DNA of 64,000 bases from an uncultured Lentisphaerota bacterium (GTDB taxonomy: Bacteria > Verrucomicrobiota > Kiritimatiellia > CAIQIC01): NCBI GenBank assembly GCA_903889245.1, contig CAISWQ010000018.1, positions 1 through 64,000 of the forward strand, written 5' to 3'. Below, piece by piece: positions 1-64,000 of this stretch. The position numbers and the translations under genes are program-made. Every line of letters starts with the position of its first letter. Position 1 is the stretch's first letter. The notes beneath the pieces are model-generated. The model was given only the letters and a program-made list of their open reading frames with translations. It did no database searches and was not told where the DNA came from.

Positions 1-90
1 CTGTATTACAACCGGCGGCGGAAACATTCCGCACTCGGCTTTAAAAGCCCCGTAGACTTCGAAACCCAATTCAGGTATCAACAAAACTAA
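1..90 (+). CDS. IS3-family transposase OrfB, C-terminal fragment
   Basis: Frame 1 is open from the window edge to a TAA at 88-90 and encodes 29 residues containing YYNRRRKHSALGFKSPVDFE. That is the conserved end of the rve-type integrase domain of IS3/IS150-like OrfB proteins (YN..R.H..LG..SP..F). The DDE catalytic residues lie upstream of the window. It is not clear whether the full element is intact. Confidence 0.85.
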   Translation: MYYNRRRKHSALGFKSPVDFETQFRYQQN

Positions 91-110
91 TCATGACCCC
101 CGCGTGTCCA
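1..110 (+). mobile_element. IS3-family insertion sequence, right end (truncated by window edge)
   Basis: The first 90 bases encode the C-terminus of an IS3-type DDE transposase. The following 20 bases (91-110) read TCATGACCCCCGCGTGTCCA. Its reverse complement begins TGGACACGCGGGGGTCA, the usual form of an IS3-family terminal inverted repeat, so the element probably ends at 110. The left end, OrfA and most of OrfB lie outside the window. Confidence 0.8.
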
Positions 111-591
111 TCAACCCGGGGCAACCTCAGAACAGGGAAGGTGGGAAGGCGCGAAGAAACCTGTTCCCCTGTAGCGGCGGGCTATGCCCGCCGACGGCGC
201 GCCTAGCGCGCCGCAACAGCAGCGGCCCAAGAAATGGAGGGCCACGCTCCGTCGTGGCCGGTGCAGAGCGGATTGGCTTTGGGCGGTCGCCGCTGTTCCT
301 GCTTTCCTGATTTCCTCATTCAAAATGGCCCTGGCCATGGTGCGGTGATGATTTTGTAATCATGATTTTGAGCTCATTCCTTCCGCCGGAAAGAAGTGGA
401 CAGAAAAATGGGAGACAGAAAAAGAAGAGAAGAGGAACAGGGAAGGCGGGAAGAGAACCCTGCTCGACTTCGCGGCCTCCCGTCTTCGCTGTTCCAATCC
501 AGCCACGACGGGGCGTGGCCCCCAGTCACCACCTTCCCGGCTTGCGGCGGTGGGGGTGGAGGGCTAGGATGCGCCGCGATCGGAGGCGATC
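111..591. repeat. Non-coding hairpin-rich interval beside the IS end
   Basis: No credible gene is seen. The interval holds short perfect inverted repeats: 175-182 with 186-193 (CGGCGGGC), 195-202 with 206-213 (CGGCGCGC), 240-246 with 253-259 (GGCCACG) and 502-507 with 514-519 (GCCACG). A degenerate direct repeat starting GAACAGGGAAGG recurs near 131 and 434. Around 399-424 lies a GGACAGAAAAATGGGAGACAG-like tract. This resembles a decayed array of short structured repeats rather than a gene. Confidence 0.5.
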
Positions 592-1551
592 ATGAGCACG
601 ATGGCGATTGAATATTTCGAGCCGTTCGGGCGGGCGTGGACGCGGATGAAAGACCTGCTGTTCCGGCCGTTCGATCTCGGCCGGTGGCTGGCGATTGGCT
701 TCACCGCGTGGCTGGCGACGCTGACCGAGGGCGGCGGCAGCGGCGGCAACTTCAATTTCCCGGTGGAGGACAAGAAGGAGCTGGCCGAGGTCGGCCGGTT
801 CATCCATGCGCACCTGACCGGCATCATCATCGGGGCGGTGATCGTGGTGGTGTTCGCCTTTATCCTGGGGCTCATCCTTGCGTGGGTGAGCGCGCGGGGC
901 AAATTCATGTTCCTCGATAACGCGTTGACGAACCGCGCGGAAATCGCCGCGCCGTGGCGGCAGTGGCGGCGGCAGGGCAACTCGCTGTTCTGGTGGGAGG
1001 TGGCGTGCGGCTTCATCCTGCTGGCGGTCTTCCTGATCTGCCTCGGCCTGTGCCTGGCCGTGGCGTGGCCGGATATCCGTGACAAGCAGTTCAGCGGGAT
1101 GGCCGTCATGTCCATCGTGCTGGGCTTTGTGCTGCTGCTGGCCTTCTGTTTCGTGGCCGGTTATGTGCTGACGTTCCTCCACGATTTTGTGGTGCCGCTG
1201 ATGCGCAAGCATGACCTGAAGACGAACGCGGCGTGGCAAAAATTCCTGGCATTGATGCGCGCGCGGCCCGGCCCGTTCCTGCTCTATGGCCTGTTGCGCT
1301 TCGTCATCGCGCTGGTTGTGGGGGTGACGGTCGGTTGTCTGGCCTGTCTCACGTGCCTGTTCACCTGTGGCTGCGCCGGCTGCCTGTTGGCGCTGCCGTT
1401 CATCGGCACGGTGCTGCTGCTGCCCATCTACGTCTGGGAGCGCTACTGGGGGCCGGAGTTCCTGCGGCAGTTCGGATCGGAGTTCGATGCCTGGGTGAGC
1501 AACCCGCCGCCGGTGCCTGCCGAACAGACGCCCGTGATCGCGCCCACCTAA
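592..1551 (+). CDS. Multi-pass membrane protein of unknown function
   Basis: This 319-residue protein starts at an ATG preceded by GGAGG at about 582-586. It opens with a short conserved-looking stretch (EYFEPFGRAW.RMK.LLFRPFDLGRWLAIGF) followed by about six hydrophobic segments and a proline-rich C-terminal tail. A glycine/serine linker sits near residues 44-52. One late membrane segment (about residues 249-264) is unusually cysteine-rich, with seven Cys in GCLACLTCLFTCGCAGC. I do not recognise a catalytic motif. The glycosyltransferase gene downstream begins 6 bp after its stop, so co-transcription is likely, but that does not define a function. Confidence 0.75.
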   Translation: MSTMAIEYFEPFGRAWTRMKDLLFRPFDLGRWLAIGFTAWLATLTEGGGSGGNFNFPVEDKKELAEVGRFIHAHLTGIIIGAVIVVVFAFILGLILAWVSARGKFMFLDNALTNRAEIAAPWRQWRRQGNSLFWWEVACGFILLAVFLICLGLCLAVAWPDIRDKQFSGMAVMSIVLGFVLLLAFCFVAGYVLTFLHDFVVPLMRKHDLKTNAAWQKFLALMRARPGPFLLYGLLRFVIALVVGVTVGCLACLTCLFTCGCAGCLLALPFIGTVLLLPIYVWERYWGPEFLRQFGSEFDAWVSNPPPVPAEQTPVIAPT

Positions 1552-1557
1552 ACCGCC

Positions 1558-2355
1558 ATGAAGTTTTCCATCGTCACGCCGAACTATAACGGCGCCCGCT
1601 TCCTCGAAGCCACGCTGGCGAGCGTCGCCGCGCAGCGCGCGCCGGGCCTGGCGGTGGAGCACTGGATCGTGGATGGCGGCAGCACCGATGGCTCACCCGG
1701 CATCATCCAGCGCTATCTTGGCCCCGAAACTTTTTTGATCGCGGAGCGCGATGCCGGGCCGGCCGAGGCGATCAACAAGGGGCTGCGGCGCGTCACCGGC
1801 GATTTCGTCGCCTGGCTGAATGCCGATGATCTTTATGAACCCGGCGCGCTGGCGCGCGCCGCCGCCACGCTCGCGGCGCACCCGCGGGCCGCGTTCGCGT
1901 TCGGCCGCTGTCGCATCGTGGATGAGCGCGGCGCGGAAATCCGGCGCGGCATCACACGCTTCAAGGAACTTTTTTCCCCGCTCTCCTCGCGTTTTACTTT
2001 CCAGTGTCTCAACTATATCTCGCAGCCGGCGATGTTCTTCCGGCGCGCGGCGCTGGACCGGGCGGGTGGGCTGCGCGGGGATCTCACGGCGGCGTGGGAC
2101 TATGAGTTCATGCTGCGGCTGTGGCGGCAGGGTGGGGCGGTGCGCATCCCGGGCGGCCCGCTGGCCGACTTCCGCTGGCATCCCGGCTCGATCAGCGGCC
2201 GCGCCTATGCGCAGCAGTTCCGCGAGGAGTGGCAGGTGGCCGCCGCCGACGCCGGCCGCTGCTCGCCGCAGGCGCTGATTCATCTCGGCGTGCGTTTCGG
2301 CATCGTCGGCACCTACGCGTTTATGGCTGCTGTGCGCCGGAGTTCAGCGCGATGA
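1558..2355 (+). CDS. Glycosyltransferase family 2
   Basis: This 265-residue protein has a GT-A fold signature. The N-terminus KFSIVTPNYNGARFLEATLAS is the nucleotide-sugar binding start. VDGGSTDGS (about residues 39-47) follows, then WLNADD (about 86-91), which holds the metal-binding acidic residues. GT2 enzymes transfer a sugar from a nucleotide donor to glycans or lipids at the cytoplasmic membrane face. The substrate cannot be read from sequence. Its stop overlaps the start of the next glycosyltransferase gene by 4 bp (ATGA), which points to translational coupling and a shared pathway in surface polysaccharide assembly. Confidence 0.9.
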   Translation: MKFSIVTPNYNGARFLEATLASVAAQRAPGLAVEHWIVDGGSTDGSPGIIQRYLGPETFLIAERDAGPAEAINKGLRRVTGDFVAWLNADDLYEPGALARAAATLAAHPRAAFAFGRCRIVDERGAEIRRGITRFKELFSPLSSRFTFQCLNYISQPAMFFRRAALDRAGGLRGDLTAAWDYEFMLRLWRQGGAVRIPGGPLADFRWHPGSISGRAYAQQFREEWQVAAADAGRCSPQALIHLGVRFGIVGTYAFMAAVRRSSAR

Positions 2356-3491
2356 GGGTCGGCGTCAATGCGTTGTTCCTGATTCCCGGCGAGGTCGGTG
2401 GCTCGGAGACCTATCTGATCGAGACGTTGCGCGCGCTGGCGGCGACGCAGCCCGACCTCGAACTGGTGCTCTTCACCAACCTGGAGTGCGACGCCTGCCT
2501 CTGCGAGCGCCTGGATGAATTCCCCCAGGTAAGCTTGCAAATGCTGCCCGTGCGCGCGCGCAACCGTGTGGCCCGCGTGTGGTGCGAACAGACCCGGCTG
2601 CCGTCTCTGGCCCGCGCGGCGGGAGTGCAGGTGCTCTGGTCGCCCGGTTACGTGGCGCCGTTGCGCGCCCCTTGCCCGCAGGTGGCCTCGATCCTGGACC
2701 TGCAATACCTGAGCCATCCTGCCGACCTGGCGTGGCCGGCGTGGCTGGCCATGCACACGCTGATCATGCAGACCGCGCAACGCTGCGCCCATCTGCTGAC
2801 GCTCTCGGAGTTTTCGCAACGCGAGATCATCCGCGAGGCGGGTGTCGCGCCGGAGAAGATCACGCCGACGCTGCTCGCGGCCGCGCCGGAATTTTTTGCG
2901 CCGTCCGCCGCCGGGGCCGTCGCCGAACTGCGCCGCGACGTGCTGGGCTTCGAGGGCCCGTTCCTTTTGTGCGTGGCCCACACCTATCCGCACAAGAACG
3001 TGCATCGTTTGCTGGAGGCGGTGGGTTTGCTCGCTGATCTGCCGCACCGGCTCGTGCTCGTGGGCCGGCCGCAGCGCGGCGAGCCGGCGGTACAGGCGGC
3101 GCTGGCGCGCTGGCCCGATCCAAAACGCTGCGTCCGGCTGGAGCGCGTGACGCGCGCCGACCTGGTGACGCTCTATCAGGCGGCGGACGCGTTCGCGTTT
3201 CCGTCGCTCTACGAAGGTTTCGGGCTGCCCGTCTTGGAGGCGATGGCCGCGGGCGCGCCGGTCGTCGCCCTGCGCCGCGCCGCGGTGCCGGAGGTCGGCG
3301 GCGACGCCCTCGCCTACGTCGAGCGCGACGACGCCGCCGAGCTGGCCGCCCGCCTGCGCGAGACGCTGGCCTGGAGCCCGGCCGAGCGGGCCGCGCGCTG
3401 CGCCGCCGCCCGCGCCCGCGCCGCGACTTTTTCGTGGGAACGCACCGCCGCTGCGGTCGCCGACGTCCTCCGCGCCACCGCCGCCCGCTGA
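2352..3491 (+). CDS. Glycosyltransferase family 4 (GT-B)
   Basis: This is a 379-residue GT-B enzyme. The ATG at 2352 overlaps the preceding stop and gives the canonical N-terminus MRVGVNALFLIPGEVGGSE, with a glycine-rich acceptor-site loop. The C-terminal half carries the GT4 donor-site signature FPSLYEGFGLPVLEAMAAG with the EX7E glutamates, at about residues 282-300. A mannosyl-, glucosyl- or rhamnosyl-transferase acting on a surface polysaccharide is likely, in concert with the GT2 just upstream. The donor is unknown. The stop codon abuts a cluster of palindromic repeats. Confidence 0.9.
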   Translation: MRVGVNALFLIPGEVGGSETYLIETLRALAATQPDLELVLFTNLECDACLCERLDEFPQVSLQMLPVRARNRVARVWCEQTRLPSLARAAGVQVLWSPGYVAPLRAPCPQVASILDLQYLSHPADLAWPAWLAMHTLIMQTAQRCAHLLTLSEFSQREIIREAGVAPEKITPTLLAAAPEFFAPSAAGAVAELRRDVLGFEGPFLLCVAHTYPHKNVHRLLEAVGLLADLPHRLVLVGRPQRGEPAVQAALARWPDPKRCVRLERVTRADLVTLYQAADAFAFPSLYEGFGLPVLEAMAAGAPVVALRRAAVPEVGGDALAYVERDDAAELAARLRETLAWSPAERAARCAAARARAATFSWERTAAAVADVLRATAAR

Positions 3492-3492
3492 C

Positions 3493-3542
3493 TTTTCCAA
3501 GGCTTGGGAAAAGCACTGCGGGCGTTTCCAAGCCTTGGAAAA
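3493..3542. repeat. Palindrome cluster, 2 copies (TTTTCCAAG-S-CTTGGAAAA family)
   Basis: There are two copies with centres at 3502 and 3533, 31 bp apart. The first begins 1 base after the GT4 stop codon. The copies lie between convergent genes and directly precede the 21-bp array. Confidence 0.9.
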
Positions 3543-3561
3543 CCAGTTCTCCCGTTCCGCC

Positions 3562-3745
3562 GGGGACATCCCCCGTACGACGGGGGACATCCCCCACGCC
3601 ACCGGGGACATCCTTTTTTCTGTGGGGGACATCCCCCACGCCATGGGGGACAGCCCCCGCGCCGCCGGGGACGTCCTTTTTCTCACGGGGGACATCCCCC
3701 GTGCGACGGGGGACGTCCTTTTTTGGGCGGGGGACATCCCCCACG
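3562..3745. repeat. 21-bp phased tandem array, 9 units
   Basis: The core GGGGAC(A/G)(T/G)CC starts at 3562, 3583, 3604, 3625, 3646, 3667, 3688, 3709 and 3730, exactly 21 bp apart each time. Six of the units extend to the near-palindrome GGGGACATCCCC or its variant GGGGACAGCCCC; three end in CCTTTTT instead. The spacer bases between cores vary. Because 21 is a multiple of three, open frames run through the array on both strands, but their products are only repeats and no gene is called. The array lies between convergent genes. Confidence 0.9.
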
Positions 3746-3800
3746 GAACGGGAGAAACCACTTTTTGCGGTTTTCCTAGGGAAATCGCGAAAAAGACGTT

Positions 3801-5153
3801 CTAGATTTCCGGATATTTCCAATCGCCGCGGTAGGCGCGGCGCAGCAGCTTGTTCGCCTCGGCGTCGCCTACGCAGTCATACTTGGCGGCGTCCCAGTTG
3901 ACGCTGCGGCCAAGCTTGAGGCTCAACATGCCCAGTAGCGCGGCGTTGGTGGAGAGGTGGAGGTCCTCGATGTCGCTGACCGGCCGGCGGCCGGTGCGGA
4001 TGCAGTCGAGGAAATCGGCCCACAGCTCGCGGATGTTCTGGCCGTCGGGCTGGCCGAGCTGGGCGTCCTCGTGGAGCGTCGGCTGGCTGTCCTTCGCCGG
4101 GTAGAACGTCCAACCCTTCTGCCAGCCAAGGTGCAGCGTGCCTTCGGTGCCGAAGAAGTAGCAGCCCACATTCTCGCCCTTCTCGGCGTTGTGGCCGGCG
4201 AACTGGCGGTGCTCCCACGTCACGTCGAAGTCGCGGAACTTGTACTGCGCGAGCTGGTGGTCGGGCGCGTCGCTGGTCTGTTCCTTGTCGTTGAGGATGG
4301 GCGGGCCCTTGATCGGGCGGCCGCCGAGGCTGGAGACGAGCGTCGGCGCCTGCTCGCCGGTGATCCACATGATCTGGTCGAGCCAGTGGATACCCCAGTC
4401 GCCGAGCGTGCCGTTGGCGTAATCGAGGAACATCCGGAAGCCGCGCGGGTGGATGCCGCTGCCCCACGGGTTCTGCGGGTTGCCGTTGAACGGGCGCTTG
4501 GGCGCGGGGCCGCACCAGAAATCCCAATCCAGCTCCGGCGGCGGCTGCGTGTTCGGCTTCGGCTGCTCCGGCCCGCCGCCGCCATAGTTGACGAACGCGC
4601 GGACCATGCCGAGCTTGCCGAGCTTGCCGGCGCGGATGAACTCGCGCGCGCTGATGTTGTGCGGCGAAATGCGCCGGTGCGTGCCCACCTGCACGACGCG
4701 GCCCGCCGCCCGCGCGGCGCGGACCATCGCGCGGCCCTCGAGGATCGTGTGGCTGATCGGCTTCTCCACATAGACGTGCGCGCCGGCCCGCACCGCGGCG
4801 ATCGTGATCAGCGGATGCCAGTGATCGGGCGTGGCGACGATGCAAAGCTCCGGTTTGATTTTTTCCAGCATCTCGCGGTAATCGCGGAAAGGCTTCGGCT
4901 CGTCGCGCGTCTCCTTGCGGACGCGCGCCTCGGTGCGCTGGAGGAAGCGGCTATCCACATCGCACAGCGCGACGATCTCGCACGCGCCGCTGGCCATCGC
5001 CGCGCCGAGGATGTTGCCGCCCCACCAGCCGCAGCCGACGAGCGCGGTGCGGTAACGCTTGGCCGGCGCGTCCGCGCCGACGAGGCGGAAGGCGGACGTG
5101 GAAAGCACGGCGGCGGCGCCCGACTGCAAGAAACGACGACGATCCATGTTCAT
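3801..5153 (-). CDS. Gfo/Idh/MocA-family oxidoreductase, Tat-exported
   Basis: This 450-residue protein was started at the ATG giving MNMDRRRFLQSGAAAVLSTS, a twin-arginine signal peptide (RRRFLQ). The in-frame DNA upstream is the rsmD region in antisense and is not protein-like. A Rossmann NAD(P)-binding motif (ALVGCGWWGG) comes at about residue 40. The family motif EKPISHTILEG at about residue 126 contains the conserved EKP lysine. Such Tat-exported oxidoreductases are very numerous in PVC bacteria and are thought to act on sugars or inositols in the periplasm. The substrate is unknown. The gene stands alone, convergent with the GT4 gene and divergent from rsmD. Confidence 0.9.
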   Translation of the reverse strand: MNMDRRRFLQSGAAAVLSTSAFRLVGADAPAKRYRTALVGCGWWGGNILGAAMASGACEIVALCDVDSRFLQRTEARVRKETRDEPKPFRDYREMLEKIKPELCIVATPDHWHPLITIAAVRAGAHVYVEKPISHTILEGRAMVRAARAAGRVVQVGTHRRISPHNISAREFIRAGKLGKLGMVRAFVNYGGGGPEQPKPNTQPPPELDWDFWCGPAPKRPFNGNPQNPWGSGIHPRGFRMFLDYANGTLGDWGIHWLDQIMWITGEQAPTLVSSLGGRPIKGPPILNDKEQTSDAPDHQLAQYKFRDFDVTWEHRQFAGHNAEKGENVGCYFFGTEGTLHLGWQKGWTFYPAKDSQPTLHEDAQLGQPDGQNIRELWADFLDCIRTGRRPVSDIEDLHLSTNAALLGMLSLKLGRSVNWDAAKYDCVGDAEANKLLRRAYRGDWKYPEI

Positions 5154-5213
5154 GTGCGTGTCTCCGGTGGCTGCGACGCGGCGGATGCTAGGCGGCGGCC
5201 GCCGCGCTGTCAA

Positions 5214-5263
5214 TTTTTCCAAGCCTTGGAAAAAGCCGGGCGACTTTTTCCAAGGTTTGGAAA
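5214..5263. repeat. Palindrome cluster, 2 copies
   Basis: Centres lie at 5224 (C) and 5255 (G), 31 bp apart, in the divergent gap between the oxidoreductase gene and rsmD. The second copy has CAAGGTTTGG in place of CAAGGCTTGG. Confidence 0.9.
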
Positions 5264-5292
5264 TCGGGGTGGGGCGGCGTAGAATCCGCGCC

Positions 5293-5961
5293 ATGTTACG
5301 CATCACCGGTGGCAATCTGGGCGGCCGGCTGCTGAAGTCGCCGCCGGGCGCGACGCGGCCGACGCAGGACAAGGTCCGGCAGGCGATTTTCTCGGCGCTG
5401 GGCGAGTTCACCGTCGGCGCGCGCGTGCTCGACCTGTTCGCGGGCTGCGGCACGCTCGGCTTCGAGGCGTGGAGCCGCGGCGCGGCGGAGGTCACGCTGG
5501 TGGAGAGCGACCGCAAGACGTTGGACGTGCTGAAGGAGAACCTGCGCCAACTCTGTCCTGGCGCGGGCGCGCAGGTGCGGTGCGTCGGGTCGGACGTGTT
5601 CAAGTTCCTGGAGGTGGTGGCGCGCGGCGTCGGGGTGGCGGACGCGAGAGCTGTAGCTCCCGCCCACAAGCGCGAAGCTGCGGCGGCCACCGCGGAGAAC
5701 GCCGCACCCACCCGGAAACTGGAAGGTGTCTTCGATTTGGCGCTGGCCGATCCGCCGTATGATCGCGCGGGCGCGCAGCGGTGGCTGGAAAAGACCTTGC
5801 CCGCGTTGGAGGCGGGGCCTATCCTGCGGCCCGGCGGTTTCCTCGTTTTTGAAATGGGCGCCTATGAGCAGCCGGCGGAGCGCGCAGGCTGGACGCTGAT
5901 CTGGGACCGGACCTACGGCGGGACGCGCGTGGTGATGTTCCGGCGGGGCGAGCAGGATTAA
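5293..5961 (+). CDS. rsmD: 16S rRNA (guanine(966)-N2)-methyltransferase RsmD
   Basis: This 222-residue SAM-dependent methyltransferase modifies G966 of 16S rRNA. The N-terminus MLRITGGNLGGRLLKSPPG and the following TRPTQDKVRQAIFSAL are typical of RsmD. Motif I is VLDLFAGCGTLGFEAWSRG, and the catalytic motif is DPPYD near residue 154. An alanine-rich insert of about 35 residues (roughly 115-150) sits just before the strand leading to DPPY and is not expected in the family. Its DNA contains a GAGCTGTAGCTC hairpin. The gene precedes coaD, the usual neighbour. The ATG at 5293 was chosen because the RsmD homology begins there. Confidence 0.93.
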   Translation: MLRITGGNLGGRLLKSPPGATRPTQDKVRQAIFSALGEFTVGARVLDLFAGCGTLGFEAWSRGAAEVTLVESDRKTLDVLKENLRQLCPGAGAQVRCVGSDVFKFLEVVARGVGVADARAVAPAHKREAAAATAENAAPTRKLEGVFDLALADPPYDRAGAQRWLEKTLPALEAGPILRPGGFLVFEMGAYEQPAERAGWTLIWDRTYGGTRVVMFRRGEQD

Positions 5962-5987
5962 GATTACGAGCTAAGAGCAAGCTTACG

Positions 5988-6539
5988 ATGAAGAGGCAAG
6001 ACAAGCGGGCGGCGATTTATGCGGGCACGTTCGACCCGTTGACGCTGGGCCATCTGGATTTGATCGAGCGGGCGGCGCAGATTTTCGACCGGCTGATTGT
6101 GGCGGTGGCGGAGCATTCGCGGAAAAATCCGCTGTTCACGATGGACGAGCGGCTGGAACTGGCGCGGGCGGCGCTCCAGCATCTGCCGAACGTGGAGGTG
6201 GACCGTTTTGCGGGGTTGCTGGTGGATTATGCGCGGGCCAAGAATGTGCACGTGCTGGTGCGCGGGTTGCGCGTGTTCTCCGACTTCGAGTTCGAGTTCA
6301 AGATGGCGCTGACCAACCGCGCAATGGCGCCGGACGTGGAAACGCTGTTCCTGATGACGAAGGAGGATTACAGCTTCTTGAGTTCGAGCACCGTGCGCGA
6401 GGTCGCCGAACTGGGCGGGCACACCGGGCAGTTTGTGCCGCCGGTGGTCCATGCCGCGCTCACGCGCAAGCTGGGCCCCGCCGCCGCCCAGCCTCCCGCC
6501 CAAAAGCGCCGCAGCCAAAGACTCGCCGCGGATGAGTGA
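5988..6539 (+). CDS. coaD: Pantetheine-phosphate adenylyltransferase
   Basis: This 183-residue enzyme joins ATP and 4'-phosphopantetheine to give dephospho-CoA, the penultimate step of CoA synthesis. The nucleotidyltransferase motif AGTFDPLTLGH lies near the N-terminus, with HxGH represented by the T/H pair in TLGH. RGLRVFSDFEFEF and the ATP-binding SSSTVREVAELGG follow at about residues 126-138. About 20 residues of basic, alanine-rich tail exceed the usual 160-residue length. The gene lies 26 bp after rsmD, in the widespread rsmD-coaD order. Confidence 0.95.
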   Translation: MKRQDKRAAIYAGTFDPLTLGHLDLIERAAQIFDRLIVAVAEHSRKNPLFTMDERLELARAALQHLPNVEVDRFAGLLVDYARAKNVHVLVRGLRVFSDFEFEFKMALTNRAMAPDVETLFLMTKEDYSFLSSSTVREVAELGGHTGQFVPPVVHAALTRKLGPAAAQPPAQKRRSQRLAADE

Positions 6540-6570
6540 GCGGAAGCCGCAGAGGAACCGCAGAATATTG

Positions 6571-6596
6571 AACAAGGAATAGCGAATGTCGAAGGA
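6571..6596. repeat. Short ATATTG/GAATGTCG-type intergenic repeat
   Basis: The gap between coaD and the DUF177 gene contains GAATATTGAACAAGGAATAG and a following GCGAATGTCGAAG. The composition is AT-richer than the surroundings and resembles the degenerate GAATATCGAA-type low-complexity repeats seen in other PVC intergenic regions. The assignment is by appearance only. Confidence 0.35.
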
Positions 6597-6643
6597 CGGC
6601 GGCCTCCTCACCAACGAACAACTGACAACACACCACTGACCTT

Positions 6644-7108
6644 ATGCTGATTGAACTTCCCAAATTGAGTCCTGAAGGAGAGTCCTTTTCGGGTGAGGAG
6701 TCGGCGGAACTGCTGGGCTTGAAGGCCGGCGATGCGGTCAAGGCCGAGGGGCCGGTCCAGTATGATTTCTTCGTCCAGTTGGTCGGCCACGAGCTGGTGG
6801 TGCAGGGGCGGCTAACGGTTGAGCTGGCCGCGACTTGCGGGCGGTGCGCGGAAATTTACTCGACAAACCTGGTGATTTCGGATTTCCTACGCGCCTCCGA
6901 AATCCAGCCCGGCCAGGAGTCGGTGGACCTGACGGACGACATCCGGGAAGAAGTGCTGCTGAAGCTGCCGCCTTACCCGGTGTGCCAGCCGGAGTGCAAA
7001 GGGCTGTGCCCGCAGTGCGGCCGCAACCTCAACGACGGGGCGTGCGGCTGCAAGGCGCCGAAAGACGATCTGCGCTGGTCCGGCTTGGATGACTTGAAGC
7101 TGAAATGA
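6644..7108 (+). CDS. DUF177 (YceD-like) protein
   Basis: This 154-residue member of the YceD/DUF177 family is almost always encoded immediately before rpmF; in bacteria and plastids the family has been linked to 23S rRNA accumulation. The family core is visible as LTVELAATCGRCAEIYSTNL at about residues 57-76. The C-terminus has a second cysteine cluster (CQPECKGLCPQCGRNLNDG) that could form a zinc ribbon with the first. rpmF follows after 20 bp, which supports the assignment. The start gives a standard hydrophilic N-terminus, MLIELPKLSPEGESF. Confidence 0.88.
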   Translation: MLIELPKLSPEGESFSGEESAELLGLKAGDAVKAEGPVQYDFFVQLVGHELVVQGRLTVELAATCGRCAEIYSTNLVISDFLRASEIQPGQESVDLTDDIREEVLLKLPPYPVCQPECKGLCPQCGRNLNDGACGCKAPKDDLRWSGLDDLKLK

Positions 7109-7128
7109 CTTGTTGAAAGGAGCGCATC

Positions 7129-7317
7129 ATGGCGGTCCCGAAAAGGAAAAAATCGAAAAGTCGTATCCGTATGCGCAAGGCGCATCTGAAGCAGCCGATG
7201 CCGTCGGCCACGCCGTGCCCGAAGTGCGGTGAGCCGCGCCTCGCGCACCGCGTCTGCCCGGCCTGCGGCAGCTATAACGGCCGGCAGGTGTTGATCAAGG
7301 CTTCCGACGAAGACTGA
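7129..7317 (+). CDS. rpmF: 50S ribosomal protein L32
   Basis: This 62-residue protein of the large subunit has the canonical start MAVPKRKKSKSRIRMRKAH. A zinc-ribbon made of CPKCGEP and CPACGSYNG lies at about residues 29-48. The start is preceded by GAAAGGAG at 7115-7122. The gene sits between the DUF177 gene and plsX, a conserved arrangement that ties ribosome synthesis to lipid synthesis. Confidence 0.97.
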   Translation: MAVPKRKKSKSRIRMRKAHLKQPMPSATPCPKCGEPRLAHRVCPACGSYNGRQVLIKASDED

Positions 7318-7325
7318 TCGCGGCC

Positions 7326-8336
7326 ATGCGTATCGCCGTTGACGCCATGGGCGGGGACTTTGCCCCGCTCGAAATCGTGGCCGGCACCATTCAGGCCGCG
7401 CGGACCCTGCCAGACATCACCAAACTCTTTCTGGTGGGTGATGAGTCCGCCATCCGCAAGGAATTCGCCAAGTACGGCGACATCCCCAAGGTGATCGAGG
7501 TGCGCCACTGCACCGAGGTCATCGGCATGGAGGAGTCGCCCGCGACAGCCGTCCGCCGCAAGAAGGATTCCTCGATCAGCCGGTCGCTGGACCTCGTCAA
7601 GCATGGCGAGGCCGACGCGGTGTTCTCCGCGGGCAATACCGGCGCGGCGGTCGCGGCCACGACGCTCAAGCTGCGGACGCTGGAAGGCGTCGAGCGGCCC
7701 GCGATTGCGGCGGTGATCCCCTCGCCGACCAAGCCGTTCATCCTGATGGATGCCGGCGCGAACCCCGACTGTTCGCCGAAGCGGCTGGCGCAGTTCGCGG
7801 TGATGGGCAGCGTCTATGCCCACGAAATGCTCGGCGCGGCGGCGCCGAAGATCGGCCTATTGAGCGTCGGCACCGAGGATTCCAAGGGCAGCGGCTTCAC
7901 CAAGGAAGCGTTCCAACTGCTGGAAAAATCCCACCTGAACTTCGCCGGCAACGTCGAGGGCCACGACCTGTTCGAGGGCAAGGTGGATGTGATCGTCTGC
8001 GATGGCTTCGTCGGCAACGTCGTGCTCAAGACCTGCGAGGCGGTCGCGCACGCGATGAAGACCTGGCTCAAGGAAGAATTTACGAAGACCCCCGTGCGCC
8101 TGCTCGGTGCGCTGCTGCTCAAGAACGCTTTTGGCGCCATCAAGAAAAAATCCGATCCCAGCACCTACGGCGGCGCGCCGCTGCTGGGCGCGAACGGCAT
8201 CATGATCATCGGTCATGGCGTCGCCAACGCCCGCGCGGTGTGCAACGGCATCCGCGTCGCGGGCGAGTGGGTCAACCATCACCTCAACGAGCAGATCGTT
8301 GCGGGTTGCAAACAACTGGAGTCCATCAAGGCATGA
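7326..8336 (+). CDS. plsX: Phosphate acyltransferase PlsX
   Basis: This 336-residue enzyme converts acyl-ACP to acyl-phosphate, the first step of phosphatidic acid synthesis in most bacteria, as a peripheral protein at the cytoplasmic membrane. The N-terminus RIAVDAMGGDFAPLEIVAG is diagnostic. SAGNTGA (about residues 99-105) and the later VDVIVCDGFVGNVVLKTCE match the family. The gene starts 8 bp after rpmF, and its stop overlaps the fabH start (ATGA), so the two are probably translationally coupled. Confidence 0.97.
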   Translation: MRIAVDAMGGDFAPLEIVAGTIQAARTLPDITKLFLVGDESAIRKEFAKYGDIPKVIEVRHCTEVIGMEESPATAVRRKKDSSISRSLDLVKHGEADAVFSAGNTGAAVAATTLKLRTLEGVERPAIAAVIPSPTKPFILMDAGANPDCSPKRLAQFAVMGSVYAHEMLGAAAPKIGLLSVGTEDSKGSGFTKEAFQLLEKSHLNFAGNVEGHDLFEGKVDVIVCDGFVGNVVLKTCEAVAHAMKTWLKEEFTKTPVRLLGALLLKNAFGAIKKKSDPSTYGGAPLLGANGIMIIGHGVANARAVCNGIRVAGEWVNHHLNEQIVAGCKQLESIKA

Positions 8337-9337
8337 GTGCTAGCACGCTGCGTACGGTGTCCATTCTCGGCACCGGTTCCTACATCCCCGAAAAAGTCAT
8401 CACCAACGCCGATCTGGCCAAGATCGTGGACACGACCGACGAGTGGATCGTGACGCGGACCGGCATGAAGGAGCGCCACCAGGCGCGGCCCGACGAGGCC
8501 GCCTCGGACATGGGCGCCGCCGCCGCGCGCAAGGCGATGGAGGCCGCCGGCGTCACGGCCGACCAGATCGGCATGATCATCTGCGCGAGCATCACGCCGG
8601 ACATGCCGTTCCCCAGCACCGCCTGCTACGTGCAGCGGAACATCGGCGCGTTCAACGCCTTCTGCATGGACATCACCGCCGCGTGCTCCGGCTTCATCTA
8701 CTCGCTCGAACTCGCGCGCAACGCCATAGCGGCGGGGCAGGTGGATACCGCGCTGATCATCGGCACTGAGAAATTGACCGGCGTCGTGGACTGGCAGGAT
8801 CGCCAGACCTGCGTGCTCTTCGGCGACGCCGCGGGCGCGGCCGTGCTCGGCGCGCGCGGCGCGCCGCATGGCATCCGTGCGACTGCGCTCGGTTCCGATG
8901 GCCGGTTGGCTGAACTGCTCATGCTGCCCGGCGGCGGCAGCCGGCATCCGACCTCGCCGGAGACCATCGCCCAGCGCCTGCACTACATGAAGATGAGCGG
9001 CCGCGATGTCTTCAAGCACGCCGTCACGCGCATGATCGAGGCCTGCCAGAAGGCGATTGCCAAGGCCGGCTTGACCGTGAATGACGTGGACCTGGTGATC
9101 CCGCACCAAGCCAACCTGCGCATCATCGAGGCCATCGGCCACCGGCTCGGCGTGCCGAACGACCGGTATTTCATCAACCTCGAAAAGTACGGCAACATCT
9201 CCGCCGCCTCGATTCCGGTCGCACTCGACGAAGCCGTCCGCGCCGGCCGCGTGAAACAGGGCGACACCATCGTGCTCGTCGCCTTCGGCGGCGGTTTCAC
9301 GTGGGGCTCGGCGGTTCTCGACTGGGACAAAGCGTAA
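8333..9337 (+). CDS. fabH: 3-oxoacyl-[ACP] synthase III (KAS III)
   Basis: This 334-residue condensing enzyme starts fatty acid synthesis from acetyl-CoA and malonyl-ACP. The catalytic triad is complete: Cys118 in ITAACSGF, His in IPHQANLRII and Asn in KYGNISAAS. The start at 8333 overlaps the plsX stop by 4 bp. Downstream, instead of fabD, come a three-copy palindrome cluster and a toxin-antitoxin-like pair, so the usual fabH-fabD contact is broken. Confidence 0.96.
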   Translation: MSASTLRTVSILGTGSYIPEKVITNADLAKIVDTTDEWIVTRTGMKERHQARPDEAASDMGAAAARKAMEAAGVTADQIGMIICASITPDMPFPSTACYVQRNIGAFNAFCMDITAACSGFIYSLELARNAIAAGQVDTALIIGTEKLTGVVDWQDRQTCVLFGDAAGAAVLGARGAPHGIRATALGSDGRLAELLMLPGGGSRHPTSPETIAQRLHYMKMSGRDVFKHAVTRMIEACQKAIAKAGLTVNDVDLVIPHQANLRIIEAIGHRLGVPNDRYFINLEKYGNISAASIPVALDEAVRAGRVKQGDTIVLVAFGGGFTWGSAVLDWDKA

Positions 9338-9341
9338 GCGG

Positions 9342-9426
9342 GTTTCCAAGGTTGGGAAAAGCGGAGCCCCGCTTTTTCCAAGCCTTGGAAAAATTCAGCC
9401 ACAGTTTTCCAAGGCTTGGAAAAAAC
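9342..9426. repeat. Palindrome cluster, 3 copies
   Basis: Centres lie at 9351, 9383 and 9414, spaced 32 and 31 bp. The first copy begins 4 bases after the fabH stop and the last ends 7 bases before the toxin-like gene, so the cluster fills the whole fabH-toxin gap. Confidence 0.9.
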
Positions 9427-9433
9427 AACAGAC

Positions 9434-9961
9434 ATGGCGCAGCCACACAAAATTTTCATCATCGCGGGGCCGAATGGCGCGGGTAAAACGACGTTCGCCC
9501 GTCAGTTCTTACCGCAGGAAGCGGATTGTCCTGATTTCATCAATGTGGATTTGATTGCGGCCGGACTTTCGCCGTTTGCGCCCGAAGCCGTCGCATTGCG
9601 CGCCGGTCGTCTGATGCTGGCGGAACTACACCGCCGTGTGAGGCAACGGAAGAGCTTTGCGTTCGAGACTACGTTGAGCGGCTTGACTTATGCGCGCATG
9701 ATCCCGCGCTGGCAGGCGGCCGGTTATCAAGTGAAGATTTTTTTCGTTCGCTTAGATTCTGCGGAATTGGCGGTGGCACGTGTTCGGTCACGAACTGCGC
9801 AAGGCGGGCACACCGTGCCGGAACTGGTTATCCGTCGGCGTTTCTTGAGCGGATTGCAAAATTTTGAGCATAAATATAAGTTGCTGGTGGATCGTTGGGC
9901 GCTCTACGACAACTCTGGCGATGCGCCTGTGCTGATTGAGTCAGGAGAGAAGTGCTCATGA
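9434..9961 (+). CDS. Zeta-toxin-family P-loop kinase (COG4185-like)
   Basis: This 175-residue P-loop protein has Walker A GPNGAGKTTFARQFLP at about residues 11-26. INVDLIAAGLSPF follows, as in zeta toxins where the Asp binds the sugar nucleotide. FAFETTLSGLTYARMIPRW is the hallmark of the short zeta/COG4185 group. Characterised zeta toxins phosphorylate UDP-N-acetylglucosamine and so block peptidoglycan synthesis; whether this one does is inference. Start 9434 was chosen because the family homology begins at MAQPHKIFIIAGP. The stop overlaps a small downstream gene by 4 bp. The pair interrupts the fab operon. Confidence 0.85.
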   Translation: MAQPHKIFIIAGPNGAGKTTFARQFLPQEADCPDFINVDLIAAGLSPFAPEAVALRAGRLMLAELHRRVRQRKSFAFETTLSGLTYARMIPRWQAAGYQVKIFFVRLDSAELAVARVRSRTAQGGHTVPELVIRRRFLSGLQNFEHKYKLLVDRWALYDNSGDAPVLIESGEKCS

Positions 9962-10164
9962 AAAATCCGATGGCAAAGATCAAGGATCCTGACCTGCGCG
10001 GCTCGTGGCCGGCGATGCAACGGGCGGCGAAGGCTGCCCGGGCGCTGGCGATTCAAACCGGTACGCCGCTCTATGTGATGCGGGGCGGACGCGTTGTTGA
10101 TGCCTTGGCAGATAAGGTTCGGCCTCGCATCAAGACTGGGACCGAGCGGCGGCGCATTGGCTGA
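9958..10164 (+). CDS. Small basic protein, candidate antitoxin of the zeta-like kinase
   Basis: This 68-residue protein has its ATG at 9958 overlapping the stop of the kinase gene, which implies coupled translation. It is basic and mostly helical, with a core reading DLRGSWPAMQRAAKAARALA and then TGTPLYVMRGGRVVD, resembling small proteins that accompany COG4185 kinases. I infer an antitoxin role from position and size. The order is toxin first, unlike classical epsilon-zeta, and no epsilon similarity is seen. A GTG at 9952 is an alternative start. Confidence 0.7.
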   Translation: MKNPMAKIKDPDLRGSWPAMQRAAKAARALAIQTGTPLYVMRGGRVVDALADKVRPRIKTGTERRRIG

Positions 10165-10191
10165 AATTATTTAACAACCAAGGAACACAAC

Positions 10192-11118
10192 ATGAAGACA
10201 GCGATTCTCTTTCCGGGGCAGGGGGCGCAGGCGGTCGGGATGGGCAAGGACCTGGCCGAAGCGTTTCCGGCGGCGAAGGCGCTTTTTGACCGCGCCAGCG
10301 CCGTACTCGGCTATGACCTCGCGCAGATCTGCTTCGAGGGTCCGATCGAGAAGCTGACGCAGAGTTGTTACGCGCAGCCGGCGATCTTTGTCGCCAGCCT
10401 CGCGGCGCTGGAGGCGCTCAAGCAGGTCAAGCCGGGCATCCAGTTCGCCGCGGCGGCGGGCTTGAGCTCCGGCGAGTGGACGGCGCTGAACCTCGCGGGC
10501 GTCGTCAGCTTCGAGGATGTGCTGAAGATTCTGGAAGTCCGTGGCAAGGCGATGCAGGCGGCGTGCGAGGAGAAGCCGGGCACGATGATGAGCGTCATTG
10601 GCGCCGATCCGGAGCTGTTGGCGAAAGTCGCACAGGAAGCCGGTGTCGAGCAGGCCAATTTCAACTCGCCGGAGCAGACGGTGCTCTCCGGTACGAAGGC
10701 CGGGATGGATGCGGCGGAGGCGGCGCTGAAGGCCGCGGGCGTCCGCAAGGCGATCCGCCTGAACGTGGCGGGCGCGTTCCACTCGTCGCTGATGGCATCG
10801 GCCGCGCAAAAGCTAGAAGCGGCGCTGGCGGGCGTGACCTTCCACGCGCCGCAGATGCCGGTGGTTTCCAACGTTACGGGCCAGTTCCACACCACGCCGG
10901 ACGAGATTCGCAAGCTGATGGTGCGGCAGGTGACGGGTTCGGTCCAGTGGGTGCAGGACGTGCAAAAGCTTCAGGCGGAGGGGGTTCAGGCGTTCGTCGA
11001 ATGCGGCCCCGGCAAGGTGCTCACGGGCCTTGTCAAACGTATTGACAAACAGGCCGCGCTCTATAACATCTCCGACCGCTCCAGTCTGGAGGCCGTCGCG
11101 ACGGCGCTCGTTTCCTGA
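10192..11118 (+). CDS. fabD: Malonyl-CoA:ACP transacylase
   Basis: This 308-residue enzyme loads malonyl units onto ACP. The N-terminus AILFPGQGAQAVGMG is diagnostic. The nucleophile is Ser92 in GLSSGEW, where most FabD proteins have GHSLGE. The partner His is in NVAGAFHSSLM near residue 197, and QPAIFVAS and VRGKAMQ are conserved. The His-to-Leu change beside the nucleophile does not remove a catalytic residue. The gene begins 27 bp after the candidate antitoxin and continues the fab cluster. Confidence 0.96.
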   Translation: MKTAILFPGQGAQAVGMGKDLAEAFPAAKALFDRASAVLGYDLAQICFEGPIEKLTQSCYAQPAIFVASLAALEALKQVKPGIQFAAAAGLSSGEWTALNLAGVVSFEDVLKILEVRGKAMQAACEEKPGTMMSVIGADPELLAKVAQEAGVEQANFNSPEQTVLSGTKAGMDAAEAALKAAGVRKAIRLNVAGAFHSSLMASAAQKLEAALAGVTFHAPQMPVVSNVTGQFHTTPDEIRKLMVRQVTGSVQWVQDVQKLQAEGVQAFVECGPGKVLTGLVKRIDKQAALYNISDRSSLEAVATALVS

Positions 11119-11133
11119 TGGGGTTTTTATTTT

Positions 11134-11880
11134 ATGGGTCAACTCAACGGAAAAACAGCATTGGTGACCGGTGCCGCGCGCGGCATTGGTCAGGCTATCG
11201 CCGTCAAACTCGCCGCCGCGGGCGCGGACATCGCCTTGTGTGATCTCCAAGCCGACTGGCTGGCGGAAACCGCGGGCAAGGTGCAGGCGCTGGGCCGCAA
11301 GGTGCAGTGTTATGCCTGCGATGTCAGCAACTCCGAGCAGGTGACGGAGGTCGTGGCTGCGGTCGAGAAGGATTTTAGCCGCATTGATGTGCTCATCAAC
11401 AACGCCGGCATCACGAAGGACACCTTCCTGATTCGCATGACCGAGGCCGACTGGGATGCGGTGCTGGACATCAACCTCAAGGGCACCTTCCTCTTTTCCA
11501 AGGCCGTCGCCCGCCCGATGATGAAGCAGCGCAGCGGCGCGATCGTCAATGTGGCGTCCATCATCGGCTTGATTGGCAACGCCGGGCAGTGTAATTACGC
11601 CGCGTCCAAGGCCGGCGTGATTGCGCTGACGAAGTCGGCGGCGAAGGAACTCGCCAGCCGCGGCATCCGCGCGAACGCGGTCGCCCCGGGCTTCATCAAG
11701 ACGAAGATGACCGAGAAGTTGCCGGAAGATATTCAGAAGAAAATGTTGGAGGCCATTCCGCTGGCGCGCTTTGGCGAGCCGGAAGATGTGGCCAATGTGG
11801 TGTTGTTCCTGGCCAGTGACGCCGCCGCCTATGTCACCGGTCAGGTGGTGACGGTGTGTGGCGGCATGGTAACAGCATAA
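11134..11880 (+). CDS. fabG: 3-oxoacyl-[ACP] reductase
   Basis: This 248-residue short-chain dehydrogenase reduces 3-oxoacyl-ACP with NADPH. The cofactor loop is [11 protein letters not shown] (about residues 12-22) and NNAGIT is at about 89-94. The catalytic Ser is in [11 protein letters not shown], with Tyr and Lys in YAASKAG (about 154-160). Its length equals the family norm. It lies between fabD (15 bp gap) and acpP (22 bp gap). Confidence 0.97.
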
Positions 11881-11902
11881 ACAGTCAGCAGGAGGACAGA
11901 AC

Positions 11903-12148
11903 ATGGCATTGGAAGATAAAGTCAAAGAGATCATCGTCGAGCAGCTCGGCGTCAACCCGGAACAGGTGACCCCCGAGGCCTCCTTCATCGAGGATTTGGG
12001 CGCGGACTCGCTGGATACGGTCGAGTTGGTGATGGCCTTCGAAGAGGCCTTCGGCGCCGAGATTCCCGATCAGGACGCCGAGAAGTTGACGACCGTCGGC
12101 GCGGTCATCAACTATCTCAAGGAAAAAGGCTTCGGCGACAAGGCCTAA
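11903..12148 (+). CDS. acpP: Acyl carrier protein
   Basis: This 81-residue acidic protein carries growing acyl chains on a phosphopantetheine arm. The attachment serine is in the DSL motif of [20 protein letters not shown] (about residues 33-52). A GGAGG ribosome binding site lies at 11891-11895. A strong intrinsic terminator follows, so ACP may be made in excess over the downstream fabF. Confidence 0.97.
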
Positions 12149-12161
12149 GCCTCCTGACATC

Positions 12162-12206
12162 AGCCGGGGAAGAACTGCGTTTCGGCGCGATCCTCCCCGG
12201 CTTTTT
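12162..12206 (+). terminator. Rho-independent terminator after acpP
   Basis: The stem AGCCGGGGA (12162-12170) pairs with TCCCCGGCT (12194-12202) and is followed directly by a T-run (12202-12206). It lies between acpP and fabF and is the clearest classical terminator in the window. Confidence 0.85.
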
Positions 12207-12238
12207 GCTATCGCCCATTTTGCTTGGAAGGAGTCGCT

Positions 12239-13483
12239 ATGCAACGTCGTCGCGTGGTCGTCACCGGTCTGGGCGTCCTCTCGCCCCTCGGGTGCGAAAT
12301 CGAGAAGTTCTGGCAACGGATGACCGCCGGCCAGTCCGGCATCCGGCGCACAACGCGCATTGACATTTCGCGCTATCCCTCGCAGATCGCCGGCGAACTG
12401 ATCGAGTTCAATCTGGACCAGTTCGTTGACAAGAAGGCGCAGCGGCGGATGGACCCGTTCAGCCACTATGGCATCGCCGCCTCCAAGCTCGCGCTGGCCG
12501 ACTCCGGCCTGAACCTCGACACCGAAAACACCGAGCGCATCGGCTGCATCGTCAGTTCCGGCGTCGGCGGCCTGCAGGTACTCGAGGAGCAGCACACGGT
12601 GCTCATGACCAAGGGGCCGTCGCGCTTCTCGCCGTTCATGATCCCCCAGATGATCAGCAACATGGCCGCCGGCCTGGTTGCCATCGAACTCAATCTCAAA
12701 GGCCCGAACATGTGCGTCGTCACCGCGTGCGCCTCCGCGACGCACTCGCTGGGCGAGGCGCTGCGCCGCATCCAGTGGGGCGAGGCCGACGTGATGTTTG
12801 CCGGCGGCACCGAGGCCCCGCTCTGCGATCTCGGCATTGGCGGCTTCTGCGCCCTACGCGCACTCTCCACCCGCAACGACGCGCCGGAAAAGGCGTCCCG
12901 TCCGTTCGATAAGGACCGCGACGGCTTCGTCATCGGCGAAGGCGCCGGCGTCCTCGTGGTCGAGGAACTCGAACGCGCCAAGGCCCGCGGCGCCAGGATC
13001 TATTGCGAGCTCGCCGGCTATGGCTCCACGTGCGATGCCTCCCACATGACCGCGCCCGACCAGACCGGCGCCGGCGCGGGGCGCGGTATGCGCATTGCCA
13101 TGGAAGATGCCGGCCTGACGCCCGCCGACATTGATTACATCAATGCCCACGGCACCAGCACCGAGCTCAACGACAAATGCGAGACCATGGCCATCAAGCT
13201 GTGCCTCGGCGAGGAACGCGCCCGGCAGATCATGGTCAGCTCCACCAAGTCCATGACCGGCCACCTGCTCGGCGCCGCCGGCGGCGTCGAGAGCGCCGCG
13301 GTCGCGCTCGCGCTCCAGCGCGGCGTCGTCCCGCCGACCATCAACTACACCACGCCCGACCCGAACTGCGACCTCGACTACGTGCCCAACACCGCGCGCG
13401 AGGCGAAAATCCGGGCCGTGCTCAAGAACTCGCTCGGCTTCGGCGGCCACAACGCCACGCTCTGCTTCAAGGCCTACGCCTGA
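12239..13483 (+). CDS. fabF: 3-oxoacyl-[ACP] synthase II (KAS II)
   Basis: This 414-residue elongating condensing enzyme was started at the ATG at 12239, which follows GGAAGGAG at 12226-12233; the homology begins [16 protein letters not shown]. Catalytic residues are Cys164 in TACASATHS, His in [11 protein letters not shown] and His in [11 protein letters not shown]. It is separated from acpP by a terminator, so partial read-through or its own promoter should drive it. Two palindrome copies follow the stop. Confidence 0.97.
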
Positions 13484-13532
13484 CGCGCGATGGTGATTTG
13501 AAGCCTGAAGTTTCATGGTTCAAATTGCCACG

Positions 13533-13580
13533 TTTCCAACCCTTGGAAAAAATGTCCCACCGCTTTTCCAATCCCTGGAA
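13533..13580. repeat. Palindrome cluster, 2 copies
   Basis: Centres lie at 13541 and 13573, 32 bp apart, with degenerate arms (CCAAC and CCAAT). The cluster ends 8 bases before the DHH gene. Confidence 0.85.
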
Positions 13581-13588
13581 CCCCTGAC

Positions 13589-14710
13589 ATGGCGAACGGC
13601 AACGGCCACGGGAAAAACGGTCACGACGCGGCGGAGAAGCCCGCGCTTTCGTCGCGGCTGGCCGCGCTCAAGGCCGTGCTGCCGGACACCGGCCGCGTGC
13701 TGATCGTGCCGCACGACTATCCCGATCCCGACGCCTTCGCCTCGGCCGCGGCGATGCACCTACTGCTCAAGGAAAAGTTCGGCGTCCGCAGCCGCATTGT
13801 GTTCACCGGCATGGTCAATCGCGCCGAGAATCGCGAGATGCTCAAGCACTGCCGCTACAGTTTCACGAACGCGGCGCGCCTGCAGCTCGGCCGCAAGCGC
13901 CCCGCCGCGCTCGTGCTCGATGGCGTCCCGTGGTCCGGCCGCGTCACCGTGCCGACCGGCGCGCGCGTCGTCGGCGTGATTGATCACCATCCGCAGACGC
14001 GCGCGAAGAAGGGCTTCGAGGGCCTGATGGATTTCCGGCCCGGCACCGGCGCCACCGCGAGCATCATGTACGAGTATCTCAAAGAAGCCGGCGTGCCCGT
14101 CCCCGCCTGGCTGGCCGCGCTGCTGCTCTACGCCATCGCTACGGAGACGCTCGACTTTTCGCGCCGCTTCACCCCGCTCGACCTCGAGGCCTACTCGGCG
14201 CTCCTGCCGTGCGCCAACATGAAAATCCTCGGCGAGATCCGCCACGCCGAACTGCCGCGCTCCTACTTTGCCCTGCTGCGCGAGGCGATGGACCACGCGC
14301 AGCTCTATGGCCGCGTCGCGTGGAGCCATCTCGACGCCGTCGAGCATCCCGAGATCGTGCCGGAAATCGCCGACCTGCTCGGCCGCATCGAGCGTGTGAC
14401 GTGGACCTTCTGCACCGGCTGGCGCGGCGACGAAATGCTGATCTCGCTGCGCTCCTCGCAGCCGGCCGCACGCTGCGGCTGCCTGCTGCGGACGGTCATC
14501 GGCCAGCGCGGCAGCGCGGGCGGCCACCACAACATGGCCGCCGGCACTCTTGACCTGACCGGCAAGACGCCGACCGAGCGCGAGGAACTGCGCGAGGAAA
14601 TCGTCCGCGACCTGCTCGGCTGGCTCGAACCGCGCAGCCTCGAAGCCGATGAGCCGCTCGACACGCAATCCCATCCGCTGGTCGAAACCGTCTCGCCAGA
14701 GCTGCCATAG
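13589..14710 (+). CDS. DHH-family phosphoesterase (NrnA/RecJ-like)
   Basis: This 373-residue protein has DHH-domain motifs with metal-binding acidic residues: HDYPDPDAFASA (about residues 41-52) and IDHHPQTR (about 131-138). A DHHA1-like C-terminal part includes SAGGHHNMAAG-like glycine/histidine residues (GQRGSAGGHHNMAAG). NrnA-type members degrade short RNA oligonucleotides or pAp; other members act on cyclic dinucleotides. The first 20 residues are hydrophilic and Asn/Gly-rich and probably lie outside the fold. The exact substrate is not determined. Palindrome copies flank it on both sides. Confidence 0.85.
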   Translation: MANGNGHGKNGHDAAEKPALSSRLAALKAVLPDTGRVLIVPHDYPDPDAFASAAAMHLLLKEKFGVRSRIVFTGMVNRAENREMLKHCRYSFTNAARLQLGRKRPAALVLDGVPWSGRVTVPTGARVVGVIDHHPQTRAKKGFEGLMDFRPGTGATASIMYEYLKEAGVPVPAWLAALLLYAIATETLDFSRRFTPLDLEAYSALLPCANMKILGEIRHAELPRSYFALLREAMDHAQLYGRVAWSHLDAVEHPEIVPEIADLLGRIERVTWTFCTGWRGDEMLISLRSSQPAARCGCLLRTVIGQRGSAGGHHNMAAGTLDLTGKTPTEREELREEIVRDLLGWLEPRSLEADEPLDTQSHPLVETVSPELP

Positions 14711-14718
14711 CCGCTGGA

Positions 14719-14735
14719 TTTTTCCAAGGCTTGGA
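14719..14735. repeat. Single palindrome copy
   Basis: The centre is at 14729, 9 bases after the DHH gene stop. The right arm is truncated (CTTGGAG). Confidence 0.8.
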
Positions 14736-14809
14736 GCAGTTCCGGCGGCGGCCTGTGCCGGATGTTTTTTGAGTTAGCCAGAACGGCGCTTCCTGCTATC
14801 CTCCGCGCC

Positions 14810-15664
14810 ATGAAAACCACCACGTTTGCCTGCGCCGTGAGCGCCGCGTTGCTCGGCCTCGCCACCTCCGCCCTCCACGCCGGCTCCTACGAAGGGCCGA
14901 CCGGCCTGCAGCTCTATAGCCTGCGCGCCGACTTCCCCAAGGACGTGCCCGGCACGCTCAAGTACGTCAAGGGCCTCGGCTTCAAGGAAGTTGAACTCGC
15001 CGGCACCTATAACCTCGCCCCGGCCGACTTCAAGAAGCTGCTCGATGCCAACGGCCTCGTCCCCATCGCCGCGCACTTCCCCTTCGACAAACTGCGCGAC
15101 GATCCCGAAGCCGTGGCCCGCGAGGCCGCCGCGCTCGGCCTGAAGTACGCCGGCTGCGCCTGGATTCCGCACAAGAAACCGTTCGATGAGCAGCAGTGCC
15201 GCGCCGCCGCCGCCGTGTTCAACAAGGCCGGCGCCGTCCTCGCCAAGCACGGCATCAAGTGCTTCTACCACATTCACGGCTACGAGTTCTTCCCCCACGG
15301 CAACGGCACGCTCTTTGACCTGCTGATGGCGGAGACCGATCCCAAGCTCGTCACCTTCGAGATGGATATCCTCTGGGTTGTCTTCCCCGGCCAGGACCCC
15401 GTCAAGCTGTTCGAGAAGTACAGCGACCGCTGGGAACTCGTCCACCTCAAGGACCTCAAGAAGGGCGTCAAGACCGGCGAACTGACCGGCCACACCGATG
15501 TGAAGAACGATGTCGCCCTCGGCTCCGGCCAGATGGATTACGCCGCCATCCTGCGCGCCGCGCGCAAGGTGGGCGTGAAGCACTATTTCATCGAGGACGA
15601 GTCGCCCTCCGTCCGCGACCAGTTGCCGCGCAGCCTGGAGTTTCTGCAAAAGGTCGCGTGGTAA
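14810..15664 (+). CDS. Secreted sugar-phosphate isomerase/epimerase-like TIM barrel
   Basis: This 284-residue protein begins with a Sec signal peptide (MKTTTFACAVSAALLGLATS, cleavage likely after ALHA). The mature part is an AP-endonuclease-2-type TIM barrel: LQLYSLRADFPKDVPGTLKYV, VKGLGFKEVELAG, then FEMDILWVVFPGQDP and HLKDLKKG carrying metal-ligand positions. Exported members of this family are common in PVC genomes and are linked to sugar metabolism. The substrate is unknown. The ATG at 14810 was selected because it gives the signal peptide. Confidence 0.85.
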   Translation: MKTTTFACAVSAALLGLATSALHAGSYEGPTGLQLYSLRADFPKDVPGTLKYVKGLGFKEVELAGTYNLAPADFKKLLDANGLVPIAAHFPFDKLRDDPEAVAREAAALGLKYAGCAWIPHKKPFDEQQCRAAAAVFNKAGAVLAKHGIKCFYHIHGYEFFPHGNGTLFDLLMAETDPKLVTFEMDILWVVFPGQDPVKLFEKYSDRWELVHLKDLKKGVKTGELTGHTDVKNDVALGSGQMDYAAILRAARKVGVKHYFIEDESPSVRDQLPRSLEFLQKVAW

Positions 15665-15706
15665 GACCCCGAATTGCGCTCGTGAACAAGGGTGCGCGAC
15701 GGCGGC

Positions 15707-15726
15707 TTTTTCCCATGCTTGGAAAA
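15707..15726. repeat. Single degenerate palindrome copy
   Basis: The sequence TTTTTCCCATGCTTGGAAAA lies between the isomerase-like gene and the HAD gene. Confidence 0.75.
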
Positions 15727-15754
15727 CCGGTCGCCGGTGTGTAGTTTCTCCGCG

Positions 15755-16294
15755 ATGAAAACGCCCCGGCCCTGTGTCTTCTTTGATCGCGATGGCATCG
15801 TCAACGCCCCGCCGCCCGGCGGCGCGCGCTACATCGAGCGGGTCGAGGACTTCCGCATCTACCCGGATTTTCTCGACGCCTTGCGCATCGTCAACGCGCG
15901 CGGCTACGAGGCGGTGATCGTCACCAACCAGAAGGGCGTGGCCAAGGGACTCGTCAAGGAGGCGGCGCTGATGGCGATGCACAGCCACCTCTACACCACG
16001 GTGCTCCAGCACGGCCTGCGGCTGCTCGATATCCGCATCAGCACGACGGCCGACAACGCGCATCCCTCGCGCAAACCCAATCCCGGCATGTTGCTCGGCG
16101 CGGCCGCGGATCACGGGCTGGACCTGGCGCGCTCGTGGATGATTGGCGACCACGACTACGATGTGGAGGCCGGCCGGCGCGCGGGCTGCCGCACCGTCTT
16201 CGTCGGCGCCGGCGAGATGCCCGGCGCCGATTTCATCGTGCCCGACATGCCGGCGCTCGTGAAGTTCCTCGACGCGCAGTTGGAGAGGGTGTAG
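15755..16294 (+). CDS. HAD-IIIA phosphatase (GmhB/HisB-N-like)
   Basis: This 179-residue HAD-superfamily phosphatase has motif I FFDRDGIVN (about residues 9-17), with nucleophile and acid Asp residues. Motif II is VTNQKGVAKG, the lysine-bearing segment is RKPNPGML, and the acidic motif is MIGDHDYDVEAGRRAGC. This matches D-glycero-D-manno-heptose-1,7-bisphosphate phosphatase and the histidinol-phosphatase domain. The zinc-loop cysteines of GmhB are absent before the RKP motif, so substrate assignment is uncertain. The MFS gene follows 7 bp downstream. Confidence 0.85.
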   Translation: MKTPRPCVFFDRDGIVNAPPPGGARYIERVEDFRIYPDFLDALRIVNARGYEAVIVTNQKGVAKGLVKEAALMAMHSHLYTTVLQHGLRLLDIRISTTADNAHPSRKPNPGMLLGAAADHGLDLARSWMIGDHDYDVEAGRRAGCRTVFVGAGEMPGADFIVPDMPALVKFLDAQLERV

Positions 16295-16301
16295 CCCCGC
16301 G

Positions 16302-17732
16302 ATGGGCGCGCTTTCCAGATGGCTGGCGCGGATGGATGGCTCGCGGCCGGAGGCGGTCGGCGGCGAGGCGGCGGCGCGCCAGAAGACCATGCGGCTCGCG
16401 ATCATCGAGGGCACCGGCTGGGCGACGATGAGCGGCATCGGCGAAAACTTCTTCTCCGCCTTCGCCGTCTTCCTGCGCGCCAGCAATGTGGCCGTGGCGG
16501 TGATGACCAGCGCGCCGCTGCTGCTGGGCGCCCTCGCGCAACTGCTCGGCGCGTGGTGGATTGACCGCTTCCGGCAGCGCCGCGTGATGCTGCTGCACGT
16601 CCTGAACTTGCAGGCGCTGGCCTATGCGTTCGTCGTGCTCATGCCGCTGCTTTTTCCCGGCCACGCCGTGCCGCTGGGCATCGGCTGCGCGCTCCTGACG
16701 ATGTTCCTGGGCAACATCACCATCCCGGTCTGGATCAGCCTGATCGGCGATGTTGTCCCCGACGCGCAGCGCGGCGCGTACTTCGGCCACCGCTGGCGCG
16801 TGCTCTACCTCGTGCTCTCGGTGGCCAACCTCGGCGGCGGCCTGCTCCTGGCCCACTACGAGCAACTCGGCTGGGTGTGGGCGGGCTTCGGCGCGCTGTT
16901 CGGCCTCGCCGGCTTGGCGCGCCTGATCACGGCGCAGTTGTTCCCCCTGCACTACGAGCCGGAGTACAAGCCGGTGGCCGCCGAGCACTTCACCTTCTGG
17001 GATTTCCTGAAGCGCGCGCCGCGCTCCAACTTCGGGCACTTCGCCTTCTATGCCGCGCTGATGAACGCCGGCGCCAACATCTCCGCGCCGTTCTTCGTCG
17101 TCTACATGCTGCGCGACTTGCACTGGACCTACACCGAGTTCACGGTCAACGCCATCACCATGCTCATCGCGCAGGTGGTGTTCTTCCGCTGGTGGGGGCA
17201 CATCGGCGACCGGCACGGCAACCGCGCCGTCCTGATCGCCACCAGTTGCGTGCTGCCCATCCTGCCGGTCCTCTGGGCCTGCTCGACCAACTTCTGGGTG
17301 CTGTTCGTCGCGCAGATCATCTCCGGCGCCTCGTGGTCGGGCTATAACCTCGCCATCCAGAACTTCATCTATGACGCCGTCACCCCCGCCAAGCGCGCCA
17401 AGGTTTACGCCTACTACAGCCTGATCAACGGCATTTTCATTTTCATCGCCGGCACGGTCATCGGCGCGTGGCTCGCCAACCACCTGCCCAGCGACTACCG
17501 CCTCGGCCCGCTGCACGTCACCTTCCTCTCCTCGTTGCCCGCGGTGTTCATCATCTCCGGCCTCGTGCGGCTGGTCGTGCTGCTCGTGATGGCCCCGACC
17601 TTCCGCGAAGTCCGCCAGCACGAGCCGATCTATCCCGGCACCCTGCTGCTGCGCCAGTGGAGCGGCGAGGCCGTCACCGGCGTGTTGGTCGAGGTCGCCA
17701 CCCGCATCACCGGCGCCTTCCGCCGGAAATAA
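16302..17732 (+). CDS. Major facilitator superfamily transporter
   Basis: This 476-residue integral membrane protein has about twelve hydrophobic segments. The cytoplasmic loop between helices 2 and 3 reads WWIDRFRQRRVML, an MFS motif A variant, and WWGHIGDRHGNRAVLIA is the equivalent loop in the second half. A hydrophilic N-terminus of about 30 residues precedes the first helix. The substrate is unknown. The 7-bp spacing from the HAD phosphatase gene suggests one transcript. It converges on tsaB with an 8-bp gap. Confidence 0.88.
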   Translation: MGALSRWLARMDGSRPEAVGGEAAARQKTMRLAIIEGTGWATMSGIGENFFSAFAVFLRASNVAVAVMTSAPLLLGALAQLLGAWWIDRFRQRRVMLLHVLNLQALAYAFVVLMPLLFPGHAVPLGIGCALLTMFLGNITIPVWISLIGDVVPDAQRGAYFGHRWRVLYLVLSVANLGGGLLLAHYEQLGWVWAGFGALFGLAGLARLITAQLFPLHYEPEYKPVAAEHFTFWDFLKRAPRSNFGHFAFYAALMNAGANISAPFFVVYMLRDLHWTYTEFTVNAITMLIAQVVFFRWWGHIGDRHGNRAVLIATSCVLPILPVLWACSTNFWVLFVAQIISGASWSGYNLAIQNFIYDAVTPAKRAKVYAYYSLINGIFIFIAGTVIGAWLANHLPSDYRLGPLHVTFLSSLPAVFIISGLVRLVVLLVMAPTFREVRQHEPIYPGTLLLRQWSGEAVTGVLVEVATRITGAFRRK

Positions 17733-17740
17733 AACCGCGA

Positions 17741-18403
17741 TCAACGCTTCGGCGGCGTGGCGACGGCGGGGTGGAGGTAGATCGGCAGCAGGGGTTCGGG
17801 TGTGCTTCCGCTGGCATGCACGGCCAGGGCGAGGGCGGCGACGGCGGCGGCGGTTGGATAGCGCGCGACGGGCTGGGGGAGGCCGGCGGGCCAGTGCGGC
17901 AGCAGGCGCGCGCAGTCGGGACTGAAAATCCTCGCGCCGGCCGGCAACGCGCCCGCCAGTTGCGTCAGTGGCAGGGTGCTCCACGGCGTGGGTTGCAGGG
18001 AGGCGCCGGTCTTGCCATCAAAGACGCCGAGCCAGAGCGTGTCGCGCCGCGCATCACCAATGACCGCGATCTTTTCCACGCCGCCCGCGCTGGCCACCTC
18101 GTGCGCCAGCGCCGCGCCGCTGCTGACGGCGATGACGGGCTGGCCGCCGGGCATCGCGAGCGCCTGCGCCGCGGTCAGTGCGATGCGCGTGCCGGAGAAC
18201 GAGCCCGGCCCGCGGCCGACGGCGAACAGCTCGAGCTGCTCCGGCCGCACGCCAGCCTCGGCGAGCACCTCGCGCAGCACCTCGAACAGACGCGTGTGAT
18301 GGAACGTCTGCGCCTGCCACGTCCGGCGCGCGAGCAGCGCGCCGTCGTGCAAGAGCGCGACATCGTTTTCCACCGCCGACATTTCGATGGACAGGACAAT
18401 CAT
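17741..18403 (-). CDS. tsaB: tRNA t6A37 synthesis protein TsaB
   Basis: This 220-residue ASKHA-fold partner of TsaD is needed for threonylcarbamoyl-adenosine formation at tRNA position 37. The N-terminus IVLSIEMSAVENDVALL and the signature GRGPGSFSGTRIALTAAQAL (about residues 64-83) are typical, with Ser in place of the usual Thr in SFTG. It lies downstream of tsaE on the same strand, with a repeat-filled gap between them, so the two t6A genes remain linked. Confidence 0.92.
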   Translation of the reverse strand: MIVLSIEMSAVENDVALLHDGALLARRTWQAQTFHHTRLFEVLREVLAEAGVRPEQLELFAVGRGPGSFSGTRIALTAAQALAMPGGQPVIAVSSGAALAHEVASAGGVEKIAVIGDARRDTLWLGVFDGKTGASLQPTPWSTLPLTQLAGALPAGARIFSPDCARLLPHWPAGLPQPVARYPTAAAVAALALAVHASGSTPEPLLPIYLHPAVATPPKR

Positions 18404-18414
18404 TTTTCTCTTCC

Positions 18415-18552
18415 GTTCCTCATCCTAATCTTAATCGTAATCGTAACTCGTAATCGTAACTCCTGCTCGTAATCCCTCTTCCCGGCCGGCCGGGAGATTA
18501 GGATTAGGAGTTACGATTACGATTAAGATGGGGAGTTACGATTAGGATGAGG
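18415..18552. repeat. GATTACG-type imperfect inverted repeat
   Basis: Left and right arms are built from short units: AATCGTAATCGTAACT-like on the left and GAGTTACGATTACGATTAAG-like on the right, separated by TTCCCGGCCGGCCGGGA near 18480. The composition is AT-rich relative to its surroundings. The right arm runs into the 3' end of tsaE, whose stop lies at 18523. A weak related trace (GATTACGAGCTAAG) occurs at 5962. Confidence 0.8.
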
Positions 18553-18981
18553 AGTTTCAAGCGTGATGATCCGTTCGGTCAGATCCTTCCCGACTTCAAA
18601 GTGCAGGTGCCAGGTTTCCGGCGGCAGAATTTCGGTGGCGCGCTCGGCCCACTCGATCACGGTGATGCCGTCGCCCTTGAAATATTCCTCGAGGCCGAGG
18701 CCGAAGGCGTCATCCGCGTCGCGGATGCGGTAGAGGTCGGCGTGGTAGAGCGGCGGCGTGCTGGGGTATTCGTGGATCAGCACGAAGGTCGGACTGTTGA
18801 CGGCGTGCTGGACGCCGAGCGCGGCGGCGAGGCCCTGCACGAAGCAGGTCTTGCCCGCGCCGAGATCGCCGTGCAGCGCGAGCACCGCGCCGGGCTTGAG
18901 TTCGCGCAACAGTTCCGTCGCCAGCCGCCGGGTTTCCTCGGGGCTGTGCGTGACCACGGTCTTTTTTTTCTCCACGCTCAT
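18523..18981 (-). CDS. tsaE: tRNA t6A37 synthesis ATPase TsaE
   Basis: This 152-residue P-loop ATPase works with TsaB and TsaD. Walker [18 protein letters not shown] lies at about residues 35-51, followed by the family motif [11 protein letters not shown] and [20 protein letters not shown] is also typical. An earlier in-frame start at 19017 would place a strong hairpin inside the coding region, so the ATG at 18981 is preferred. The last residues ([11 protein letters not shown]) are encoded by an intergenic-type repeat, suggesting the original stop was lost or displaced. Confidence 0.9.
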
Positions 18982-18991
18982 CTTCGTTACC

Positions 18992-19050
18992 CGGCTCGCG
19001 GGTGCGTCCGCCCCCACCTGCGTGGGGAGGGCGAGCGTACCCGCGAGCCG
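18992..19050. repeat. Nested hairpin element upstream of tsaE
   Basis: The outer arms CGGCTCGCGGGT (18992-19003) and ACCCGCGAGCCG (19039-19050) are perfectly complementary over 12 bp. An inner hairpin CCCCAC/GTGGGG (19012-19017 with 19022-19027) lies inside. No T-run follows on either strand, so it is not a classical terminator. It resembles an intergenic mobile or structured repeat. Confidence 0.75.
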
Positions 19051-19058
19051 ATCTTGTT

Positions 19059-20030
19059 TCAGGTACAGCTCGGCAGCTTCAATTCGCCGGCGGCGGTCAG
19101 GCTGCCGGCGGTGACGCGGCGGATTTCCGCAACATCGCTGGCGATCTGCTGGCGCAGTTCCGCGGCATCGGCGAAGCGGCGCGAGGCGCGCAGATAGGAG
19201 AGCAGATGGACCTCCAGCTCGCGGTCGTAGAGGTCGAGGTGCGCGTCGAGAAAGTGGACCTCGATCAGCGGGTCGAGGCCGAACTCCGGCTGCGTCTGGG
19301 CGTCGGGGCGGAAGGCGGCGCCGAGGTAGCGGACGCCGTCAATCTTCGCATAGACGGCATAGACGCCGGGCGGGGGCAGCACCTCGTCGTGCGGCCGCAG
19401 GTTGGCGGTCGGGAAGCCGAGCTGGCGGCCGTAGCCCTTGCCGCGGCCGACCTTCCCGTGAACGCTGTGGAAGTGGCCGGACATGCAGGCGGCGGCTTCG
19501 AGGTGGCCGCGCAGGATTTGCTGGCGGATGCGCGTCGAGGAAATCGGCCCGCCGCTCCAGGCCTCCGGCTCGACGACCTGCACCGCGAGGCCGAGGCCCG
19601 GCGCGAGCTTTTCCAGCAGCGCGGTCGTGCCGCGCGCCGCGTGGCCGAACGTCCAGTTGCTGCCGACGACGAGGCCGGCGGGGCGGGGCAGGGCGGCGGC
19701 GAGCTGGTTGAGGAAAAAGTCCGGCGCCTCGCGGGCGACGGCGGCGGTGAACGGCAGGACGATGCAGCCGGCGAGGCCGAGCTGGCCGAGCAGCTCCAGC
19801 TTGTGCGGCAGCGTGGTTAGCAGCAGGGGCGCTTTCTCCGGCGCGAGGACCTTGAGCGGGTGCGGTTCGAGCGTCAGCGCCCACGCGCTGCCGCCGGCGG
19901 CGCGCGCGCGTTCGAGCGCGGCGCCGATCACGCGCTGGTGGCCGCGGTGTACGCCATCGAAGAAGCCCGCCGCGATGAAGAGCGGAGCTGTTTCGTGGCG
20001 GAGGCCGCCCAGCTCGTGGAGCAGTTTCAT
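19059..20030 (-). CDS. ribF: Bifunctional riboflavin kinase/FAD synthetase
   Basis: This 323-residue enzyme makes FMN and then FAD. The N-terminal nucleotidyltransferase domain shows [17 protein letters not shown] (about residues 21-37) and [18 protein letters not shown] (about 163-180). The C-terminal flavokinase domain begins [18 protein letters not shown] (about 200-217). Its start overlaps the truB stop by 4 bp. It is the last gene of the nusA-infB-rbfA-truB-ribF group, a standard bacterial order. Confidence 0.95.
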
Positions 20031-20788
20031 GGGGCCGGTCGCGTCAGGCTGCGGACCTCGTGGGCGGGGATGATGTGCGGCAGCACGTCATCGGGCTTGA
20101 GCGCCAGCAGGGCGGGCATGGTCAGCGCCTTGGCGATGGAAAACTCGCCCGACTGCGTGCGGCGCAGCTCGGCTAGATAGGCGCCGCAGCCGAGCGCGCG
20201 GCCGATATCGGCGCAGAGCGTGCGGACATAGGTGCCCTTCGAGCAGCGCAGCCGGAAACTCACGCGTGGCGGCGCAAAGTCCAGCAGCGTGAACTCGAAG
20301 ATGTGCAGCCAGCGCGGCTCGCGGGCGATCTCCTGGCCCTTGCGCGCCAGCTTGTAGAGCGGGACGCCGTCCTTCTTGATCGCGGAGACCATCGGCGGCG
20401 TCTGCTGCACGTCACCGAGCCACTTCTTCATCTCGGCCTCGATGGCCTCGCGCGTGACGCCGGAGCAATCGGCCGTGCCGGTGATCTCGCCATCCACGTC
20501 CTCGGTGCTGGTCGTGGCGCCCAGTTGCATGACGCCCTCATAGACCTTGTCGGTGCCCATGATCTCGTTGGAGAGGCGCGTGCCGCGGCCGAGCAGGATG
20601 ATCAGCAGGCCGGTCGCCATCGGGTCGAGCGTGCCGCCGTGGCCGACCTTGCGGATGCGGAACTGGCGGCGGATGCGGTCCACCACGTCGTGCGAGGTCG
20701 GGCCGCTGGGCTTATCCACCAGCAGGATGCCGTCCCACGGATCGAGTTCGCGCGCGGGCTGGCCGGCGCGGCTGGCGTGAAAGCTCAT
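20027..20788 (-). CDS. truB: tRNA pseudouridine(55) synthase
   Basis: This 253-residue enzyme forms pseudouridine-55 in the T-loop of tRNAs. GILLVDKPSGPTSHDVV opens the fold, and the catalytic Asp is in VGHGGTLDPMATGLL (about residues 48-62). The later KGTYVRTLCADIG motif is also conserved. 4-bp overlaps with both rbfA and ribF point to tight translational coupling. Confidence 0.96.
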   Translation of the reverse strand: MSFHASRAGQPARELDPWDGILLVDKPSGPTSHDVVDRIRRQFRIRKVGHGGTLDPMATGLLIILLGRGTRLSNEIMGTDKVYEGVMQLGATTSTEDVDGEITGTADCSGVTREAIEAEMKKWLGDVQQTPPMVSAIKKDGVPLYKLARKGQEIAREPRWLHIFEFTLLDFAPPRVSFRLRCSKGTYVRTLCADIGRALGCGAYLAELRRTQSGEFSIAKALTMPALLALKPDDVLPHIIPAHEVRSLTRPAP

Positions 20789-21192
20789 GGCGTGTTTTCC
20801 TCCTGCGGCGCTGGCGGCGGCTCCGCGGCCCAGTCGGGATGCTCGGTTTCCATCTTCTCCAGCAGCCGCAGCACGTGGTCGCCCTGCTCGACGGAGGTAT
20901 CCAGCTCGAAGTGCAGTTGCGGCGTGTACTTCAGGATCACGTGCTTGCTCAAGAGCTTCTGGATCGCGCCGTGGTGCTGCTGGAGCCGGCGCAGAATCCC
21001 GGCGCGGTCCTTCTCGTGGCCGAGGATGCTGACGAGCACGCGCGCGGTGTGCAGGTCGCTGCTGATGAAGACGTGTGTCACCGTGACCGCGGCGAAGTCG
21101 AAGTCCTGGCCCGCGAAGACGCGGTAGAGCGACTCGGCGATCTCGCGCTTGAGCAGCGCGTTGACGCGCGTCAGGCGGTCCACGTTACTCAT
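20785..21192 (-). CDS. rbfA: Ribosome-binding factor A
   Basis: This 135-residue KH-fold factor for 30S maturation has its start at 21192, giving MSNVDRLTRVNALLKREIAE. In-frame DNA further upstream is repeat sequence. The core is VTVTHVFISSDLHTARVLVSIL, followed by a KYTPQLHFELDTSVEQGDHV segment typical of RbfA. The C-terminus is proline-rich. The gene is separated from infB by 132 bp filled with repeats and overlaps truB by 4 bp. Confidence 0.92.
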   Translation of the reverse strand: MSNVDRLTRVNALLKREIAESLYRVFAGQDFDFAAVTVTHVFISSDLHTARVLVSILGHEKDRAGILRRLQQHHGAIQKLLSKHVILKYTPQLHFELDTSVEQGDHVLRLLEKMETEHPDWAAEPPPAPQEENTP

Positions 21193-21205
21193 GGGCGGCC
21201 TCCGA

Positions 21206-21237
21206 GAACATCGAACACCGAACATCGAACATCGAAC
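21206..21237. repeat. GAACATC 7-bp tandem repeat
   Basis: Four and a half units of GAACATC/GAACACC lie head to tail just upstream of rbfA. Together with the adjacent palindrome pair they fill the infB-rbfA gap. Confidence 0.8.
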
Positions 21238-21250
21238 GCTGGAGGACGGG

Positions 21251-21300
21251 GTTTCCGAGGCTTGGAAAAACAGGGCCTCGGTTTTCCAAGGCTTGGAAAA
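21251..21300. repeat. Palindrome cluster, 2 copies
   Basis: Centres lie at 21260 and 21291, 31 bp apart, inside the nusA-ribF operon between infB and rbfA. The first copy has CCGAG in place of CCAAG. Confidence 0.9.
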
Positions 21301-21324
21301 GCGTGCAGCTCGTCATGGCGTGCC

Positions 21325-23304
21325 TCACAACTGCTGGGCGATCTTCTCGACTTCGAAGCATTCGATGATGTCGCCGGGCTGGAAGCTGGAGAAGTTGTCG
21401 AGGCGCAGGCCGCACTCCTGGCTCTCGCGAACCTCGGCGGCGTCGTTCTGGAACCGCTTGAGGCTGATGAGCGAGCCCTCGAACAGCAGGTCGCCTTTCC
21501 GTTTGACGCGCGCGCGGGCGCGACTGGTGAGCTTGCCATCGGTACAGCGGCAGCCGGCGACCGTGCCCTTGCGGCTGATCTCGAAAACCTGCAGGACCTC
21601 GGCGTGGCCGACGACCGTCTGCTTCACGATCGGTTCGAGCAGGCCGACCATCGCGTTGCGGACCTCGTCGAGCAGTTCATAGATGATGCTGTAGAGGCGG
21701 ATCTCGACGCCCTCGCGCTTGGCGGTGGCGTTGACGCCATCGTCCTTGCCGACGTGGAAACCGATGATGATGGCCTCGGAGGCGCGGGCGAGGAGCACGT
21801 CGTTACTGCTGACGTTGCCGACGCTGGCGAGGAGGATATCGAGCACGACCTTGTCGCTCTTGATGCCGGCGAGCGAGTTCTGGATCGCCTCGAGCGAGCC
21901 CTGCACGTCGCCCTTGAGGATGAGGCGCAGCTTGCGCGCCTCCCGGGCCTGGCTGCTGGCGGGCTTCATCAGGTCATCGAGCGTCAGGCGCTTGGGCGTG
22001 ACGGCGATCTCCTGCTTGCGCTTTTCCTCGAGCGCGGTCTCGGACATCTCGCGCGCGACGCGGTCGTTGGCCTGCACCTGGAACTCCATGCCGGGCTCCG
22101 GCACGGCGGTCAGGCCGAGCACCTTGACGGCGAGCGACGGGCCCGCGGTGCGGACCTTGATACCCTTGTCGCTGATCAGCGCCTTGACGCGGCCCCAGTA
22201 CGGGCCGCAGGTGATCGCGTCGCCGACCTTGAGCGTGCCGCGCTTGACGACGATGTTCGCGGTCGGGCCCATGCCGGGTTCGAGGCGCGCCTCGATCACG
22301 TAGCCCTGCGCGCGGCGGCCGGGGTTGGCCTTGAGTTCGAGCATGTCGGCCTGGAGCAAAATCATTTCGAGCAGGTGGTCAAGGCCCGCGCCGGTGAGCG
22401 CGCTGACCGGGCAGCAGATCGTGGTGCCGCCCCAGTCTTCGGGCGCGAGGCCTTCCTTCTGGAGCTGCGTCTTGACGCGGTCCACGTTCGCGCCGCGCAG
22501 GTCAATCTTGTTGATCGCCACCATGAGGGCGACCTTGGCGGCGCGCGCGTGCTGAATCGCCTCGCGCGTCTGCGGCATGATGCCGTCCTGCGCGTCCACG
22601 ATGATGACCGCGATGTCGGTCAGGTTCGCGCCGCGCGCGCGCATCTGCGTGAAGGCCGCGTGGCCGGGCGTATCGAGGAAGGTGATCTGGCGCTCGTTGA
22701 TCGTCACCGTGTAGGCGCCGATATGCTGCGTGATGCCGCCATCCTCGCCGGCGGCGACCTTGGTGTTGCGGATTTTGTCGAGCAGCGAGGTTTTGCCGTG
22801 GTCCACGTGGCCCATGAAGGTGACGATCGGCGGGCGCGTGGCGAGGTCCTCGTTCTTGTCCTCGGTCGGCTCGACCGCGGGTTCGGGCGCCTTGGTCACC
22901 GGCTTGCGCTCGATGATTTTCTTTTCGTGCTCGAAGGAGAAGCCGTGCTTCTCGGCGATCTGCTGGGCGATCTTGAGGTCCACGCGCTCGTTGATCGAGG
23001 CGAAGATGTTCATCATCATCAGCTCGGCGATGAGCTGGTTGGGCTTCAGGCCGAGCTGCTCGGCAAATTCCTTCACGATGATCGGGCCGCGCACGAGGAT
23101 GGTCTTCTTCTGCGGTTCCGGCTTGGGCAGGACGGCCGGCGTGGGCGTCGCACTCTTGGGGAACGCCTTGCGGATGATATCCACCTGCTCGTCCGTCAGC
23201 GGACTCATGTGGTTCTTGAGCTGCATGCCATGCTCGTGCAGCTTGTCCAGGATGTCCTGGCTGCTGCGCAGGCCCAGCTCGCGTGCTAGTTCGTGTACCC
23301 TCAT
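21325..23304 (-). CDS. infB: Translation initiation factor IF-2
   Basis: This 659-residue GTPase delivers initiator tRNA to the 30S subunit. A short N-terminal IF2_N-like domain ([20 protein letters not shown]) leads to a second small domain near residue 75. The G domain has [14 protein letters not shown] (about 168-181), DTPGHAAF and NKID, followed by the C-terminal beta-barrel domains. It lacks the long charged linker found in many IF-2 proteins and is therefore compact. The start overlaps the nusA stop by 4 bp. Confidence 0.96.
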
Positions 23305-24578
23305 TCGGCTGCTTCGCTTCCCATTAGTTTGCTCTCGGCCTCAAACGCCCGCTCGGCCGCGGCATGGACCGCCGCCGCGGCGGTCTCGTCGAAACCCTCG
23401 ACGCCGGCGAGGTCGGCGACCTCGGCGGCCACAATGCCTTCCGGCGTCAGGAAGCCGGCGCGGACGAGTTTCTCGGCGTGCTCCTGCCCGATGCCCTCGA
23501 TCGCGGCCAGCTTGCCAATCGCCTGCGCAACCTTTTCCTCGAACGTGATGTCGGCCTCGTCCTTCGTGATGTCAATCTTCCAACCGGTCAGCTTGCTCGT
23601 CAGCCGCGCGTTCTGGCCCTTCTTGCCAATCGCCAGCGAGAGCTGGTCGGCGGCGACGATGACGTTGACCGTGCCCGTCTCCTCGTCCACCGCGAGGCGC
23701 AGCAGCTTGGCGGGGGAGAGCGCGTTGGTGACGAACGTCTTGACGTCCGGGTTCCAGCGCACGATGTCTATCTTCTCGCCGGAGAGTTCGCGGACGATGT
23801 TCTTGACGCGCAGACCGCGCAAACCGACGCACGCGCCGACCGGGTCCACTTTGTCGTCATTCGACCAGACCGCCAGCTTGGTGCGGTAGCCCGGCTCGCG
23901 CGCGATGGCCTTGATCTCGACCGTGCCGTCGTTGATCTCCGCCACCTCCAGCGCGAACAGCTTGCGCACGAACTCCGGCGCGGAGCGCGAGAGGATCAGC
24001 GCCGGTCCGCCGGGCTTGTCCTCGACGTTGAGCAGCAGGGCGCGGACGCGGTCGCCGATCTGGTATTCCTCGATCGGCACGCGCTCGCGCGAGGGCATCA
24101 CCGCCTCGGCGCGGCCGAGGTCAATCAGCACATCGCTGCGCTCGAAGCCGCGCACCGAGCCGCTGACGATGTCGCCGGGCCGGTCCTTATATTCCTTATA
24201 GATCTTCGCCTTCTCGGCGTTGCGGATTTCCTGGAGGATGGTCTGCTTCGCGGTCTGCGCCGCGATGCGGCCGAAGTTCTTCGGCGTCACTTCCGCTTCC
24301 AGGTAGTCGCCCAGCTTGGCGCTGGGCAGCAGGCGCTTGGCGCTGGCCAGCAGGATCTGGTCGTGCGGCTCCTTGATGACCTCCACCACCTGGACGCGGG
24401 CATAGGCGCGGATTTCAAAGGTCTTGCGGTCAATGGCGATGCGCAGCTCGCGCGCCGGGCTGACGGCCTTCTTCGACGCCTTCAGCAGGGCGGTTTCCAC
24501 CGCGTTGAGCAGCGTTTCGCGGTCAATGCCGCGCTCGCGCTCGATGAACTCGAACACCTGTTGCAGTTCGCTCGCCAT
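23301..24578 (-). CDS. nusA: Transcription termination/antitermination factor NusA
   Basis: This 425-residue protein was started at the ATG giving MASELQQVFEFIERERGIDRE, the NusA N-terminal domain. An S1 domain follows (GDIVSGSVRGFERSDVLIDLG, about residues 130-150), then KH domains (VGACVGLRGLRVKNIVRELSGEKIDIV). The C-terminal helix-hairpin-helix segment LAAIEGIGQEHAEKLVRAG extends beyond the minimal form. No rimP is found upstream, where it usually precedes nusA. Confidence 0.95.
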   Translation of the reverse strand: MASELQQVFEFIERERGIDRETLLNAVETALLKASKKAVSPARELRIAIDRKTFEIRAYARVQVVEVIKEPHDQILLASAKRLLPSAKLGDYLEAEVTPKNFGRIAAQTAKQTILQEIRNAEKAKIYKEYKDRPGDIVSGSVRGFERSDVLIDLGRAEAVMPSRERVPIEEYQIGDRVRALLLNVEDKPGGPALILSRSAPEFVRKLFALEVAEINDGTVEIKAIAREPGYRTKLAVWSNDDKVDPVGACVGLRGLRVKNIVRELSGEKIDIVRWNPDVKTFVTNALSPAKLLRLAVDEETGTVNVIVAADQLSLAIGKKGQNARLTSKLTGWKIDITKDEADITFEEKVAQAIGKLAAIEGIGQEHAEKLVRAGFLTPEGIVAAEVADLAGVEGFDETAAAAVHAAAERAFEAESKLMGSEAAE

Positions 24579-24716
24579 AGTCGTGTCCTCAAAAGAGCTA
24601 CCGTCCCAAGCCCGACACGCAAAAGCGTGGGTTTGCTTGCCCACGCTTGCTCCCTGACGGACTTGTAACGCGGGGCGGAGAATACCCGCCCCCCTGCGGA
24701 CCGTCAAGCGCAAGAT

Positions 24717-24828
24717 ATTCCAAGGCTTGGAAAATTTCGGCCGGCCTTTTCCAAGGCCCGGAAAAGCAGACGCCGAAACTTTCCAACCCTTGGGAAAACA
24801 ACCGGTTCCGGTTTCCAAGGCCTGAAAA
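24717..24828. repeat. Palindrome cluster, 4 copies
   Basis: Centres lie at 24725, 24756, 24788 and 24820 (spacings 31, 32 and 32), between the DinG-like helicase gene and nusA. The cluster ends 6 bases from the helicase stop codon. Confidence 0.9.
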
Positions 24829-24834
24829 ATCCAC

Positions 24835-26853
24835 CTACGCGCAGGATTCGTCCGCGCCGCCGATGATCTCCACGGGGCACTCCGGGATCGCGGCGAGGAA
24901 TTTGCGGCCGTACCACTTGCTCAGGATGCGGCCGTCGAGGATGACGACGATGCCGGTATCGGTCTGCGTGCGGATCAGGCGGCCGACGCCCTGCCGGAAT
25001 TTCAGGATGGCCTCGGGCAGCGAGTAGTCGCGGAACGGGTCGCCGCCCTGCTGCTTGATGCGGTCCATGCGCGCCTTGACCAGCGGCTGGTCGGGCACGG
25101 CGAAGGGCAGGCGCGTGATGATGACGTTGCTCAAGGCCTCGCCGCGCACGTCCACGCCCATCCAGAAGCTGTCGAGGCCGAAGAGCACCGGCGCGGGCGC
25201 GGTGCGGAATTTTTCCAGCATCGCGTGACGCGGCAGGCCCTCGCCCTGGATGAGGAAGGTGTAGCCGGCGGCGGCGAAGTCGTCACCCACCAGCTCCGCG
25301 ACGCGGCGCATCAGGCCGGCGGCCGTGAAGAGCACGAACGCGCGGCCCTGCGTCCGGGCGACGAACTGCGTGATCGCCTGCGCGGCGGCGGCCGGGAAGT
25401 TTTCCGTGTCGGTGGGCTCCGGCAGGCCGCGGACGAGGTAGAGCTGCATCTGCCGCTCGTAGTTGAACGGCGAGCCGAGTTGCAGGCTCTCGGCCTCCTC
25501 CGCGCCGATGCGGTGGCGGAAGTAGTCGAGGTTGTCGCCGACCGCGAGCGTCGCGCTGGTCAGGATGACGCTATCGAGATGGTCGAAGAGTTGTTCCTTC
25601 AGGATGGGGCCGACCTCGATCGGCGCGGAATAGAGGACGGTCTGCATCCGCCGCCGGCCCTCGCGTTCGAGCCAATAGACCTGGCCTTCGAGCACTTGAT
25701 CGAGGAACGCGCGCAGCGCCGTGCGCATCTCCTGGCCGCGCCGCCGCAGTGCGCGCAGCTCCGACTGCCAGTCCTCGTTCTTCAGGTCCTCGATCACGTC
25801 GCCGAGCTGAACGGCTAGCCGGTCCATCAGCTCCGGCGCCTCGGTGGTGATGGCGGGCGGCTTGGTCAGCACGCGATAGGTGACCTCGTGCGAGAATTGC
25901 GCCACGTCGCTGAAGTCGGCGAAGAGACGGTCGAGCGCGTCGCCGAGCTGCGTCACGGTGAGCGCGGCGTCGCGCGCCTTGACGAGCGCGAGCAGGCCCT
26001 TGCGCTCCTCCGGCAGGTAGAGGCGGCGCAGCCAGTGGTCGAAGCCGTAGCGCGAAAGGCGCAGGCCCAGGTGTTCGCCGGCGACGCTTTCGAGCATGTG
26101 CGCCTCGTCGAGCACGGCGAGCTTGTAGTCGGGCAGAAACGCCGCGCCGGCGACGCGCAGGCCCAGCTCGGAAAAAAAGAGGTGATGGTTGACCACGAGC
26201 ACGTGCGCCTCGCGGACCTTGGCGCGGGCGAACATCAGGAAGCACTGCTTGTATTCCGGGCAGCGCGTGCCGAGGCAGTTGCCGTGCTCGCAGCAGACGA
26301 GGTCCCAGATATCGGGCCGCGGCTGTTGCTTGAGGTCCTGCAGGCTGCCCTCGGCGGTGTGCGTGGCCCAGTGCGCGAGGCGTTCGAGTTCGTCGCCCGT
26401 CTCCGACTTGAACAGCTCCTTCGTGTGGCCGCGCGCGCGGGCGAGGCGGCGCAGGCAGAGGTAGTTGCCGCGGCCCTTGACCAGCACGGCCTTGAAGTCC
26501 ACGCCGAGATGTTTCTGGAGGAACGGGATGTCCTTGCCCATGAGCTGCTCTTGCAGCGCGATGGTGTAGGTGGAAACGACGACCTGGATGTTGCGCGCGT
26601 GCGCCGCCAGCACGAGCGGGACAAGATAGGCGAAGCTCTTGCCGACGCCGGTGCCGGCCTCGACGGCGAGGTGCTGCGCGTCGGAGAGGGCGCGCGCGAC
26701 GGCCAACGCCATCTCCGCCTGCTGCGGGCGCGGCTCGAAGGGGAACTGCTCGCCGGCGCTGGCGCGCGCGAGCCCGCCGCCGGGCTTGAAAAAACGTTCC
26801 GTCGCCACGCCGAGGTCGGCGGCGTCCGGCTGCGTTGGGCGCGGGGCGATCAT
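24835..26853 (-). CDS. DinG-type ATP-dependent DNA helicase (XPD-like, probable Fe-S)
   Basis: This 672-residue superfamily 2 helicase has Walker A VEAGTGVGKSFAYLVPL (about residues 61-77), Walker B/DEAH as VLDEAHMLE, and the late motif RQGVGRLIRTQTDTG (motif VI). Four cysteines in a segment including CLRRLARARG and CCEHGNCLGTRCPEYKQC fit the Fe-S cluster domain of DinG/XPD. DinG helicases unwind forked DNA and R-loops during repair. The substrate preference here is inferred from the family. Confidence 0.9.
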   Translation of the reverse strand: MIAPRPTQPDAADLGVATERFFKPGGGLARASAGEQFPFEPRPQQAEMALAVARALSDAQHLAVEAGTGVGKSFAYLVPLVLAAHARNIQVVVSTYTIALQEQLMGKDIPFLQKHLGVDFKAVLVKGRGNYLCLRRLARARGHTKELFKSETGDELERLAHWATHTAEGSLQDLKQQPRPDIWDLVCCEHGNCLGTRCPEYKQCFLMFARAKVREAHVLVVNHHLFFSELGLRVAGAAFLPDYKLAVLDEAHMLESVAGEHLGLRLSRYGFDHWLRRLYLPEERKGLLALVKARDAALTVTQLGDALDRLFADFSDVAQFSHEVTYRVLTKPPAITTEAPELMDRLAVQLGDVIEDLKNEDWQSELRALRRRGQEMRTALRAFLDQVLEGQVYWLEREGRRRMQTVLYSAPIEVGPILKEQLFDHLDSVILTSATLAVGDNLDYFRHRIGAEEAESLQLGSPFNYERQMQLYLVRGLPEPTDTENFPAAAAQAITQFVARTQGRAFVLFTAAGLMRRVAELVGDDFAAAGYTFLIQGEGLPRHAMLEKFRTAPAPVLFGLDSFWMGVDVRGEALSNVIITRLPFAVPDQPLVKARMDRIKQQGGDPFRDYSLPEAILKFRQGVGRLIRTQTDTGIVVILDGRILSKWYGRKFLAAIPECPVEIIGGADESCA

Positions 26854-26979
26854 GTGGCGGCGGTTCTAACAGAAAGCCGCCGCAGGCAAAAGCAATCTCG
26901 GCGGCGGCGCTTGTTTTGCTGACGCCGGGTGATTACTATGCGCCCGGTCGCCAGAGTTTGAGCCAAGGAAAGGAGCCTT

Positions 26980-27651
26980 ATGGGCAAGGTATTGAAAAAG
27001 ATCGGGGGCTTGCTCGGCACGGCGGCGGTCATGGCCGCGGAAGCGGCCCTCGCCAGCCAGGCGGGCAAGCGCGGTGGTGCAGCCACCAAGAAACGCAAAA
27101 CCCAAACGACGACTCCGCGTCCCGCCAAGCGCAAGCCGCGCAAGGGTGGGGCACGCCAGCCCACGCAACCGCGCCGGCCAGCGGTCAGCCGGAAACCCAA
27201 GGCGGTCGCCACGCCGCCGCCGGCGCCCTCCGCGGCGGCCTGGCCCGCGCAGCGCGCCGACGCCTTTTTCCAGCACGGCAACCCGACTGAAAACAACTAT
27301 CGCCAGGCGGCGATCAGCGCCGCGCGCGCCGCCGGACTCGATTGCATCCGCTGCAAGGTGGATTACGGCATGGGCGATGAACTTGCGATGCACCTGCTCG
27401 CGCTGGAACATCCGAATCAACCGGGCTACTACCTCAAGGCCGATAGCTGGTTCTTCCAGGCCGAGCGGCAGGGCGTGACCCGGTGGATCTATGACTTGGG
27501 CACGCCGGAGATGCGTGGCGCGGAGCGCTGGCTCTGGCTGACCAAATCGAGCTTCTATGACGCGCGGCTGCAATGGATGGTGACGGCCGCGACGCCGGCC
27601 GATGTGCTCGCCAAGTTGCGCGCCAGCGGACGCCCGGTGCTTGTGGAGTGA
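26980..27651 (+). CDS. Hypothetical protein with basic low-complexity linker
   Basis: This 223-residue protein follows a good ribosome binding site (GGAAAGGAG, 26967-26975). Residues 1-25 are a short hydrophobic, alanine-rich segment. Residues about 28-85 are lysine/arginine/proline-rich low complexity. The remaining 140 residues look like a compact domain with many aromatics (NYRQAAISAARAAGLDCIRC, WFFQAERQGVTRWIYDLGTP). I do not recognise it. The basic linker could bind nucleic acid or cell-wall polymer, but nothing specific supports either. Confidence 0.65.
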   Translation: MGKVLKKIGGLLGTAAVMAAEAALASQAGKRGGAATKKRKTQTTTPRPAKRKPRKGGARQPTQPRRPAVSRKPKAVATPPPAPSAAAWPAQRADAFFQHGNPTENNYRQAAISAARAAGLDCIRCKVDYGMGDELAMHLLALEHPNQPGYYLKADSWFFQAERQGVTRWIYDLGTPEMRGAERWLWLTKSSFYDARLQWMVTAATPADVLAKLRASGRPVLVE

Positions 27652-27718
27652 AAAGAAAACAGCGCAAGGTGGCCCGCGCACTCCGTGCGGTGACATACAC
27701 GGAAATCATAAGGGGAAT

Positions 27719-27793
27719 TGGAGCGAGCGAAGGGAGTTGAACCCTCGACATCGACCTTGGCAAGGTCGCGCTCTACCACTGAGCTACGCTCGC
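27719..27793 (-). tRNA. tRNA-Gly (anticodon GCC)
   Basis: On the minus strand the sequence folds as a cloverleaf. The 7-bp acceptor stem GCGAGCG/CGCTCGC is followed by discriminator T and an encoded CCA. The D-arm is GCTCAGTGGTAGAGC, the anticodon stem-loop GACCTTGCCAAGGTC, and the T-arm carries GGTTCAACTCC. The anticodon GCC reads GGC and GGT glycine codons. It is a lone tRNA gene between two unrelated protein genes. Confidence 0.96.
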
Positions 27794-27908
27794 TTGGGGT
27801 GGTCAGCGGCGGCGAATATGCCAAAAAATCCCCGGCGCGCAAGTTTCTTTTTTGGCCGCGCTTGTTTTGGCCGGGGTGGCGGACTAAGCTGCGGCCGGCT
27901 TCTGGCTT

Positions 27909-28964
27909 ATGCAACGATGGCGATTATTCGTTTTGAGCTGTGTCTTGGGTTGTGGCGCTGCCCTGGCCCAGCACGATGACTCCGCCGCGCTCGCCCAGGC
28001 CGGCAAACTCGCCACGCAGTGCGAGAAGCAGATGGCCGCGCTTCAGCAGGCGGCGACGCCCGGCGATGCCGCGCGCTATCTCGCGGCGCTCGCCAAACTG
28101 GAGGCCCAACTCAAGGAGCGCGGCGAACTGCAGAAGGTGCTGGCCTTGCGCGACGAGCTGGAGCGCGCGAAAAACTCCGCCCATCCGTTGCAAACGCCCG
28201 CCATGCTGCCCGAGGCGCGCAAGGTGCAGGAGTCCCTCGTGGCCGAAACGCGCGCTGCCCAGCAGTCCGCCGCGCAGAAGATCATCGCCGCCGCCGGCGA
28301 GGCTATCAAGCAACTGGCCACGCTGCGCAAGGACGTGAACGCCAGGCAGCACGAGCGCCTCAAGCAACTGGCCGGGGGCATCAGCGCGCACGCGGCCCTG
28401 AAGTGGGCGCATGAACTGGTCCCCGAACTCGCGCTGCCCAAGCTGGCCGACCCGCCGCCCGACAAGCCGTTCACGCTCAAGGCGGGCAAGGGCGAGCCTT
28501 ACACCTTCTATCCCCCGGGCAAGGAGCCGCCGCAGAAAGGCAGCCGTTCCATCAAGCTGGAGATCGCCTTCGCCGATCTGCGCGGCGCGCTGGCCAACTA
28601 CAACCTCGCCGCCGGCGAGGCGGGCGGCCTGCCGCGCATCAGCATCACGGCGAAGAACAACGACCTGCCGGAGGGCACGCGGCTGGTGATCGAATATTTC
28701 GGGCGTTATCCTAACCACCGCGGCTTTCGCCGCGAAAGTTGCGAGCACATCCGGCTGCCGGCGATTGCGCGCGGCAGCGGGTTGGTCGTGGATGGCCACG
28801 GCATGCGCGAATATTCCAGCAAGTATGTCGGTGTGAAGTCCTACGCTCCGATCTACGGCATCATCATCAGCCTCTTCGACGCGCAGGACAAAATCATCCT
28901 GCAAGGCTGCACACCCTCGGCGCTGATGCAGGAATGCCGCCGCGAATTGCCACCGCTGCTCTGA
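27909..28964 (+). CDS. Secreted hypothetical protein with N-terminal coiled coil
   Basis: This 351-residue protein has a signal peptide MQRWRLFVLSCVLGCGAALA. An alanine/glutamine/lysine-rich helical region follows (about residues 25-160), with heptad-like patterns such as LEAQLKERGELQKVLALRDE. The C-terminal part (about 185-351) is beta-rich, with GTRLVIEYFGRYPNHRGFRRE and a final DAQDKIILQGCTPSALMQEC. I recognise no catalytic motif. It is probably periplasmic. Proteins of this build are common and uncharacterised in PVC bacteria. Confidence 0.7.
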   Translation: MQRWRLFVLSCVLGCGAALAQHDDSAALAQAGKLATQCEKQMAALQQAATPGDAARYLAALAKLEAQLKERGELQKVLALRDELERAKNSAHPLQTPAMLPEARKVQESLVAETRAAQQSAAQKIIAAAGEAIKQLATLRKDVNARQHERLKQLAGGISAHAALKWAHELVPELALPKLADPPPDKPFTLKAGKGEPYTFYPPGKEPPQKGSRSIKLEIAFADLRGALANYNLAAGEAGGLPRISITAKNNDLPEGTRLVIEYFGRYPNHRGFRRESCEHIRLPAIARGSGLVVDGHGMREYSSKYVGVKSYAPIYGIIISLFDAQDKIILQGCTPSALMQECRRELPPLL

Positions 28965-28973
28965 CGACGCACC

Positions 28974-29083
28974 TTTCCCAGGGATTGGGAAAAACCCGGC
29001 GCGGTTTTCCGGGGCTTGGGCAAATGCGCCGGTTCCTCTTCCAATGCTTGGGAAAAGCGGGGCCGGGTTTTCCAAGCCTTGGA
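28974..29083. repeat. Palindrome cluster, 4 copies
   Basis: Centres lie at about 28982, 29014, 29046 and 29077 (spacings 32, 32 and 31), between convergent genes. The arms are more degenerate than elsewhere (CCCAG, CCGGG, CCAAT, CCAAG), yet the spacing is kept. Confidence 0.85.
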
Positions 29084-29095
29084 CGCCGGCGCGGG

Positions 29096-29944
29096 TCAGG
29101 GCGCGGGCTTGGCGGGCTGGGGTTCGAGGATGAACTTTTTGCCGTGGACGACACAGTTGAACAGCACGCGCGCGGCCCAGTCGCGCGTGACGAAGGCGTT
29201 GCTGCCGGCAACCTCGGCGAGCGAGACGACGACATTGTCGTCGAGGTCGTAGAAGCGCACGCCAAGTTTTTTGTTGGCCCAGTAGGTTTCGCTCGTGAGG
29301 TCGGCGTCGGAACTGAATTTGATCAACATCCGCTGCGTCTCCCAGAACAGCCAGAGGTCGTTGGAGACGGGCGAGAGGGGCGCGAGGTAGAGGGTCTGCG
29401 CGGTGCGGTGGGCGTTGCTGACGATGGTGGGGAGCTCGGCTTGGACGGCGGCCTCCATGCGGTCGAGCAGGGCGTCGGAAGGAAAGAGTTGGTTGGTCCG
29501 CGTGCCGAAGAGGTAGTCGAGAATCTGCTGCCGCGGGAAAACGACCTGCTCGGCGCCAGCGGGGCGGGCGGGCCGGGCTTCGAGGCGCTCGGCGGAGACG
29601 ATCTTGAAGTTATGGTTGGTGATGCGCAGACCAAGCTCGGCGAGTATGTAGTCGGCCTTCTTCATCTGGATGCGGTAGAGCAGGTCGGGGATGAGCACTT
29701 CATAGAAACGGCTGTGATCGTCGGCGTCGAGCGCGGGCCGTAGCTCGCGGCCCCAGACCGCGAGGGTGGCGAAGTTCCCGGTGTCGCCGAGCATGGTCTC
29801 GTCCATATGCCAGCGATAGAGGTGGCGGATGATCTCGCTGATGTATTCGACCTCCATCGCGGTCGGCGCGGTGGCGGGCGGACGCGTGGCGCAGCCGGCG
29901 GCCAGCGCCGCGCCGCACAACAAGCTCAACCAGATTCTGTTCAT
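29096..29944 (-). CDS. Hypothetical lipoprotein
   Basis: This 282-residue protein has the N-terminus MNRIWLSLLCGAALAAGCAT, whose lipobox LAAGC predicts lipid attachment and export. The mature part is helical with IIRHLYRWHMDETMLGDT and, near the end, a beta-rich stretch LGVRFYDLDDNVVVSLAEV. No known domain is recognised. It is followed after 13 bp on the same strand-order by another exported unknown, so the two probably form a unit. Confidence 0.7.
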   Translation of the reverse strand: MNRIWLSLLCGAALAAGCATRPPATAPTAMEVEYISEIIRHLYRWHMDETMLGDTGNFATLAVWGRELRPALDADDHSRFYEVLIPDLLYRIQMKKADYILAELGLRITNHNFKIVSAERLEARPARPAGAEQVVFPRQQILDYLFGTRTNQLFPSDALLDRMEAAVQAELPTIVSNAHRTAQTLYLAPLSPVSNDLWLFWETQRMLIKFSSDADLTSETYWANKKLGVRFYDLDDNVVVSLAEVAGSNAFVTRDWAARVLFNCVVHGKKFILEPQPAKPAP

Positions 29945-29957
29945 GATGTGCCCCGGT

Positions 29958-30629
29958 TCATTGCGGCTGCTTGCGGAGGGTGAAGAAACGGTTGCCGCCC
30001 AGCGCGCCGCTGTCCTGGTCGGGAATGCGCACGAAGTTCCCACCGGGGCGGAAGCGCGTCTCGTCGGTCATCCACGAGTAGGAGCGGCCGGTCACCGGCA
30101 ACGTGCCGACCCGTTGCAGGCTGGCGTGGACGTTTGTCTCCATGAACGTGCCCTGCATGTAATTGGTGGAGATGCAGGCGGCGTGGTTCAGCAGGCGCGC
30201 GAACTTGCCGGGCTCGCCCTGGCCGGCGATGGTCAGCAGGTTGTTGACGCGCTCCCGCACGCGCGGCGCCATTGTGGGCCGCCCGGCAGCATCGCGATGG
30301 AAGCCCTCGAACTGGCCGTGCGCGCCGCCGGCGGTGATGATGTCATAGAGGCTGTGCGTGGTGCAGGCGGCGACGTTCTGCTGCGTGTAGGGCGGCGGGA
30401 TATGCCGCAGCCGGCTATCGAGCACGTGCAGCAGCGAGTTCATCGCGGTGAGGGTGTCGGCCTCGGAGCGGTAGCCCTTTTCGCCGGGGAAAGGGACCTC
30501 GTTGATGATGAGCCGGCAGACGTAGCCGGCGGCATTGGTCACGGGCGGCAGCGTCACCGCCGCCGCGCGGGTGGCGACCGGCCCTCCGGCCAGCGCCAAC
30601 AGGAGCAAACTGGAAAACATCCGCCGCAT
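29958..30629 (-). CDS. Secreted hypothetical protein, possibly hydrolase-like
   Basis: This 223-residue protein has a signal peptide MRRMFSSLLLLALAGGPVAT. The mature part starts LPPVTNAAGYVCRLIINEVP and includes SLYDIITAGGAHGQFEGFHR and ISTNYMQGTFM. The layout is faintly like SleB-type cell-wall hydrolases (alpha-helical start, then GQF), but the match is weak and I do not assign it. It is encoded just upstream of the lipoprotein gene on the same strand and is likely co-transcribed with it. Confidence 0.65.
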   Translation of the reverse strand: MRRMFSSLLLLALAGGPVATRAAAVTLPPVTNAAGYVCRLIINEVPFPGEKGYRSEADTLTAMNSLLHVLDSRLRHIPPPYTQQNVAACTTHSLYDIITAGGAHGQFEGFHRDAAGRPTMAPRVRERVNNLLTIAGQGEPGKFARLLNHAACISTNYMQGTFMETNVHASLQRVGTLPVTGRSYSWMTDETRFRPGGNFVRIPDQDSGALGGNRFFTLRKQPQ

Positions 30630-30671
30630 CGTGCGCGGAGCTTACAACGGGCGGGCCGGCGGCGGCAAAAA

Positions 30672-30899
30672 TTATTTCTTCCTGAACGTCGTGGCGAGCT
30701 GCTGCAATTCCTCGGCGGTGAGGGCCGCGGCGAAGTCATCGTCCACCTCCGCCAGCGCCTGCTGGATGACGTCCGTCTGCCCCGCGGCGTTGCGGACCTC
30801 GCCGAGCTCGTCGGGCATCAGGTCCACCTTCTGCCCGTCGCTCTTGATGATGCTGCAAATCCCCGTCTCCGGGCACAGCTGGATGTTCAGTTTGCTCAT
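30672..30899 (-). CDS. Small acidic hypothetical protein
   Basis: This 75-residue acidic protein has no signal peptide or membrane segment. It opens MSKLNIQLCPETGICSIIKS, with two cysteines six residues apart (Cys9 and Cys15), then two helical stretches ending LTAEELQQLATTFRKK. Codon use is like that of its neighbours and it lies 42 bp upstream of the secreted-protein gene on the same strand. The function is unknown. Confidence 0.6.
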   Translation of the reverse strand: MSKLNIQLCPETGICSIIKSDGQKVDLMPDELGEVRNAAGQTDVIQQALAEVDDDFAAALTAEELQQLATTFRKK

Positions 30900-30979
30900 G
30901 GTGGCCTCGTGGTTGCGCGCCGCAGCTTACCGCATTTTACGGCTTTTGCATGTCGCGCGCGTTGCGTTCCGGCGCCCAC

Positions 30980-31017
30980 GGCATGATTGCGGAGTTGTGC
31001 AACTCCGCAATCATGCC
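30980..31017. repeat. Long near-perfect palindrome (18-bp arms, 2-nt spacer)
   Basis: Arms 30980-30997 and 31000-31017 are exactly complementary; the inner part reads GCGGAGTTG-TG-CAACTCCGC. It lies in the divergent gap between the 75-residue gene and the rhamnosidase gene. The rest of 30900-31183 shows no gene, only GC-rich spacer and one palindrome copy. Confidence 0.9.
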
Positions 31018-31137
31018 TGCGCCGCTGTCAGGCGGGTGCGGCTCCCCGCGCACGGCGGTGTGCAAGCAAGGGTCGGCGTGCTGTGTAGTATCAGGTCTCA
31101 CCGCCTGGCCGGCTCCCCAAGCCTCTGACCTCTGAAA

Positions 31138-31155
31138 TTCCCAAGGCTTGGAAAA
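31138..31155. repeat. Single palindrome copy upstream of the rhamnosidase gene
   Basis: TTCCCAAGGCTTGGAAAA has its centre at 31146, 29 bases before the GH78 start codon, so it could sit in the promoter or leader. Confidence 0.85.
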
Positions 31156-31183
31156 CGCGCGCCGCTTTGTTAGAAGCCGCCCC

Positions 31184-33862
31184 ATGAAAATAATCAACCA
31201 CGCCCTTGTCATCCTGCTCGGCCTCGCGGCGGCGCTGCCGGCGCAGGCGGGTTTGCAGGTCGGCCAGATGCTCTGCGAGTATCAGGAGCATCCCGTCGGC
31301 CTTGATGCGCCGCAGCCGCTGCTCGCGTGGAAGCTGCTCGCGGATGCGCGCGGCGAAAAGCAGACCGCCTACCAGGTCGTCGTCGCCAGTTCGGCAGAAA
31401 ACTTGCGGCGCGACGTGGGCGATATGTGGGACAGCGGCAAGGTTGTGTCCGACGCCACCGTGCAGATTCGCTACGCGGGCCGCCCGCTGCGGTCACGGCT
31501 GGTTTGTTTTTGGAAGGTGCGCGCGTGGGACAAGGCTGGGCAGCCCTCGCCGTGGAGCCGGGTCGCAACGTGGGAGATGGGCCTGCTGGACCTCAAGGCG
31601 TGGCAGGCGAAGTGGATCGGCCAGAACACGAACGTGACCGAGCAGCCGCTGCCGCTGCTGCGCCGCGAGTTCTCGGTTGGCGGCAAGGTGAAGAGCGCGC
31701 GGCTTTATATCGCCGGCCTCGGCTACGCGGAGGCGCGGCTCAACGGCGCGAAGGTCGGCGATCACCACCTCGATCCCGCCTACACGCGCTACGACAAGCG
31801 TGTACTCTACGTGACGCACGATGTGACGGCGCAACTGCGCGAGGGCGCGAACGCGCTCGGCGTGATGCTCGGCAACGGCTGGTTCAACGTGCAGTCGAAG
31901 GCCGCGTGGGATTTCGACGCCGCGCCGTGGCGCGCCGCGCCGCGCCTGCTCGCGTCGCTGCAGATTGATTACGCCGACGGCCACACCGAGGTCATCGGCA
32001 CCGATGACCAGTGGAAGTGCGCCGAGGGCCCCGTGCTGTTCAACACGATCTACGGCGGCGAAATCTATGACGCGCGTCGCGAGCTGCCGGGCTGGGATGC
32101 CGCGGGCTTCGATGACAAGAAGTGGGAAGCCACCAAGCTGGTCGCCGCGCCGAAGGGCAAGCTGGTGTCGCAGCAACTGCCGCCGATCCGCGCCACGAAG
32201 GAATTGCCGGTGGCGAAAATCACCGAGCCAAAGCCGGGCGTGTTCGTCTTCGACTTCGGCCAGAACCTGTCGGGCTATGCCGAGCTCGCCGTGAGCGGTC
32301 CGGCTGGCACGGCGGTGAAGCTGAAATATAGCGAGCGCCTGTTCCCGGATGGCATGGTGGACATGAAGGACATCGCCACGCACGTCATCCGCTTCGGGTC
32401 GAACCAGGTGTTCCAGACCGATACCTATATCCTCAAGGGCGCGGGCGCGGAGACCTGGCACTCGCGCTTCTCCTACTATGGTTTCCAGTACGTCGAGGTC
32501 ACCGGGTTCCCGGGCAAGCCGACGGCGGCGAACCTGCGCGCGTGCTTCACGCACACCGCGGTGCCGGTCGCGGGCCACTTCGAGTGCTCGAACGAGCTGC
32601 TCAACAAGATCTGGGAGGCCGGCCGCTGGGCCTACTTGAGCAACCTGCAGGGCATCCCAACCGACTGCCCGCACCGCGAGAAAAACGGCTGGACCGGCGA
32701 CGCGCACCTCGCCGCCGAGCAGGCGATGTTCAACTATTTCCCGCCCGCCGCCTACGTGAAGTGGCTCAACGATCTCGATGACGAGCAGCAGCCCGACGGC
32801 CGCCTGCCCGGCATCGTGCCGACCAGCGGCTGGGGCTATAAGTGGGGCAACGGCCCGGCGTGGGACAACGCCTTCATCCTGATTCCGTACTACCAATATG
32901 TTTATTATGGCGACACCGATGTCTTCCGCGCGCACTACGAGGGCATGAAGCGCTACGTGGATTATCTCGCCAGCCACGCGCAGGATGGCTGCATCAAGCT
33001 TGGCCTGAACGACTGGGCGCCGTGGAAGACCAAGACCGAGGCCGGCATCACCGACACCGCTTACTTCTATGTGGACGCGAAGATCGTCGCGCTCGCCGCG
33101 CGCGTGCTCGGCAAGGCCGAGGACGCGGCGAAGTTTGAGCAGCTCGCAGCCGGCGTGAAGGAGGGCTTCAACCGGAAATTCTGGCATGCCGACACCGGCC
33201 TCTATGACAACGGCAGCCAGTGCGCGCTCTCCTGCGCGCTCTATCAGGGCCTCGTGCCGCCGGAACAGCACGGGCGCGTGCTCGCCAACCTCGTCGCCGC
33301 GGTTGAGAAGACCGGCGGCCACATCGATACCGGCATCCTCGGCGCGAAGTATCTGCTGAACGCGCTGCTCGAGAACGGCCGCGCCGACGTCGCCTACCGC
33401 ATCGTCGCGCAAAAGGACAAGCCGGGGTGGGGTTGGTGGTTCTCGCAAGGCGCGACGACGCTCTGGGAACAGTGGGATGGTTCCTCCTCGCGCAACCACA
33501 TCATGTTCGGCGACGTCAGCGCGTGGTTCTTCAAGGCGCTCGCCGGCATCGTGCCCGACTCGCAGGCGCCGGGCTTCCAGCACTTTTTCATCAAGCCGAA
33601 CGTCGTCGGCGACCTGACCAGCGCGCGGGCCGACTATGAATCCATCCGCGGCAAGATCGTCAGCGAGTGGCAGCTCAAGGGCGACCAGTTCCGCCTGCAC
33701 GTCGTGGTGCCGCCGAACAGCAGCGCGACCATCACGCTGCCGACGGCCGACCTCGCCGCCGCGCAGCTCGACGGGATCAGCAAGGCGCGGCTCGAAAACG
33801 GGCGCGTCGTCTGCGAGGCCGTCAGCGGCGATTATAACTTCCGCTGCCCGCTGGCGAAGTGA
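31184..33862 (+). CDS. Secreted alpha-L-rhamnosidase, GH78
   Basis: This 892-residue enzyme has a signal peptide (MKIINHALVILLGLAAALPAQA). N-terminal beta domains include a Bac_rhamnosid_N-like part (YIAGLGYAEARLNGAKVGDH). The (alpha/alpha)6 catalytic domain has the family signature DCPHREKNGWTGDAHL (about residues 501-516), holding the general acid Glu and conserved Asp residues. A C-terminal beta domain begins around residue 790. GH78 enzymes release L-rhamnose from pectin, RG-I/RG-II, gellan or ulvan. It is the first of a run of exported carbohydrate-related genes and overlaps the next gene. Confidence 0.94.
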   Translation: MKIINHALVILLGLAAALPAQAGLQVGQMLCEYQEHPVGLDAPQPLLAWKLLADARGEKQTAYQVVVASSAENLRRDVGDMWDSGKVVSDATVQIRYAGRPLRSRLVCFWKVRAWDKAGQPSPWSRVATWEMGLLDLKAWQAKWIGQNTNVTEQPLPLLRREFSVGGKVKSARLYIAGLGYAEARLNGAKVGDHHLDPAYTRYDKRVLYVTHDVTAQLREGANALGVMLGNGWFNVQSKAAWDFDAAPWRAAPRLLASLQIDYADGHTEVIGTDDQWKCAEGPVLFNTIYGGEIYDARRELPGWDAAGFDDKKWEATKLVAAPKGKLVSQQLPPIRATKELPVAKITEPKPGVFVFDFGQNLSGYAELAVSGPAGTAVKLKYSERLFPDGMVDMKDIATHVIRFGSNQVFQTDTYILKGAGAETWHSRFSYYGFQYVEVTGFPGKPTAANLRACFTHTAVPVAGHFECSNELLNKIWEAGRWAYLSNLQGIPTDCPHREKNGWTGDAHLAAEQAMFNYFPPAAYVKWLNDLDDEQQPDGRLPGIVPTSGWGYKWGNGPAWDNAFILIPYYQYVYYGDTDVFRAHYEGMKRYVDYLASHAQDGCIKLGLNDWAPWKTKTEAGITDTAYFYVDAKIVALAARVLGKAEDAAKFEQLAAGVKEGFNRKFWHADTGLYDNGSQCALSCALYQGLVPPEQHGRVLANLVAAVEKTGGHIDTGILGAKYLLNALLENGRADVAYRIVAQKDKPGWGWWFSQGATTLWEQWDGSSSRNHIMFGDVSAWFFKALAGIVPDSQAPGFQHFFIKPNVVGDLTSARADYESIRGKIVSEWQLKGDQFRLHVVVPPNSSATITLPTADLAAAQLDGISKARLENGRVVCEAVSGDYNFRCPLAK

Positions 33863-33867
33863 GCGTC

Positions 33868-34725
33868 ATGATGCGGATGACGAAATGGCTGGCGGTGCTG
33901 GCGTTGGCCGGCGCCGCGGTCGCGGCAGAGCACAGGCTCGAGCCCAACGCCGTGTTGCGCTTCGAGTTTCCCGAACTCCCGCCGACGTTGATGAACCTGC
34001 TCTCCAACCAGCCGCAGCCGGCGGCCATGTCGGCCCAGTTGCCGGAGAATTATTCGCGCGATGGCGAGTTTGGTCTCGTGGTGTTCCTTGCGGGTGGCGC
34101 TGGCGGGCGCGGGACAGCTGTCGAGCCCGCGCGCGGCATCGCCGGCGCACGCGACTACGTCTGCGCGAACCTGCCGCTCTTCAAGCGCACGCTCGACAAG
34201 CAGGAGAAGTTCGGCGGCGGCCTGGTGGCGCTGGACGACTTCGCCACCATCAGCCAGGCCTACCGCACCATGCTCGGCAAATTGTTCGAGGCCGTCCCGA
34301 ACATCAAACCCGAGCGGAGCGCGCTCGGCGGCTTCTCCAATGGCGGTCATACCACCGGCGTGCTGCTGGCCGGGCAGGATGAGTTCATCCTGCAACATTT
34401 CCGCTCGTTCTTTTTCATCGAAGGCGGCTTCGGCCCGCTCGCGGCGAACACCTTCCAGAAGTTGCCGGTCAAGCGGAGCCGTTTCCTGTTGCTCTGCGGT
34501 GACAAGCCGGAGGGTAACACCATTCGCGCCGCGCAACTGGGCCTCGTGCGCGCACTCGGCTTGATGGCGAAGGCGAGCGACGTGGACCTGACCACCGTGA
34601 TCATGCACGGCTTCGAGCACAAGTTTCCGGATAACTACCGCCCGGTGATCGGCCGCTGGCTCCGGGGCGAGAAGCTGCCCGAGGCCGAGCCGGTAACGAT
34701 CGCTGCACCCACCGCCGCCAAGTAG
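33868..34725 (+). CDS. Exported alpha/beta-hydrolase, esterase-like
   Basis: This 285-residue protein has a signal peptide MMRMTKWLAVLALAGAAVAA. It has an alpha/beta-hydrolase look: LVVFLAGGAGGRG for the oxyanion region and the nucleophile elbow GGFSNGGHTTG (about residues 154-164), with a late His in IMHGFEHKFPDNYRP. The catalytic acid is less clear. A GTG at 33859 overlapping the rhamnosidase stop is an alternative start. An esterase that removes acyl groups from the rhamnosidase substrate is a reasonable inference but is unproven. Confidence 0.8.
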   Translation: MMRMTKWLAVLALAGAAVAAEHRLEPNAVLRFEFPELPPTLMNLLSNQPQPAAMSAQLPENYSRDGEFGLVVFLAGGAGGRGTAVEPARGIAGARDYVCANLPLFKRTLDKQEKFGGGLVALDDFATISQAYRTMLGKLFEAVPNIKPERSALGGFSNGGHTTGVLLAGQDEFILQHFRSFFFIEGGFGPLAANTFQKLPVKRSRFLLLCGDKPEGNTIRAAQLGLVRALGLMAKASDVDLTTVIMHGFEHKFPDNYRPVIGRWLRGEKLPEAEPVTIAAPTAAK

Positions 34726-34731
34726 TCGGCG

Positions 34732-34750
34732 TTTTCCAGGGCTTGGAAAA
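34732..34750. repeat. Single palindrome copy
   Basis: TTTTCCAGGGCTTGGAAAA has its centre at 34741, 7 bases after the esterase-like gene stop. Confidence 0.85.
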
Positions 34751-34816
34751 TTTTCCGCTTTGCCGCGGCGGGAGAGCGTGGTAGAGGAACGCAACTTCGC
34801 TGACAAAGGAACCCAA

Positions 34817-35815
34817 ATGAAGATGACGCGTTGGATGCTGGCTGGAATGGTGGCCGTGTCGTTGGTGAGCGCACAGGCGGCGGACAAACTCAAAGTCCTG
34901 ATCGTGGATGGGCAGAACAACCACGACTGGAAGGGCACGACGCCGGTGCTCAAGTGGATACTGGAGGATTGCGGCCGGTTCACGGTCGATGTCTCCACGA
35001 CGCCGCCAGCCGCGCCGCGCCCGCCGCAGTCGCCAAAGGGCAAGGCGACGGAGCAGCAGAAGGCCAAGTTCGCCGCGGACCAGGCCAAGTGGAAAACCGA
35101 GAAGGCCGAGTTGGAGAAGAACAGCTCCACGGCGTGGCAACAGTGGCATCCGAAGTTTAGCGACTACGCCGTCATCGTGCTCAACTACAACGGCGATAAG
35201 TGGCCGGATGCGGTCAAGGCCGACTTCATGAAGTTCGTCAACGCTGGCGGCGGCGTGGTGTTCTATCACGCGGCCGACAACGCGTTCTCCGATTGGCCGG
35301 AGTTCAACGAGCTGATGGGCGTCGGCGGGTGGGGCGGGCGCAACGAGAAGTCCGGCCCGATGCTCTACTGGCAGGACGGCAAGATCGTCCGCGACGAGAC
35401 GCCGGGCGCGGGCGGCACGCACGGTCCGCAGCACGAGTTCCTTGTCGAAACACGCGTGAGCGATCATCCGATCATGCGCGGGCTGCCTGCGAAGTGGCTG
35501 CACGCGAAGGACGAGCTCTATTCCAAGCTACGCGGCCCGGCGAAGAACCTGACCGTGCTCGCTACGGCGTTCGCCGATCCGGCGCAGAAGGGCACCGGTC
35601 ATCACGAGCCGATGCTGATGGTCATCAGCTATGGCAAGGCCCGCTCCTTCCACACCGCGCTCGGCCACAACGGTTCCTCGATGGTGGATGTGGGCTTCCA
35701 GGCGACACTGCAGCGCGGCACCGAGTGGGCCGCGACCGGCGCCGTCACGCTGCCCGCGCCGACGGCCGCGCAGATGCCCGCCGACAAGGTCGGCACGCAC
35801 GAAATGCCGAAGTGA
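34817..35815 (+). CDS. Exported ThuA-domain protein
   Basis: This 332-residue protein has a signal peptide MKMTRWMLAGMVAVSLVSAQ after an AAAGGA ribosome binding site. The ThuA (glutamine-amidotransferase-like trehalose utilisation) fold shows at LKVLIVDGQNNHDWKGTT and VVFYHAADNAFSDWPEFNEL, followed by HEFLVETRVSDHPIMRGLP. A charged, coiled segment (about residues 75-105, KGKATEQQKAKFAADQAKWK) interrupts the fold. ThuA proteins are abundant in PVC genomes; their reaction is mostly unproven, with a role in sugar use inferred from context. Confidence 0.87.
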   Translation: MKMTRWMLAGMVAVSLVSAQAADKLKVLIVDGQNNHDWKGTTPVLKWILEDCGRFTVDVSTTPPAAPRPPQSPKGKATEQQKAKFAADQAKWKTEKAELEKNSSTAWQQWHPKFSDYAVIVLNYNGDKWPDAVKADFMKFVNAGGGVVFYHAADNAFSDWPEFNELMGVGGWGGRNEKSGPMLYWQDGKIVRDETPGAGGTHGPQHEFLVETRVSDHPIMRGLPAKWLHAKDELYSKLRGPAKNLTVLATAFADPAQKGTGHHEPMLMVISYGKARSFHTALGHNGSSMVDVGFQATLQRGTEWAATGAVTLPAPTAAQMPADKVGTHEMPK

Positions 35816-35839
35816 TTTGGTGATTGTTAAGTTGCCAGT

Positions 35840-36382
35840 ATGATTCTCGCTGTCTTCATATTGGCCTGCATGATCGTGCTGATTGGTATGCTCGTAATCA
35901 CGCTAGCGGTCATGCGTGGCCAGCATATCCTGCTACGAATAGTCATCGCTTTATTGCTGTCATTTCTCATCTTGTTTGTAGCGGGTGTGGCCAACTATGG
36001 GACATGGCGCTTGACCCTCTGGGCGGAATATGACCCCGCGACGCGGCAACGATTTACAGAACTGATCAAGACCAATGATCATCAAGCGGTGTTGGCAGCT
36101 GGGGTGCTCGTCATCCAACAATTAAGAACAAATGCACTTATTATCCAACCTGACGAGATGGCTGTGCTGCCGTCTGTGCTAGTTAAGATGCAACCCAACT
36201 ATATTCGGATAAAAAAGAATGATCTTGATTTGGTTTTCACGGACAGTCGTGACAAATTCGGTTTCTGTGTTTCGCACACCAGTAACGGCTGGGAGTTGGC
36301 GTGGTGCGAGTTCACCAGCCCTGGCAGAGCGCCGGAAGATTGGTTGCTGCATCCACTCGCGGTTCAAGCTGACAAACCGTAA
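35840..36382 (+). CDS. Small membrane-anchored hypothetical protein, AT-richer DNA
   Basis: This 180-residue protein has two N-terminal hydrophobic segments (MILAVFILACMIVLIGMLVI and a second around residues 33-50) followed by a soluble domain with no recognised motif. The DNA is visibly lower in GC and uses codons such as ATA, TTA and AGA rare elsewhere in the window, which suggests recent acquisition or relaxed constraint. It starts 24 bp after the ThuA gene. No homologue is recognised. Confidence 0.6.
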   Translation: MILAVFILACMIVLIGMLVITLAVMRGQHILLRIVIALLLSFLILFVAGVANYGTWRLTLWAEYDPATRQRFTELIKTNDHQAVLAAGVLVIQQLRTNALIIQPDEMAVLPSVLVKMQPNYIRIKKNDLDLVFTDSRDKFGFCVSHTSNGWELAWCEFTSPGRAPEDWLLHPLAVQADKP

Positions 36383-36387
36383 TGGCG

Positions 36388-36437
36388 TTTCCAAGGCTTG
36401 GGAAAATCCATGTTCCTGGTTTCCAAGGTTAGGAAAA
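36388..36437. repeat. Palindrome cluster, 2 copies
   Basis: Centres lie at 36396 and 36428, 32 bp apart, between convergent genes. Confidence 0.9.
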
Positions 36438-36464
36438 CTCGCGTGCGGTGGCGGCTATGCTCAA

Positions 36465-37304
36465 TCAGGCTTTCCGCTCGGTGCGGATCTGGAACATATC
36501 GGCGCGCTTGAGGCCGAGTTCCTGCGCCATCTGGATGGAGTAATCGAGCAGGCCCATCTTCGGGTAGCGGCCGTTGGAGCCGAAGGAGAATTTCGAGCCC
36601 GCCGCCTTGGCCAGCTTCAGGAACGGCATCTTCGGCAGCTTATAGCTCGAGCTGATCTCCAACGCGACGCCTGCCTTGACGGCGGCGGCGATCACTTTCT
36701 CCATCCGCGCCTCGGTCCAGAGTTTATCGTAGTCGGGCAGAAACGCCGCGGGCAGCCAGGTGGTGTTCGCGAGGATATCGAGCGGCCGCTGCTGCAGGAC
36801 TTGCAGGTGCCAGTCCACGTAGCGGTCCATGAAGCTCTGCGCGTCGCCGAGTTCGTCGGGCGGCGCGAGCCAGAGCTTGGTGCGCTTGCCGGTTTTCTTG
36901 CCGGGCATCGTCATCGCGTCGGTCAGCACATAGTCGAGCTGCGCGAGGCCCGCCGGAGTGAAGCCGGTTGCCCAGTCGGTGAACTCGGTCTGCACACCGC
37001 GATAGACCGGCTTGCCCGCCAGCATGTCGAGATAGTGCTTCAGCTCGGCGTCGTTGCTGATGACCACCGGGTATTCGTTCTCCTTGGTACCCGCGTGCTC
37101 GACGATGCCGAACTTGATCTTGCCCGCCTGCGGCAGCGCGAGGACGGCTTCGATCGTGCTCTTGTCGAGATGCACGTGGAAATCCACGAGCGGGGAATCC
37201 AGCGCGCCGGCGGCGCCCGTGCGGACACAGCCGGGTGCGGCGAGTGCGGCGGCGCAGGCGGCGGTCTGTTTGAGAAAGTCGCGGCGGGTGGCTGTCGGGT
37301 TCAT
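36465..37304 (-). CDS. Exported PHP/amidohydrolase-like protein (Tat signal)
   Basis: This 279-residue protein begins MNPTATRRDFLKQTAACAAA, a twin-arginine signal (RRDFLK); a cysteine soon after (AAPGC) could serve as lipobox. The mature start VDFHVHLDKSTIEAVL gives the HxH metal motif of PHP/amidohydrolase barrels. Later come GIVEHAG and GVALEISSSYKLP, and a final FSFGSNGRYPKMGLLDYS. A metal-dependent hydrolase is likely, with unknown substrate. Its start overlaps the rhodanese gene stop by 4 bp. Confidence 0.78.
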   Translation of the reverse strand: MNPTATRRDFLKQTAACAAALAAPGCVRTGAAGALDSPLVDFHVHLDKSTIEAVLALPQAGKIKFGIVEHAGTKENEYPVVISNDAELKHYLDMLAGKPVYRGVQTEFTDWATGFTPAGLAQLDYVLTDAMTMPGKKTGKRTKLWLAPPDELGDAQSFMDRYVDWHLQVLQQRPLDILANTTWLPAAFLPDYDKLWTEARMEKVIAAAVKAGVALEISSSYKLPKMPFLKLAKAAGSKFSFGSNGRYPKMGLLDYSIQMAQELGLKRADMFQIRTERKA

Positions 37305-37678
37305 GGAGTGCCTCCTGCGTTGGCCAGTTTCCGTTGGGCTTCGTTGTAGCCGCCCAGGTCCTCGACGTTTTCGTAGCCGAGTTGCTTTAAGAGCCGGGCG
37401 GCATGGCTGGAGCGCGCGCCGCTGGCGCAGTACACGCCGAGGGGCGTCTGCTTGTCGGGCACGAGGCTGGTGATCCGCTCGCGGATCAGGTCCAGCGGAA
37501 GATGCTGGACGCCCGCGAGGTGGCCCTCGGCCCACTCCTCGTCGCTGCGGACATCCAACACACGCAGCTTCTCCAGCTTGAAAGCGGATTTGCCGGCGGA
37601 TTGGGGTGGGGCGCTGGGCGTGGTTGGCGAGCAACCAGCGAGTGCGAACAGCGCTAGAATCAGGAGCAGGTGGCGCAT
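37301..37678 (-). CDS. Rhodanese-like lipoprotein
   Basis: This 125-residue protein has signal and lipobox MRHLLLILALFALAGC. A rhodanese domain follows with LRVLDVRSDEEWAEGHLAGV and the active loop YCASGARSSHAARLL (Cys about 88, CxSGxR). Rhodanese domains carry persulfide sulfur or serve as redox/phosphatase-like modules. Tethering outside the cytoplasm suggests a redox or sulfur role. It overlaps the amidohydrolase-like gene and lies 7 bp after the lactonase gene. Confidence 0.88.
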   Translation of the reverse strand: MRHLLLILALFALAGCSPTTPSAPPQSAGKSAFKLEKLRVLDVRSDEEWAEGHLAGVQHLPLDLIRERITSLVPDKQTPLGVYCASGARSSHAARLLKQLGYENVEDLGGYNEAQRKLANAGGTP

Positions 37679-37685
37679 GGGTTCC

Positions 37686-38825
37686 TCACTTCAGCGGCAT
37701 GAACTTCACGCAGACGCACGCGCCGACCTCGATCTGCTGGCCGGTCGGCGTCAGCTTGCCGGTGGCCTGATCCACGGCGAAGACGACGACGTTATCGGAC
37801 TTCTGGTGCGCGGCGAGCAGCCACTTGCCGCTGGGGTCGAGGTTGAAGTTGCGCGGGATGTTGCCGAGCGTGGGCGCGTTCTGGAGCAGCTTGAGCTGGC
37901 CGGTCGCCTCGTCGAGCGCGAAGACGGCGATTGTGTCGTGTCCGCGATTGGAGCCATAGAGCACCTTGCCGTTCGGATGCACGCGGATCTCGGCGGTGCT
38001 GTAGCCGGGCTTGACGCCCTCGCCGGCGGGCAGTGTCGAGACGGTCTCGATCTCCGTCAACGCGCCGCGCGCGGTGTCGTAGCGGAAGGCGGTGACGGTG
38101 CAGAGCAGCTCATTGATGACGTAGGCGAACTTGCCATTCGGATGAAACGCGAAGTGGCGCGGGCCGGAGCCGGGTGCGACGACGGCGAACGCCGGGTCGT
38201 TCGGCGCGAGCGTGCCCTTGGCGGCGTCGAAGCGGTAGCTCATCACCTTGTCGAGCCCGAGGTCGGGCGCGAAGGCGAAGCGGTTCGCGGCGTCGAGGAA
38301 GATCGAGTGCGCGTGCGGCCCCTTCTGGCGCGCGGGGTTCACGCTGCTGCCGCTGTGCTGCACCGTGGAAGCAGCGGGAGCGAGCGTGCCATCGCTCTTG
38401 ATCGGCAAGGAGGCGACGCTGCCACCGCTGTAGTTGGCGACGAGCGCGCACGTGCCGGCGCTATCGAGCCCCACATAGCACGGCCCGGCGCCGCCGGAGT
38501 CCTGCTGGTTGAGCAGCTTCAACTGGCCGGTGGCGGCATCGAGCGCGAACGCGCTGACCGCGCCGGCTTTCTTGCCGGGCGCGCTCATCTCGCCGACGGC
38601 GTACAGGAATTTGTGGCTGGGATGGATCGCGAGGAACGAGGGGTTCTTGGTCTCGGCGGCGAGCTGCGGTGCGCCGAGCTTGCCGGTGGCGGAGTCGAAG
38701 CGCGCGCAGTAGATGCCCTTGCTCTTCCCGCTCGTGTAGCAGCCGAAGTAAACAAGGTGGTCGTCCGCCGCCCGCGCCGTACCCAGCGCCAGCAGGCCCA
38801 GCAGGAGTCCGCGTAGGATTTTCAT
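37686..38825 (-). CDS. Exported lactonase-family beta-propeller (YbhE/Pgl-like)
   Basis: This 379-residue protein was started at MKILRGLLLGLLALGTARAA, a signal peptide. The mature part is a seven-bladed propeller of repeated VxPxGKFxYxxN-type blades (HPSHKFLYAVGEM, HPNGKFAYVINEL, HPNGKVLYGSNRG, DPSGKWLLAAHQ). This matches the COG2706 family, whose E. coli member is 6-phosphogluconolactonase; exported PVC members probably act on other lactones. It is the first gene of a three-gene minus-strand unit. Confidence 0.9.
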   Translation of the reverse strand: MKILRGLLLGLLALGTARAADDHLVYFGCYTSGKSKGIYCARFDSATGKLGAPQLAAETKNPSFLAIHPSHKFLYAVGEMSAPGKKAGAVSAFALDAATGQLKLLNQQDSGGAGPCYVGLDSAGTCALVANYSGGSVASLPIKSDGTLAPAASTVQHSGSSVNPARQKGPHAHSIFLDAANRFAFAPDLGLDKVMSYRFDAAKGTLAPNDPAFAVVAPGSGPRHFAFHPNGKFAYVINELLCTVTAFRYDTARGALTEIETVSTLPAGEGVKPGYSTAEIRVHPNGKVLYGSNRGHDTIAVFALDEATGQLKLLQNAPTLGNIPRNFNLDPSGKWLLAAHQKSDNVVVFAVDQATGKLTPTGQQIEVGACVCVKFMPLK

Positions 38826-38919
38826 GCGCGGATGAAACAACACGGCCCGCGCCGTTGCAAGAACCATTCGCGCGCAGTTCGCGCTTCCGCCGGCGCGGCG
38901 CGTTGGCTACAGTCGCGCC

Positions 38920-40305
38920 ATGAAAAAACTGCTCGGTCTGTTCCTCCTCGGCGCGCTGCCGGCCACGGCGGCGCTGCCGGCGCTCAAGGTCAGCGACAAC
39001 CACCGCTTCCTCGTCACCGCGACCGGCGCGCCGTTCTTCTATCTCGGCGACACGGCGTGGGAGCTGTTCCACCGCGCGACGCGCGAGGACGCCGAGTTCT
39101 ATCTCCAAAAGCGCGCCGCGCAGCAGTTCACCGTGATCCAGGCGGTGGCGCTGGCGGAGTTCGAGGGGTTGACTGCGCCCAACGCCTATGGCCACACGCC
39201 GCTCAAGGATAACGACCCGGCGCGGCCCAACGAGGACTATTTCCAGCATGTGGATTGGATCGTGAACAAGGCCGAGTCGCTGGGCCTCTACACCGGCCTG
39301 CTACCGACGTGGGGCGACAAATGGAACAAGAAGTGGGGACAGGGGCCGGAGATTTTCACGCCGCAGAACGCGGCGGTCTATGGCGAGTGGCTCGGCCGCC
39401 GCTACCGCGACAAGGCGCTCATCTGGATTCTCGGCGGCGACCGTCCGATCGAGAACGAAAATCACAAGGCGATCATCCGCGCGCTGGCCAAGGGGCTGCG
39501 CGCCGGCGATGGCGGCAAGCACCTGATCACGCTCCACCCCTGTGGCGGCCGCGGCTCGGCGGAATGGTTCCATGACGAGGACTGGCTGGCGTTCAATCTG
39601 CGGCAGAATGGGCACGTCGCCGAGTTCACGCGTTACGCGAACACGCGCAGCGACTATGACCGTACGCCGGTCAAGCCGGTGATTGATGGCGAGCCGCTGT
39701 ACGAGGACCATCCACTCTCGTTCAAGGCGGAGGCCAACGGTCATTCCCTCGCCGCCGACGTGCGCCGCCCGCTCTACTGGGATTTGTTCAGCGGCGCGTG
39801 CGGTCACACCTACGGCCACCATTCCATCTGGCAGATGTGGCAGCCCGACCGCAAGCCGGTGAACAATCCGCTGCTGCCGTGGCGTGTGGCGCTCGACCAG
39901 CCGGGTGCGGGCCAGATGCAGCACGGCCGCCGCCTGATCGAGTCGCGCCCAATCCTGACGCGCATCCCCGACGACGACGTGATCGAGCCTGCCAGCGTGA
40001 AGACCGCCGTGCCCGGCGCGGGCCGCTACCGCTTTGTGGCCACGCGCGACGAGCGCGGCCGCTACGCCTTCATCTACGCGCCCGCCGGCCGCGCGTTCAG
40101 CGTACGCATGGACAAAATTTCCGGTGCGCCGGTGGTCGCGTGGTGGTTCGATCCGCGGACGGGCACGGCGACGCGCCTCGGCGAATTCCCGAACACCGGC
40201 ACGCGCGAGTTCACCCCGCCGCAGCCCGGCGAGGCGCTCGACTGGGTGCTCGTGCTCGACGATGCCGCGCAAAAATTCCCGCCGCCCGGCCAGCCGCCGC
40301 ACTAA
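38920..40305 (+). CDS. Secreted GH140 apiosidase-like glycoside hydrolase (DUF4038)
   Basis: This 461-residue protein has a signal peptide [17 protein letters not shown]. The DUF4038 TIM-barrel starts [20 protein letters not shown]. The catalytic acids fit GGDRP (about residue 174) and [11 protein letters not shown] (about 251), as in characterised GH140 enzymes. The C-terminal 100 residues form a beta domain of the type annotated as putative collagen-binding. Known GH140 members cleave apiose from rhamnogalacturonan-II. With the nearby GH78 enzyme this suggests pectin side-chain use; the substrate is inferred. Confidence 0.88.
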
Positions 40306-40449
40306 AGAATCTCTGGTGATGGCCTGAAAGAGAACCGTCGGTTTTAAGGCCGGGTAGAGTACGCTGGCTGGGGAAGGGGAAAATTTCGTCCGGACAGTTG
40401 CAATCCGACGAATCGCGGGTATCGTGCGCGCAATTTCGAAGGGGTAATC

Positions 40450-41790
40450 ATGGATACATTAGAGTTGGCGCGGTGGCAGTTTGGCATCACGACGGTCTAT
40501 CACTTCTTCTTCGTCCCGCTGACGTTGGGGCTTTCCATCCTCGTGGCGTTGATGGAAACGGCCTACGTCCGCACGGGCAACGAGGTCTATAAGAAGATGG
40601 CGAAGTACTGGGGCAAGCTGTTCCTCATCAACTTCGCGATGGGCGTGGCGACCGGCATCGTGCAGGAATTCCAGTTCGGCATGAACTGGTCGGAGTACTC
40701 GCGGTTCGTCGGCGATATCTTCGGCGCGCCGCTCGCGGTGGAGGCGCTGCTGGCGTTCTTCATCGAGTCCACGTTCCTCGGCCTCTGGATTTTCGGCTGG
40801 GACAAGCTCTCGAAGAAACTGCACCTGACCACGATCTGGCTGGTGGCGCTCGGGTCGAACCTCTCGGCGCTGTGGATCATCATCGCCAACGCGTGGATGC
40901 AGCACCCGGTCGGCTACGTGCTGCGCAACGGCCGCGCCGAGATGCAGGACTTCTTCGCGCTGCTGACCAACCCGCAACTGCCCTACGAAATCTCCCACGT
41001 CTTTTTCGGTGGCGTGGTCACGGCGGCGTTCTTCGTCCTCGGCATCAGCGCGTGGCAGCTCCTGCGCCAGAAGGAATTTGCCGACTTCTTCCAGCGCAGC
41101 TTCCGCTGGGGCGCGGTGACGGCGCTGCTGGGCAGCGTGCTGGTCATGCTCGTCGGCCACGGCCAGGGCCAGTGGCTCGAGCGCAGCAACCCGATGAAGC
41201 TCGCCGCCGCCGAGGCCAACTGGAAGACCAAGGACCGTTGCGAGTTCCTGATCGCCGCCGGCATTGATGAAAAGAACCAGAAGAACACCTGGTCGCTCCC
41301 GGTCGGCTCGCTGTTGAGCATTCTCGCCTATAACAGCCCGAGCGGCGTCGTGAAGGGCATGACGGATTTGCAGGCGGAGTACACGCAGAAGTACGGCCCC
41401 GGTGATTACATCCCGCCGGTCACTGCCACCTTCTGGTCATTCCGCCTCATGGTGGCCAGCGGACTGGCGATGCTCGCGCTGGCGCTGCTGGCGCTCTGGC
41501 GTTCGCGCAACCTCATCGCGCCGCGCTGGCTGCTCGGCCTGCTCGTGGCGGGCCTCGCGCTGCCGTATATCGGCAACAGCACCGGCTGGATGCTGGCCGA
41601 GCTCGGCCGCCAGCCGTGGCTGGTCTTCGGCCTGATGAAGACCAGCGCGGGTGTGTCGCTGGCGACCACTGCGGGCGAGGTGCTGTTCACCGTGATTGGT
41701 TTCACGGCGCTCTATGGCGCGCTGATGGTGGTGGATGTCTGGCTGCTGCGCAAATACGCGGCGCAGGGCCCGGTGGAAGCGGCGGACTAA
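40450..41790 (+). CDS. cydA: Cytochrome bd ubiquinol oxidase subunit I
   Basis: This 446-residue membrane subunit binds haems b558, b595 and d. The N-terminus has LARWQFGITTVYHFFFVPLT, with the conserved early His ligand. EISHVFFGGVVTAAFF holds another His, FRLMVAS a Met ligand, and GRQPW is the family hallmark. The quinol loop is short (about residues 245-320). The enzyme gives high-affinity oxygen respiration. The 144-bp upstream gap lacks repeats and probably holds the promoter. cydB follows after 11 bp. Confidence 0.96.
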   Translation: MDTLELARWQFGITTVYHFFFVPLTLGLSILVALMETAYVRTGNEVYKKMAKYWGKLFLINFAMGVATGIVQEFQFGMNWSEYSRFVGDIFGAPLAVEALLAFFIESTFLGLWIFGWDKLSKKLHLTTIWLVALGSNLSALWIIIANAWMQHPVGYVLRNGRAEMQDFFALLTNPQLPYEISHVFFGGVVTAAFFVLGISAWQLLRQKEFADFFQRSFRWGAVTALLGSVLVMLVGHGQGQWLERSNPMKLAAAEANWKTKDRCEFLIAAGIDEKNQKNTWSLPVGSLLSILAYNSPSGVVKGMTDLQAEYTQKYGPGDYIPPVTATFWSFRLMVASGLAMLALALLALWRSRNLIAPRWLLGLLVAGLALPYIGNSTGWMLAELGRQPWLVFGLMKTSAGVSLATTAGEVLFTVIGFTALYGALMVVDVWLLRKYAAQGPVEAAD

Positions 41791-41801
41791 AGGAGACGAT
41801 C

Positions 41802-42809
41802 ATGGACCTCAACACCCTCTGGTTTATTCTGGTCACCGTGCTGTTCTGCGGCTTCTTCGTCCTCGAAGGCTTCGACTACGGCGTCGGCATGCTCGTGCCG
41901 CTGCTCGGCCGCGACGACCGCGAACGCCGCGTCATCATCAACTCCATCGGCCCCGTGTGGGACGGCAACGAAGTCTGGCTGCTGACCGCCGGCGGCGCGA
42001 TCTTCGCCGCGTTTCCGCACTGGTACGCGACGCTCTTCAGCGGCTTCTACCTCGCGCTGTTCCTCGTACTCGTCGGCCTGATCGTCCGCGCGGTGGGTCT
42101 GGAATTCCGCAGCAAGCACACCAGCCCGGCGTGGCGCAGCGCGTGGGACTGGCTGATCTGCGTCGGCAGCCTGCTGCCCGCGCTGATCTTCGGCGTCGCC
42201 GTCGGCAACCTCCTGCTCGGCGTGCCGATTGACGCGAAGATGACCTACGTCGGCGGCTTCTGGAACCTGCTCAACCCGTTCGCACTGATCGTCGGCGTGA
42301 CGTTCGTGCTGCTCTTCCTGTTGCACGGCGCGCTGTTCCTCGGCCTGCGCACCGAGGGCGCGTTACAGAAGCGCGCCACCTCGACCGCCCTCGGCCTCTG
42401 GCTGCCGACCGTCATCGCCGCCGTCGCGCTGCTCGTCGTCGCCTTCTTCCAGACGCCGCTCTTCGCCGGCGGTCTCGCCGGCTGGCTGCTCGCGGGCGCC
42501 GCCGCCGTCGCGCTCGTCGCCTCCGGTTTGCTCGCGCGCGCCAGGCCCGGCCTCGCCTTCACGCTGACCGCGCTGACGATCATCCTCGTCACCGTCGCCA
42601 CCTTCCGCGCGCTCTTCCCGAACGTGATGATCTCGACGCTCGACGTGAAGCACAGCCTGACGATTTACAACGCCAGCTCCTCGCCCTACACGCTCAAGGT
42701 CATGACCATCGTCGCGCTGACGCTCGTGCCGGTCGTGCTCGCCTACCAGGGCTGGACCTACTGGATTTTCCGCAAGCGTCTGACCACCACCAGCAAGCTG
42801 GAGTATTGA
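41802..42809 (+). CDS. cydB: Cytochrome bd ubiquinol oxidase subunit II
   Basis: This 335-residue subunit has about eight or nine membrane helices. The N-terminus DLNTLWFILVTVLFCGFFVL and the motif EGFDYGVGMLVPLLGRDDRERR are typical, followed by PVWDGNEVWLLTAGGAIFAAFP. The start at 41802 follows AGGAGA at 41791-41796. It pairs with CydA, and the assembly transporters cydDC lie 1 kb downstream. Confidence 0.96.
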   Translation: MDLNTLWFILVTVLFCGFFVLEGFDYGVGMLVPLLGRDDRERRVIINSIGPVWDGNEVWLLTAGGAIFAAFPHWYATLFSGFYLALFLVLVGLIVRAVGLEFRSKHTSPAWRSAWDWLICVGSLLPALIFGVAVGNLLLGVPIDAKMTYVGGFWNLLNPFALIVGVTFVLLFLLHGALFLGLRTEGALQKRATSTALGLWLPTVIAAVALLVVAFFQTPLFAGGLAGWLLAGAAAVALVASGLLARARPGLAFTLTALTIILVTVATFRALFPNVMISTLDVKHSLTIYNASSSPYTLKVMTIVALTLVPVVLAYQGWTYWIFRKRLTTTSKLEY

Positions 42810-42810
42810 G

Positions 42811-42858
42811 TTTTCCAAGCCTTGGAAAAAAGTTCCGCGGATTTTCCAAGGCTTGGAA
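42811..42858. repeat. Palindrome cluster, 2 copies
   Basis: Centres lie at 42820 (C) and 42851 (G), 31 bp apart. The first copy begins 1 base after the cydB stop. The two centres are complementary, so the copies could also pair with each other. Confidence 0.92.
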
Positions 42859-42907
42859 CTGCCGCCTGCAAGCTTGACAGGGTGGGGCGGCCACCTAGGC
42901 TACCGAC

Positions 42908-43741
42908 ATGAAATCGCTGTCGCTGATCGCCTCCGCTGTGCTCTCCGGTCTGCTCGCCGCGCCGGCCTGTACGCTCTGGGGCGCGGCGGGCGAGCGCGCC
43001 GAGGGCGGCGGCACCCTCATCGTCAAATCCCGCGACTGGCGGCCCGACCACACGCAGGAAACAAAAACCGTCACGCCGCGTTCCGGCTACAAATATTTTG
43101 GCCTCTACGCCGTGGGCGGCGAGGAGCCCGGCCTCAAGGCCGGCGTCAACCGCCACGGCCTCGCGGTCGTCACCGCCGCGGCCAGTTGTCTCCCGCAGTC
43201 CGTGCGGAAAAACCAGCCGGGCAAGCGCGGGGTGACCTCGGAAATCCTGGCCAACTTTGATTCGGTGGACGCGCTCCTCGCGCAGCGCGCACTTTTTGAA
43301 CGCGCCCGCGCGAGCTTCTTCCTGATCGCCGACCGGCAGCAGCTCGCGCTCGTCGAGGTCGCGCTGGGTGGCAAGTACGTCGTGCGCACAGAGACGAATG
43401 GCGTGGTCGCGCACACCAATGGCTACCTGGAGGAGGCGTTGCGCAGTCCCACCCTCAGCGACGGCGCCAGCAGTACCACGCGGCTGGCGCGCATCAAGGC
43501 GCTGCTCGCCGAGGCGCGCCTGCCGCTGGATATCGCCCAGTTCAAGCGGATGAGCAGTGACCAGCACGATGGCCCGGACAACAGCATCTGGCGGACCGGC
43601 GCCAAAACCCGCACGCTGGCCACGTGGATTCTCGCGCTGCCCCGGCAAGCCCCGCCCGCGCTCTACTTGAAGCTCGCCAACCCCGGCCAGCCGATCACGG
43701 AGACGAACCTTGTTTGCGATGCCAAGTTCTGGAATCCATAA
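42908..43741 (+). CDS. Exported Ntn-hydrolase (C45/C59-like)
   Basis: This 277-residue protein has hydrophobic residues 1-20 forming a signal peptide, followed directly by Cys21 in ACTLWGAAGERAEGG. An N-terminal nucleophile Cys next to a processed end is the Ntn-hydrolase design. The later IVKSRDWRPD matches the conserved Arg/Asp that follow in acylase and bile-salt-hydrolase-like families. Members cut amide bonds of small molecules or peptides. It sits between cydAB and cydDC, after a palindrome pair, with no obvious link to either. Confidence 0.75.
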   Translation: MKSLSLIASAVLSGLLAAPACTLWGAAGERAEGGGTLIVKSRDWRPDHTQETKTVTPRSGYKYFGLYAVGGEEPGLKAGVNRHGLAVVTAAASCLPQSVRKNQPGKRGVTSEILANFDSVDALLAQRALFERARASFFLIADRQQLALVEVALGGKYVVRTETNGVVAHTNGYLEEALRSPTLSDGASSTTRLARIKALLAEARLPLDIAQFKRMSSDQHDGPDNSIWRTGAKTRTLATWILALPRQAPPALYLKLANPGQPITETNLVCDAKFWNP

Positions 43742-43782
43742 CCCGCGGTCACGGTCCCAGCACGCCACCAATCCCTTGCGCT

Positions 43783-45591
43783 ATGAATCTTGACCGCCGC
43801 CTGCTCCAACTGCTCCCGCTTGCGCGCGGCTGGTTCGCCGCCGCTGTCGCCTCCGGCGTGGGTGCGGCTGTTTGCGCGGTCGTGCAGGCGTGGGCCTTGA
43901 GCCGGGCGATTGGCGGTGTCTTCCTGCGGCACGAAACGCTCGCCGCCGTCACCGGCTGGCTCGCGCTCTTCGCCGGCGCGGCGGCGCTGCGCGCCGCGCT
44001 CGGCGCGCTGACCGCTGCCGCCGGCGCGCGCGTCGCCGAGCGCGTCAAAAATAATCTGCGTGACCGGCTGGCGGAAAAAATCTTCGCGCTTGGTCCCGAC
44101 CGCGCCGCCGGTAGCCGCAGCGGCGAACTGGCGAACACCCTCGCGCGCGGCGTCGAGGCGCTCGAGGCCTACTTCGCCCACTACCTGCCGCAGCTCTTCA
44201 TCACCGCGCTCGCGCCGCTGGTGATCCTCGCCGCCGTCTTCCCGCGCGACTGGCTCTCCGGCGTCATCATGCTGCTGACCGCGCCGCTGATCCCGCTCTT
44301 CATGCTGCTGATCGGCGCCACCGCCAAACGGATGACCGACCGCCAGTGGCAGTCGCTCTCGCGGATGAGCGCGCACTTTCTCGACGTGTTGCAGGGCCTA
44401 CCTGCGCTCAAGCTGCTCGGTCGCGCGCGCGAGCAGGCCGCAGGCATCGCGCGGATCAGCGACGACTACCGCCGCGCCACGCTGCGCGTGCTGCGCGTCG
44501 CCTTTCTCTCCGCGCTCGCGCTGGAGATGCTGGCGACCATCAGTACCGCCATTGTCGCCGTCGCGCTCGGCCTGCGCCTGCTGAAGGGCGGCATGGAGTT
44601 CGAGCCGGCGCTGATGGTGCTGATCCTCTGCCCGGAATTCTATGGCCCGCTCCGCGCGCTCGGCGCACGCTTCCACGCCGGCATGGAAGGTGTCAGCGCC
44701 GCAAAGAGCCTCCACGAAGTTCTAGACGCGGCAGTGCCGGTGCGGCCTTCTTCAGTCCAGAACTCCAGAACTCCAACACTCCAGCACTCCGTTGAGTTGC
44801 GGTTTGAGGCGGTCAGTTTTTCCTATCCTCACCGTACCACTCCGGCACTGGAGTCGGTTTCCTTCCATCTTCGTCCCGGCACCATCACCGCGCTGGTCGG
44901 CGCGAGCGGCGCGGGCAAGTCCACCGTCGCGAAATTGCTGCTGCGCTTCATCGTGCCCGATGCCGGCCGGATTTTGGTGAACGGCGCGGACTTGGCGGCG
45001 CTTCCGCCCGACGAGTGGCGGCGGCAGGTCGCCTGGCTGCCGCAACGTCCGCATCTTTTCCACGGTACGCTCGCCGACAACATCCGCCTCGCGAAACCGG
45101 AGGCGAGCATGGCGGAAGTCGAGGCCGCCGCCCGCGCCGCGCATGTCCACGAGTTCGCCGGCAAGCTGCCGCAAGGCTACGACACACTGCTTGGCGAGCG
45201 CGGCGCGCGGCTCTCCGGCGGGCAGGCCCAGCGTGTGGCCCTGGCGCGCGCGTTCCTGAAGGATGCGCCGTTGCTGATACTCGACGAGCCGACCTCGTTC
45301 CTCGATGCCGCGAGCGAGGCCGCCATCACCGAGGCGCTGACCAGGCTCGCCGCCGGCCGTACGACGCTCCTGATCGCCCACCGGCAGGCGACGATCCAGC
45401 GCGCGGCGCAAATCGTTGTCCTCGACCACGGCCGCGTGGTGGAGCAGGGGACTCCGGCGCAACTGCTGGTGCGAGCGCAAAATATTTTGGAGTGCGCGGA
45501 CGAGTCCGCGCTTTCCGCGCCGCGACACGTCGCGGCGCAACCAAGCGCCGCCGCGTCGCCACAGTCCATAGTTCTGGAGGGCAGCGTATGA
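43783..45591 (+). CDS. cydD: ABC exporter subunit CydD
   Basis: This 602-residue half of the CydDC exporter moves cysteine/glutathione to the periplasm and is needed to assemble cytochrome bd. Six membrane helices come first (about residues 15-300), then the nucleotide-binding domain with GASGAGKST, LSGGQAQRVALARAF and LLILDEPTSFLD. The linker between the two domains contains SSVQNSRTPTLQHS, encoded by an AACTCC-type repeat. The last 40 residues are low complexity and encoded by hairpin repeats. The stop overlaps cydC by 4 bp. Confidence 0.93.
   Translation: MNLDRRLLQLLPLARGWFAAAVASGVGAAVCAVVQAWALSRAIGGVFLRHETLAAVTGWLALFAGAAALRAALGALTAAAGARVAERVKNNLRDRLAEKIFALGPDRAAGSRSGELANTLARGVEALEAYFAHYLPQLFITALAPLVILAAVFPRDWLSGVIMLLTAPLIPLFMLLIGATAKRMTDRQWQSLSRMSAHFLDVLQGLPALKLLGRAREQAAGIARISDDYRRATLRVLRVAFLSALALEMLATISTAIVAVALGLRLLKGGMEFEPALMVLILCPEFYGPLRALGARFHAGMEGVSAAKSLHEVLDAAVPVRPSSVQNSRTPTLQHSVELRFEAVSFSYPHRTTPALESVSFHLRPGTITALVGASGAGKSTVAKLLLRFIVPDAGRILVNGADLAALPPDEWRRQVAWLPQRPHLFHGTLADNIRLAKPEASMAEVEAAARAAHVHEFAGKLPQGYDTLLGERGARLSGGQAQRVALARAFLKDAPLLILDEPTSFLDAASEAAITEALTRLAAGRTTLLIAHRQATIQRAAQIVVLDHGRVVEQGTPAQLLVRAQNILECADESALSAPRHVAAQPSAAASPQSIVLEGSV
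44757..44791. repeat. AACTCC-type repeat inside cydD
   Basis: Degenerate direct repeats of CCAGAACTCC / CCAACACTCC lie in the linker-coding part of cydD, between the membrane and nucleotide-binding domains. The reading frame is kept. Confidence 0.75.
45494..45538. repeat. Two hairpins inside the cydD 3' end
   Basis: GCGCGGA/TCCGCGC (45494-45500 with 45505-45511) is followed by GCGCCGCGAC/GTCGCGGCGC (45517-45526 with 45529-45538, 2-base loop). Both fall in the region coding for the low-complexity CydD tail. Confidence 0.8.
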
Positions 45592-47231
45592 AGCCCGGCG
45601 CCGTCATGTCGCGGCTGCTGGCGCTTCTGCGCGGCGAGGGCAAGTGGATGTTGCTGGCGACGCTGCTCGGACTGGCGACCGTCCTGTCTGGCGTCGGCCT
45701 GCTGATGACCAGCGCGTGGCTCATCTCGACCACGGCACTGCATCCTTCCATCGCGGCAATCGCGGTCGCAGTTACCGGCGTCCGCTTCTTCGGCATCACG
45801 CGCGGCCTCTTCCGCTACCTTGAACGCCTGGTCGCGCACGAGGTCACGTTCCGCCTGCTGGCGCGGCTACGGGTCTGGTTCTTCCGCGCGGTGGAGCCGC
45901 TCGCGCCGGCGCGGCTCGCGGGCACGCGCAGCGGCGACCTGCTCGCGCGTGTCGTCGCCGATGTCGAGAACCTGGAGCACATCTACGTCCGCCTGCTCGC
46001 GCCGCCGGCGGTGGCGCTGCTGACCGCGGCGCTGTGCGCGTGGCTCTTTGGCCGCTGGGACGCGCGGCTGGCATGGGCCTTGTGCACCGCGCTTTTCGCC
46101 GGTGGCGTCGTGCTGCCGCTGGCGTTGCAGGTGGCAGGCCGGAAACTCGGCGCGCAACTCGTCGCCACCCGCGCCGCACTCAACATCGCCACTGTCGATG
46201 GCGTCCAGGGTCTGGCCGATCTGCTCGTCTATGGTCGCGCTGCGGAGCAGCAGCGGAAGATCGCGAAGCTCGGTAGCGACTGGACGCGGCTCCAGCGGCG
46301 CATGACGGCGCTTAACGGCCTCGGTGAGGCGCTGCTCGGTTTGTGCCAGGCGGGGGCGGTAGTTGCGCTGTTCACGCTCGCCTCGCCGGAGGTTTCGTTG
46401 GGTAGCCTCGCGGGTGTGCTGCTCGCGGTCATCACGCTCGGCGTCATGGCCTGCTTCGAGGCCCTCGCGCCGCTGCCGCAGGCGTTCCAAAGCTGGGAAC
46501 AGAACCGGCAGGCGGCGCAGCGCGTGTTCGCTGTCGCTGATGTCGCTCCCGCCGTGACACCGCCCGCCCAGCCGCAAGAGTTGCCGGCGACGCATGAGCT
46601 GGAATTCGAGCGCGTTTCGTTCCGCTACACACCGGACGACGATTGCGTGGTGCGCGATTTCTCGCTGAAGATTCCCGCGGGCGGTCGTGTCGCGATCCTT
46701 GGACCGAGCGGTGTTGGCAAATCCACGCTGGCCAGTCTGCTCGTGAGATTTTGGGATGTGAGCGCCGGCGTGATCCGCCTTGGCGGGCGCGACCTGCGCG
46801 AACTTGAACCTCACGACCTGCCACGCGTTATCACTGTGGTGCCGCAGCAGCCGTGGTTGATGGGCGCGACGCTGCGCGAAAACCTGTTGCTCGCCAAGCC
46901 CGATGCCACCGACGCCGAACTGTTGCGCGTATTGGCGGCAGTGAAGCTTGATACGTTCGTGAAATCGCTACCGGAGAAGCTTGATACCTGGCTCGGCGAT
47001 CAGGGCTTGCAGTTGAGTGGCGGACAGCGGCGGCGGCTGGTGCTCGCGCAGGCGCTGCTGCGCGCCACGCCGGTCATGGTCTTCGACGAGCCCACTGCCG
47101 ACCTCGACCCCGCGACCGAACGCGAGATCATGGATCTCATCTGGTCGCTCGACGCGCGGTACACGGTCATTGTCATCACGCATCGCGAGACCGCGCTCAC
47201 CCGCGCCAGCCAGGTTGTCCGGCTCGGGTAA
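45588..47231 (+). CDS. cydC: ABC exporter subunit CydC
   Basis: This 547-residue partner of CydD has a start that overlaps the cydD stop (ATGA). The transmembrane half carries SGVGLLMTSAWLISTTALHP and TGVRFFGITRGLFRYLERLV, both typical of CydC. The nucleotide-binding domain has GPSGVGKST, LSGGQRRRLVLAQALL and VMVFDEPTADLDP. Together the pair exports thiols for bd oxidase maturation, in keeping with cydAB just upstream. Confidence 0.95.
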   Translation: MKPGAVMSRLLALLRGEGKWMLLATLLGLATVLSGVGLLMTSAWLISTTALHPSIAAIAVAVTGVRFFGITRGLFRYLERLVAHEVTFRLLARLRVWFFRAVEPLAPARLAGTRSGDLLARVVADVENLEHIYVRLLAPPAVALLTAALCAWLFGRWDARLAWALCTALFAGGVVLPLALQVAGRKLGAQLVATRAALNIATVDGVQGLADLLVYGRAAEQQRKIAKLGSDWTRLQRRMTALNGLGEALLGLCQAGAVVALFTLASPEVSLGSLAGVLLAVITLGVMACFEALAPLPQAFQSWEQNRQAAQRVFAVADVAPAVTPPAQPQELPATHELEFERVSFRYTPDDDCVVRDFSLKIPAGGRVAILGPSGVGKSTLASLLVRFWDVSAGVIRLGGRDLRELEPHDLPRVITVVPQQPWLMGATLRENLLLAKPDATDAELLRVLAAVKLDTFVKSLPEKLDTWLGDQGLQLSGGQRRRLVLAQALLRATPVMVFDEPTADLDPATEREIMDLIWSLDARYTVIVITHRETALTRASQVVRLG

Positions 47232-47322
47232 TCCCCCCCCTGATAAGCGGCGGCCTGCTGTTGCGGCGCACCATGCGCGGCAGGCTGGACCTTTTTCAAC
47301 GCCCAGCTTGCCGGAACCAAAT

Positions 47323-47344
47323 CGCACACTTGTACAAGTGTGCG
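47323..47344. repeat. 22-bp perfect palindrome (copy 1)
   Basis: The core CACACTTGTACAAGTGTG is flanked by CG on each side. It is the same core as the longer palindrome at 47496-47547, but its outer arms (GGAACCAAAT and GGATTGAGC) no longer pair fully. Confidence 0.92.
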
Positions 47345-47495
47345 GATTGAGCGGCAAGGCAGTTGAGGGATGAATCGGTGAAAAATGGCGATGCCTATAG
47401 TGCAGAAAACCATTGAAACACAGGCAAAGAATGAAGTCTGCCGCCAGCCGCAGCACGGCATACGAGGCGCCTGACCGCATACCACGGCAGCAAAA

Positions 47496-47547
47496 GCGCA
47501 CGGACCCAATCGCACACTTGTACAAGTGTGCGATTGGGTCCGTGCGC
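47496..47547. repeat. 52-bp perfect palindrome (copy 2)
   Basis: The 26-bp arms (47496-47521 and 47522-47547) are perfectly complementary with no spacer; the core is CACACTTGTACAAGTGTG. It lies between the convergent cydC and aspA genes. The 421-bp gap 47232-47652 holds no gene; besides the two palindromes it has a C-run at 47234-47241 and GC-rich spacer. Confidence 0.95.
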
Positions 47548-47652
47548 ATAGTACGTGTGTTGCCTCGGCGCTTGATGTGCGCCGGCGCGGATATTTCGGC
47601 GGCCAACGGCCACTGCTGCCGCGCCAACAGACACAACCCATGGCGGGCAACA

Positions 47653-49032
47653 TCAGCCGAGGTTGGGGCCGATGCAGGTCTTGAGGAGGGCGTCGAGTTC
47701 CGCGGTGGTGAGCAGTTGCCTGGCGAGCACAAGGTCGCGTAACGTCTGGCCGGTCCGGCGCGCTTCCTTGACCAACTCGGCGACGCGGTCATAGCCGAGG
47801 CGCGGGTTGAGGATAGTCGGCAGGCCCAGGCTCGACTCAAAATTCCGGTAGCAGACTTCCGTATTGGCTGCGATGCCGGCAATGCACTTCTCCGCCAGCA
47901 TCGTGCAGACGCGGTCGAGGATGCCGAGCGCGGCGACGAGGTTCGCGCCGACGACCGGCATGTGTGTGTTGAGCTCAAGCTGGCCGGCGGCGCACGAGAG
48001 TTGCACGGCGTGGTCGTGGCCCATGATCTGGATGCAGGCCATGTTCGCGGCCTCGCAAATGCTCGGATTGATTTTGCCCGGCATGATCGAGGAACCCGGC
48101 TCGACCGTGGGCAGGGTGATTTCGTTGAATCCCGTGTTCGGGCCGGAGGCGAGCAGGCGCAGATCGTTGCAAATCTTGTTCACGTCGGCGGCGGCGCAGC
48201 GCAGCGCGGCGGAGAAACCGGCGAGGTCGGTCAGGAATTGCGTCGCTTCGAGTCCATCCTTGGCGGCGCGCCACGACTGCTGGGTCAGCGCGGTCAGCTC
48301 GCTGCAGATGGCGATGCGGAAAGCCTTGGGTGTGTTGACGCCGGTGCCGATCGCGTTGCCGCCGATGCCGAGTTCGAGCAGGAAATCGCGCGCCTGCTGG
48401 ATGCGCTGCACATCCTTCTCCAGCGCCCGCGCCCACGCGGCGAATTCCTGACCGAGCGTCACTGGCACCGCGTCCTGCAAATGCGTACGCCCGCTCTTGA
48501 GCACATCCTTGAATTCGTTGGCCTTCGTGCGCAAGGCGGCGATCAGCACGCCGAGGCTTGTCGCCGCCGGCGCGGCCAGCTCGACGCAGGCGAGCTTGAT
48601 GGCCGAGGGGAAGACATTGTTCGTGGACTCGCCCTTGTTCACGTCGTCGTTCGGATGAATCCCGCCCCGGTCGCCGCGCGGCCTGCCGAGCGCCGCGTTG
48701 GCGAGGTTGGCGACGACCTCGTTGACGTTCATGTTCGTCGAGGTGCCGGAGCCGGCCTGAAAGACATCAATAGGGAATTGGTCGGCGTATTCACCGGCGA
48801 GGAGCTTCTGGCAGGCGCCGATGATGGCATCGGTCTTGTCAGGCGGCAGCAGGCCGAGCGAGCGGTTGGCGAGCGCGCACGCCCATTTCAGGCGGACGAT
48901 GCCGCGGATGAGCGCACCCGGCAGCGGCGCACCGGCGACGTTGAAGTTTTGGAGCGAGCGCACCGTGTGTACGCCGTACCAAGCCTCGTCCGGCACCTGC
49001 ACGGCGCCCAGCGAATCTTTTTCGGTTCTCAT
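47653..49032 (-). CDS. aspA: Aspartate ammonia-lyase (fumarase/aspartase superfamily)
   Basis: This 459-residue enzyme was started at the ATG giving MRTEKDSLGAVQVPDEAWYG. The superfamily signature GSSIMPGKINP lies near residue 315. YGVHTVRSLQNF, HLQDAVPVTLGQEF and CIAGIAANTEVC favour aspartase (aspartate to fumarate and ammonia) over class II fumarase. Fumarase remains possible, because short motifs overlap. It would feed fumarate into respiration or recycle nitrogen. It is monocistronic by appearance. Confidence 0.82.
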   Translation of the reverse strand: MRTEKDSLGAVQVPDEAWYGVHTVRSLQNFNVAGAPLPGALIRGIVRLKWACALANRSLGLLPPDKTDAIIGACQKLLAGEYADQFPIDVFQAGSGTSTNMNVNEVVANLANAALGRPRGDRGGIHPNDDVNKGESTNNVFPSAIKLACVELAAPAATSLGVLIAALRTKANEFKDVLKSGRTHLQDAVPVTLGQEFAAWARALEKDVQRIQQARDFLLELGIGGNAIGTGVNTPKAFRIAICSELTALTQQSWRAAKDGLEATQFLTDLAGFSAALRCAAADVNKICNDLRLLASGPNTGFNEITLPTVEPGSSIMPGKINPSICEAANMACIQIMGHDHAVQLSCAAGQLELNTHMPVVGANLVAALGILDRVCTMLAEKCIAGIAANTEVCYRNFESSLGLPTILNPRLGYDRVAELVKEARRTGQTLRDLVLARQLLTTAELDALLKTCIGPNLG

Positions 49033-49112
49033 GACTGCTTCCTCAAACTCTGCGGTGGCGCGGGCGCTCCGCGCACGCTCGAAACGCGCCTGGAGGTCGC
49101 GTTCCACCCTGC

Positions 49113-49529
49113 TCACTCGTGCCCGCCTGCAAAGCGGCGCGCGGCTTTCTTCGCGGAATGCTGCCGCTTGTCGGCGAGCATCCGCGCGCGCTGGCGGCGC
49201 GAGCGGCGGCGTTTTTGTCGCCGGATTTTCTCCTGCGCCTGCTGCCGCGCGCTCGCCGCGCCGCGCTGCCGCGCCTCAAGCTGGTCGCACAGCTCGCGCC
49301 GCGCCAGAAACCGGTTCAGCGCCTGCGAACGTTCCCACTGGCACTTGACCTCGAGGCCGCTCGGTTTGTGCCGCAGCCAGACGCACGACGAGGTCTTGTT
49401 GATCTTCTGCCCGCCCGCGCCGCCGCCCTTGACGAAGCTTTCCTCGAGGTCGGCCTCGCGCAGGCCGAGCCGCTCCATCCGCGCGCGCAGCGCGTCGGCC
49501 TTTTCCGGGCTGACTCCGAACGACAACAT
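49113..49529 (-). CDS. RF-1-domain GGQ protein (ArfB/PrfH-like)
   Basis: This 138-residue protein carries the release-factor catalytic loop in SFVKGGGAGGQKINKTSSCV (GGQ at about residues 40-42), then a very basic, arginine/lysine-rich C-terminal tail (about 95-138). Both features fit ArfB/C12orf65-type peptidyl-tRNA hydrolases that rescue stalled ribosomes; the tail of ArfB enters the mRNA channel. No codon-recognition domain is present, so it is not RF1 or RF2. The start at 49529 gives MLSFGVSPEKADALRARM. Confidence 0.88.
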   Translation of the reverse strand: MLSFGVSPEKADALRARMERLGLREADLEESFVKGGGAGGQKINKTSSCVWLRHKPSGLEVKCQWERSQALNRFLARRELCDQLEARQRGAASARQQAQEKIRRQKRRRSRRQRARMLADKRQHSAKKAARRFAGGHE

Positions 49530-49616
49530 GGCGGCAGGATAGACGGCGCCCGCCCAAAAGCAACCGTACTTTTGTTTTGATTTTCGGCGGAAGCTGGCTA
49601 CTCTCTCGGCCCGCCG

Positions 49617-49693
49617 GTGGATGTAGCTCAGTTTGGCAGAGCACCAGGTTGTGGCCCTGGCTGTCGCGGGTTCAAATCCCGTCATCCACCCCA
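49617..49693 (+). tRNA. tRNA-His (anticodon GTG)
   Basis: The acceptor stem GTGGATG/CATCCAC is followed by discriminator C and an encoded CCA (49691-49693). A G at 49616 pairs with the discriminator C, giving the G-1 needed by tRNA-His. The anticodon stem-loop is CCAGGTTGTGGCCCTGG and the T-arm is CGGGTTCAAATCCCG. It is followed by palindrome copies. Confidence 0.97.
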
Positions 49694-49707
49694 GCTTCCG
49701 CGCGCGG

Positions 49708-49817
49708 TTTCCCAGTCCTGGACAACAAGGCGTTCTTTTTCCCAAGCCATGGAAAACTCTTTGTGAGATTTTCCATGGCTTGGAAATACCCACGCTTTAC
49801 GTTTCCAAGGCTGGGAA
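49708..49817. repeat. Palindrome cluster, 4 copies
   Basis: Centres lie at 49716, 49747, 49778 and 49810 (spacings 31, 31 and 32), between tRNA-His (+) and nth (-). Copies 2 and 3 carry matching changes (CCAAGCCATGG and CCATGGCTTGG) that are exact reverse complements of each other. Confidence 0.9.
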
Positions 49818-49819
49818 GA

Positions 49820-50449
49820 TCAGACTTTGCCGCAGGATGGACAGAGTGTGGCGATGGGGCAGGCCGCGCAGTCGGGTTTGCGGGCGTAGCAGCAGCGCCG
49901 GCCGTGGAAGACCATGCAATGCGACCAGTCGGTCCAATCTTCTTCCGGCAGGATTGCTTTGAGATCGAACTCGATCTTGTCGGGGTCCTCAAGCTTGGTG
50001 AAGCCGAGGCGCTGCGAGAGGCGCTTGAAGTGCGTATCCACAACGATGCCGGGCTGGCCGAACACGGTGGCGACCAGCAGGTTCGCGGTCTTGCGGCCGA
50101 TGCCGGGCAGGCCGACGAGCGTATCGAGGTCGCTGGGCAATTCGCCGCCGAATTTTTCCACGACGACCGCGGCGAGCGCGCGGATGTTCCTGGCCTTGTT
50201 GCGGAAGAAGCCGGTGGAGCGGATTTCGGCTTCCAACGTTTCCTGCGGGACGGCGGCGAAGTCGGCGGCGCTGCGATACTTGGCGAACAAAACCGGCGTG
50301 ACCATGTTGACGCGCTTATCGGTGCACTGCGCGGAGAGGATCGTCGCGACGGCGAGTTCCATCGGCGTCTGCCAGTGCTGGAGTTCGCAGCCGGCGTCGG
50401 GATAGGCGCTACGCAGCCGCTTGAGAATCTCCTGGGCGCGCGTTTTCAT
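49820..50449 (-). CDS. nth: Endonuclease III
   Basis: This 209-residue base-excision DNA glycosylase/AP lyase acts on oxidised pyrimidines. The helix-hairpin-helix LPGIGRKTAN holds the catalytic Lys (about 122), and VVDTHFKRLSQRLG holds the catalytic Asp (about 140). The [4Fe-4S] motif C-X6-C-X2-C-X5-C is complete in CYARKPDCAACPIATLC. The ATG at 50449 overlaps the methyltransferase stop by 4 bp and gives the expected N-terminus. Confidence 0.95.
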   Translation of the reverse strand: MKTRAQEILKRLRSAYPDAGCELQHWQTPMELAVATILSAQCTDKRVNMVTPVLFAKYRSAADFAAVPQETLEAEIRSTGFFRNKARNIRALAAVVVEKFGGELPSDLDTLVGLPGIGRKTANLLVATVFGQPGIVVDTHFKRLSQRLGFTKLEDPDKIEFDLKAILPEEDWTDWSHCMVFHGRRCCYARKPDCAACPIATLCPSCGKV

Positions 50450-51984
50450 GGTTTGCTCGGTTTCTTTGGGCATCTGGCATTCTTTGTTTGACGTGTCTTT
50501 TTTATCGAGGGAGATGGAGGATTCTTCCCGTGTGCATTGTGACGAGGCCGCCTCCCTACGGAAGGTTCCTTGACCCCATAGGCGGCATGGGTTTCGCCGA
50601 CACGGAGCACGCGCATGTCGCCAGTCCTGTCTCGCCAGAGTTCCAAGGCCTCCTCCAAATCGCCCCGATTTGGCTCGGAGGCCAACAAGGTGAAGTCGAG
50701 GATGGGGCGGTATGTCGCGGGGGCGATAGCAACTTGAGGACCCTGCCTGCCCGCTTCCGTAAATAGAGCAAGTTGATTGCCCTCTTCCTTGGTGTCGCCA
50801 GGGACTGCTTCCCTAGCGTTGACGAAATCCCCCATCGGTTGCAAGCCATGGGCAAAGCGTTTCAAGATCGTGGTGATGGCGGCTGGGCTGTTGTCTACGC
50901 CAATCCAGTGCCGGCCAAGTTGGGAGGCGACACTCAAGGTCGTACCCGATCCCGCGAAGCAATCGAGCACGAGGTCTCCTTCGTTCGAGGAAGCCTGGAT
51001 GATTTGAGCCAGCATGTCGGAATTTTTTTCGGTCGGATAACCCGACACCGCGATGTTCTGGTTGTGAGCGTCGCGAAAATCCAGCCAGATGTCCTGCACC
51101 GGAATGCCTGTGCTTTGATCGAGATAGATTTTCCGCCGCGGATTGCCGGTAGGCGACCAGTAGATTTCGCCGCGAGCGTCCAACTCGTCCAGTGTCCGCG
51201 GTGGATATTGCCAGTGCTTGCCGGGCGGTGGAGGCTGGCCGCGCCAAAGTTGCCCTGTTTCTCCATGTCGTACTCCGGGCGCATGCACGGGGACTTTCTT
51301 ATATTGCCGGCCTGTGCCTGGCTCCACGTACTGATATTCTTTCTTTGCGCTCGTGTCGTTCCACGGTGTGACGGGACGATGCCAGACATAGTCGTCAGAT
51401 TTTGTGTAGAAAAGAATGTAGTCAGCGACATTCCCGTAGGTCTTGTGGGTGTAATTCTTCGTGTTGCACTTTTTGCGTGTTATCCAGTTGCGGAAGTTGG
51501 CCTGGCCAAACACTTCGTCCATCAGCACCTTGGCGTGAAAAGCCATGTTGTCATCCAGGTGCAGATACAGCGAGCCGTCGTCGGCCAGCAACTCCCGCAA
51601 GAGCACCAAGCGTTCGCGCAGAAATTCGAGATAATGCGCGCCTTCCAGCAAATCCACATAAGCGTCGTTTTGATCGCGTGACTGGAAAATACTCTTCGTA
51701 CAATAAGGGGGATCAATGTAGACCAGTCGCACTTTGCCGCGCACGCATGCATCGTGCCGCAACGCAGCCAGTACGGACAAGTTCTCGCCATAGTACAACC
51801 GGTTTGGCGTCTGACTGTGACCATAATCCGGCCAGAGTTGGCGGATGCTGGCGGGAGGGGTCGCGAGAATATCGCTTACGGCTTTTTTCCCCGCATAGCC
51901 GAGGCAGACTTCGCTGACGCCCCGATTGCCTGTCGGCGGTTGAGGTCTGCCACGCCATTTTGTTTTTGGAAGTCCGGTGGCCAT
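50446..51984 (-). CDS. Beta-class DNA methyltransferase (N6-adenine or N4-cytosine)
   Basis: This 512-residue methyltransferase has motif order IV first (VYIDPPYCTKS, about residues 86-96) and motif I later (LDCFAGSGTTLSVASQLG, about 340-357), which defines the beta class used by type II and type III Mod enzymes. LEFLRERLVLLRELLADDGS between them is typical. The C-terminal 120 residues are unassigned and end in a basic low-complexity tail. The partner gene lies 10 bp upstream, so it is probably the modification half of a restriction system. DNA composition is AT-richer than that of its neighbours. Confidence 0.9.
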   Translation of the reverse strand: MATGLPKTKWRGRPQPPTGNRGVSEVCLGYAGKKAVSDILATPPASIRQLWPDYGHSQTPNRLYYGENLSVLAALRHDACVRGKVRLVYIDPPYCTKSIFQSRDQNDAYVDLLEGAHYLEFLRERLVLLRELLADDGSLYLHLDDNMAFHAKVLMDEVFGQANFRNWITRKKCNTKNYTHKTYGNVADYILFYTKSDDYVWHRPVTPWNDTSAKKEYQYVEPGTGRQYKKVPVHAPGVRHGETGQLWRGQPPPPGKHWQYPPRTLDELDARGEIYWSPTGNPRRKIYLDQSTGIPVQDIWLDFRDAHNQNIAVSGYPTEKNSDMLAQIIQASSNEGDLVLDCFAGSGTTLSVASQLGRHWIGVDNSPAAITTILKRFAHGLQPMGDFVNAREAVPGDTKEEGNQLALFTEAGRQGPQVAIAPATYRPILDFTLLASEPNRGDLEEALELWRDRTGDMRVLRVGETHAAYGVKEPSVGRRPRHNAHGKNPPSPSIKKTRQTKNARCPKKPSKP

Positions 51985-51994
51985 ACGGGCATTT

Positions 51995-52885
51995 CTATGA
52001 ACGCAGCCAGTCGCGTGTGAGCCGCTTGGAGACCATGCGCAGAGTGGCGACCAGAATCCTGCCGCGGTGACTGTGCTCCAAGCGGGCATAATCATTCCAC
52101 ATGGACCCCAACAACAAGCCGGGACCATCGTTGATGAAAATTACTTTCGTGCGTCGCCGATGCCTGCGAGCGTAGACCAGTATTTCATCGGCGCAATTAT
52201 GATAGCCCCCGGTGCGATCATCCTCCTGCGCACCGCCGCGGTCGGAGTCATAGCGGGCCAAGCCGACGGCCAAGATTTCCCGCTCGGCGTCATCATAAAT
52301 AACAAAATCCACCGGACGGTCAGGCTTGGGATATTTTTCAAAGATTTCTCCCAGCAGAATATCCCTGCCAGCCCGCTCGGGGCCGTGAATCGGCAAGTCA
52401 GGGAAGGTGCTGCGGAATAACTCGAAAAATCGCTCCGTCAGGTCGTAGCCTTTCTTGCCACGATCTTTGTACTCCCAAAGCACGGCGCACAGGGCTTCAT
52501 CGGGCATCGGGCGGGCATCAAACGCCGGCTGTACCTCATGAATGGGACGAAAACCTTTGCCAAACTGATCGCAGATGCTTTGAGCTTTGGCTTTTTGTTT
52601 GAGCATTTCCACCGGGGTTTCCGGGCTGACATATTTTCGGAAGATGCGGGAGAGTTGAATGCGCATCCATCCATTGCGTTGCTCGGCAATTTGCAGGAAT
52701 AGCCGTTTGGACGATTCCGAGGTGTGCAATAGTTGCCCGAATAGAACGAGGACCGGCTTATACAACTCACAGGCATCTTGCAAGATGTCAGGATAGTATT
52801 CACCTGTAGCTAGCGTGATCCAGTCGCGCGCCTTCGCCTTGCAGTCAGCAAATGAGAGCGGCTTGCTTTTGAGCGCAGCTTTCAT
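51995..52885 (-). CDS. Probable type II restriction endonuclease (family unassigned)
   Basis: This 296-residue protein is encoded just before the methyltransferase gene on the same strand. The N-terminal half is helical (SKRLFLQIAEQRNGWMRIQL). The C-terminal half has RPVDFVIYDDAEREILAVGL followed by ARYDSDRGGAQEDDRTGGYH, which could be the D-(x)n-ExK-like core of a PD-(D/E)XK nuclease with a variant last position. I do not recognise a named family. The endonuclease role rests mainly on its pairing with the methyltransferase. It could also be a regulator or specificity protein. Confidence 0.65.
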   Translation of the reverse strand: MKAALKSKPLSFADCKAKARDWITLATGEYYPDILQDACELYKPVLVLFGQLLHTSESSKRLFLQIAEQRNGWMRIQLSRIFRKYVSPETPVEMLKQKAKAQSICDQFGKGFRPIHEVQPAFDARPMPDEALCAVLWEYKDRGKKGYDLTERFFELFRSTFPDLPIHGPERAGRDILLGEIFEKYPKPDRPVDFVIYDDAEREILAVGLARYDSDRGGAQEDDRTGGYHNCADEILVYARRHRRRTKVIFINDGPGLLLGSMWNDYARLEHSHRGRILVATLRMVSKRLTRDWLRS

Positions 52886-52989
52886 GTGTTCATTTTATCA
52901 TCACGGCCTAAACACAAGCAATAAACCTTCACAAAATCAAACTGCGCGAAGCCAAATGGCTTCGCGCGGTTCACGCGCCAGGTTGCGCG

Positions 52990-55410
52990 TTATTGCGGCA
53001 GCGGGTGCTGCGTACCGGTCAAGTCGGCGGGGATCTCGGCGGCGGTGGGCAGGGAGAGGTTGGCTTTTTTCAAGAGTGCGGGGTCGAATGCGCTGATCGC
53101 CAGTACGCCGGTCTGCCACGTGCCCTCCCCCTCCAGCCGGACCAAGAATTGGAGCGGGCCGCGCTTTTCCGTGCGGAAAGAAAATATTTCGCGCACCACC
53201 GCCTGCGGCGGGAATTTTTTGCTGGCAAGAAGCTGCGCGCCTTCGCGGATGACGAACTCGGCGGCGGCGCCATCAAGCCGCGCGGCCAATCCGGCCACGC
53301 GCCAACCCCGTGAAGACGGCAGCGGATCAGCGAGCTTGGCCCAACGATAGCCACGTTGCGCCCAGTCATTGGGCGCGAGTTGGTCAACGCGGATGAGCGT
53401 GCGCGGCGCATTCGTACCGGGGTTCTGTGTGGTGATGATGGGCGTCGCCTGGCGATGCGGGGGCAAGCCCTGCCACAGCGAGCATGCGTTCCTTGTCGCG
53501 CCGCTGACGATGACGGGATAGGCTGGCCCGAGGATGGCGCCGCCGTGCTGCTGCGACGAGGTCGCCGGCAGCGGGAACACATGGACAGCAAAGACGACGA
53601 CGATGGCCGCCAGCACGCCAAGCTGTGCCCAGCGCGGCCAGGCCGGCCGCAGGAGCAGCAGCGCGATGCCACCGTAGAGCGTGAGCGCGGGCCACCACTG
53701 GACCGGCACGGCGGGGTTATAGAACGGCCGCAATAGACGGTCGAAGAGCGGATGTACCACATCCACGTCGTAGGGCGTGGTGAAGTTCGTGTGCAACTGG
53801 GGCAACACGACAAGCTCCGTCAGAAACATCGTGATGGAAAACAGACCGAAGAAGAAGACCAGCCAACGGAAAACGCCCTGCGTGCCGGGCAACACCACGG
53901 CGAGCGCGGCGACCAGCAGGGGCACGGTGACGGCCAGATAACGGCCGGCCAGCGAGGCGCCGCAGTGATACCAACTGCAGGAACCCCACGTGCAGAGAAT
54001 GACGAGAAAAACCAGCGTGACGGTCAACCCAAAGCGCCAATAGCCGCGGTTGAAAAGCAGTCCGAGGCCGGCGGGCAATGCGCAGGCGAAAAGCGGGGTC
54101 GAATAGAGGATGCTGTGGTCGCTGGCCAGCGAGTGCCAGGTGAAGATGGGAGCAAAGCTGAAGGCGGTAGCGCTGTGCGCCTGCAGCAGATGCCATCCAA
54201 ACAGATGCGCCTGGAAACCAAGGAAGAGCAGCAGGCTGGCGATGCCGCCGCCGGCGAGCAGCACCAAGCGCGGCCACTTCTGCCGCCACGGGCGTGGGTC
54301 CAGCAACTCGAAGAGACCATAGCAGCCACCCAACACCGCGGCGACGGGCAGGAAGCGGGCGTAGGCAAAGGGAAGCGCGATGATCAACAGCAGCAGCAAC
54401 GTGAGTGAGGGCCACGGCCGCTCCGTCCGATTCAGAATCGCCAAGACCCCGCAGATCGTCAGCGTCACGCCCAGCATCTCCGGCAGCACGCGACACGAGT
54501 AGACACCCCACAGGGTGCCCAAGCCCAGCATACCGAGCAGCAAGACGGCCGTGGCAGTATCACGCGAGAGGCGCCGGCAAAGCGAAAAGAAAGCGGCCAA
54601 CCCCAGACCGGAGATGAGCCCGAGCACCAGATGACGGACCGGCCAACCCCAAGGCACGGTGGGCGCCAGCAGAAAAGACAAACCGGGCGTGTGCCACGAA
54701 TACCAGTGTCCGTCGCGCGAATTGGGACTGACGTGCAGCGTCTCCGCCATGTCGGCCGGCGGGTTCCCCACATTGTTGCGGATGTCCAGGTCGTGATCCC
54801 GATAGAGGCTCTCGGCTTGAATCAGGTAATGGACCTCGTCGCCCGATTGTTCGCCGATGGCTTTGGTGAAGTAACAACCCAGCAACCCATAGAGAAGCGT
54901 GAAGACGACTGTGATCAACACCCATTCGCGTCGGCTGGCGCCGCGGCCCGGTGACACGCTGCAGGTGGGCGTGTAGGCGACGTAAAGCGCCCACGCCATG
55001 ACCGCCGGCGCGCCATAGTAGAGAAGGTTGCCGGATAACATCGGCCAAGGCACCTGCAACAGGCGCGCACTCAGCGACAACACCGGCAGCCAAACCAAGC
55101 AGGCTTGAGCCCGCTCCAAGGACGTGCGTTGCGCGTGACGTCGCCGCCACATCAACAGAAGTGTAGCGAGAATCAAGCACACGCCGCCGATGGCCCAAGC
55201 CCGGAACTGGAGGCCCGACGGGGCCAGCAGCATGATACGCCCCGGAAAAGAATCCACCCGATGGGTAGCCATGCTGGGCCAGAGGCCCACCCACCAGTGC
55301 AGCAAATCCAGCAGAATCAAGGCAACGGTGGGCAGGTATGGCAACAAGTGACGTTGTGCTCTGGGTTCCATTTGCGGCGGCGGATCAACAAGGGACGTTG
55401 AGGCATTCAA
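52990..55410 (-). CDS. Large polytopic membrane protein, GT39/ArnT-like
   Basis: This 806-residue protein has about 12 to 15 hydrophobic segments over residues 20-620 and a soluble C-terminal domain of about 180 residues. Just after an early helix lies [20 protein letters not shown] (about residues 180-199), with the acidic DE/H pattern found in the first periplasmic loop of lipid-linked glycosyltransferases (PMT, ArnT and similar). It may transfer a sugar from a polyprenyl carrier to a surface acceptor. Substrates are unknown. It stands between the restriction genes and pnp. Confidence 0.78.
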
Positions 55411-55470
55411 AAGGAAAGGCGCAAAGACCTTGCGGAGCTTTGCGCCCTTCCACTCACCTATGGCTGCCCA

Positions 55471-57609
55471 TTATTGCGGCAGCGGCGGCGGGTTGCCCGC
55501 CTTGGCCTGCGCGTCCAGGTCGGCCATGGCGGCCTTGCGGCTCAAGCGCACGCGGCCGGTGTCATCGACGTCGATGCACTTGACCCACATCTGGTCGCCA
55601 ACCTTGCAGATGTCGGTGACGCTGCGGATGCGCTGGTCGGCCATCTCGCTGATGTGCACGAGGCCGTCCTTGCCCGGCAGGATTTCGACGAACGCGCCGA
55701 ATTCCTTGATGCCGGTGACGGTGCCGTTGTAGATCTTGCCCACCTCGGGCTCGGCCGCGATCATGTTCACCTCGCGCACGGCGGCCTCCATGGCCTCCTT
55801 GTTCGTGGCGAACACCCGCACGGTGCCGTCGTCCTCGATATCGATCTGCGTGCCGGTAACGTCGGTGATGCGGCGGATGTTCTTGCCGCCCGGGCCGATC
55901 AGCGCGCCGATGTTCTCGGGGTTGATCTTCAGGACGGTGATCCGCGGCGCGTGCTTCGAGAGGTCGGCGCGCGGCTCGTTGATCAGCGACTGGATGAAGT
56001 CCAGCAGCTTCATGCGCGCGGCCTTCGCCTGCGCGAACGCGCCCTCGACGAGTTCCCACGTCAGGCCGCGCAGCTTCAGGTCCACGTGGAAGCCGGTGAT
56101 GCCTTCGCGCGTACCGGCCACCTTGAAGTCCATGTCGCCGCAATGATCCTCGGCGCCGAGGATGTCGGTGACGAGTTGCGCCTGCTTGCCGTCGGCGCTG
56201 GTGAACAGGCCGATGGAGATGCCGGCGACGGGCTTCTTGAGCGGAACGCCCGCATCCATCAACGCCAGCGTGCCGGCGCAGACCGAGGCCATCGAGCTGG
56301 AGCCGTTCGACTCCATGATCTCCGAGACCACCCGCACCGTGTACGGGAAGTCCTTGGGCATCATCGGGGAGATCGAGCGCTCGGCGAGCGCGCCGTGGCC
56401 GATCTCGCGGCGGCCGGTCGCGCCGAGGCGGCCGACTTCGCCGACGCTGAACGGCGGGAAGTTATAGTGCAGGAAGAACTTCTTCTCGTTCGGGCCGCCA
56501 GCCAGCGCGTCCATCTCCTGCACGTCGGACGACGTGCCCAGCGTGACGGTGGCCAGCGACTGCGTCTCGCCGCGGGTGAACAGCGACGAGCCGTGCGTGC
56601 GCGGCAGCAGGCCGACGCGGCCGCTCAGCGGGCGCAGCTCGTCCATCGCGCGGCCGCCGATGCGGTGGTGCTTCGTGAGCACCATGTCGCGGGTGGCCTC
56701 GATCTCGAGCGCGTCGAAGAGCTGGAAGAATTGCTCGCCGCTCATCTCCGGGAAGAGCGCGACCAGCTTGGTCTTGAGCCCGTCCTTGACGGCGGTGACG
56801 GCGTCCTGGCGCTCCAGCTTGCCATTGATCATCAGCGCGGCTTCCAGGTCCTTGCCGGCGAGTTCGCGCGCCTTGGCGAGGTGCGTCTGGTCCACGACGA
56901 GGTCGGCAAACTGCTTATCCGGCAGGCCGAACTGGCGGCGCAGTTCGAACTGCGCCTGGATCAGCGGCTGGATCGCCTGGTGCGCGAGGCGCATCGCGGC
57001 GAGCATATCCGCCTCGGTGATCTCCTGCGCGGAACCTTCGATCATCAGCGCGAGGTCCTTCGTGCCGGCGTAGATCAGGTTCAGGTCGCTGGTCTCGATC
57101 TGGGCGACGGTCGGGTTCAGGATGAACTGGCCGTTGATGCGGCCGACGCGCACGGCGGCGACCGGGCCGGCGAACGGAATGTCCGACAGCATCACCGAGG
57201 CGCTGGCCGCCGTGATGCTCAACACATCGGACTCATTCTCGCGGTCGGTGCAGAGCAGGTGGTTGAGAATCTGCACATCGTTGCGGTAGCCATCGGGGAA
57301 CAGCGGGCGCAGCGGGCGGTCGGTCATGCGCGCGATCAGGATCTCGCGCTCACTCGGCCGGCTCTCGCGTTTGAAATAGCCGCCCGGGAAGCGGCCCGCG
57401 GCGTAGAACTTCTCGCGGTACTCCACCTGCAGCGGGAAATAATCCACGCCTTCGCGGGGGGTCTTGGTGGTGGTCACGGCGGAAAAGACGATTGTCTCGC
57501 CCATCTGCACCGTGAGGGAGCCTTCGGCCTGGCGGGCCATGAGGCCGGATTCGAACTTCACCTTCTTGCCGCCGACATCCACTTCGACGACACGGATCTC
57601 ACTACTCAT
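55471..57609 (-). CDS. pnp: Polyribonucleotide nucleotidyltransferase (PNPase)
   Basis: This 712-residue exoribonuclease degrades RNA by phosphorolysis. Two RNase PH domains are present ([41 protein letters not shown]; then [20 protein letters not shown]). A KH domain ([18 protein letters not shown], about residues 566-583) and a C-terminal S1 domain ([20 protein letters not shown]) follow. The start [17 protein letters not shown] is at 57609. The order rpsO-pnp is the widespread arrangement. Confidence 0.97.
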
Positions 57610-57719
57610 TTTCTTCTTTTCTCCTGTGCAGGAGAAACGCATCCGTCCCCCGGCGGTGTGCCGCGGGACTGGAGGTTGTTTCGGGGAACGTGCGCCCGGC
57701 GTGAACCGGGCGGGCGGGT

Positions 57720-57983
57720 TTACCGACGCAGGCCAAGGCGCTCGATCAGCTTCTGATAGCGCGCTTCGTCCTTGTGGCTGAGGTAATCCAGCAGCCGGCG
57801 GCGCTTGCTCACCATGATGATCAGACCACGGCGCGAGCTATGATCCTTTTGGTGACCCTGCAGGTGCTGGGTCAGATCCTTGATGCGCTTGCTAAGAAGG
57901 GCCACCTGAACCTCGGCGGAGCCGGTGTCCGTGGCGTGCAACTGATAGTCCTTCTGTACGCTGGCCTTGGTTGCGTTTTCCAT
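57720..57983 (-). CDS. rpsO: 30S ribosomal protein S15
   Basis: This 87-residue protein binds the central domain of 16S r[22 protein letters not shown] (about residues 16-34) and [22 protein letters not shown] are the conserved core. It lies upstream of pnp with a 110-bp spacer. That spacer contains a GCCCGG/CCGGGC hairpin (57694-57711) without a T-run, so it is not a clear terminator. Confidence 0.97.
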
Positions 57984-58283
57984 ATCCTTAACAGACCTAT
58001 TTCTGCTTCTCTCTGCTTGTTACTTGTTTTGTTCGCGCGGGACAATACGGATGCGAATGCGGCCTGTAAAGTCCTTTTTCAAAAAAATATCACAGAGGCT
58101 CTGCGCTCAGAGGGGGATAGCTCTTGGACACAGCCGAATGCATTCTGGAAGGTCTTGGAAAAGAACAACAGATGTGGCATTTTCTCGCAGGTGAGAATCG
58201 TGGACAGAAGGAGACTACAGGGGGCCGCGCCAAGCTTGTGGGCCGCTGGCTGGTCTGAAAGCTGCTAAAATCTAGAGCGTGAT
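57984..58283. other. Divergent intergenic region rpsO / pilus locus
   Basis: This gap of 300 bases between the divergent rpsO and PilV-like genes shows no gene. It must hold promoters in both directions. A TAAAAT hexamer at 58266-58271 lies close to the pilin start codon but has no convincing partner. At 58149-58161 a half-palindrome, TGGAAGGTCTTGG, recalls the palindrome family but lacks the left arm and was not counted. Confidence 0.5.
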
Positions 58284-58691
58284 ATGAAACAGGATGCACA
58301 AGCTGGCTTTACGCTAACCGAGGTGATGGTGGCAGTGTTGGTACTGGCTCTCTTCATCATCGGTTGCTATACGGCGGTCACTGGGGCCTTGTGGATGAAC
58401 CAGACGGCGCGGGATCATTATGTGGCGGTGCAGCTGGCGAATGCCCGCCTGGAGCGTGCCCGCAATATCCAGTACGCCTCGCTGAGCCAGTTGGTGGAGA
58501 ACAATGTTGTGATTGATGCCATGGGCACGCCAAGCCTAAATGGCCAGTTCCGCCGGACCACGACCATCAATCCCAACTATGGCTCCAATCTGACCGAGTT
58601 TGTGATCCAAGTGGACATCCGTAACAGGAAAACAGGCCTGTTTGGATCGGTAAATGAAACCATTGCTTCTGTCTTGCCGAGTAAACCATGA
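58284..58691 (+). CDS. PilV-like minor pilin
   Basis: This 135-residue protein has a class III (type IV pilin) leader: the short charged MKQDAQA followed by GFTLTEVMVAVLVLALFIIG, with cleavage after Gly8 and Glu at mature position 5. The rest is a small beta-rich pilin domain. Minor pilins of this kind prime or cap pilus assembly in the inner membrane. The stop overlaps the next gene by 4 bp. DNA composition is less GC-rich than in the housekeeping regions. Confidence 0.85.
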   Translation: MKQDAQAGFTLTEVMVAVLVLALFIIGCYTAVTGALWMNQTARDHYVAVQLANARLERARNIQYASLSQLVENNVVIDAMGTPSLNGQFRRTTTINPNYGSNLTEFVIQVDIRNRKTGLFGSVNETIASVLPSKP

Positions 58692-60739
58692 ACAAGCCTT
58701 GGCATAGTGCCGGTTTCACGCTGGCGGAACTGATGTTGAGCATGGTCATCACCGTTATCGTGGTGACGGCCAGTGTGACAGGTTATCTGTTTATGTTGCA
58801 GGGCGAGCGGTTGAATTCCACCCAGGCCGGTCTGGATGTGGATGTGCGCACGGCCATCAATGCGCTCAATCACGATTTGCGTCTTTCGGCCATGGACAAG
58901 ATTTTGTTCTATCCCGCTGGGCCGGGGCCGTATTCGGCGGTCAGCTTCCCCATGGCGACACCCAATGTTGGCGGTCTGCTCAACTACAGCACCAATGGCA
59001 CCATCATCTGGGACAAGACCGTGATCTACCACGTCTGGTCGGGCCAGCCGAATCAGTTGCGGGTGACCACCTTCAGCCCCCGCAACAATAACCTGACCGA
59101 TACGCAGCGGCAGGCCCAACTCAATAGCGTGGTGACAACCGGTGATGGCAGCGCCACCTATGATGCGGGGACCGCGAGTACCAAGGTGCTGTTCAACAAT
59201 CTGGTGTTGTGGAATATCTATCCCCAGCGAGCCATTTTTGATGGCTACAGTTCCAACACGGAACGGGCGGTCAATTACACGCTGGGCTCTGTGGCGCTCG
59301 CACCCGGATCGCATCTGTTCAAGTTCTCGGCGGTGGGCAAGAACGCCTTGAGCAGCAGCTACGCCATCGGATTGGATACGCTGGTGATGTCGCCCTGCGG
59401 CGTCGAGCGCGAGGCGGAGGCGCAGACTGTGTCCGCGGGTTCGGCCACGGCAGGCTATATGGCGGCTGGGGGCTGGAGCGGGAATTACCGGCTCCTGTCC
59501 TCCTGCACGGCGACCGGACAATATTTTACCTTGAGCATGGAGAATGACCGGTGGGAGGAAACCAACTTCCGCGAGACCGGCGCGGCGACCGATTGTACGA
59601 CGGTGGAATTTGACCCCTCGCTAAGCCCCAAGGATTTTGTCGTGCAACTTGAGGGTCCTGGTTATGCCTGGCTGGCCAGCGAGCAGACCGGCACGCCCTT
59701 GGCCGAGAGTACGACGAATGATGCCCTGCGCGGGTGTGCGGTGCGGGTGTTATTGCGCGGCTCCCAGATGAACAATGGCAACATCATCAAGCTGGATGGT
59801 TCGATGAACTATGTGTGCTTCATGGCGGCCACCAATAACACCTTACGCATCAGCAATGCTTATTTGGCGGAGGCGGCGGACTTCGAGAACTTCACCATGA
59901 ATGCGGTTTCCAACGGCGTGCCTCTTCTGTTCTATGGTGCCAGTTCCTCCTACACGATCCCGGCGGGCTCCTACGCGTGGGCCTGGTGTAGTGGCGCCCC
60001 ATTCCAGATTGACAAGGACAAGAGTTATCTTGTCTCGTTTCTGGTGGATAATTCCGCGACGCATGGCGATGCGGGTTATTGGCTGGAGACCATGACCAAT
60101 ACGCCGGGTTGTTGGATCCTGCCGTCCAGTTTGAATCCCGACAGTACCATGACCCGCGCCGCCAACTGGAGCAGCTTGGGCGTGGTGGAAACGAATCTGC
60201 TGTTTGGAGTCTACGGTCTGTATACAACCTGTCCGACCAATGGCACCTATACCTCACCCATTGTGGATACTCATCAAACGGCGCCTGTCTATTCAGATAT
60301 CAACTGGAATGCCGAGGTGCCTTCAGGCGCGAGTTTGGGTATCCGGGTGCGGTCAGGCAATCAAACGGATCTTTCCGATGCCGCAGCTTGGACGAACGTG
60401 ACGGCGCTCGCAAGTCCGGGGGTCATCAGCCCAGGCAGTGGGCGCTATGTGCAGTTTCAGGCCCAGTTACGACCGGATGGTTCCACATGGAGTTCACCCC
60501 AGTTGAAGAATGTGACCGTGCGTTGGGGTGGGGTGCAGCGGGTGGTGGATGTGGGCGGCATCTTCTCCAAGGGCCCTGACCATGGCATTTGGGAGCTGAC
60601 GGTGGACGGTAATCCCCTCGTCAAAGGCGTCACGATGGATCTAACCATCTACAAGGATATGCCCGTAATGAATGGTGGCACCCGGCGGCTGACCTCCACC
60701 GTCTCCATGGAGATTTATCCCCGCAACACAGGTAAATGA
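58688..60739 (+). CDS. Very large PilW-like minor pilin with beta-sandwich domains
   Basis: This 683-residue protein has a prepilin leader MNKPWHSAGFTLAELMLSMV (cleavage after the Gly, Glu at position 5) and then a pilin helix. The remaining 600 residues are beta-rich. A central segment (about 235-500) looks carbohydrate-binding-like, with many Thr/Ser/Trp/Asn. Residues about 515-620 resemble a repeat-type beta-sandwich (SGRYVQFQAQLRPDGSTWSS, PQLKNVTVRW). PilW proteins are usually 200 to 400 residues, so this one is exceptional and may be a tip adhesin. The next gene starts within a few bases of its stop. Confidence 0.8.
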   Translation: MNKPWHSAGFTLAELMLSMVITVIVVTASVTGYLFMLQGERLNSTQAGLDVDVRTAINALNHDLRLSAMDKILFYPAGPGPYSAVSFPMATPNVGGLLNYSTNGTIIWDKTVIYHVWSGQPNQLRVTTFSPRNNNLTDTQRQAQLNSVVTTGDGSATYDAGTASTKVLFNNLVLWNIYPQRAIFDGYSSNTERAVNYTLGSVALAPGSHLFKFSAVGKNALSSSYAIGLDTLVMSPCGVEREAEAQTVSAGSATAGYMAAGGWSGNYRLLSSCTATGQYFTLSMENDRWEETNFRETGAATDCTTVEFDPSLSPKDFVVQLEGPGYAWLASEQTGTPLAESTTNDALRGCAVRVLLRGSQMNNGNIIKLDGSMNYVCFMAATNNTLRISNAYLAEAADFENFTMNAVSNGVPLLFYGASSSYTIPAGSYAWAWCSGAPFQIDKDKSYLVSFLVDNSATHGDAGYWLETMTNTPGCWILPSSLNPDSTMTRAANWSSLGVVETNLLFGVYGLYTTCPTNGTYTSPIVDTHQTAPVYSDINWNAEVPSGASLGIRVRSGNQTDLSDAAAWTNVTALASPGVISPGSGRYVQFQAQLRPDGSTWSSPQLKNVTVRWGGVQRVVDVGGIFSKGPDHGIWELTVDGNPLVKGVTMDLTIYKDMPVMNGGTRRLTSTVSMEIYPRNTGK

Positions 60740-60750
60740 AGAGGTGTAAA

Positions 60751-61902
60751 ATGAAAACCACATTATCAGCAGCAACCGCCCGACGCGGTTCGGCCATGTT
60801 CACCACCCTGATCATCATGGGTGTCTTGGGCCTCGTCACATCAAGCATGGTTTACATGGCGGTACAGCAACCTTTCAACGTGCGTCGGACGCGCGATCAA
60901 TTGCGGGCCCAAGCCATTGCCGAGGCCGGCGCCAATATTGCCTATGTCATGCTCTCGACCAATTTCGGGCTCAAGGACACGCCTGCCGCCTTCCCACTGA
61001 CCAGCTATCGCAATGGCACCTACGATGTCACCGTGTCCTCGATGAGTTCAACCTCGGCGGTCATCAGTTCCACGGGCCAGTATAATCTGGCTGCCGCCAC
61101 CGTGGCCATGGACGTGATCAACTACACAACCAATCTGCCATCCAGTCAGCCGCCGCCCTCCGGGGCCTATTCCAATCTGATCACCACTGGTGGTTCGATT
61201 TCCTGGAGTGGCACCGTGGACATCAATGGCGGCGGTAAAATTCACGCCAATCAATCCATCTCCTTGTCCGGCAATGTGGAGGTGGATGCGAACGTCCATT
61301 CTTCGCAACAAATTACCTTGAGTGGCAGTGTGGATATCAACGGGAACACCTGTGCTCCGAGTTACAGCATCAGTGGCAGCAGTGCCGTCAACGGGACGCG
61401 CACTACCGGGGCGGTGCCCAACGAGACGATCCCCACCATCAATCTGACACCGTATCTCAACTGGGCCCAGAGCCATGGGGAGTATTACAGCAGTTCGGTC
61501 TCTCTCAACCACGACTATGCCCCCAATGGCGGCATCATGTACGTCAATGGCAGCATCAGCATCAGTGGAAACTGCACGTTGACGGGTTGTTTCATTGCCA
61601 CGGGCAGCATCTCCATCTCCGGTAGCGGCCAGCAGGTGCAGGTGGGTTATTATCCGGCTTTCATCTCGCAAAACAGCAGCATCAGCATCAGTGGCAGCAA
61701 GACCTTGCAGGGGTTGCTCTATACCCGTGTGGGCAGCATCTCCTACAGTGGCGGCGGTGTGTTGAACGGCGCCATCATCGCCGGTGGGGCTCTGAGTATG
61801 TCGGGCAATGTGGGGGTTTTCCAGTACAACAATCCCACCCCGGTGCCCCCCGGCAGCGGCAGTTCGCTTAGCAGCGTGGGGATCAGTGGCTGGCGGCAGT
61901 GA
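60751..61902 (+). CDS. PilX-like minor pilin with Ser-Ile-Ser-Gly beta-solenoid
   Basis: This 383-residue protein was started at 60751 because GAGGTG at 60741-60746 lies at normal spacing; an upstream ATG at 60736 is also open. The N-terminus RRGSAMFTTLIIMGVLGLVT matches PilX-type membrane starts (no classical GFTL). AQAIAEAGANIAYVML follows. From about residue 145 the protein repeats SISWSGT, SISLSGN, QITLSGS, SISISGN, SISISGS and SISYSGG, suggesting a beta-solenoid like that of bactofilin-type polymers. It probably sits in the pilus or as a surface structure. Confidence 0.8.
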   Translation: MKTTLSAATARRGSAMFTTLIIMGVLGLVTSSMVYMAVQQPFNVRRTRDQLRAQAIAEAGANIAYVMLSTNFGLKDTPAAFPLTSYRNGTYDVTVSSMSSTSAVISSTGQYNLAAATVAMDVINYTTNLPSSQPPPSGAYSNLITTGGSISWSGTVDINGGGKIHANQSISLSGNVEVDANVHSSQQITLSGSVDINGNTCAPSYSISGSSAVNGTRTTGAVPNETIPTINLTPYLNWAQSHGEYYSSSVSLNHDYAPNGGIMYVNGSISISGNCTLTGCFIATGSISISGSGQQVQVGYYPAFISQNSSISISGSKTLQGLLYTRVGSISYSGGGVLNGAIIAGGALSMSGNVGVFQYNNPTPVPPGSGSSLSSVGISGWRQ

Positions 61903-61913
61903 GCGGGACGCCT

Positions 61914-61961
61914 CTTTCCAAACCTTGGGAAACGATGGGAATTTTTTTCCAATCCCCGGAA
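61914..61961. repeat. Palindrome cluster, 2 copies
   Basis: Centres lie at 61923 and 61954, 31 bp apart, with degenerate second arms (CCAATCCCCGG). The cluster lies between convergent genes inside the pilus locus. Confidence 0.85.
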
Positions 61962-61991
61962 CACGTGAGCGCGAGGCCCTGTGGTGCCGCC

Positions 61992-62228
61992 TCACTTGGC
62001 GTCGCGTCGCTGGGTCCAGGACGTGTCCACTTCATCGCATTGCACTTTCTTGCCCCAAGTCTTCAGGAAGGTGACGACCTCAACGTCGCCGGTCAGGGTG
62101 GACATGTGGCGTTTGAGCAGTCGCACGAAGTGCTCCTGCCGCCGCCGTTGCGCGCTGATCTTCAGTTTGAGATGGATCACCCACGCCAGCAAAAGGCCGG
62201 CGGCAATACACAGCATCAACGTCGTCAT
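61992..62228 (-). CDS. Small membrane-anchored hypothetical protein
   Basis: This 78-residue protein has the N-terminus MTTLMLCIAAGLLLAWVIHL, a single membrane segment, followed by a basic amphipathic helix (KLKISAQRRRQEHFVRLLKR). It is encoded opposite to the pilus genes, between the PilX-like and pilM genes. It is not recognised, and a non-coding explanation remains possible. Neighbouring palindrome copies suggest a transcription unit border. Confidence 0.5.
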   Translation of the reverse strand: MTTLMLCIAAGLLLAWVIHLKLKISAQRRRQEHFVRLLKRHMSTLTGDVEVVTFLKTWGKKVQCDEVDTSWTQRRDAK

Positions 62229-62383
62229 ATTGAACCCTGCGGCATTGTGGGCGCGCCGACCGTCTTGTCAATGGTCTTGTGCTGTCGCCAAGACTGGCCG
62301 GCCGGAAAAAGCGTGACATCCTGCAGGGCGCATGGAATAAGAAGCACGGTTTTGCATGGCCTCACGAGGGTGGCGCGGTCGTC

Positions 62384-63388
62384 ATGAACTTGTTCAAACA
62401 GAGTGCGGCAGCCAGGCGGCGGGTCCCCAACGAGGTGCTCGGTGTGGACTTGGGCGCGGCCGGCGTCAAGGTGGTCCGGTTGCGCAAGGGCAAGGAACAC
62501 ATTGCCGTGGTGGCCGCCGACTTGCTGCCCCCCTTGGACACCACAGCCGGGCAATGGGTATTGCCGCCCAAGTTGATCACCAACTATGCCGCGGTGGCGT
62601 TGTCTGGTCCGCAACACGTGGTGCGGCTGGTTACCGTTCCTGGGGTCGGCGAATCCGAGGCCGCCTTGGCGGCCAAATTGCAGGACATGGTCAAGGTCGA
62701 AAGTGCGCAACGGTTTGCATTCCGGGTCTTGCGCGCGGTGCCGGGCAAGCGCGAGACGATGGTGTTGACCGTGGCCATGCCGGAAACCGAGGTGAAGCGG
62801 GTTCTGGAGGTGTTGCCGCATGGCCCGCCAGCGGCGCTCTCGGTCGAGTATGCGGGCCTGGCGGCGTTGACGGCCTTCTTCCAAGGCCCGGGTAGCGACC
62901 TCTATGAGGAAGCGGTGTGCTTCATCGAGACCGGTGCGACCTCAACCTTTGTGGCTTTTCTCAATAAGAACGTGCCGGTGTTGATCCGTACCATGGAACT
63001 GGGCGGGGAGAAACTGGTGTCCAATTTACAGGCCCAATGGGGTCTGGACCGCGAAACGGCGCTGGGCACGCTGGGACAAGGGGCGACTATTGACATCTCG
63101 CAACCCCTCCATGAACTGGCCGCCCCGTTTCTGCGCCAATTGAGCATCTCGCGCGACTTTGTGGAACGACAGGAAGGTTGTCGTATCAGTCGGGTCTTCC
63201 TGTCAGGCGGCTTGAGTCAGGTCAAGCAGTGGGGGCAGGCCATTCAGGACAGTATGGGTGTGCAGGCGCTGGCATGGGATCCCTTCGAGGCCCTGCAGAT
63301 CCCCGAACTACCCGAAACGGTCATGGGACAGAGTGGCAGATTCGCCTCCGCCATCGGGGCGGCCTTGGCCATTTTTGAGGAAGCATGA
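62384..63388 (+). CDS. pilM: Type IV pilus assembly ATPase-like protein PilM
   Basis: This 334-residue actin/FtsA-like protein docks to PilN at the inner membrane. NEVLGVDLGAAGVKVVRLRK (about residues 16-35) is the phosphate-1-like motif. IETGATSTFVAFLNKNVPVL (about 195-214) and VFLSGGLSQVKQW (about 280-292) are the adenosine/connect motifs of the family. The start at 62384 gives MNLFKQSAAARRRVPNEVLG. Its stop overlaps the next gene by 4 bp, in the standard pilM-pilN order. Confidence 0.9.
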   Translation: MNLFKQSAAARRRVPNEVLGVDLGAAGVKVVRLRKGKEHIAVVAADLLPPLDTTAGQWVLPPKLITNYAAVALSGPQHVVRLVTVPGVGESEAALAAKLQDMVKVESAQRFAFRVLRAVPGKRETMVLTVAMPETEVKRVLEVLPHGPPAALSVEYAGLAALTAFFQGPGSDLYEEAVCFIETGATSTFVAFLNKNVPVLIRTMELGGEKLVSNLQAQWGLDRETALGTLGQGATIDISQPLHELAAPFLRQLSISRDFVERQEGCRISRVFLSGGLSQVKQWGQAIQDSMGVQALAWDPFEALQIPELPETVMGQSGRFASAIGAALAIFEEA

Positions 63389-64000
63389 ACGTCCACGTCA
63401 ACCTTTTGCATGATGACGAACGGCGCTATCAGGGGTTGGTCAGCCGCAAGTTCATCATGCTGGCTTCCGTTGGTACTGTGGCAGGTGTGTTGGGTGTGTT
63501 GGGCAGTCTGGCCGGTTACAGTTTCTTTGGCGAGCGGCAGGAGTGGCAAACCTTGCAGGCGCAGTGGCAGCAGACCGAACCGCGCTACAAGAATTATTTA
63601 TCACAGCAACAAGGGCAGGGGCGCATCAAGGCGGTGGTCGGCGAACTCAATGGGTGGAACCGCGGCCGCCTGACCTTGAGTGCCTTCCTGCTGGAAGTCC
63701 AGCGGTTGGTTGCCCCCCATCCGCTCCAACTGACCCGTGTTTCCATCATGGGCGAAAGCACGTTTGTTCAGCCGCCGACACCCAGGGTGTCGCCTGCGGC
63801 CGCGACCAATGCCCCGCCGGCCAAACCGCCGCCGCCCATCCCGGCGCGGCTCTGGCGTGTGAGCATCATGGGCCGCGTCTATGGTCCGCAAGGGCACAGT
63901 GCGGTCGTTGCCCTGACTACACAACTCCAGCATACGCCCGGTCTCGCAGAAGTGTGGGACTCGGTGCGCCTGCAGAATCTTACGCGCGCGACCGGCAGTG
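63385..64000 (+). CDS. PilN-like inner-membrane protein, 3' truncated by window edge
   Basis: This open frame of at least 205 residues starts MNVHVNLLHDDERRYQGLVS, with the VNLL pattern of PilN N-termini that bind PilM. A membrane helix lies at about residues 25-50 and a coiled region follows (ERQEWQTLQAQWQQTEPRYK). A fimbrial-assembly-like periplasmic domain comes next, with a proline/alanine linker near residue 135. It overlaps pilM by 4 bp. The C-terminus lies outside the window. Confidence 0.85.
   Translation, partial: MNVHVNLLHDDERRYQGLVSRKFIMLASVGTVAGVLGVLGSLAGYSFFGERQEWQTLQAQWQQTEPRYKNYLSQQQGQGRIKAVVGELNGWNRGRLTLSAFLLEVQRLVAPHPLQLTRVSIMGESTFVQPPTPRVSPAAATNAPPAKPPPPIPARLWRVSIMGRVYGPQGHSAVVALTTQLQHTPGLAEVWDSVRLQNLTRATGS

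Follow-up and report, generated by a model that had tools for sequence, protein, structure and literature searches.

Nine GGGGAC cores start at positions 3562, 3583, 3604, 3625, 3646, 3667, 3688, 3709 and 3730 (3562 + 21i) of the window, by which we mean the whole 64-kb stretch of DNA analysed. The array that they form is best explained, at a probability of roughly 0.4, as a row of dyad sites for protein binding set in helical phase. The strongest single fact about it is the combination of a conserved 10-bp core, a drifted filler and the absence of any indel across nine units, whose pitch is exactly 21 bp, or two helical turns.

Sequence and setting of the array

The initial annotation had the nine starts and their spacing correct to the base, and its division of the array into six near-palindromic C-tailed units and three T-tailed units is confirmed. 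The C-type units 1, 2, 4, 5, 7 and 9 (starts 3562, 3583, 3625, 3646, 3688 and 3730) read GGGGACA[T/G]CCCCC and end in a C-run, and the T-type units 3, 6 and 8 (starts 3604, 3667 and 3709) read GGGGAC[A/G]TCCTTTTT and end in a T-run. Elsewhere in the window, GGGGAC occurs five times on the + strand and six times on the – strand. The diverged filler that had been described between conserved cores is borne out by counting non-consensus letters, which number 3/90 in core columns 0–9 versus 38/99 in filler columns 10–20 (Fisher p ~9e-10; p ~1e-4 with columns permuted). This contrast does not come from the C and T unit types alone, because it persists between the homologous triplets U1-3 and U4-6, which differ at 2/30 core and 12/33 filler positions (p = 0.006). 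Tandem Repeats Finder reports a period of 21 (8 copies, 64% match) together with higher-order periods of 42 and 63 bp, and the array therefore grew partly by duplication of two or three units (C C T / C C T / C T C). A perfect inverted repeat brackets the array, its arms placed 1–2 bases outside on either side; an equally good inverted pair flanks 2/5000 random intervals of the window.

Table 1. Features of the array and its surroundings (positions in the window; U, unit)
Feature	Position	Strand	Remarks
Glycosyltransferase family 4 gene	2343..3491	+	Pfam PF13692/PF00534; ends upstream of the array
TTCCAAGSCTTGGAA palindrome pair adjoining the array, 31-bp pitch	3493..3542	.	Separate genome-wide family; diverged pair kept in G003
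Degenerate edge unit 0 (AACCAGTTCTCCCGTTCCGCC)	3541..3561	+	Read by eye; ~11/21 letters match unit 1
13-bp inverted repeat, left arm TTCTCCCGTTCCG	3548..3560	+	Perfect; brackets the array
Array, nine 21-bp units (core GGGGACRTCC + 11-bp filler)	3562..3750	+	189 bp
Junction U2-U3, terminator-like	3585..3619	+	Weak hairpin, -10.4 kcal/mol, directly before T6; shuffle z -1.3
Junction U5-U6, terminator-like	3648..3681	+	Hairpin, -15.0 kcal/mol, directly before T5; shuffle z -1.3
Junction U7-U8, terminator-like	3690..3724	+	Strong hairpin, -21.0 kcal/mol, directly before T6; shuffle z -4.1
13-bp inverted repeat, right arm CGGAACGGGAGAA	3744..3756	+	Perfect; brackets the array
Degenerate edge unit 10, T-type (GGAGAAACCACTTTTTGCGGT)	3751..3771	+	Read by eye; ~14/21 letters match unit 8
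Gfo/Idh/MocA oxidoreductase gene	3801..5192	-	Start approximate; Pfam PF01408/PF19051; orthologues found; convergent with the glycosyltransferase gene

The neighbouring genes that we tested comprise glycosyltransferases, the oxidoreductase, a DUF7544 gene and a methyltransferase. Two genus mates (G002 and G003) carry the same convergent gene pair, with oxidoreductases 84–85% identical, and the array was found neither in their syntenic intergene nor in the other genus and family genomes examined, a comparison made with one genome per species, i.e. across species. Because these two genus mates have the gene pair and no array, the array is lineage-specific, and the orthologous genes manage without it. 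The G003 intergene holds a diverged TTCC..GGAA palindrome pair and a GTAG-headed REP-like inverted pair, and that of G002 holds other short palindromes; the region thus accumulates palindromes, and the array is a lineage-specific element within it.

A genome-wide search found the array once, and the second 21-bp-spaced GGGGAC array that the initial annotation had proposed to look for did not turn up. Dyad sites of the form GGGGACNNNCCCC are not above the control count elsewhere in the genome. GGGGACRTCC occurs 4 times outside the array, counting both strands, in ~0.81 Mb (809 kb, 15% of the genome), which was also the sample for other arrays and palindromes. No match to the array was found among 72,556 plasmids or 50,697 phages. 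A known RNA family was rejected, Rfam giving sub-threshold chance matches only, and so was a viral relative: three spaced matches on a single IMG/VR contig seem to belong to a coding repeat and have no relation to the array.

Binding, amplification and folding as proposed accounts of the array

Phased protein sites would explain core, filler and pitch, and the TTCC (TTCCAAGSCTTGGAA) family described below sets a precedent for them within this genome. The noncoding array would then present about nine (eleven with the worn edges) dyad sites, GGGGACRTCC(CC), arranged head to tail at a two-turn pitch. A protein dimer on each dyad would occupy the same DNA face, as the initial annotation supposed in placing the sites on one face, and cooperative polymerisation of the dimers could yield a single nucleoprotein filament, or a clamp, where the 3' ends of the two convergent genes meet. 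Such a structure might act as a roadblock or insulator between the convergent transcripts, or might serve chromosome architecture. The binding, the one-faced occupancy and any effect on the genes are inferred.

The earlier proposal of a protein-site array is upheld as regards core conservation, filler divergence, an exact pitch without indels and the noncoding character of the array, and it gains from two other whole-turn palindrome arrays in the genome (the TTCCAAGSCTTGGAA and 42-bp arrays) and from the 21-bp pitch of arrays in a Verrucomicrobiaceae genome and in Coriobacteriaceae. It is weakened by the sister genomes that have no array, by the other pitches seen in the phylum, by the mixed 21/22-bp spacing of a Limisphaerales array, and because there is no regulon, no candidate protein and no second array in the genome. 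Since GGGGACNNNCCCC sites are not above chance elsewhere, a regulator would have one target locus. In addition, the phased-site model predicts neither the outer 13-bp inverted repeat nor the strong folding of the RNA.

A second account, which we consider somewhat unlikely, is that of an inert palindromic minisatellite, in which slippage or template switching multiplied a short GC-rich quasi-palindrome in this lineage with no host function, the pitch being simply the unit length. The occurrence at one lineage-specific locus, the higher-order 42/63-bp duplication, a further private array elsewhere in the genome (L197) and the variation of pitch between genomes would all be expected of such a repeat. 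However, uniform neutral drift should affect core and filler equally, which is not what is observed, and the nine units have remained without an indel while their filler diverged strongly. The inert repeat accounts for the uniqueness and lineage-specificity of the array and not for its protected core. If the array is inert, it is a clean palindromic minisatellite with a mutation-resistant core and a non-resistant filler, and this would itself need explaining.

The array could also act in RNA: the glycosyltransferase operon on the + strand would be terminated intrinsically at the junctions between C-type and T-type units, and the array as a whole would give both convergent transcripts a 3' structure of several hairpins. 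We regard this possibility as unlikely. The T-runs of the array are confined to the + strand, where three hairpins are followed by T5–T6 downstream of a + strand gene (Table 1), and intrinsic terminators are found at other 3' ends of this genome. Only the T-type units 6 and 8 carry the A-to-G change by which GTCC becomes complementary to the GGAC before it. On either strand, the folding of the whole array is much stronger than that of shuffled sequence (z -8.7 and -11.1), and its outer arms are perfect. Yet, when scored against dinucleotide shuffles, only one of the three junction hairpins is unusual, and the minus strand has no U-tract. Further arguments against the RNA account are that the arrays L012 and L197 lie between codirectional genes and have no such T-tracts, and that a structure formed in RNA does not need an exact 21-bp pitch. 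The filler stems show no compensatory changes (17/27 pairs versus 17.0 expected; + strand, shuffled), and therefore RNA stems between units do not explain the conservation of the core. Because of the outer inverted repeat, and because RNA of either strand folds strongly, a structural reading, as RNA or cruciform, retains some weight.

A translated 7-residue repeat can be rejected on codon positions and synteny, and we give it next to no credence. In its favour, the unit length is divisible by 3 and five of the six frames are open, as comes for free with a 21-bp repeat that has no stop in its unit. The initial annotation had named a translated frame under selection as a finding that would speak against binding sites, and examination revealed no codon-position bias: substitutions fall 12/15/14 by codon position, with no third-position excess, and the variation forms a contiguous 11-bp block. 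Moreover, the syntenic intergenes of the two genus mates have no array, and the long open frames of the minus strand extend across the glycosyltransferase gene in antisense.

Phased palindromes in this and other genomes

The palindromes next to the array, which the initial annotation had reported as a 31-bp-phased pair, are real (at 3497 and 3528) and belong to the TTCCAAGSCTTGGAA family, with 429 sites in 809 kb in runs of 2–6. Neighbouring sites are spaced by 31 (155 cases), 32 (76), 53 (3) or 62–64 bp (9, of which 63/64 account for 8), and spacings of 31/32, 53 and 63/64 bp equal 3, 5 and 6 helical turns. In paired sites, the centre base of one palindrome is independent of that of the other (GC 76, CC 63, GG 52, CG 38), and the spacers differ; paired palindromes are therefore not kept complementary, which fits phased protein sites and not a hairpin between palindromes. 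The family occurs more often between convergent genes (17/43 intergenes) than between divergent ones (7/50), classes that rest on rough gene calls with some genes misassigned. These sites look like a large set of candidate helix-phased protein sites. The papers searched contained neither the TTCCAAGSCTTGGAA sequence nor, in a relevant context, the sequences GGGGACATCCCC and TTCCAAGGCTTGGAA. Further TTCCAAGSCTTGGAA sites lie in the window at 9344-9421, 24718-24827 and 42813-42858, and the family is also present in the genus mates at lower density.

The sole other such array in ~0.81 Mb is L197 (G000:C34:2689-3300), a 42-bp repeat with 14 copies that is private to its locus. Each repeat is made up of a 21-bp half with the palindrome GGTGTCACC and another with CCGTTGATCCAACGG, the two centred 21 bp apart, and in some half-units an extra A before GGTGT goes with a missing C after it, so that the length is still 21. 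It stands downstream of a putative Vsr-like endonuclease ORF, read by eye.

A comparable device for keeping the pitch is found in the array of a Verrucomicrobiaceae MAG (L012), where 27 units with an exact 21-bp pitch lie upstream of a gene and extra filler bases are offset by a G missing from the following run; in this array it is the filler that is conserved and the centre of the palindrome that varies. The initial annotation had asked whether such arrays sit between convergent genes, and this holds for the window array, between its glycosyltransferase and oxidoreductase genes, but not in general, the L012 and L197 arrays having codirectional neighbours. A Limisphaerales MAG (L122) carries six 18-bp palindromes with mixed 21/22-bp spacing.

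Evidence on pitch in more distant bacteria comes from a query with the single palindrome GGGGACWGNCCCC; a scan for GGGGAC at 21 bp, whose listed matches included many 7-mer and coding repeats, was not used as evidence on pitch. The query gave 216 forward matches dispersed in the genome of Coriobacteriaceae RUG12554 (G408), and among the matches listed 15/16 neighbouring pairs are spaced by 21 bp and one by 22. Many of the clusters in Coriobacteriaceae are closed by outer inverted arms of 7–17 bp whose sequence differs by locus, as in the window. In Stieleria, which carries the same palindrome, 7/13 spacings are 21 bp and most others are 29–32. The RUG12554 loci L296-L301 hold palindromes of the form GGGGACWGTCCCC, which has >200 matches and a 21-bp pitch.

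Palindrome arrays sought in the phylum with no preset pitch repeat at 15, 23/25, 36, 36 and ~40 bp, and these values rule out 21 bp as the general pitch of GGGG/CCCC palindrome arrays there. The 21-bp pitch is recurring but not general, because the arrays found in this way have other values. In a further genome of the phylum, the locus L190 (G238:C35, 2315-2592) holds an array in which 21-bp units with a T-run alternate with palindromic ones (GGAGACGTGTCTCC), giving a 42-bp period; this array may be coding.

A broader and quite doubtful idea is that head-to-tail palindromes locked at two turns, often with outer inverted arms, constitute a new kind of chromosomal element that arose independently with different sequences in unrelated bacteria. 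Here it would be one case among several of helix-phased dyads (21, 31/32, 42, 53 and 63 bp) read by polymerising DNA-binding proteins. If the window array does bind protein, it is an unusually long and exactly phased natural operator-like array, placed at a junction of convergent transcripts rather than at a promoter, in a genome where helix-phased dyads number in the hundreds to thousands. How helical phasing relates to cooperative proteins on the chromosome could then be tested in a little-studied group.

Comparison with known systems

If bound by protein, the array would work most like ArgR operators or iterons. ARG boxes are AT-rich, and plasmid iterons are head-to-tail direct repeats of ~19–22 bp that are bound on one face; the window array likewise consists of head-to-tail units of similar length. 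In ArgR operators, 18-bp dyads lie 3 bp apart, giving a 21-bp pitch, and protection is confined to one helix face (PMC6640053). The array shares this dyad pitch, but it has nine units where ArgR operators have two boxes, its sequence is unrelated, and it lies in a convergent intergene and not in a control region. Other operators of an ArgR-type regulon were not found, given the genome-wide control counts of GGGGACNNNCCCC dyads and the 4 outside copies of GGGGACRTCC in ~0.81 Mb, and plasmid or phage iterons were rejected because the neighbouring genes tested include no replication initiator and no plasmid or phage matches.

NrdR also binds dyads in a helix-phase-dependent manner, with its boxes usually separated by 15–16 bp and by one helix turn more in some species (PMC12051234). 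Such paired, phased dyads resemble the 31/32-bp TTCCAAGSCTTGGAA family, but NrdR boxes have another sequence, number few per genome and stand in the promoters of ribonucleotide reductase operons.

REP and BIME elements are GTAG- and CGTC-tagged palindromes (PMC3733652) that resemble the array in their intergenic position, their clustering and their outer inverted arms. In contrast to them, the array is not dispersed in the genome, its units lack a GTAG or CGTC tag and no RAYT gene is nearby, and on these grounds (single locus, absent tag, no RAYT adjacency) a dispersed REP or RAYT-linked repeat is ruled out. Two Y1_Tnp genes are present in the genome, neither with GGGGAC palindromes within 1.5 kb, and none were found at the RAYT loci checked in relatives. 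The GGGGACWGNCCCC palindromes of Coriobacteriaceae and Stieleria share with the array GGGGAC dyads at a 21-bp pitch; they are dispersed and often form inverted A/T-centred pairs, whereas the window array is a single locus of head-to-tail units.

A CRISPR array, with repeats of 23–50 bp and unique spacers of similar size, is ruled out by the 10-bp core and the mutually related 11-bp fillers of the window array. The same genome does carry a CRISPR-like array at L239 (G000:C4, 156-1397), with ~17 copies of a 36-bp repeat, CTTTGAATCCATCTTCGCGAGCGTCAGCGGTTCCAAG. Finally, at 18422-18556 of the window an inverted pair of short tandem repeats, TAATCGTAACTC and GAGTTACGATTA, flanks a GC-rich palindrome, CCCGGCCGGCCGGG.
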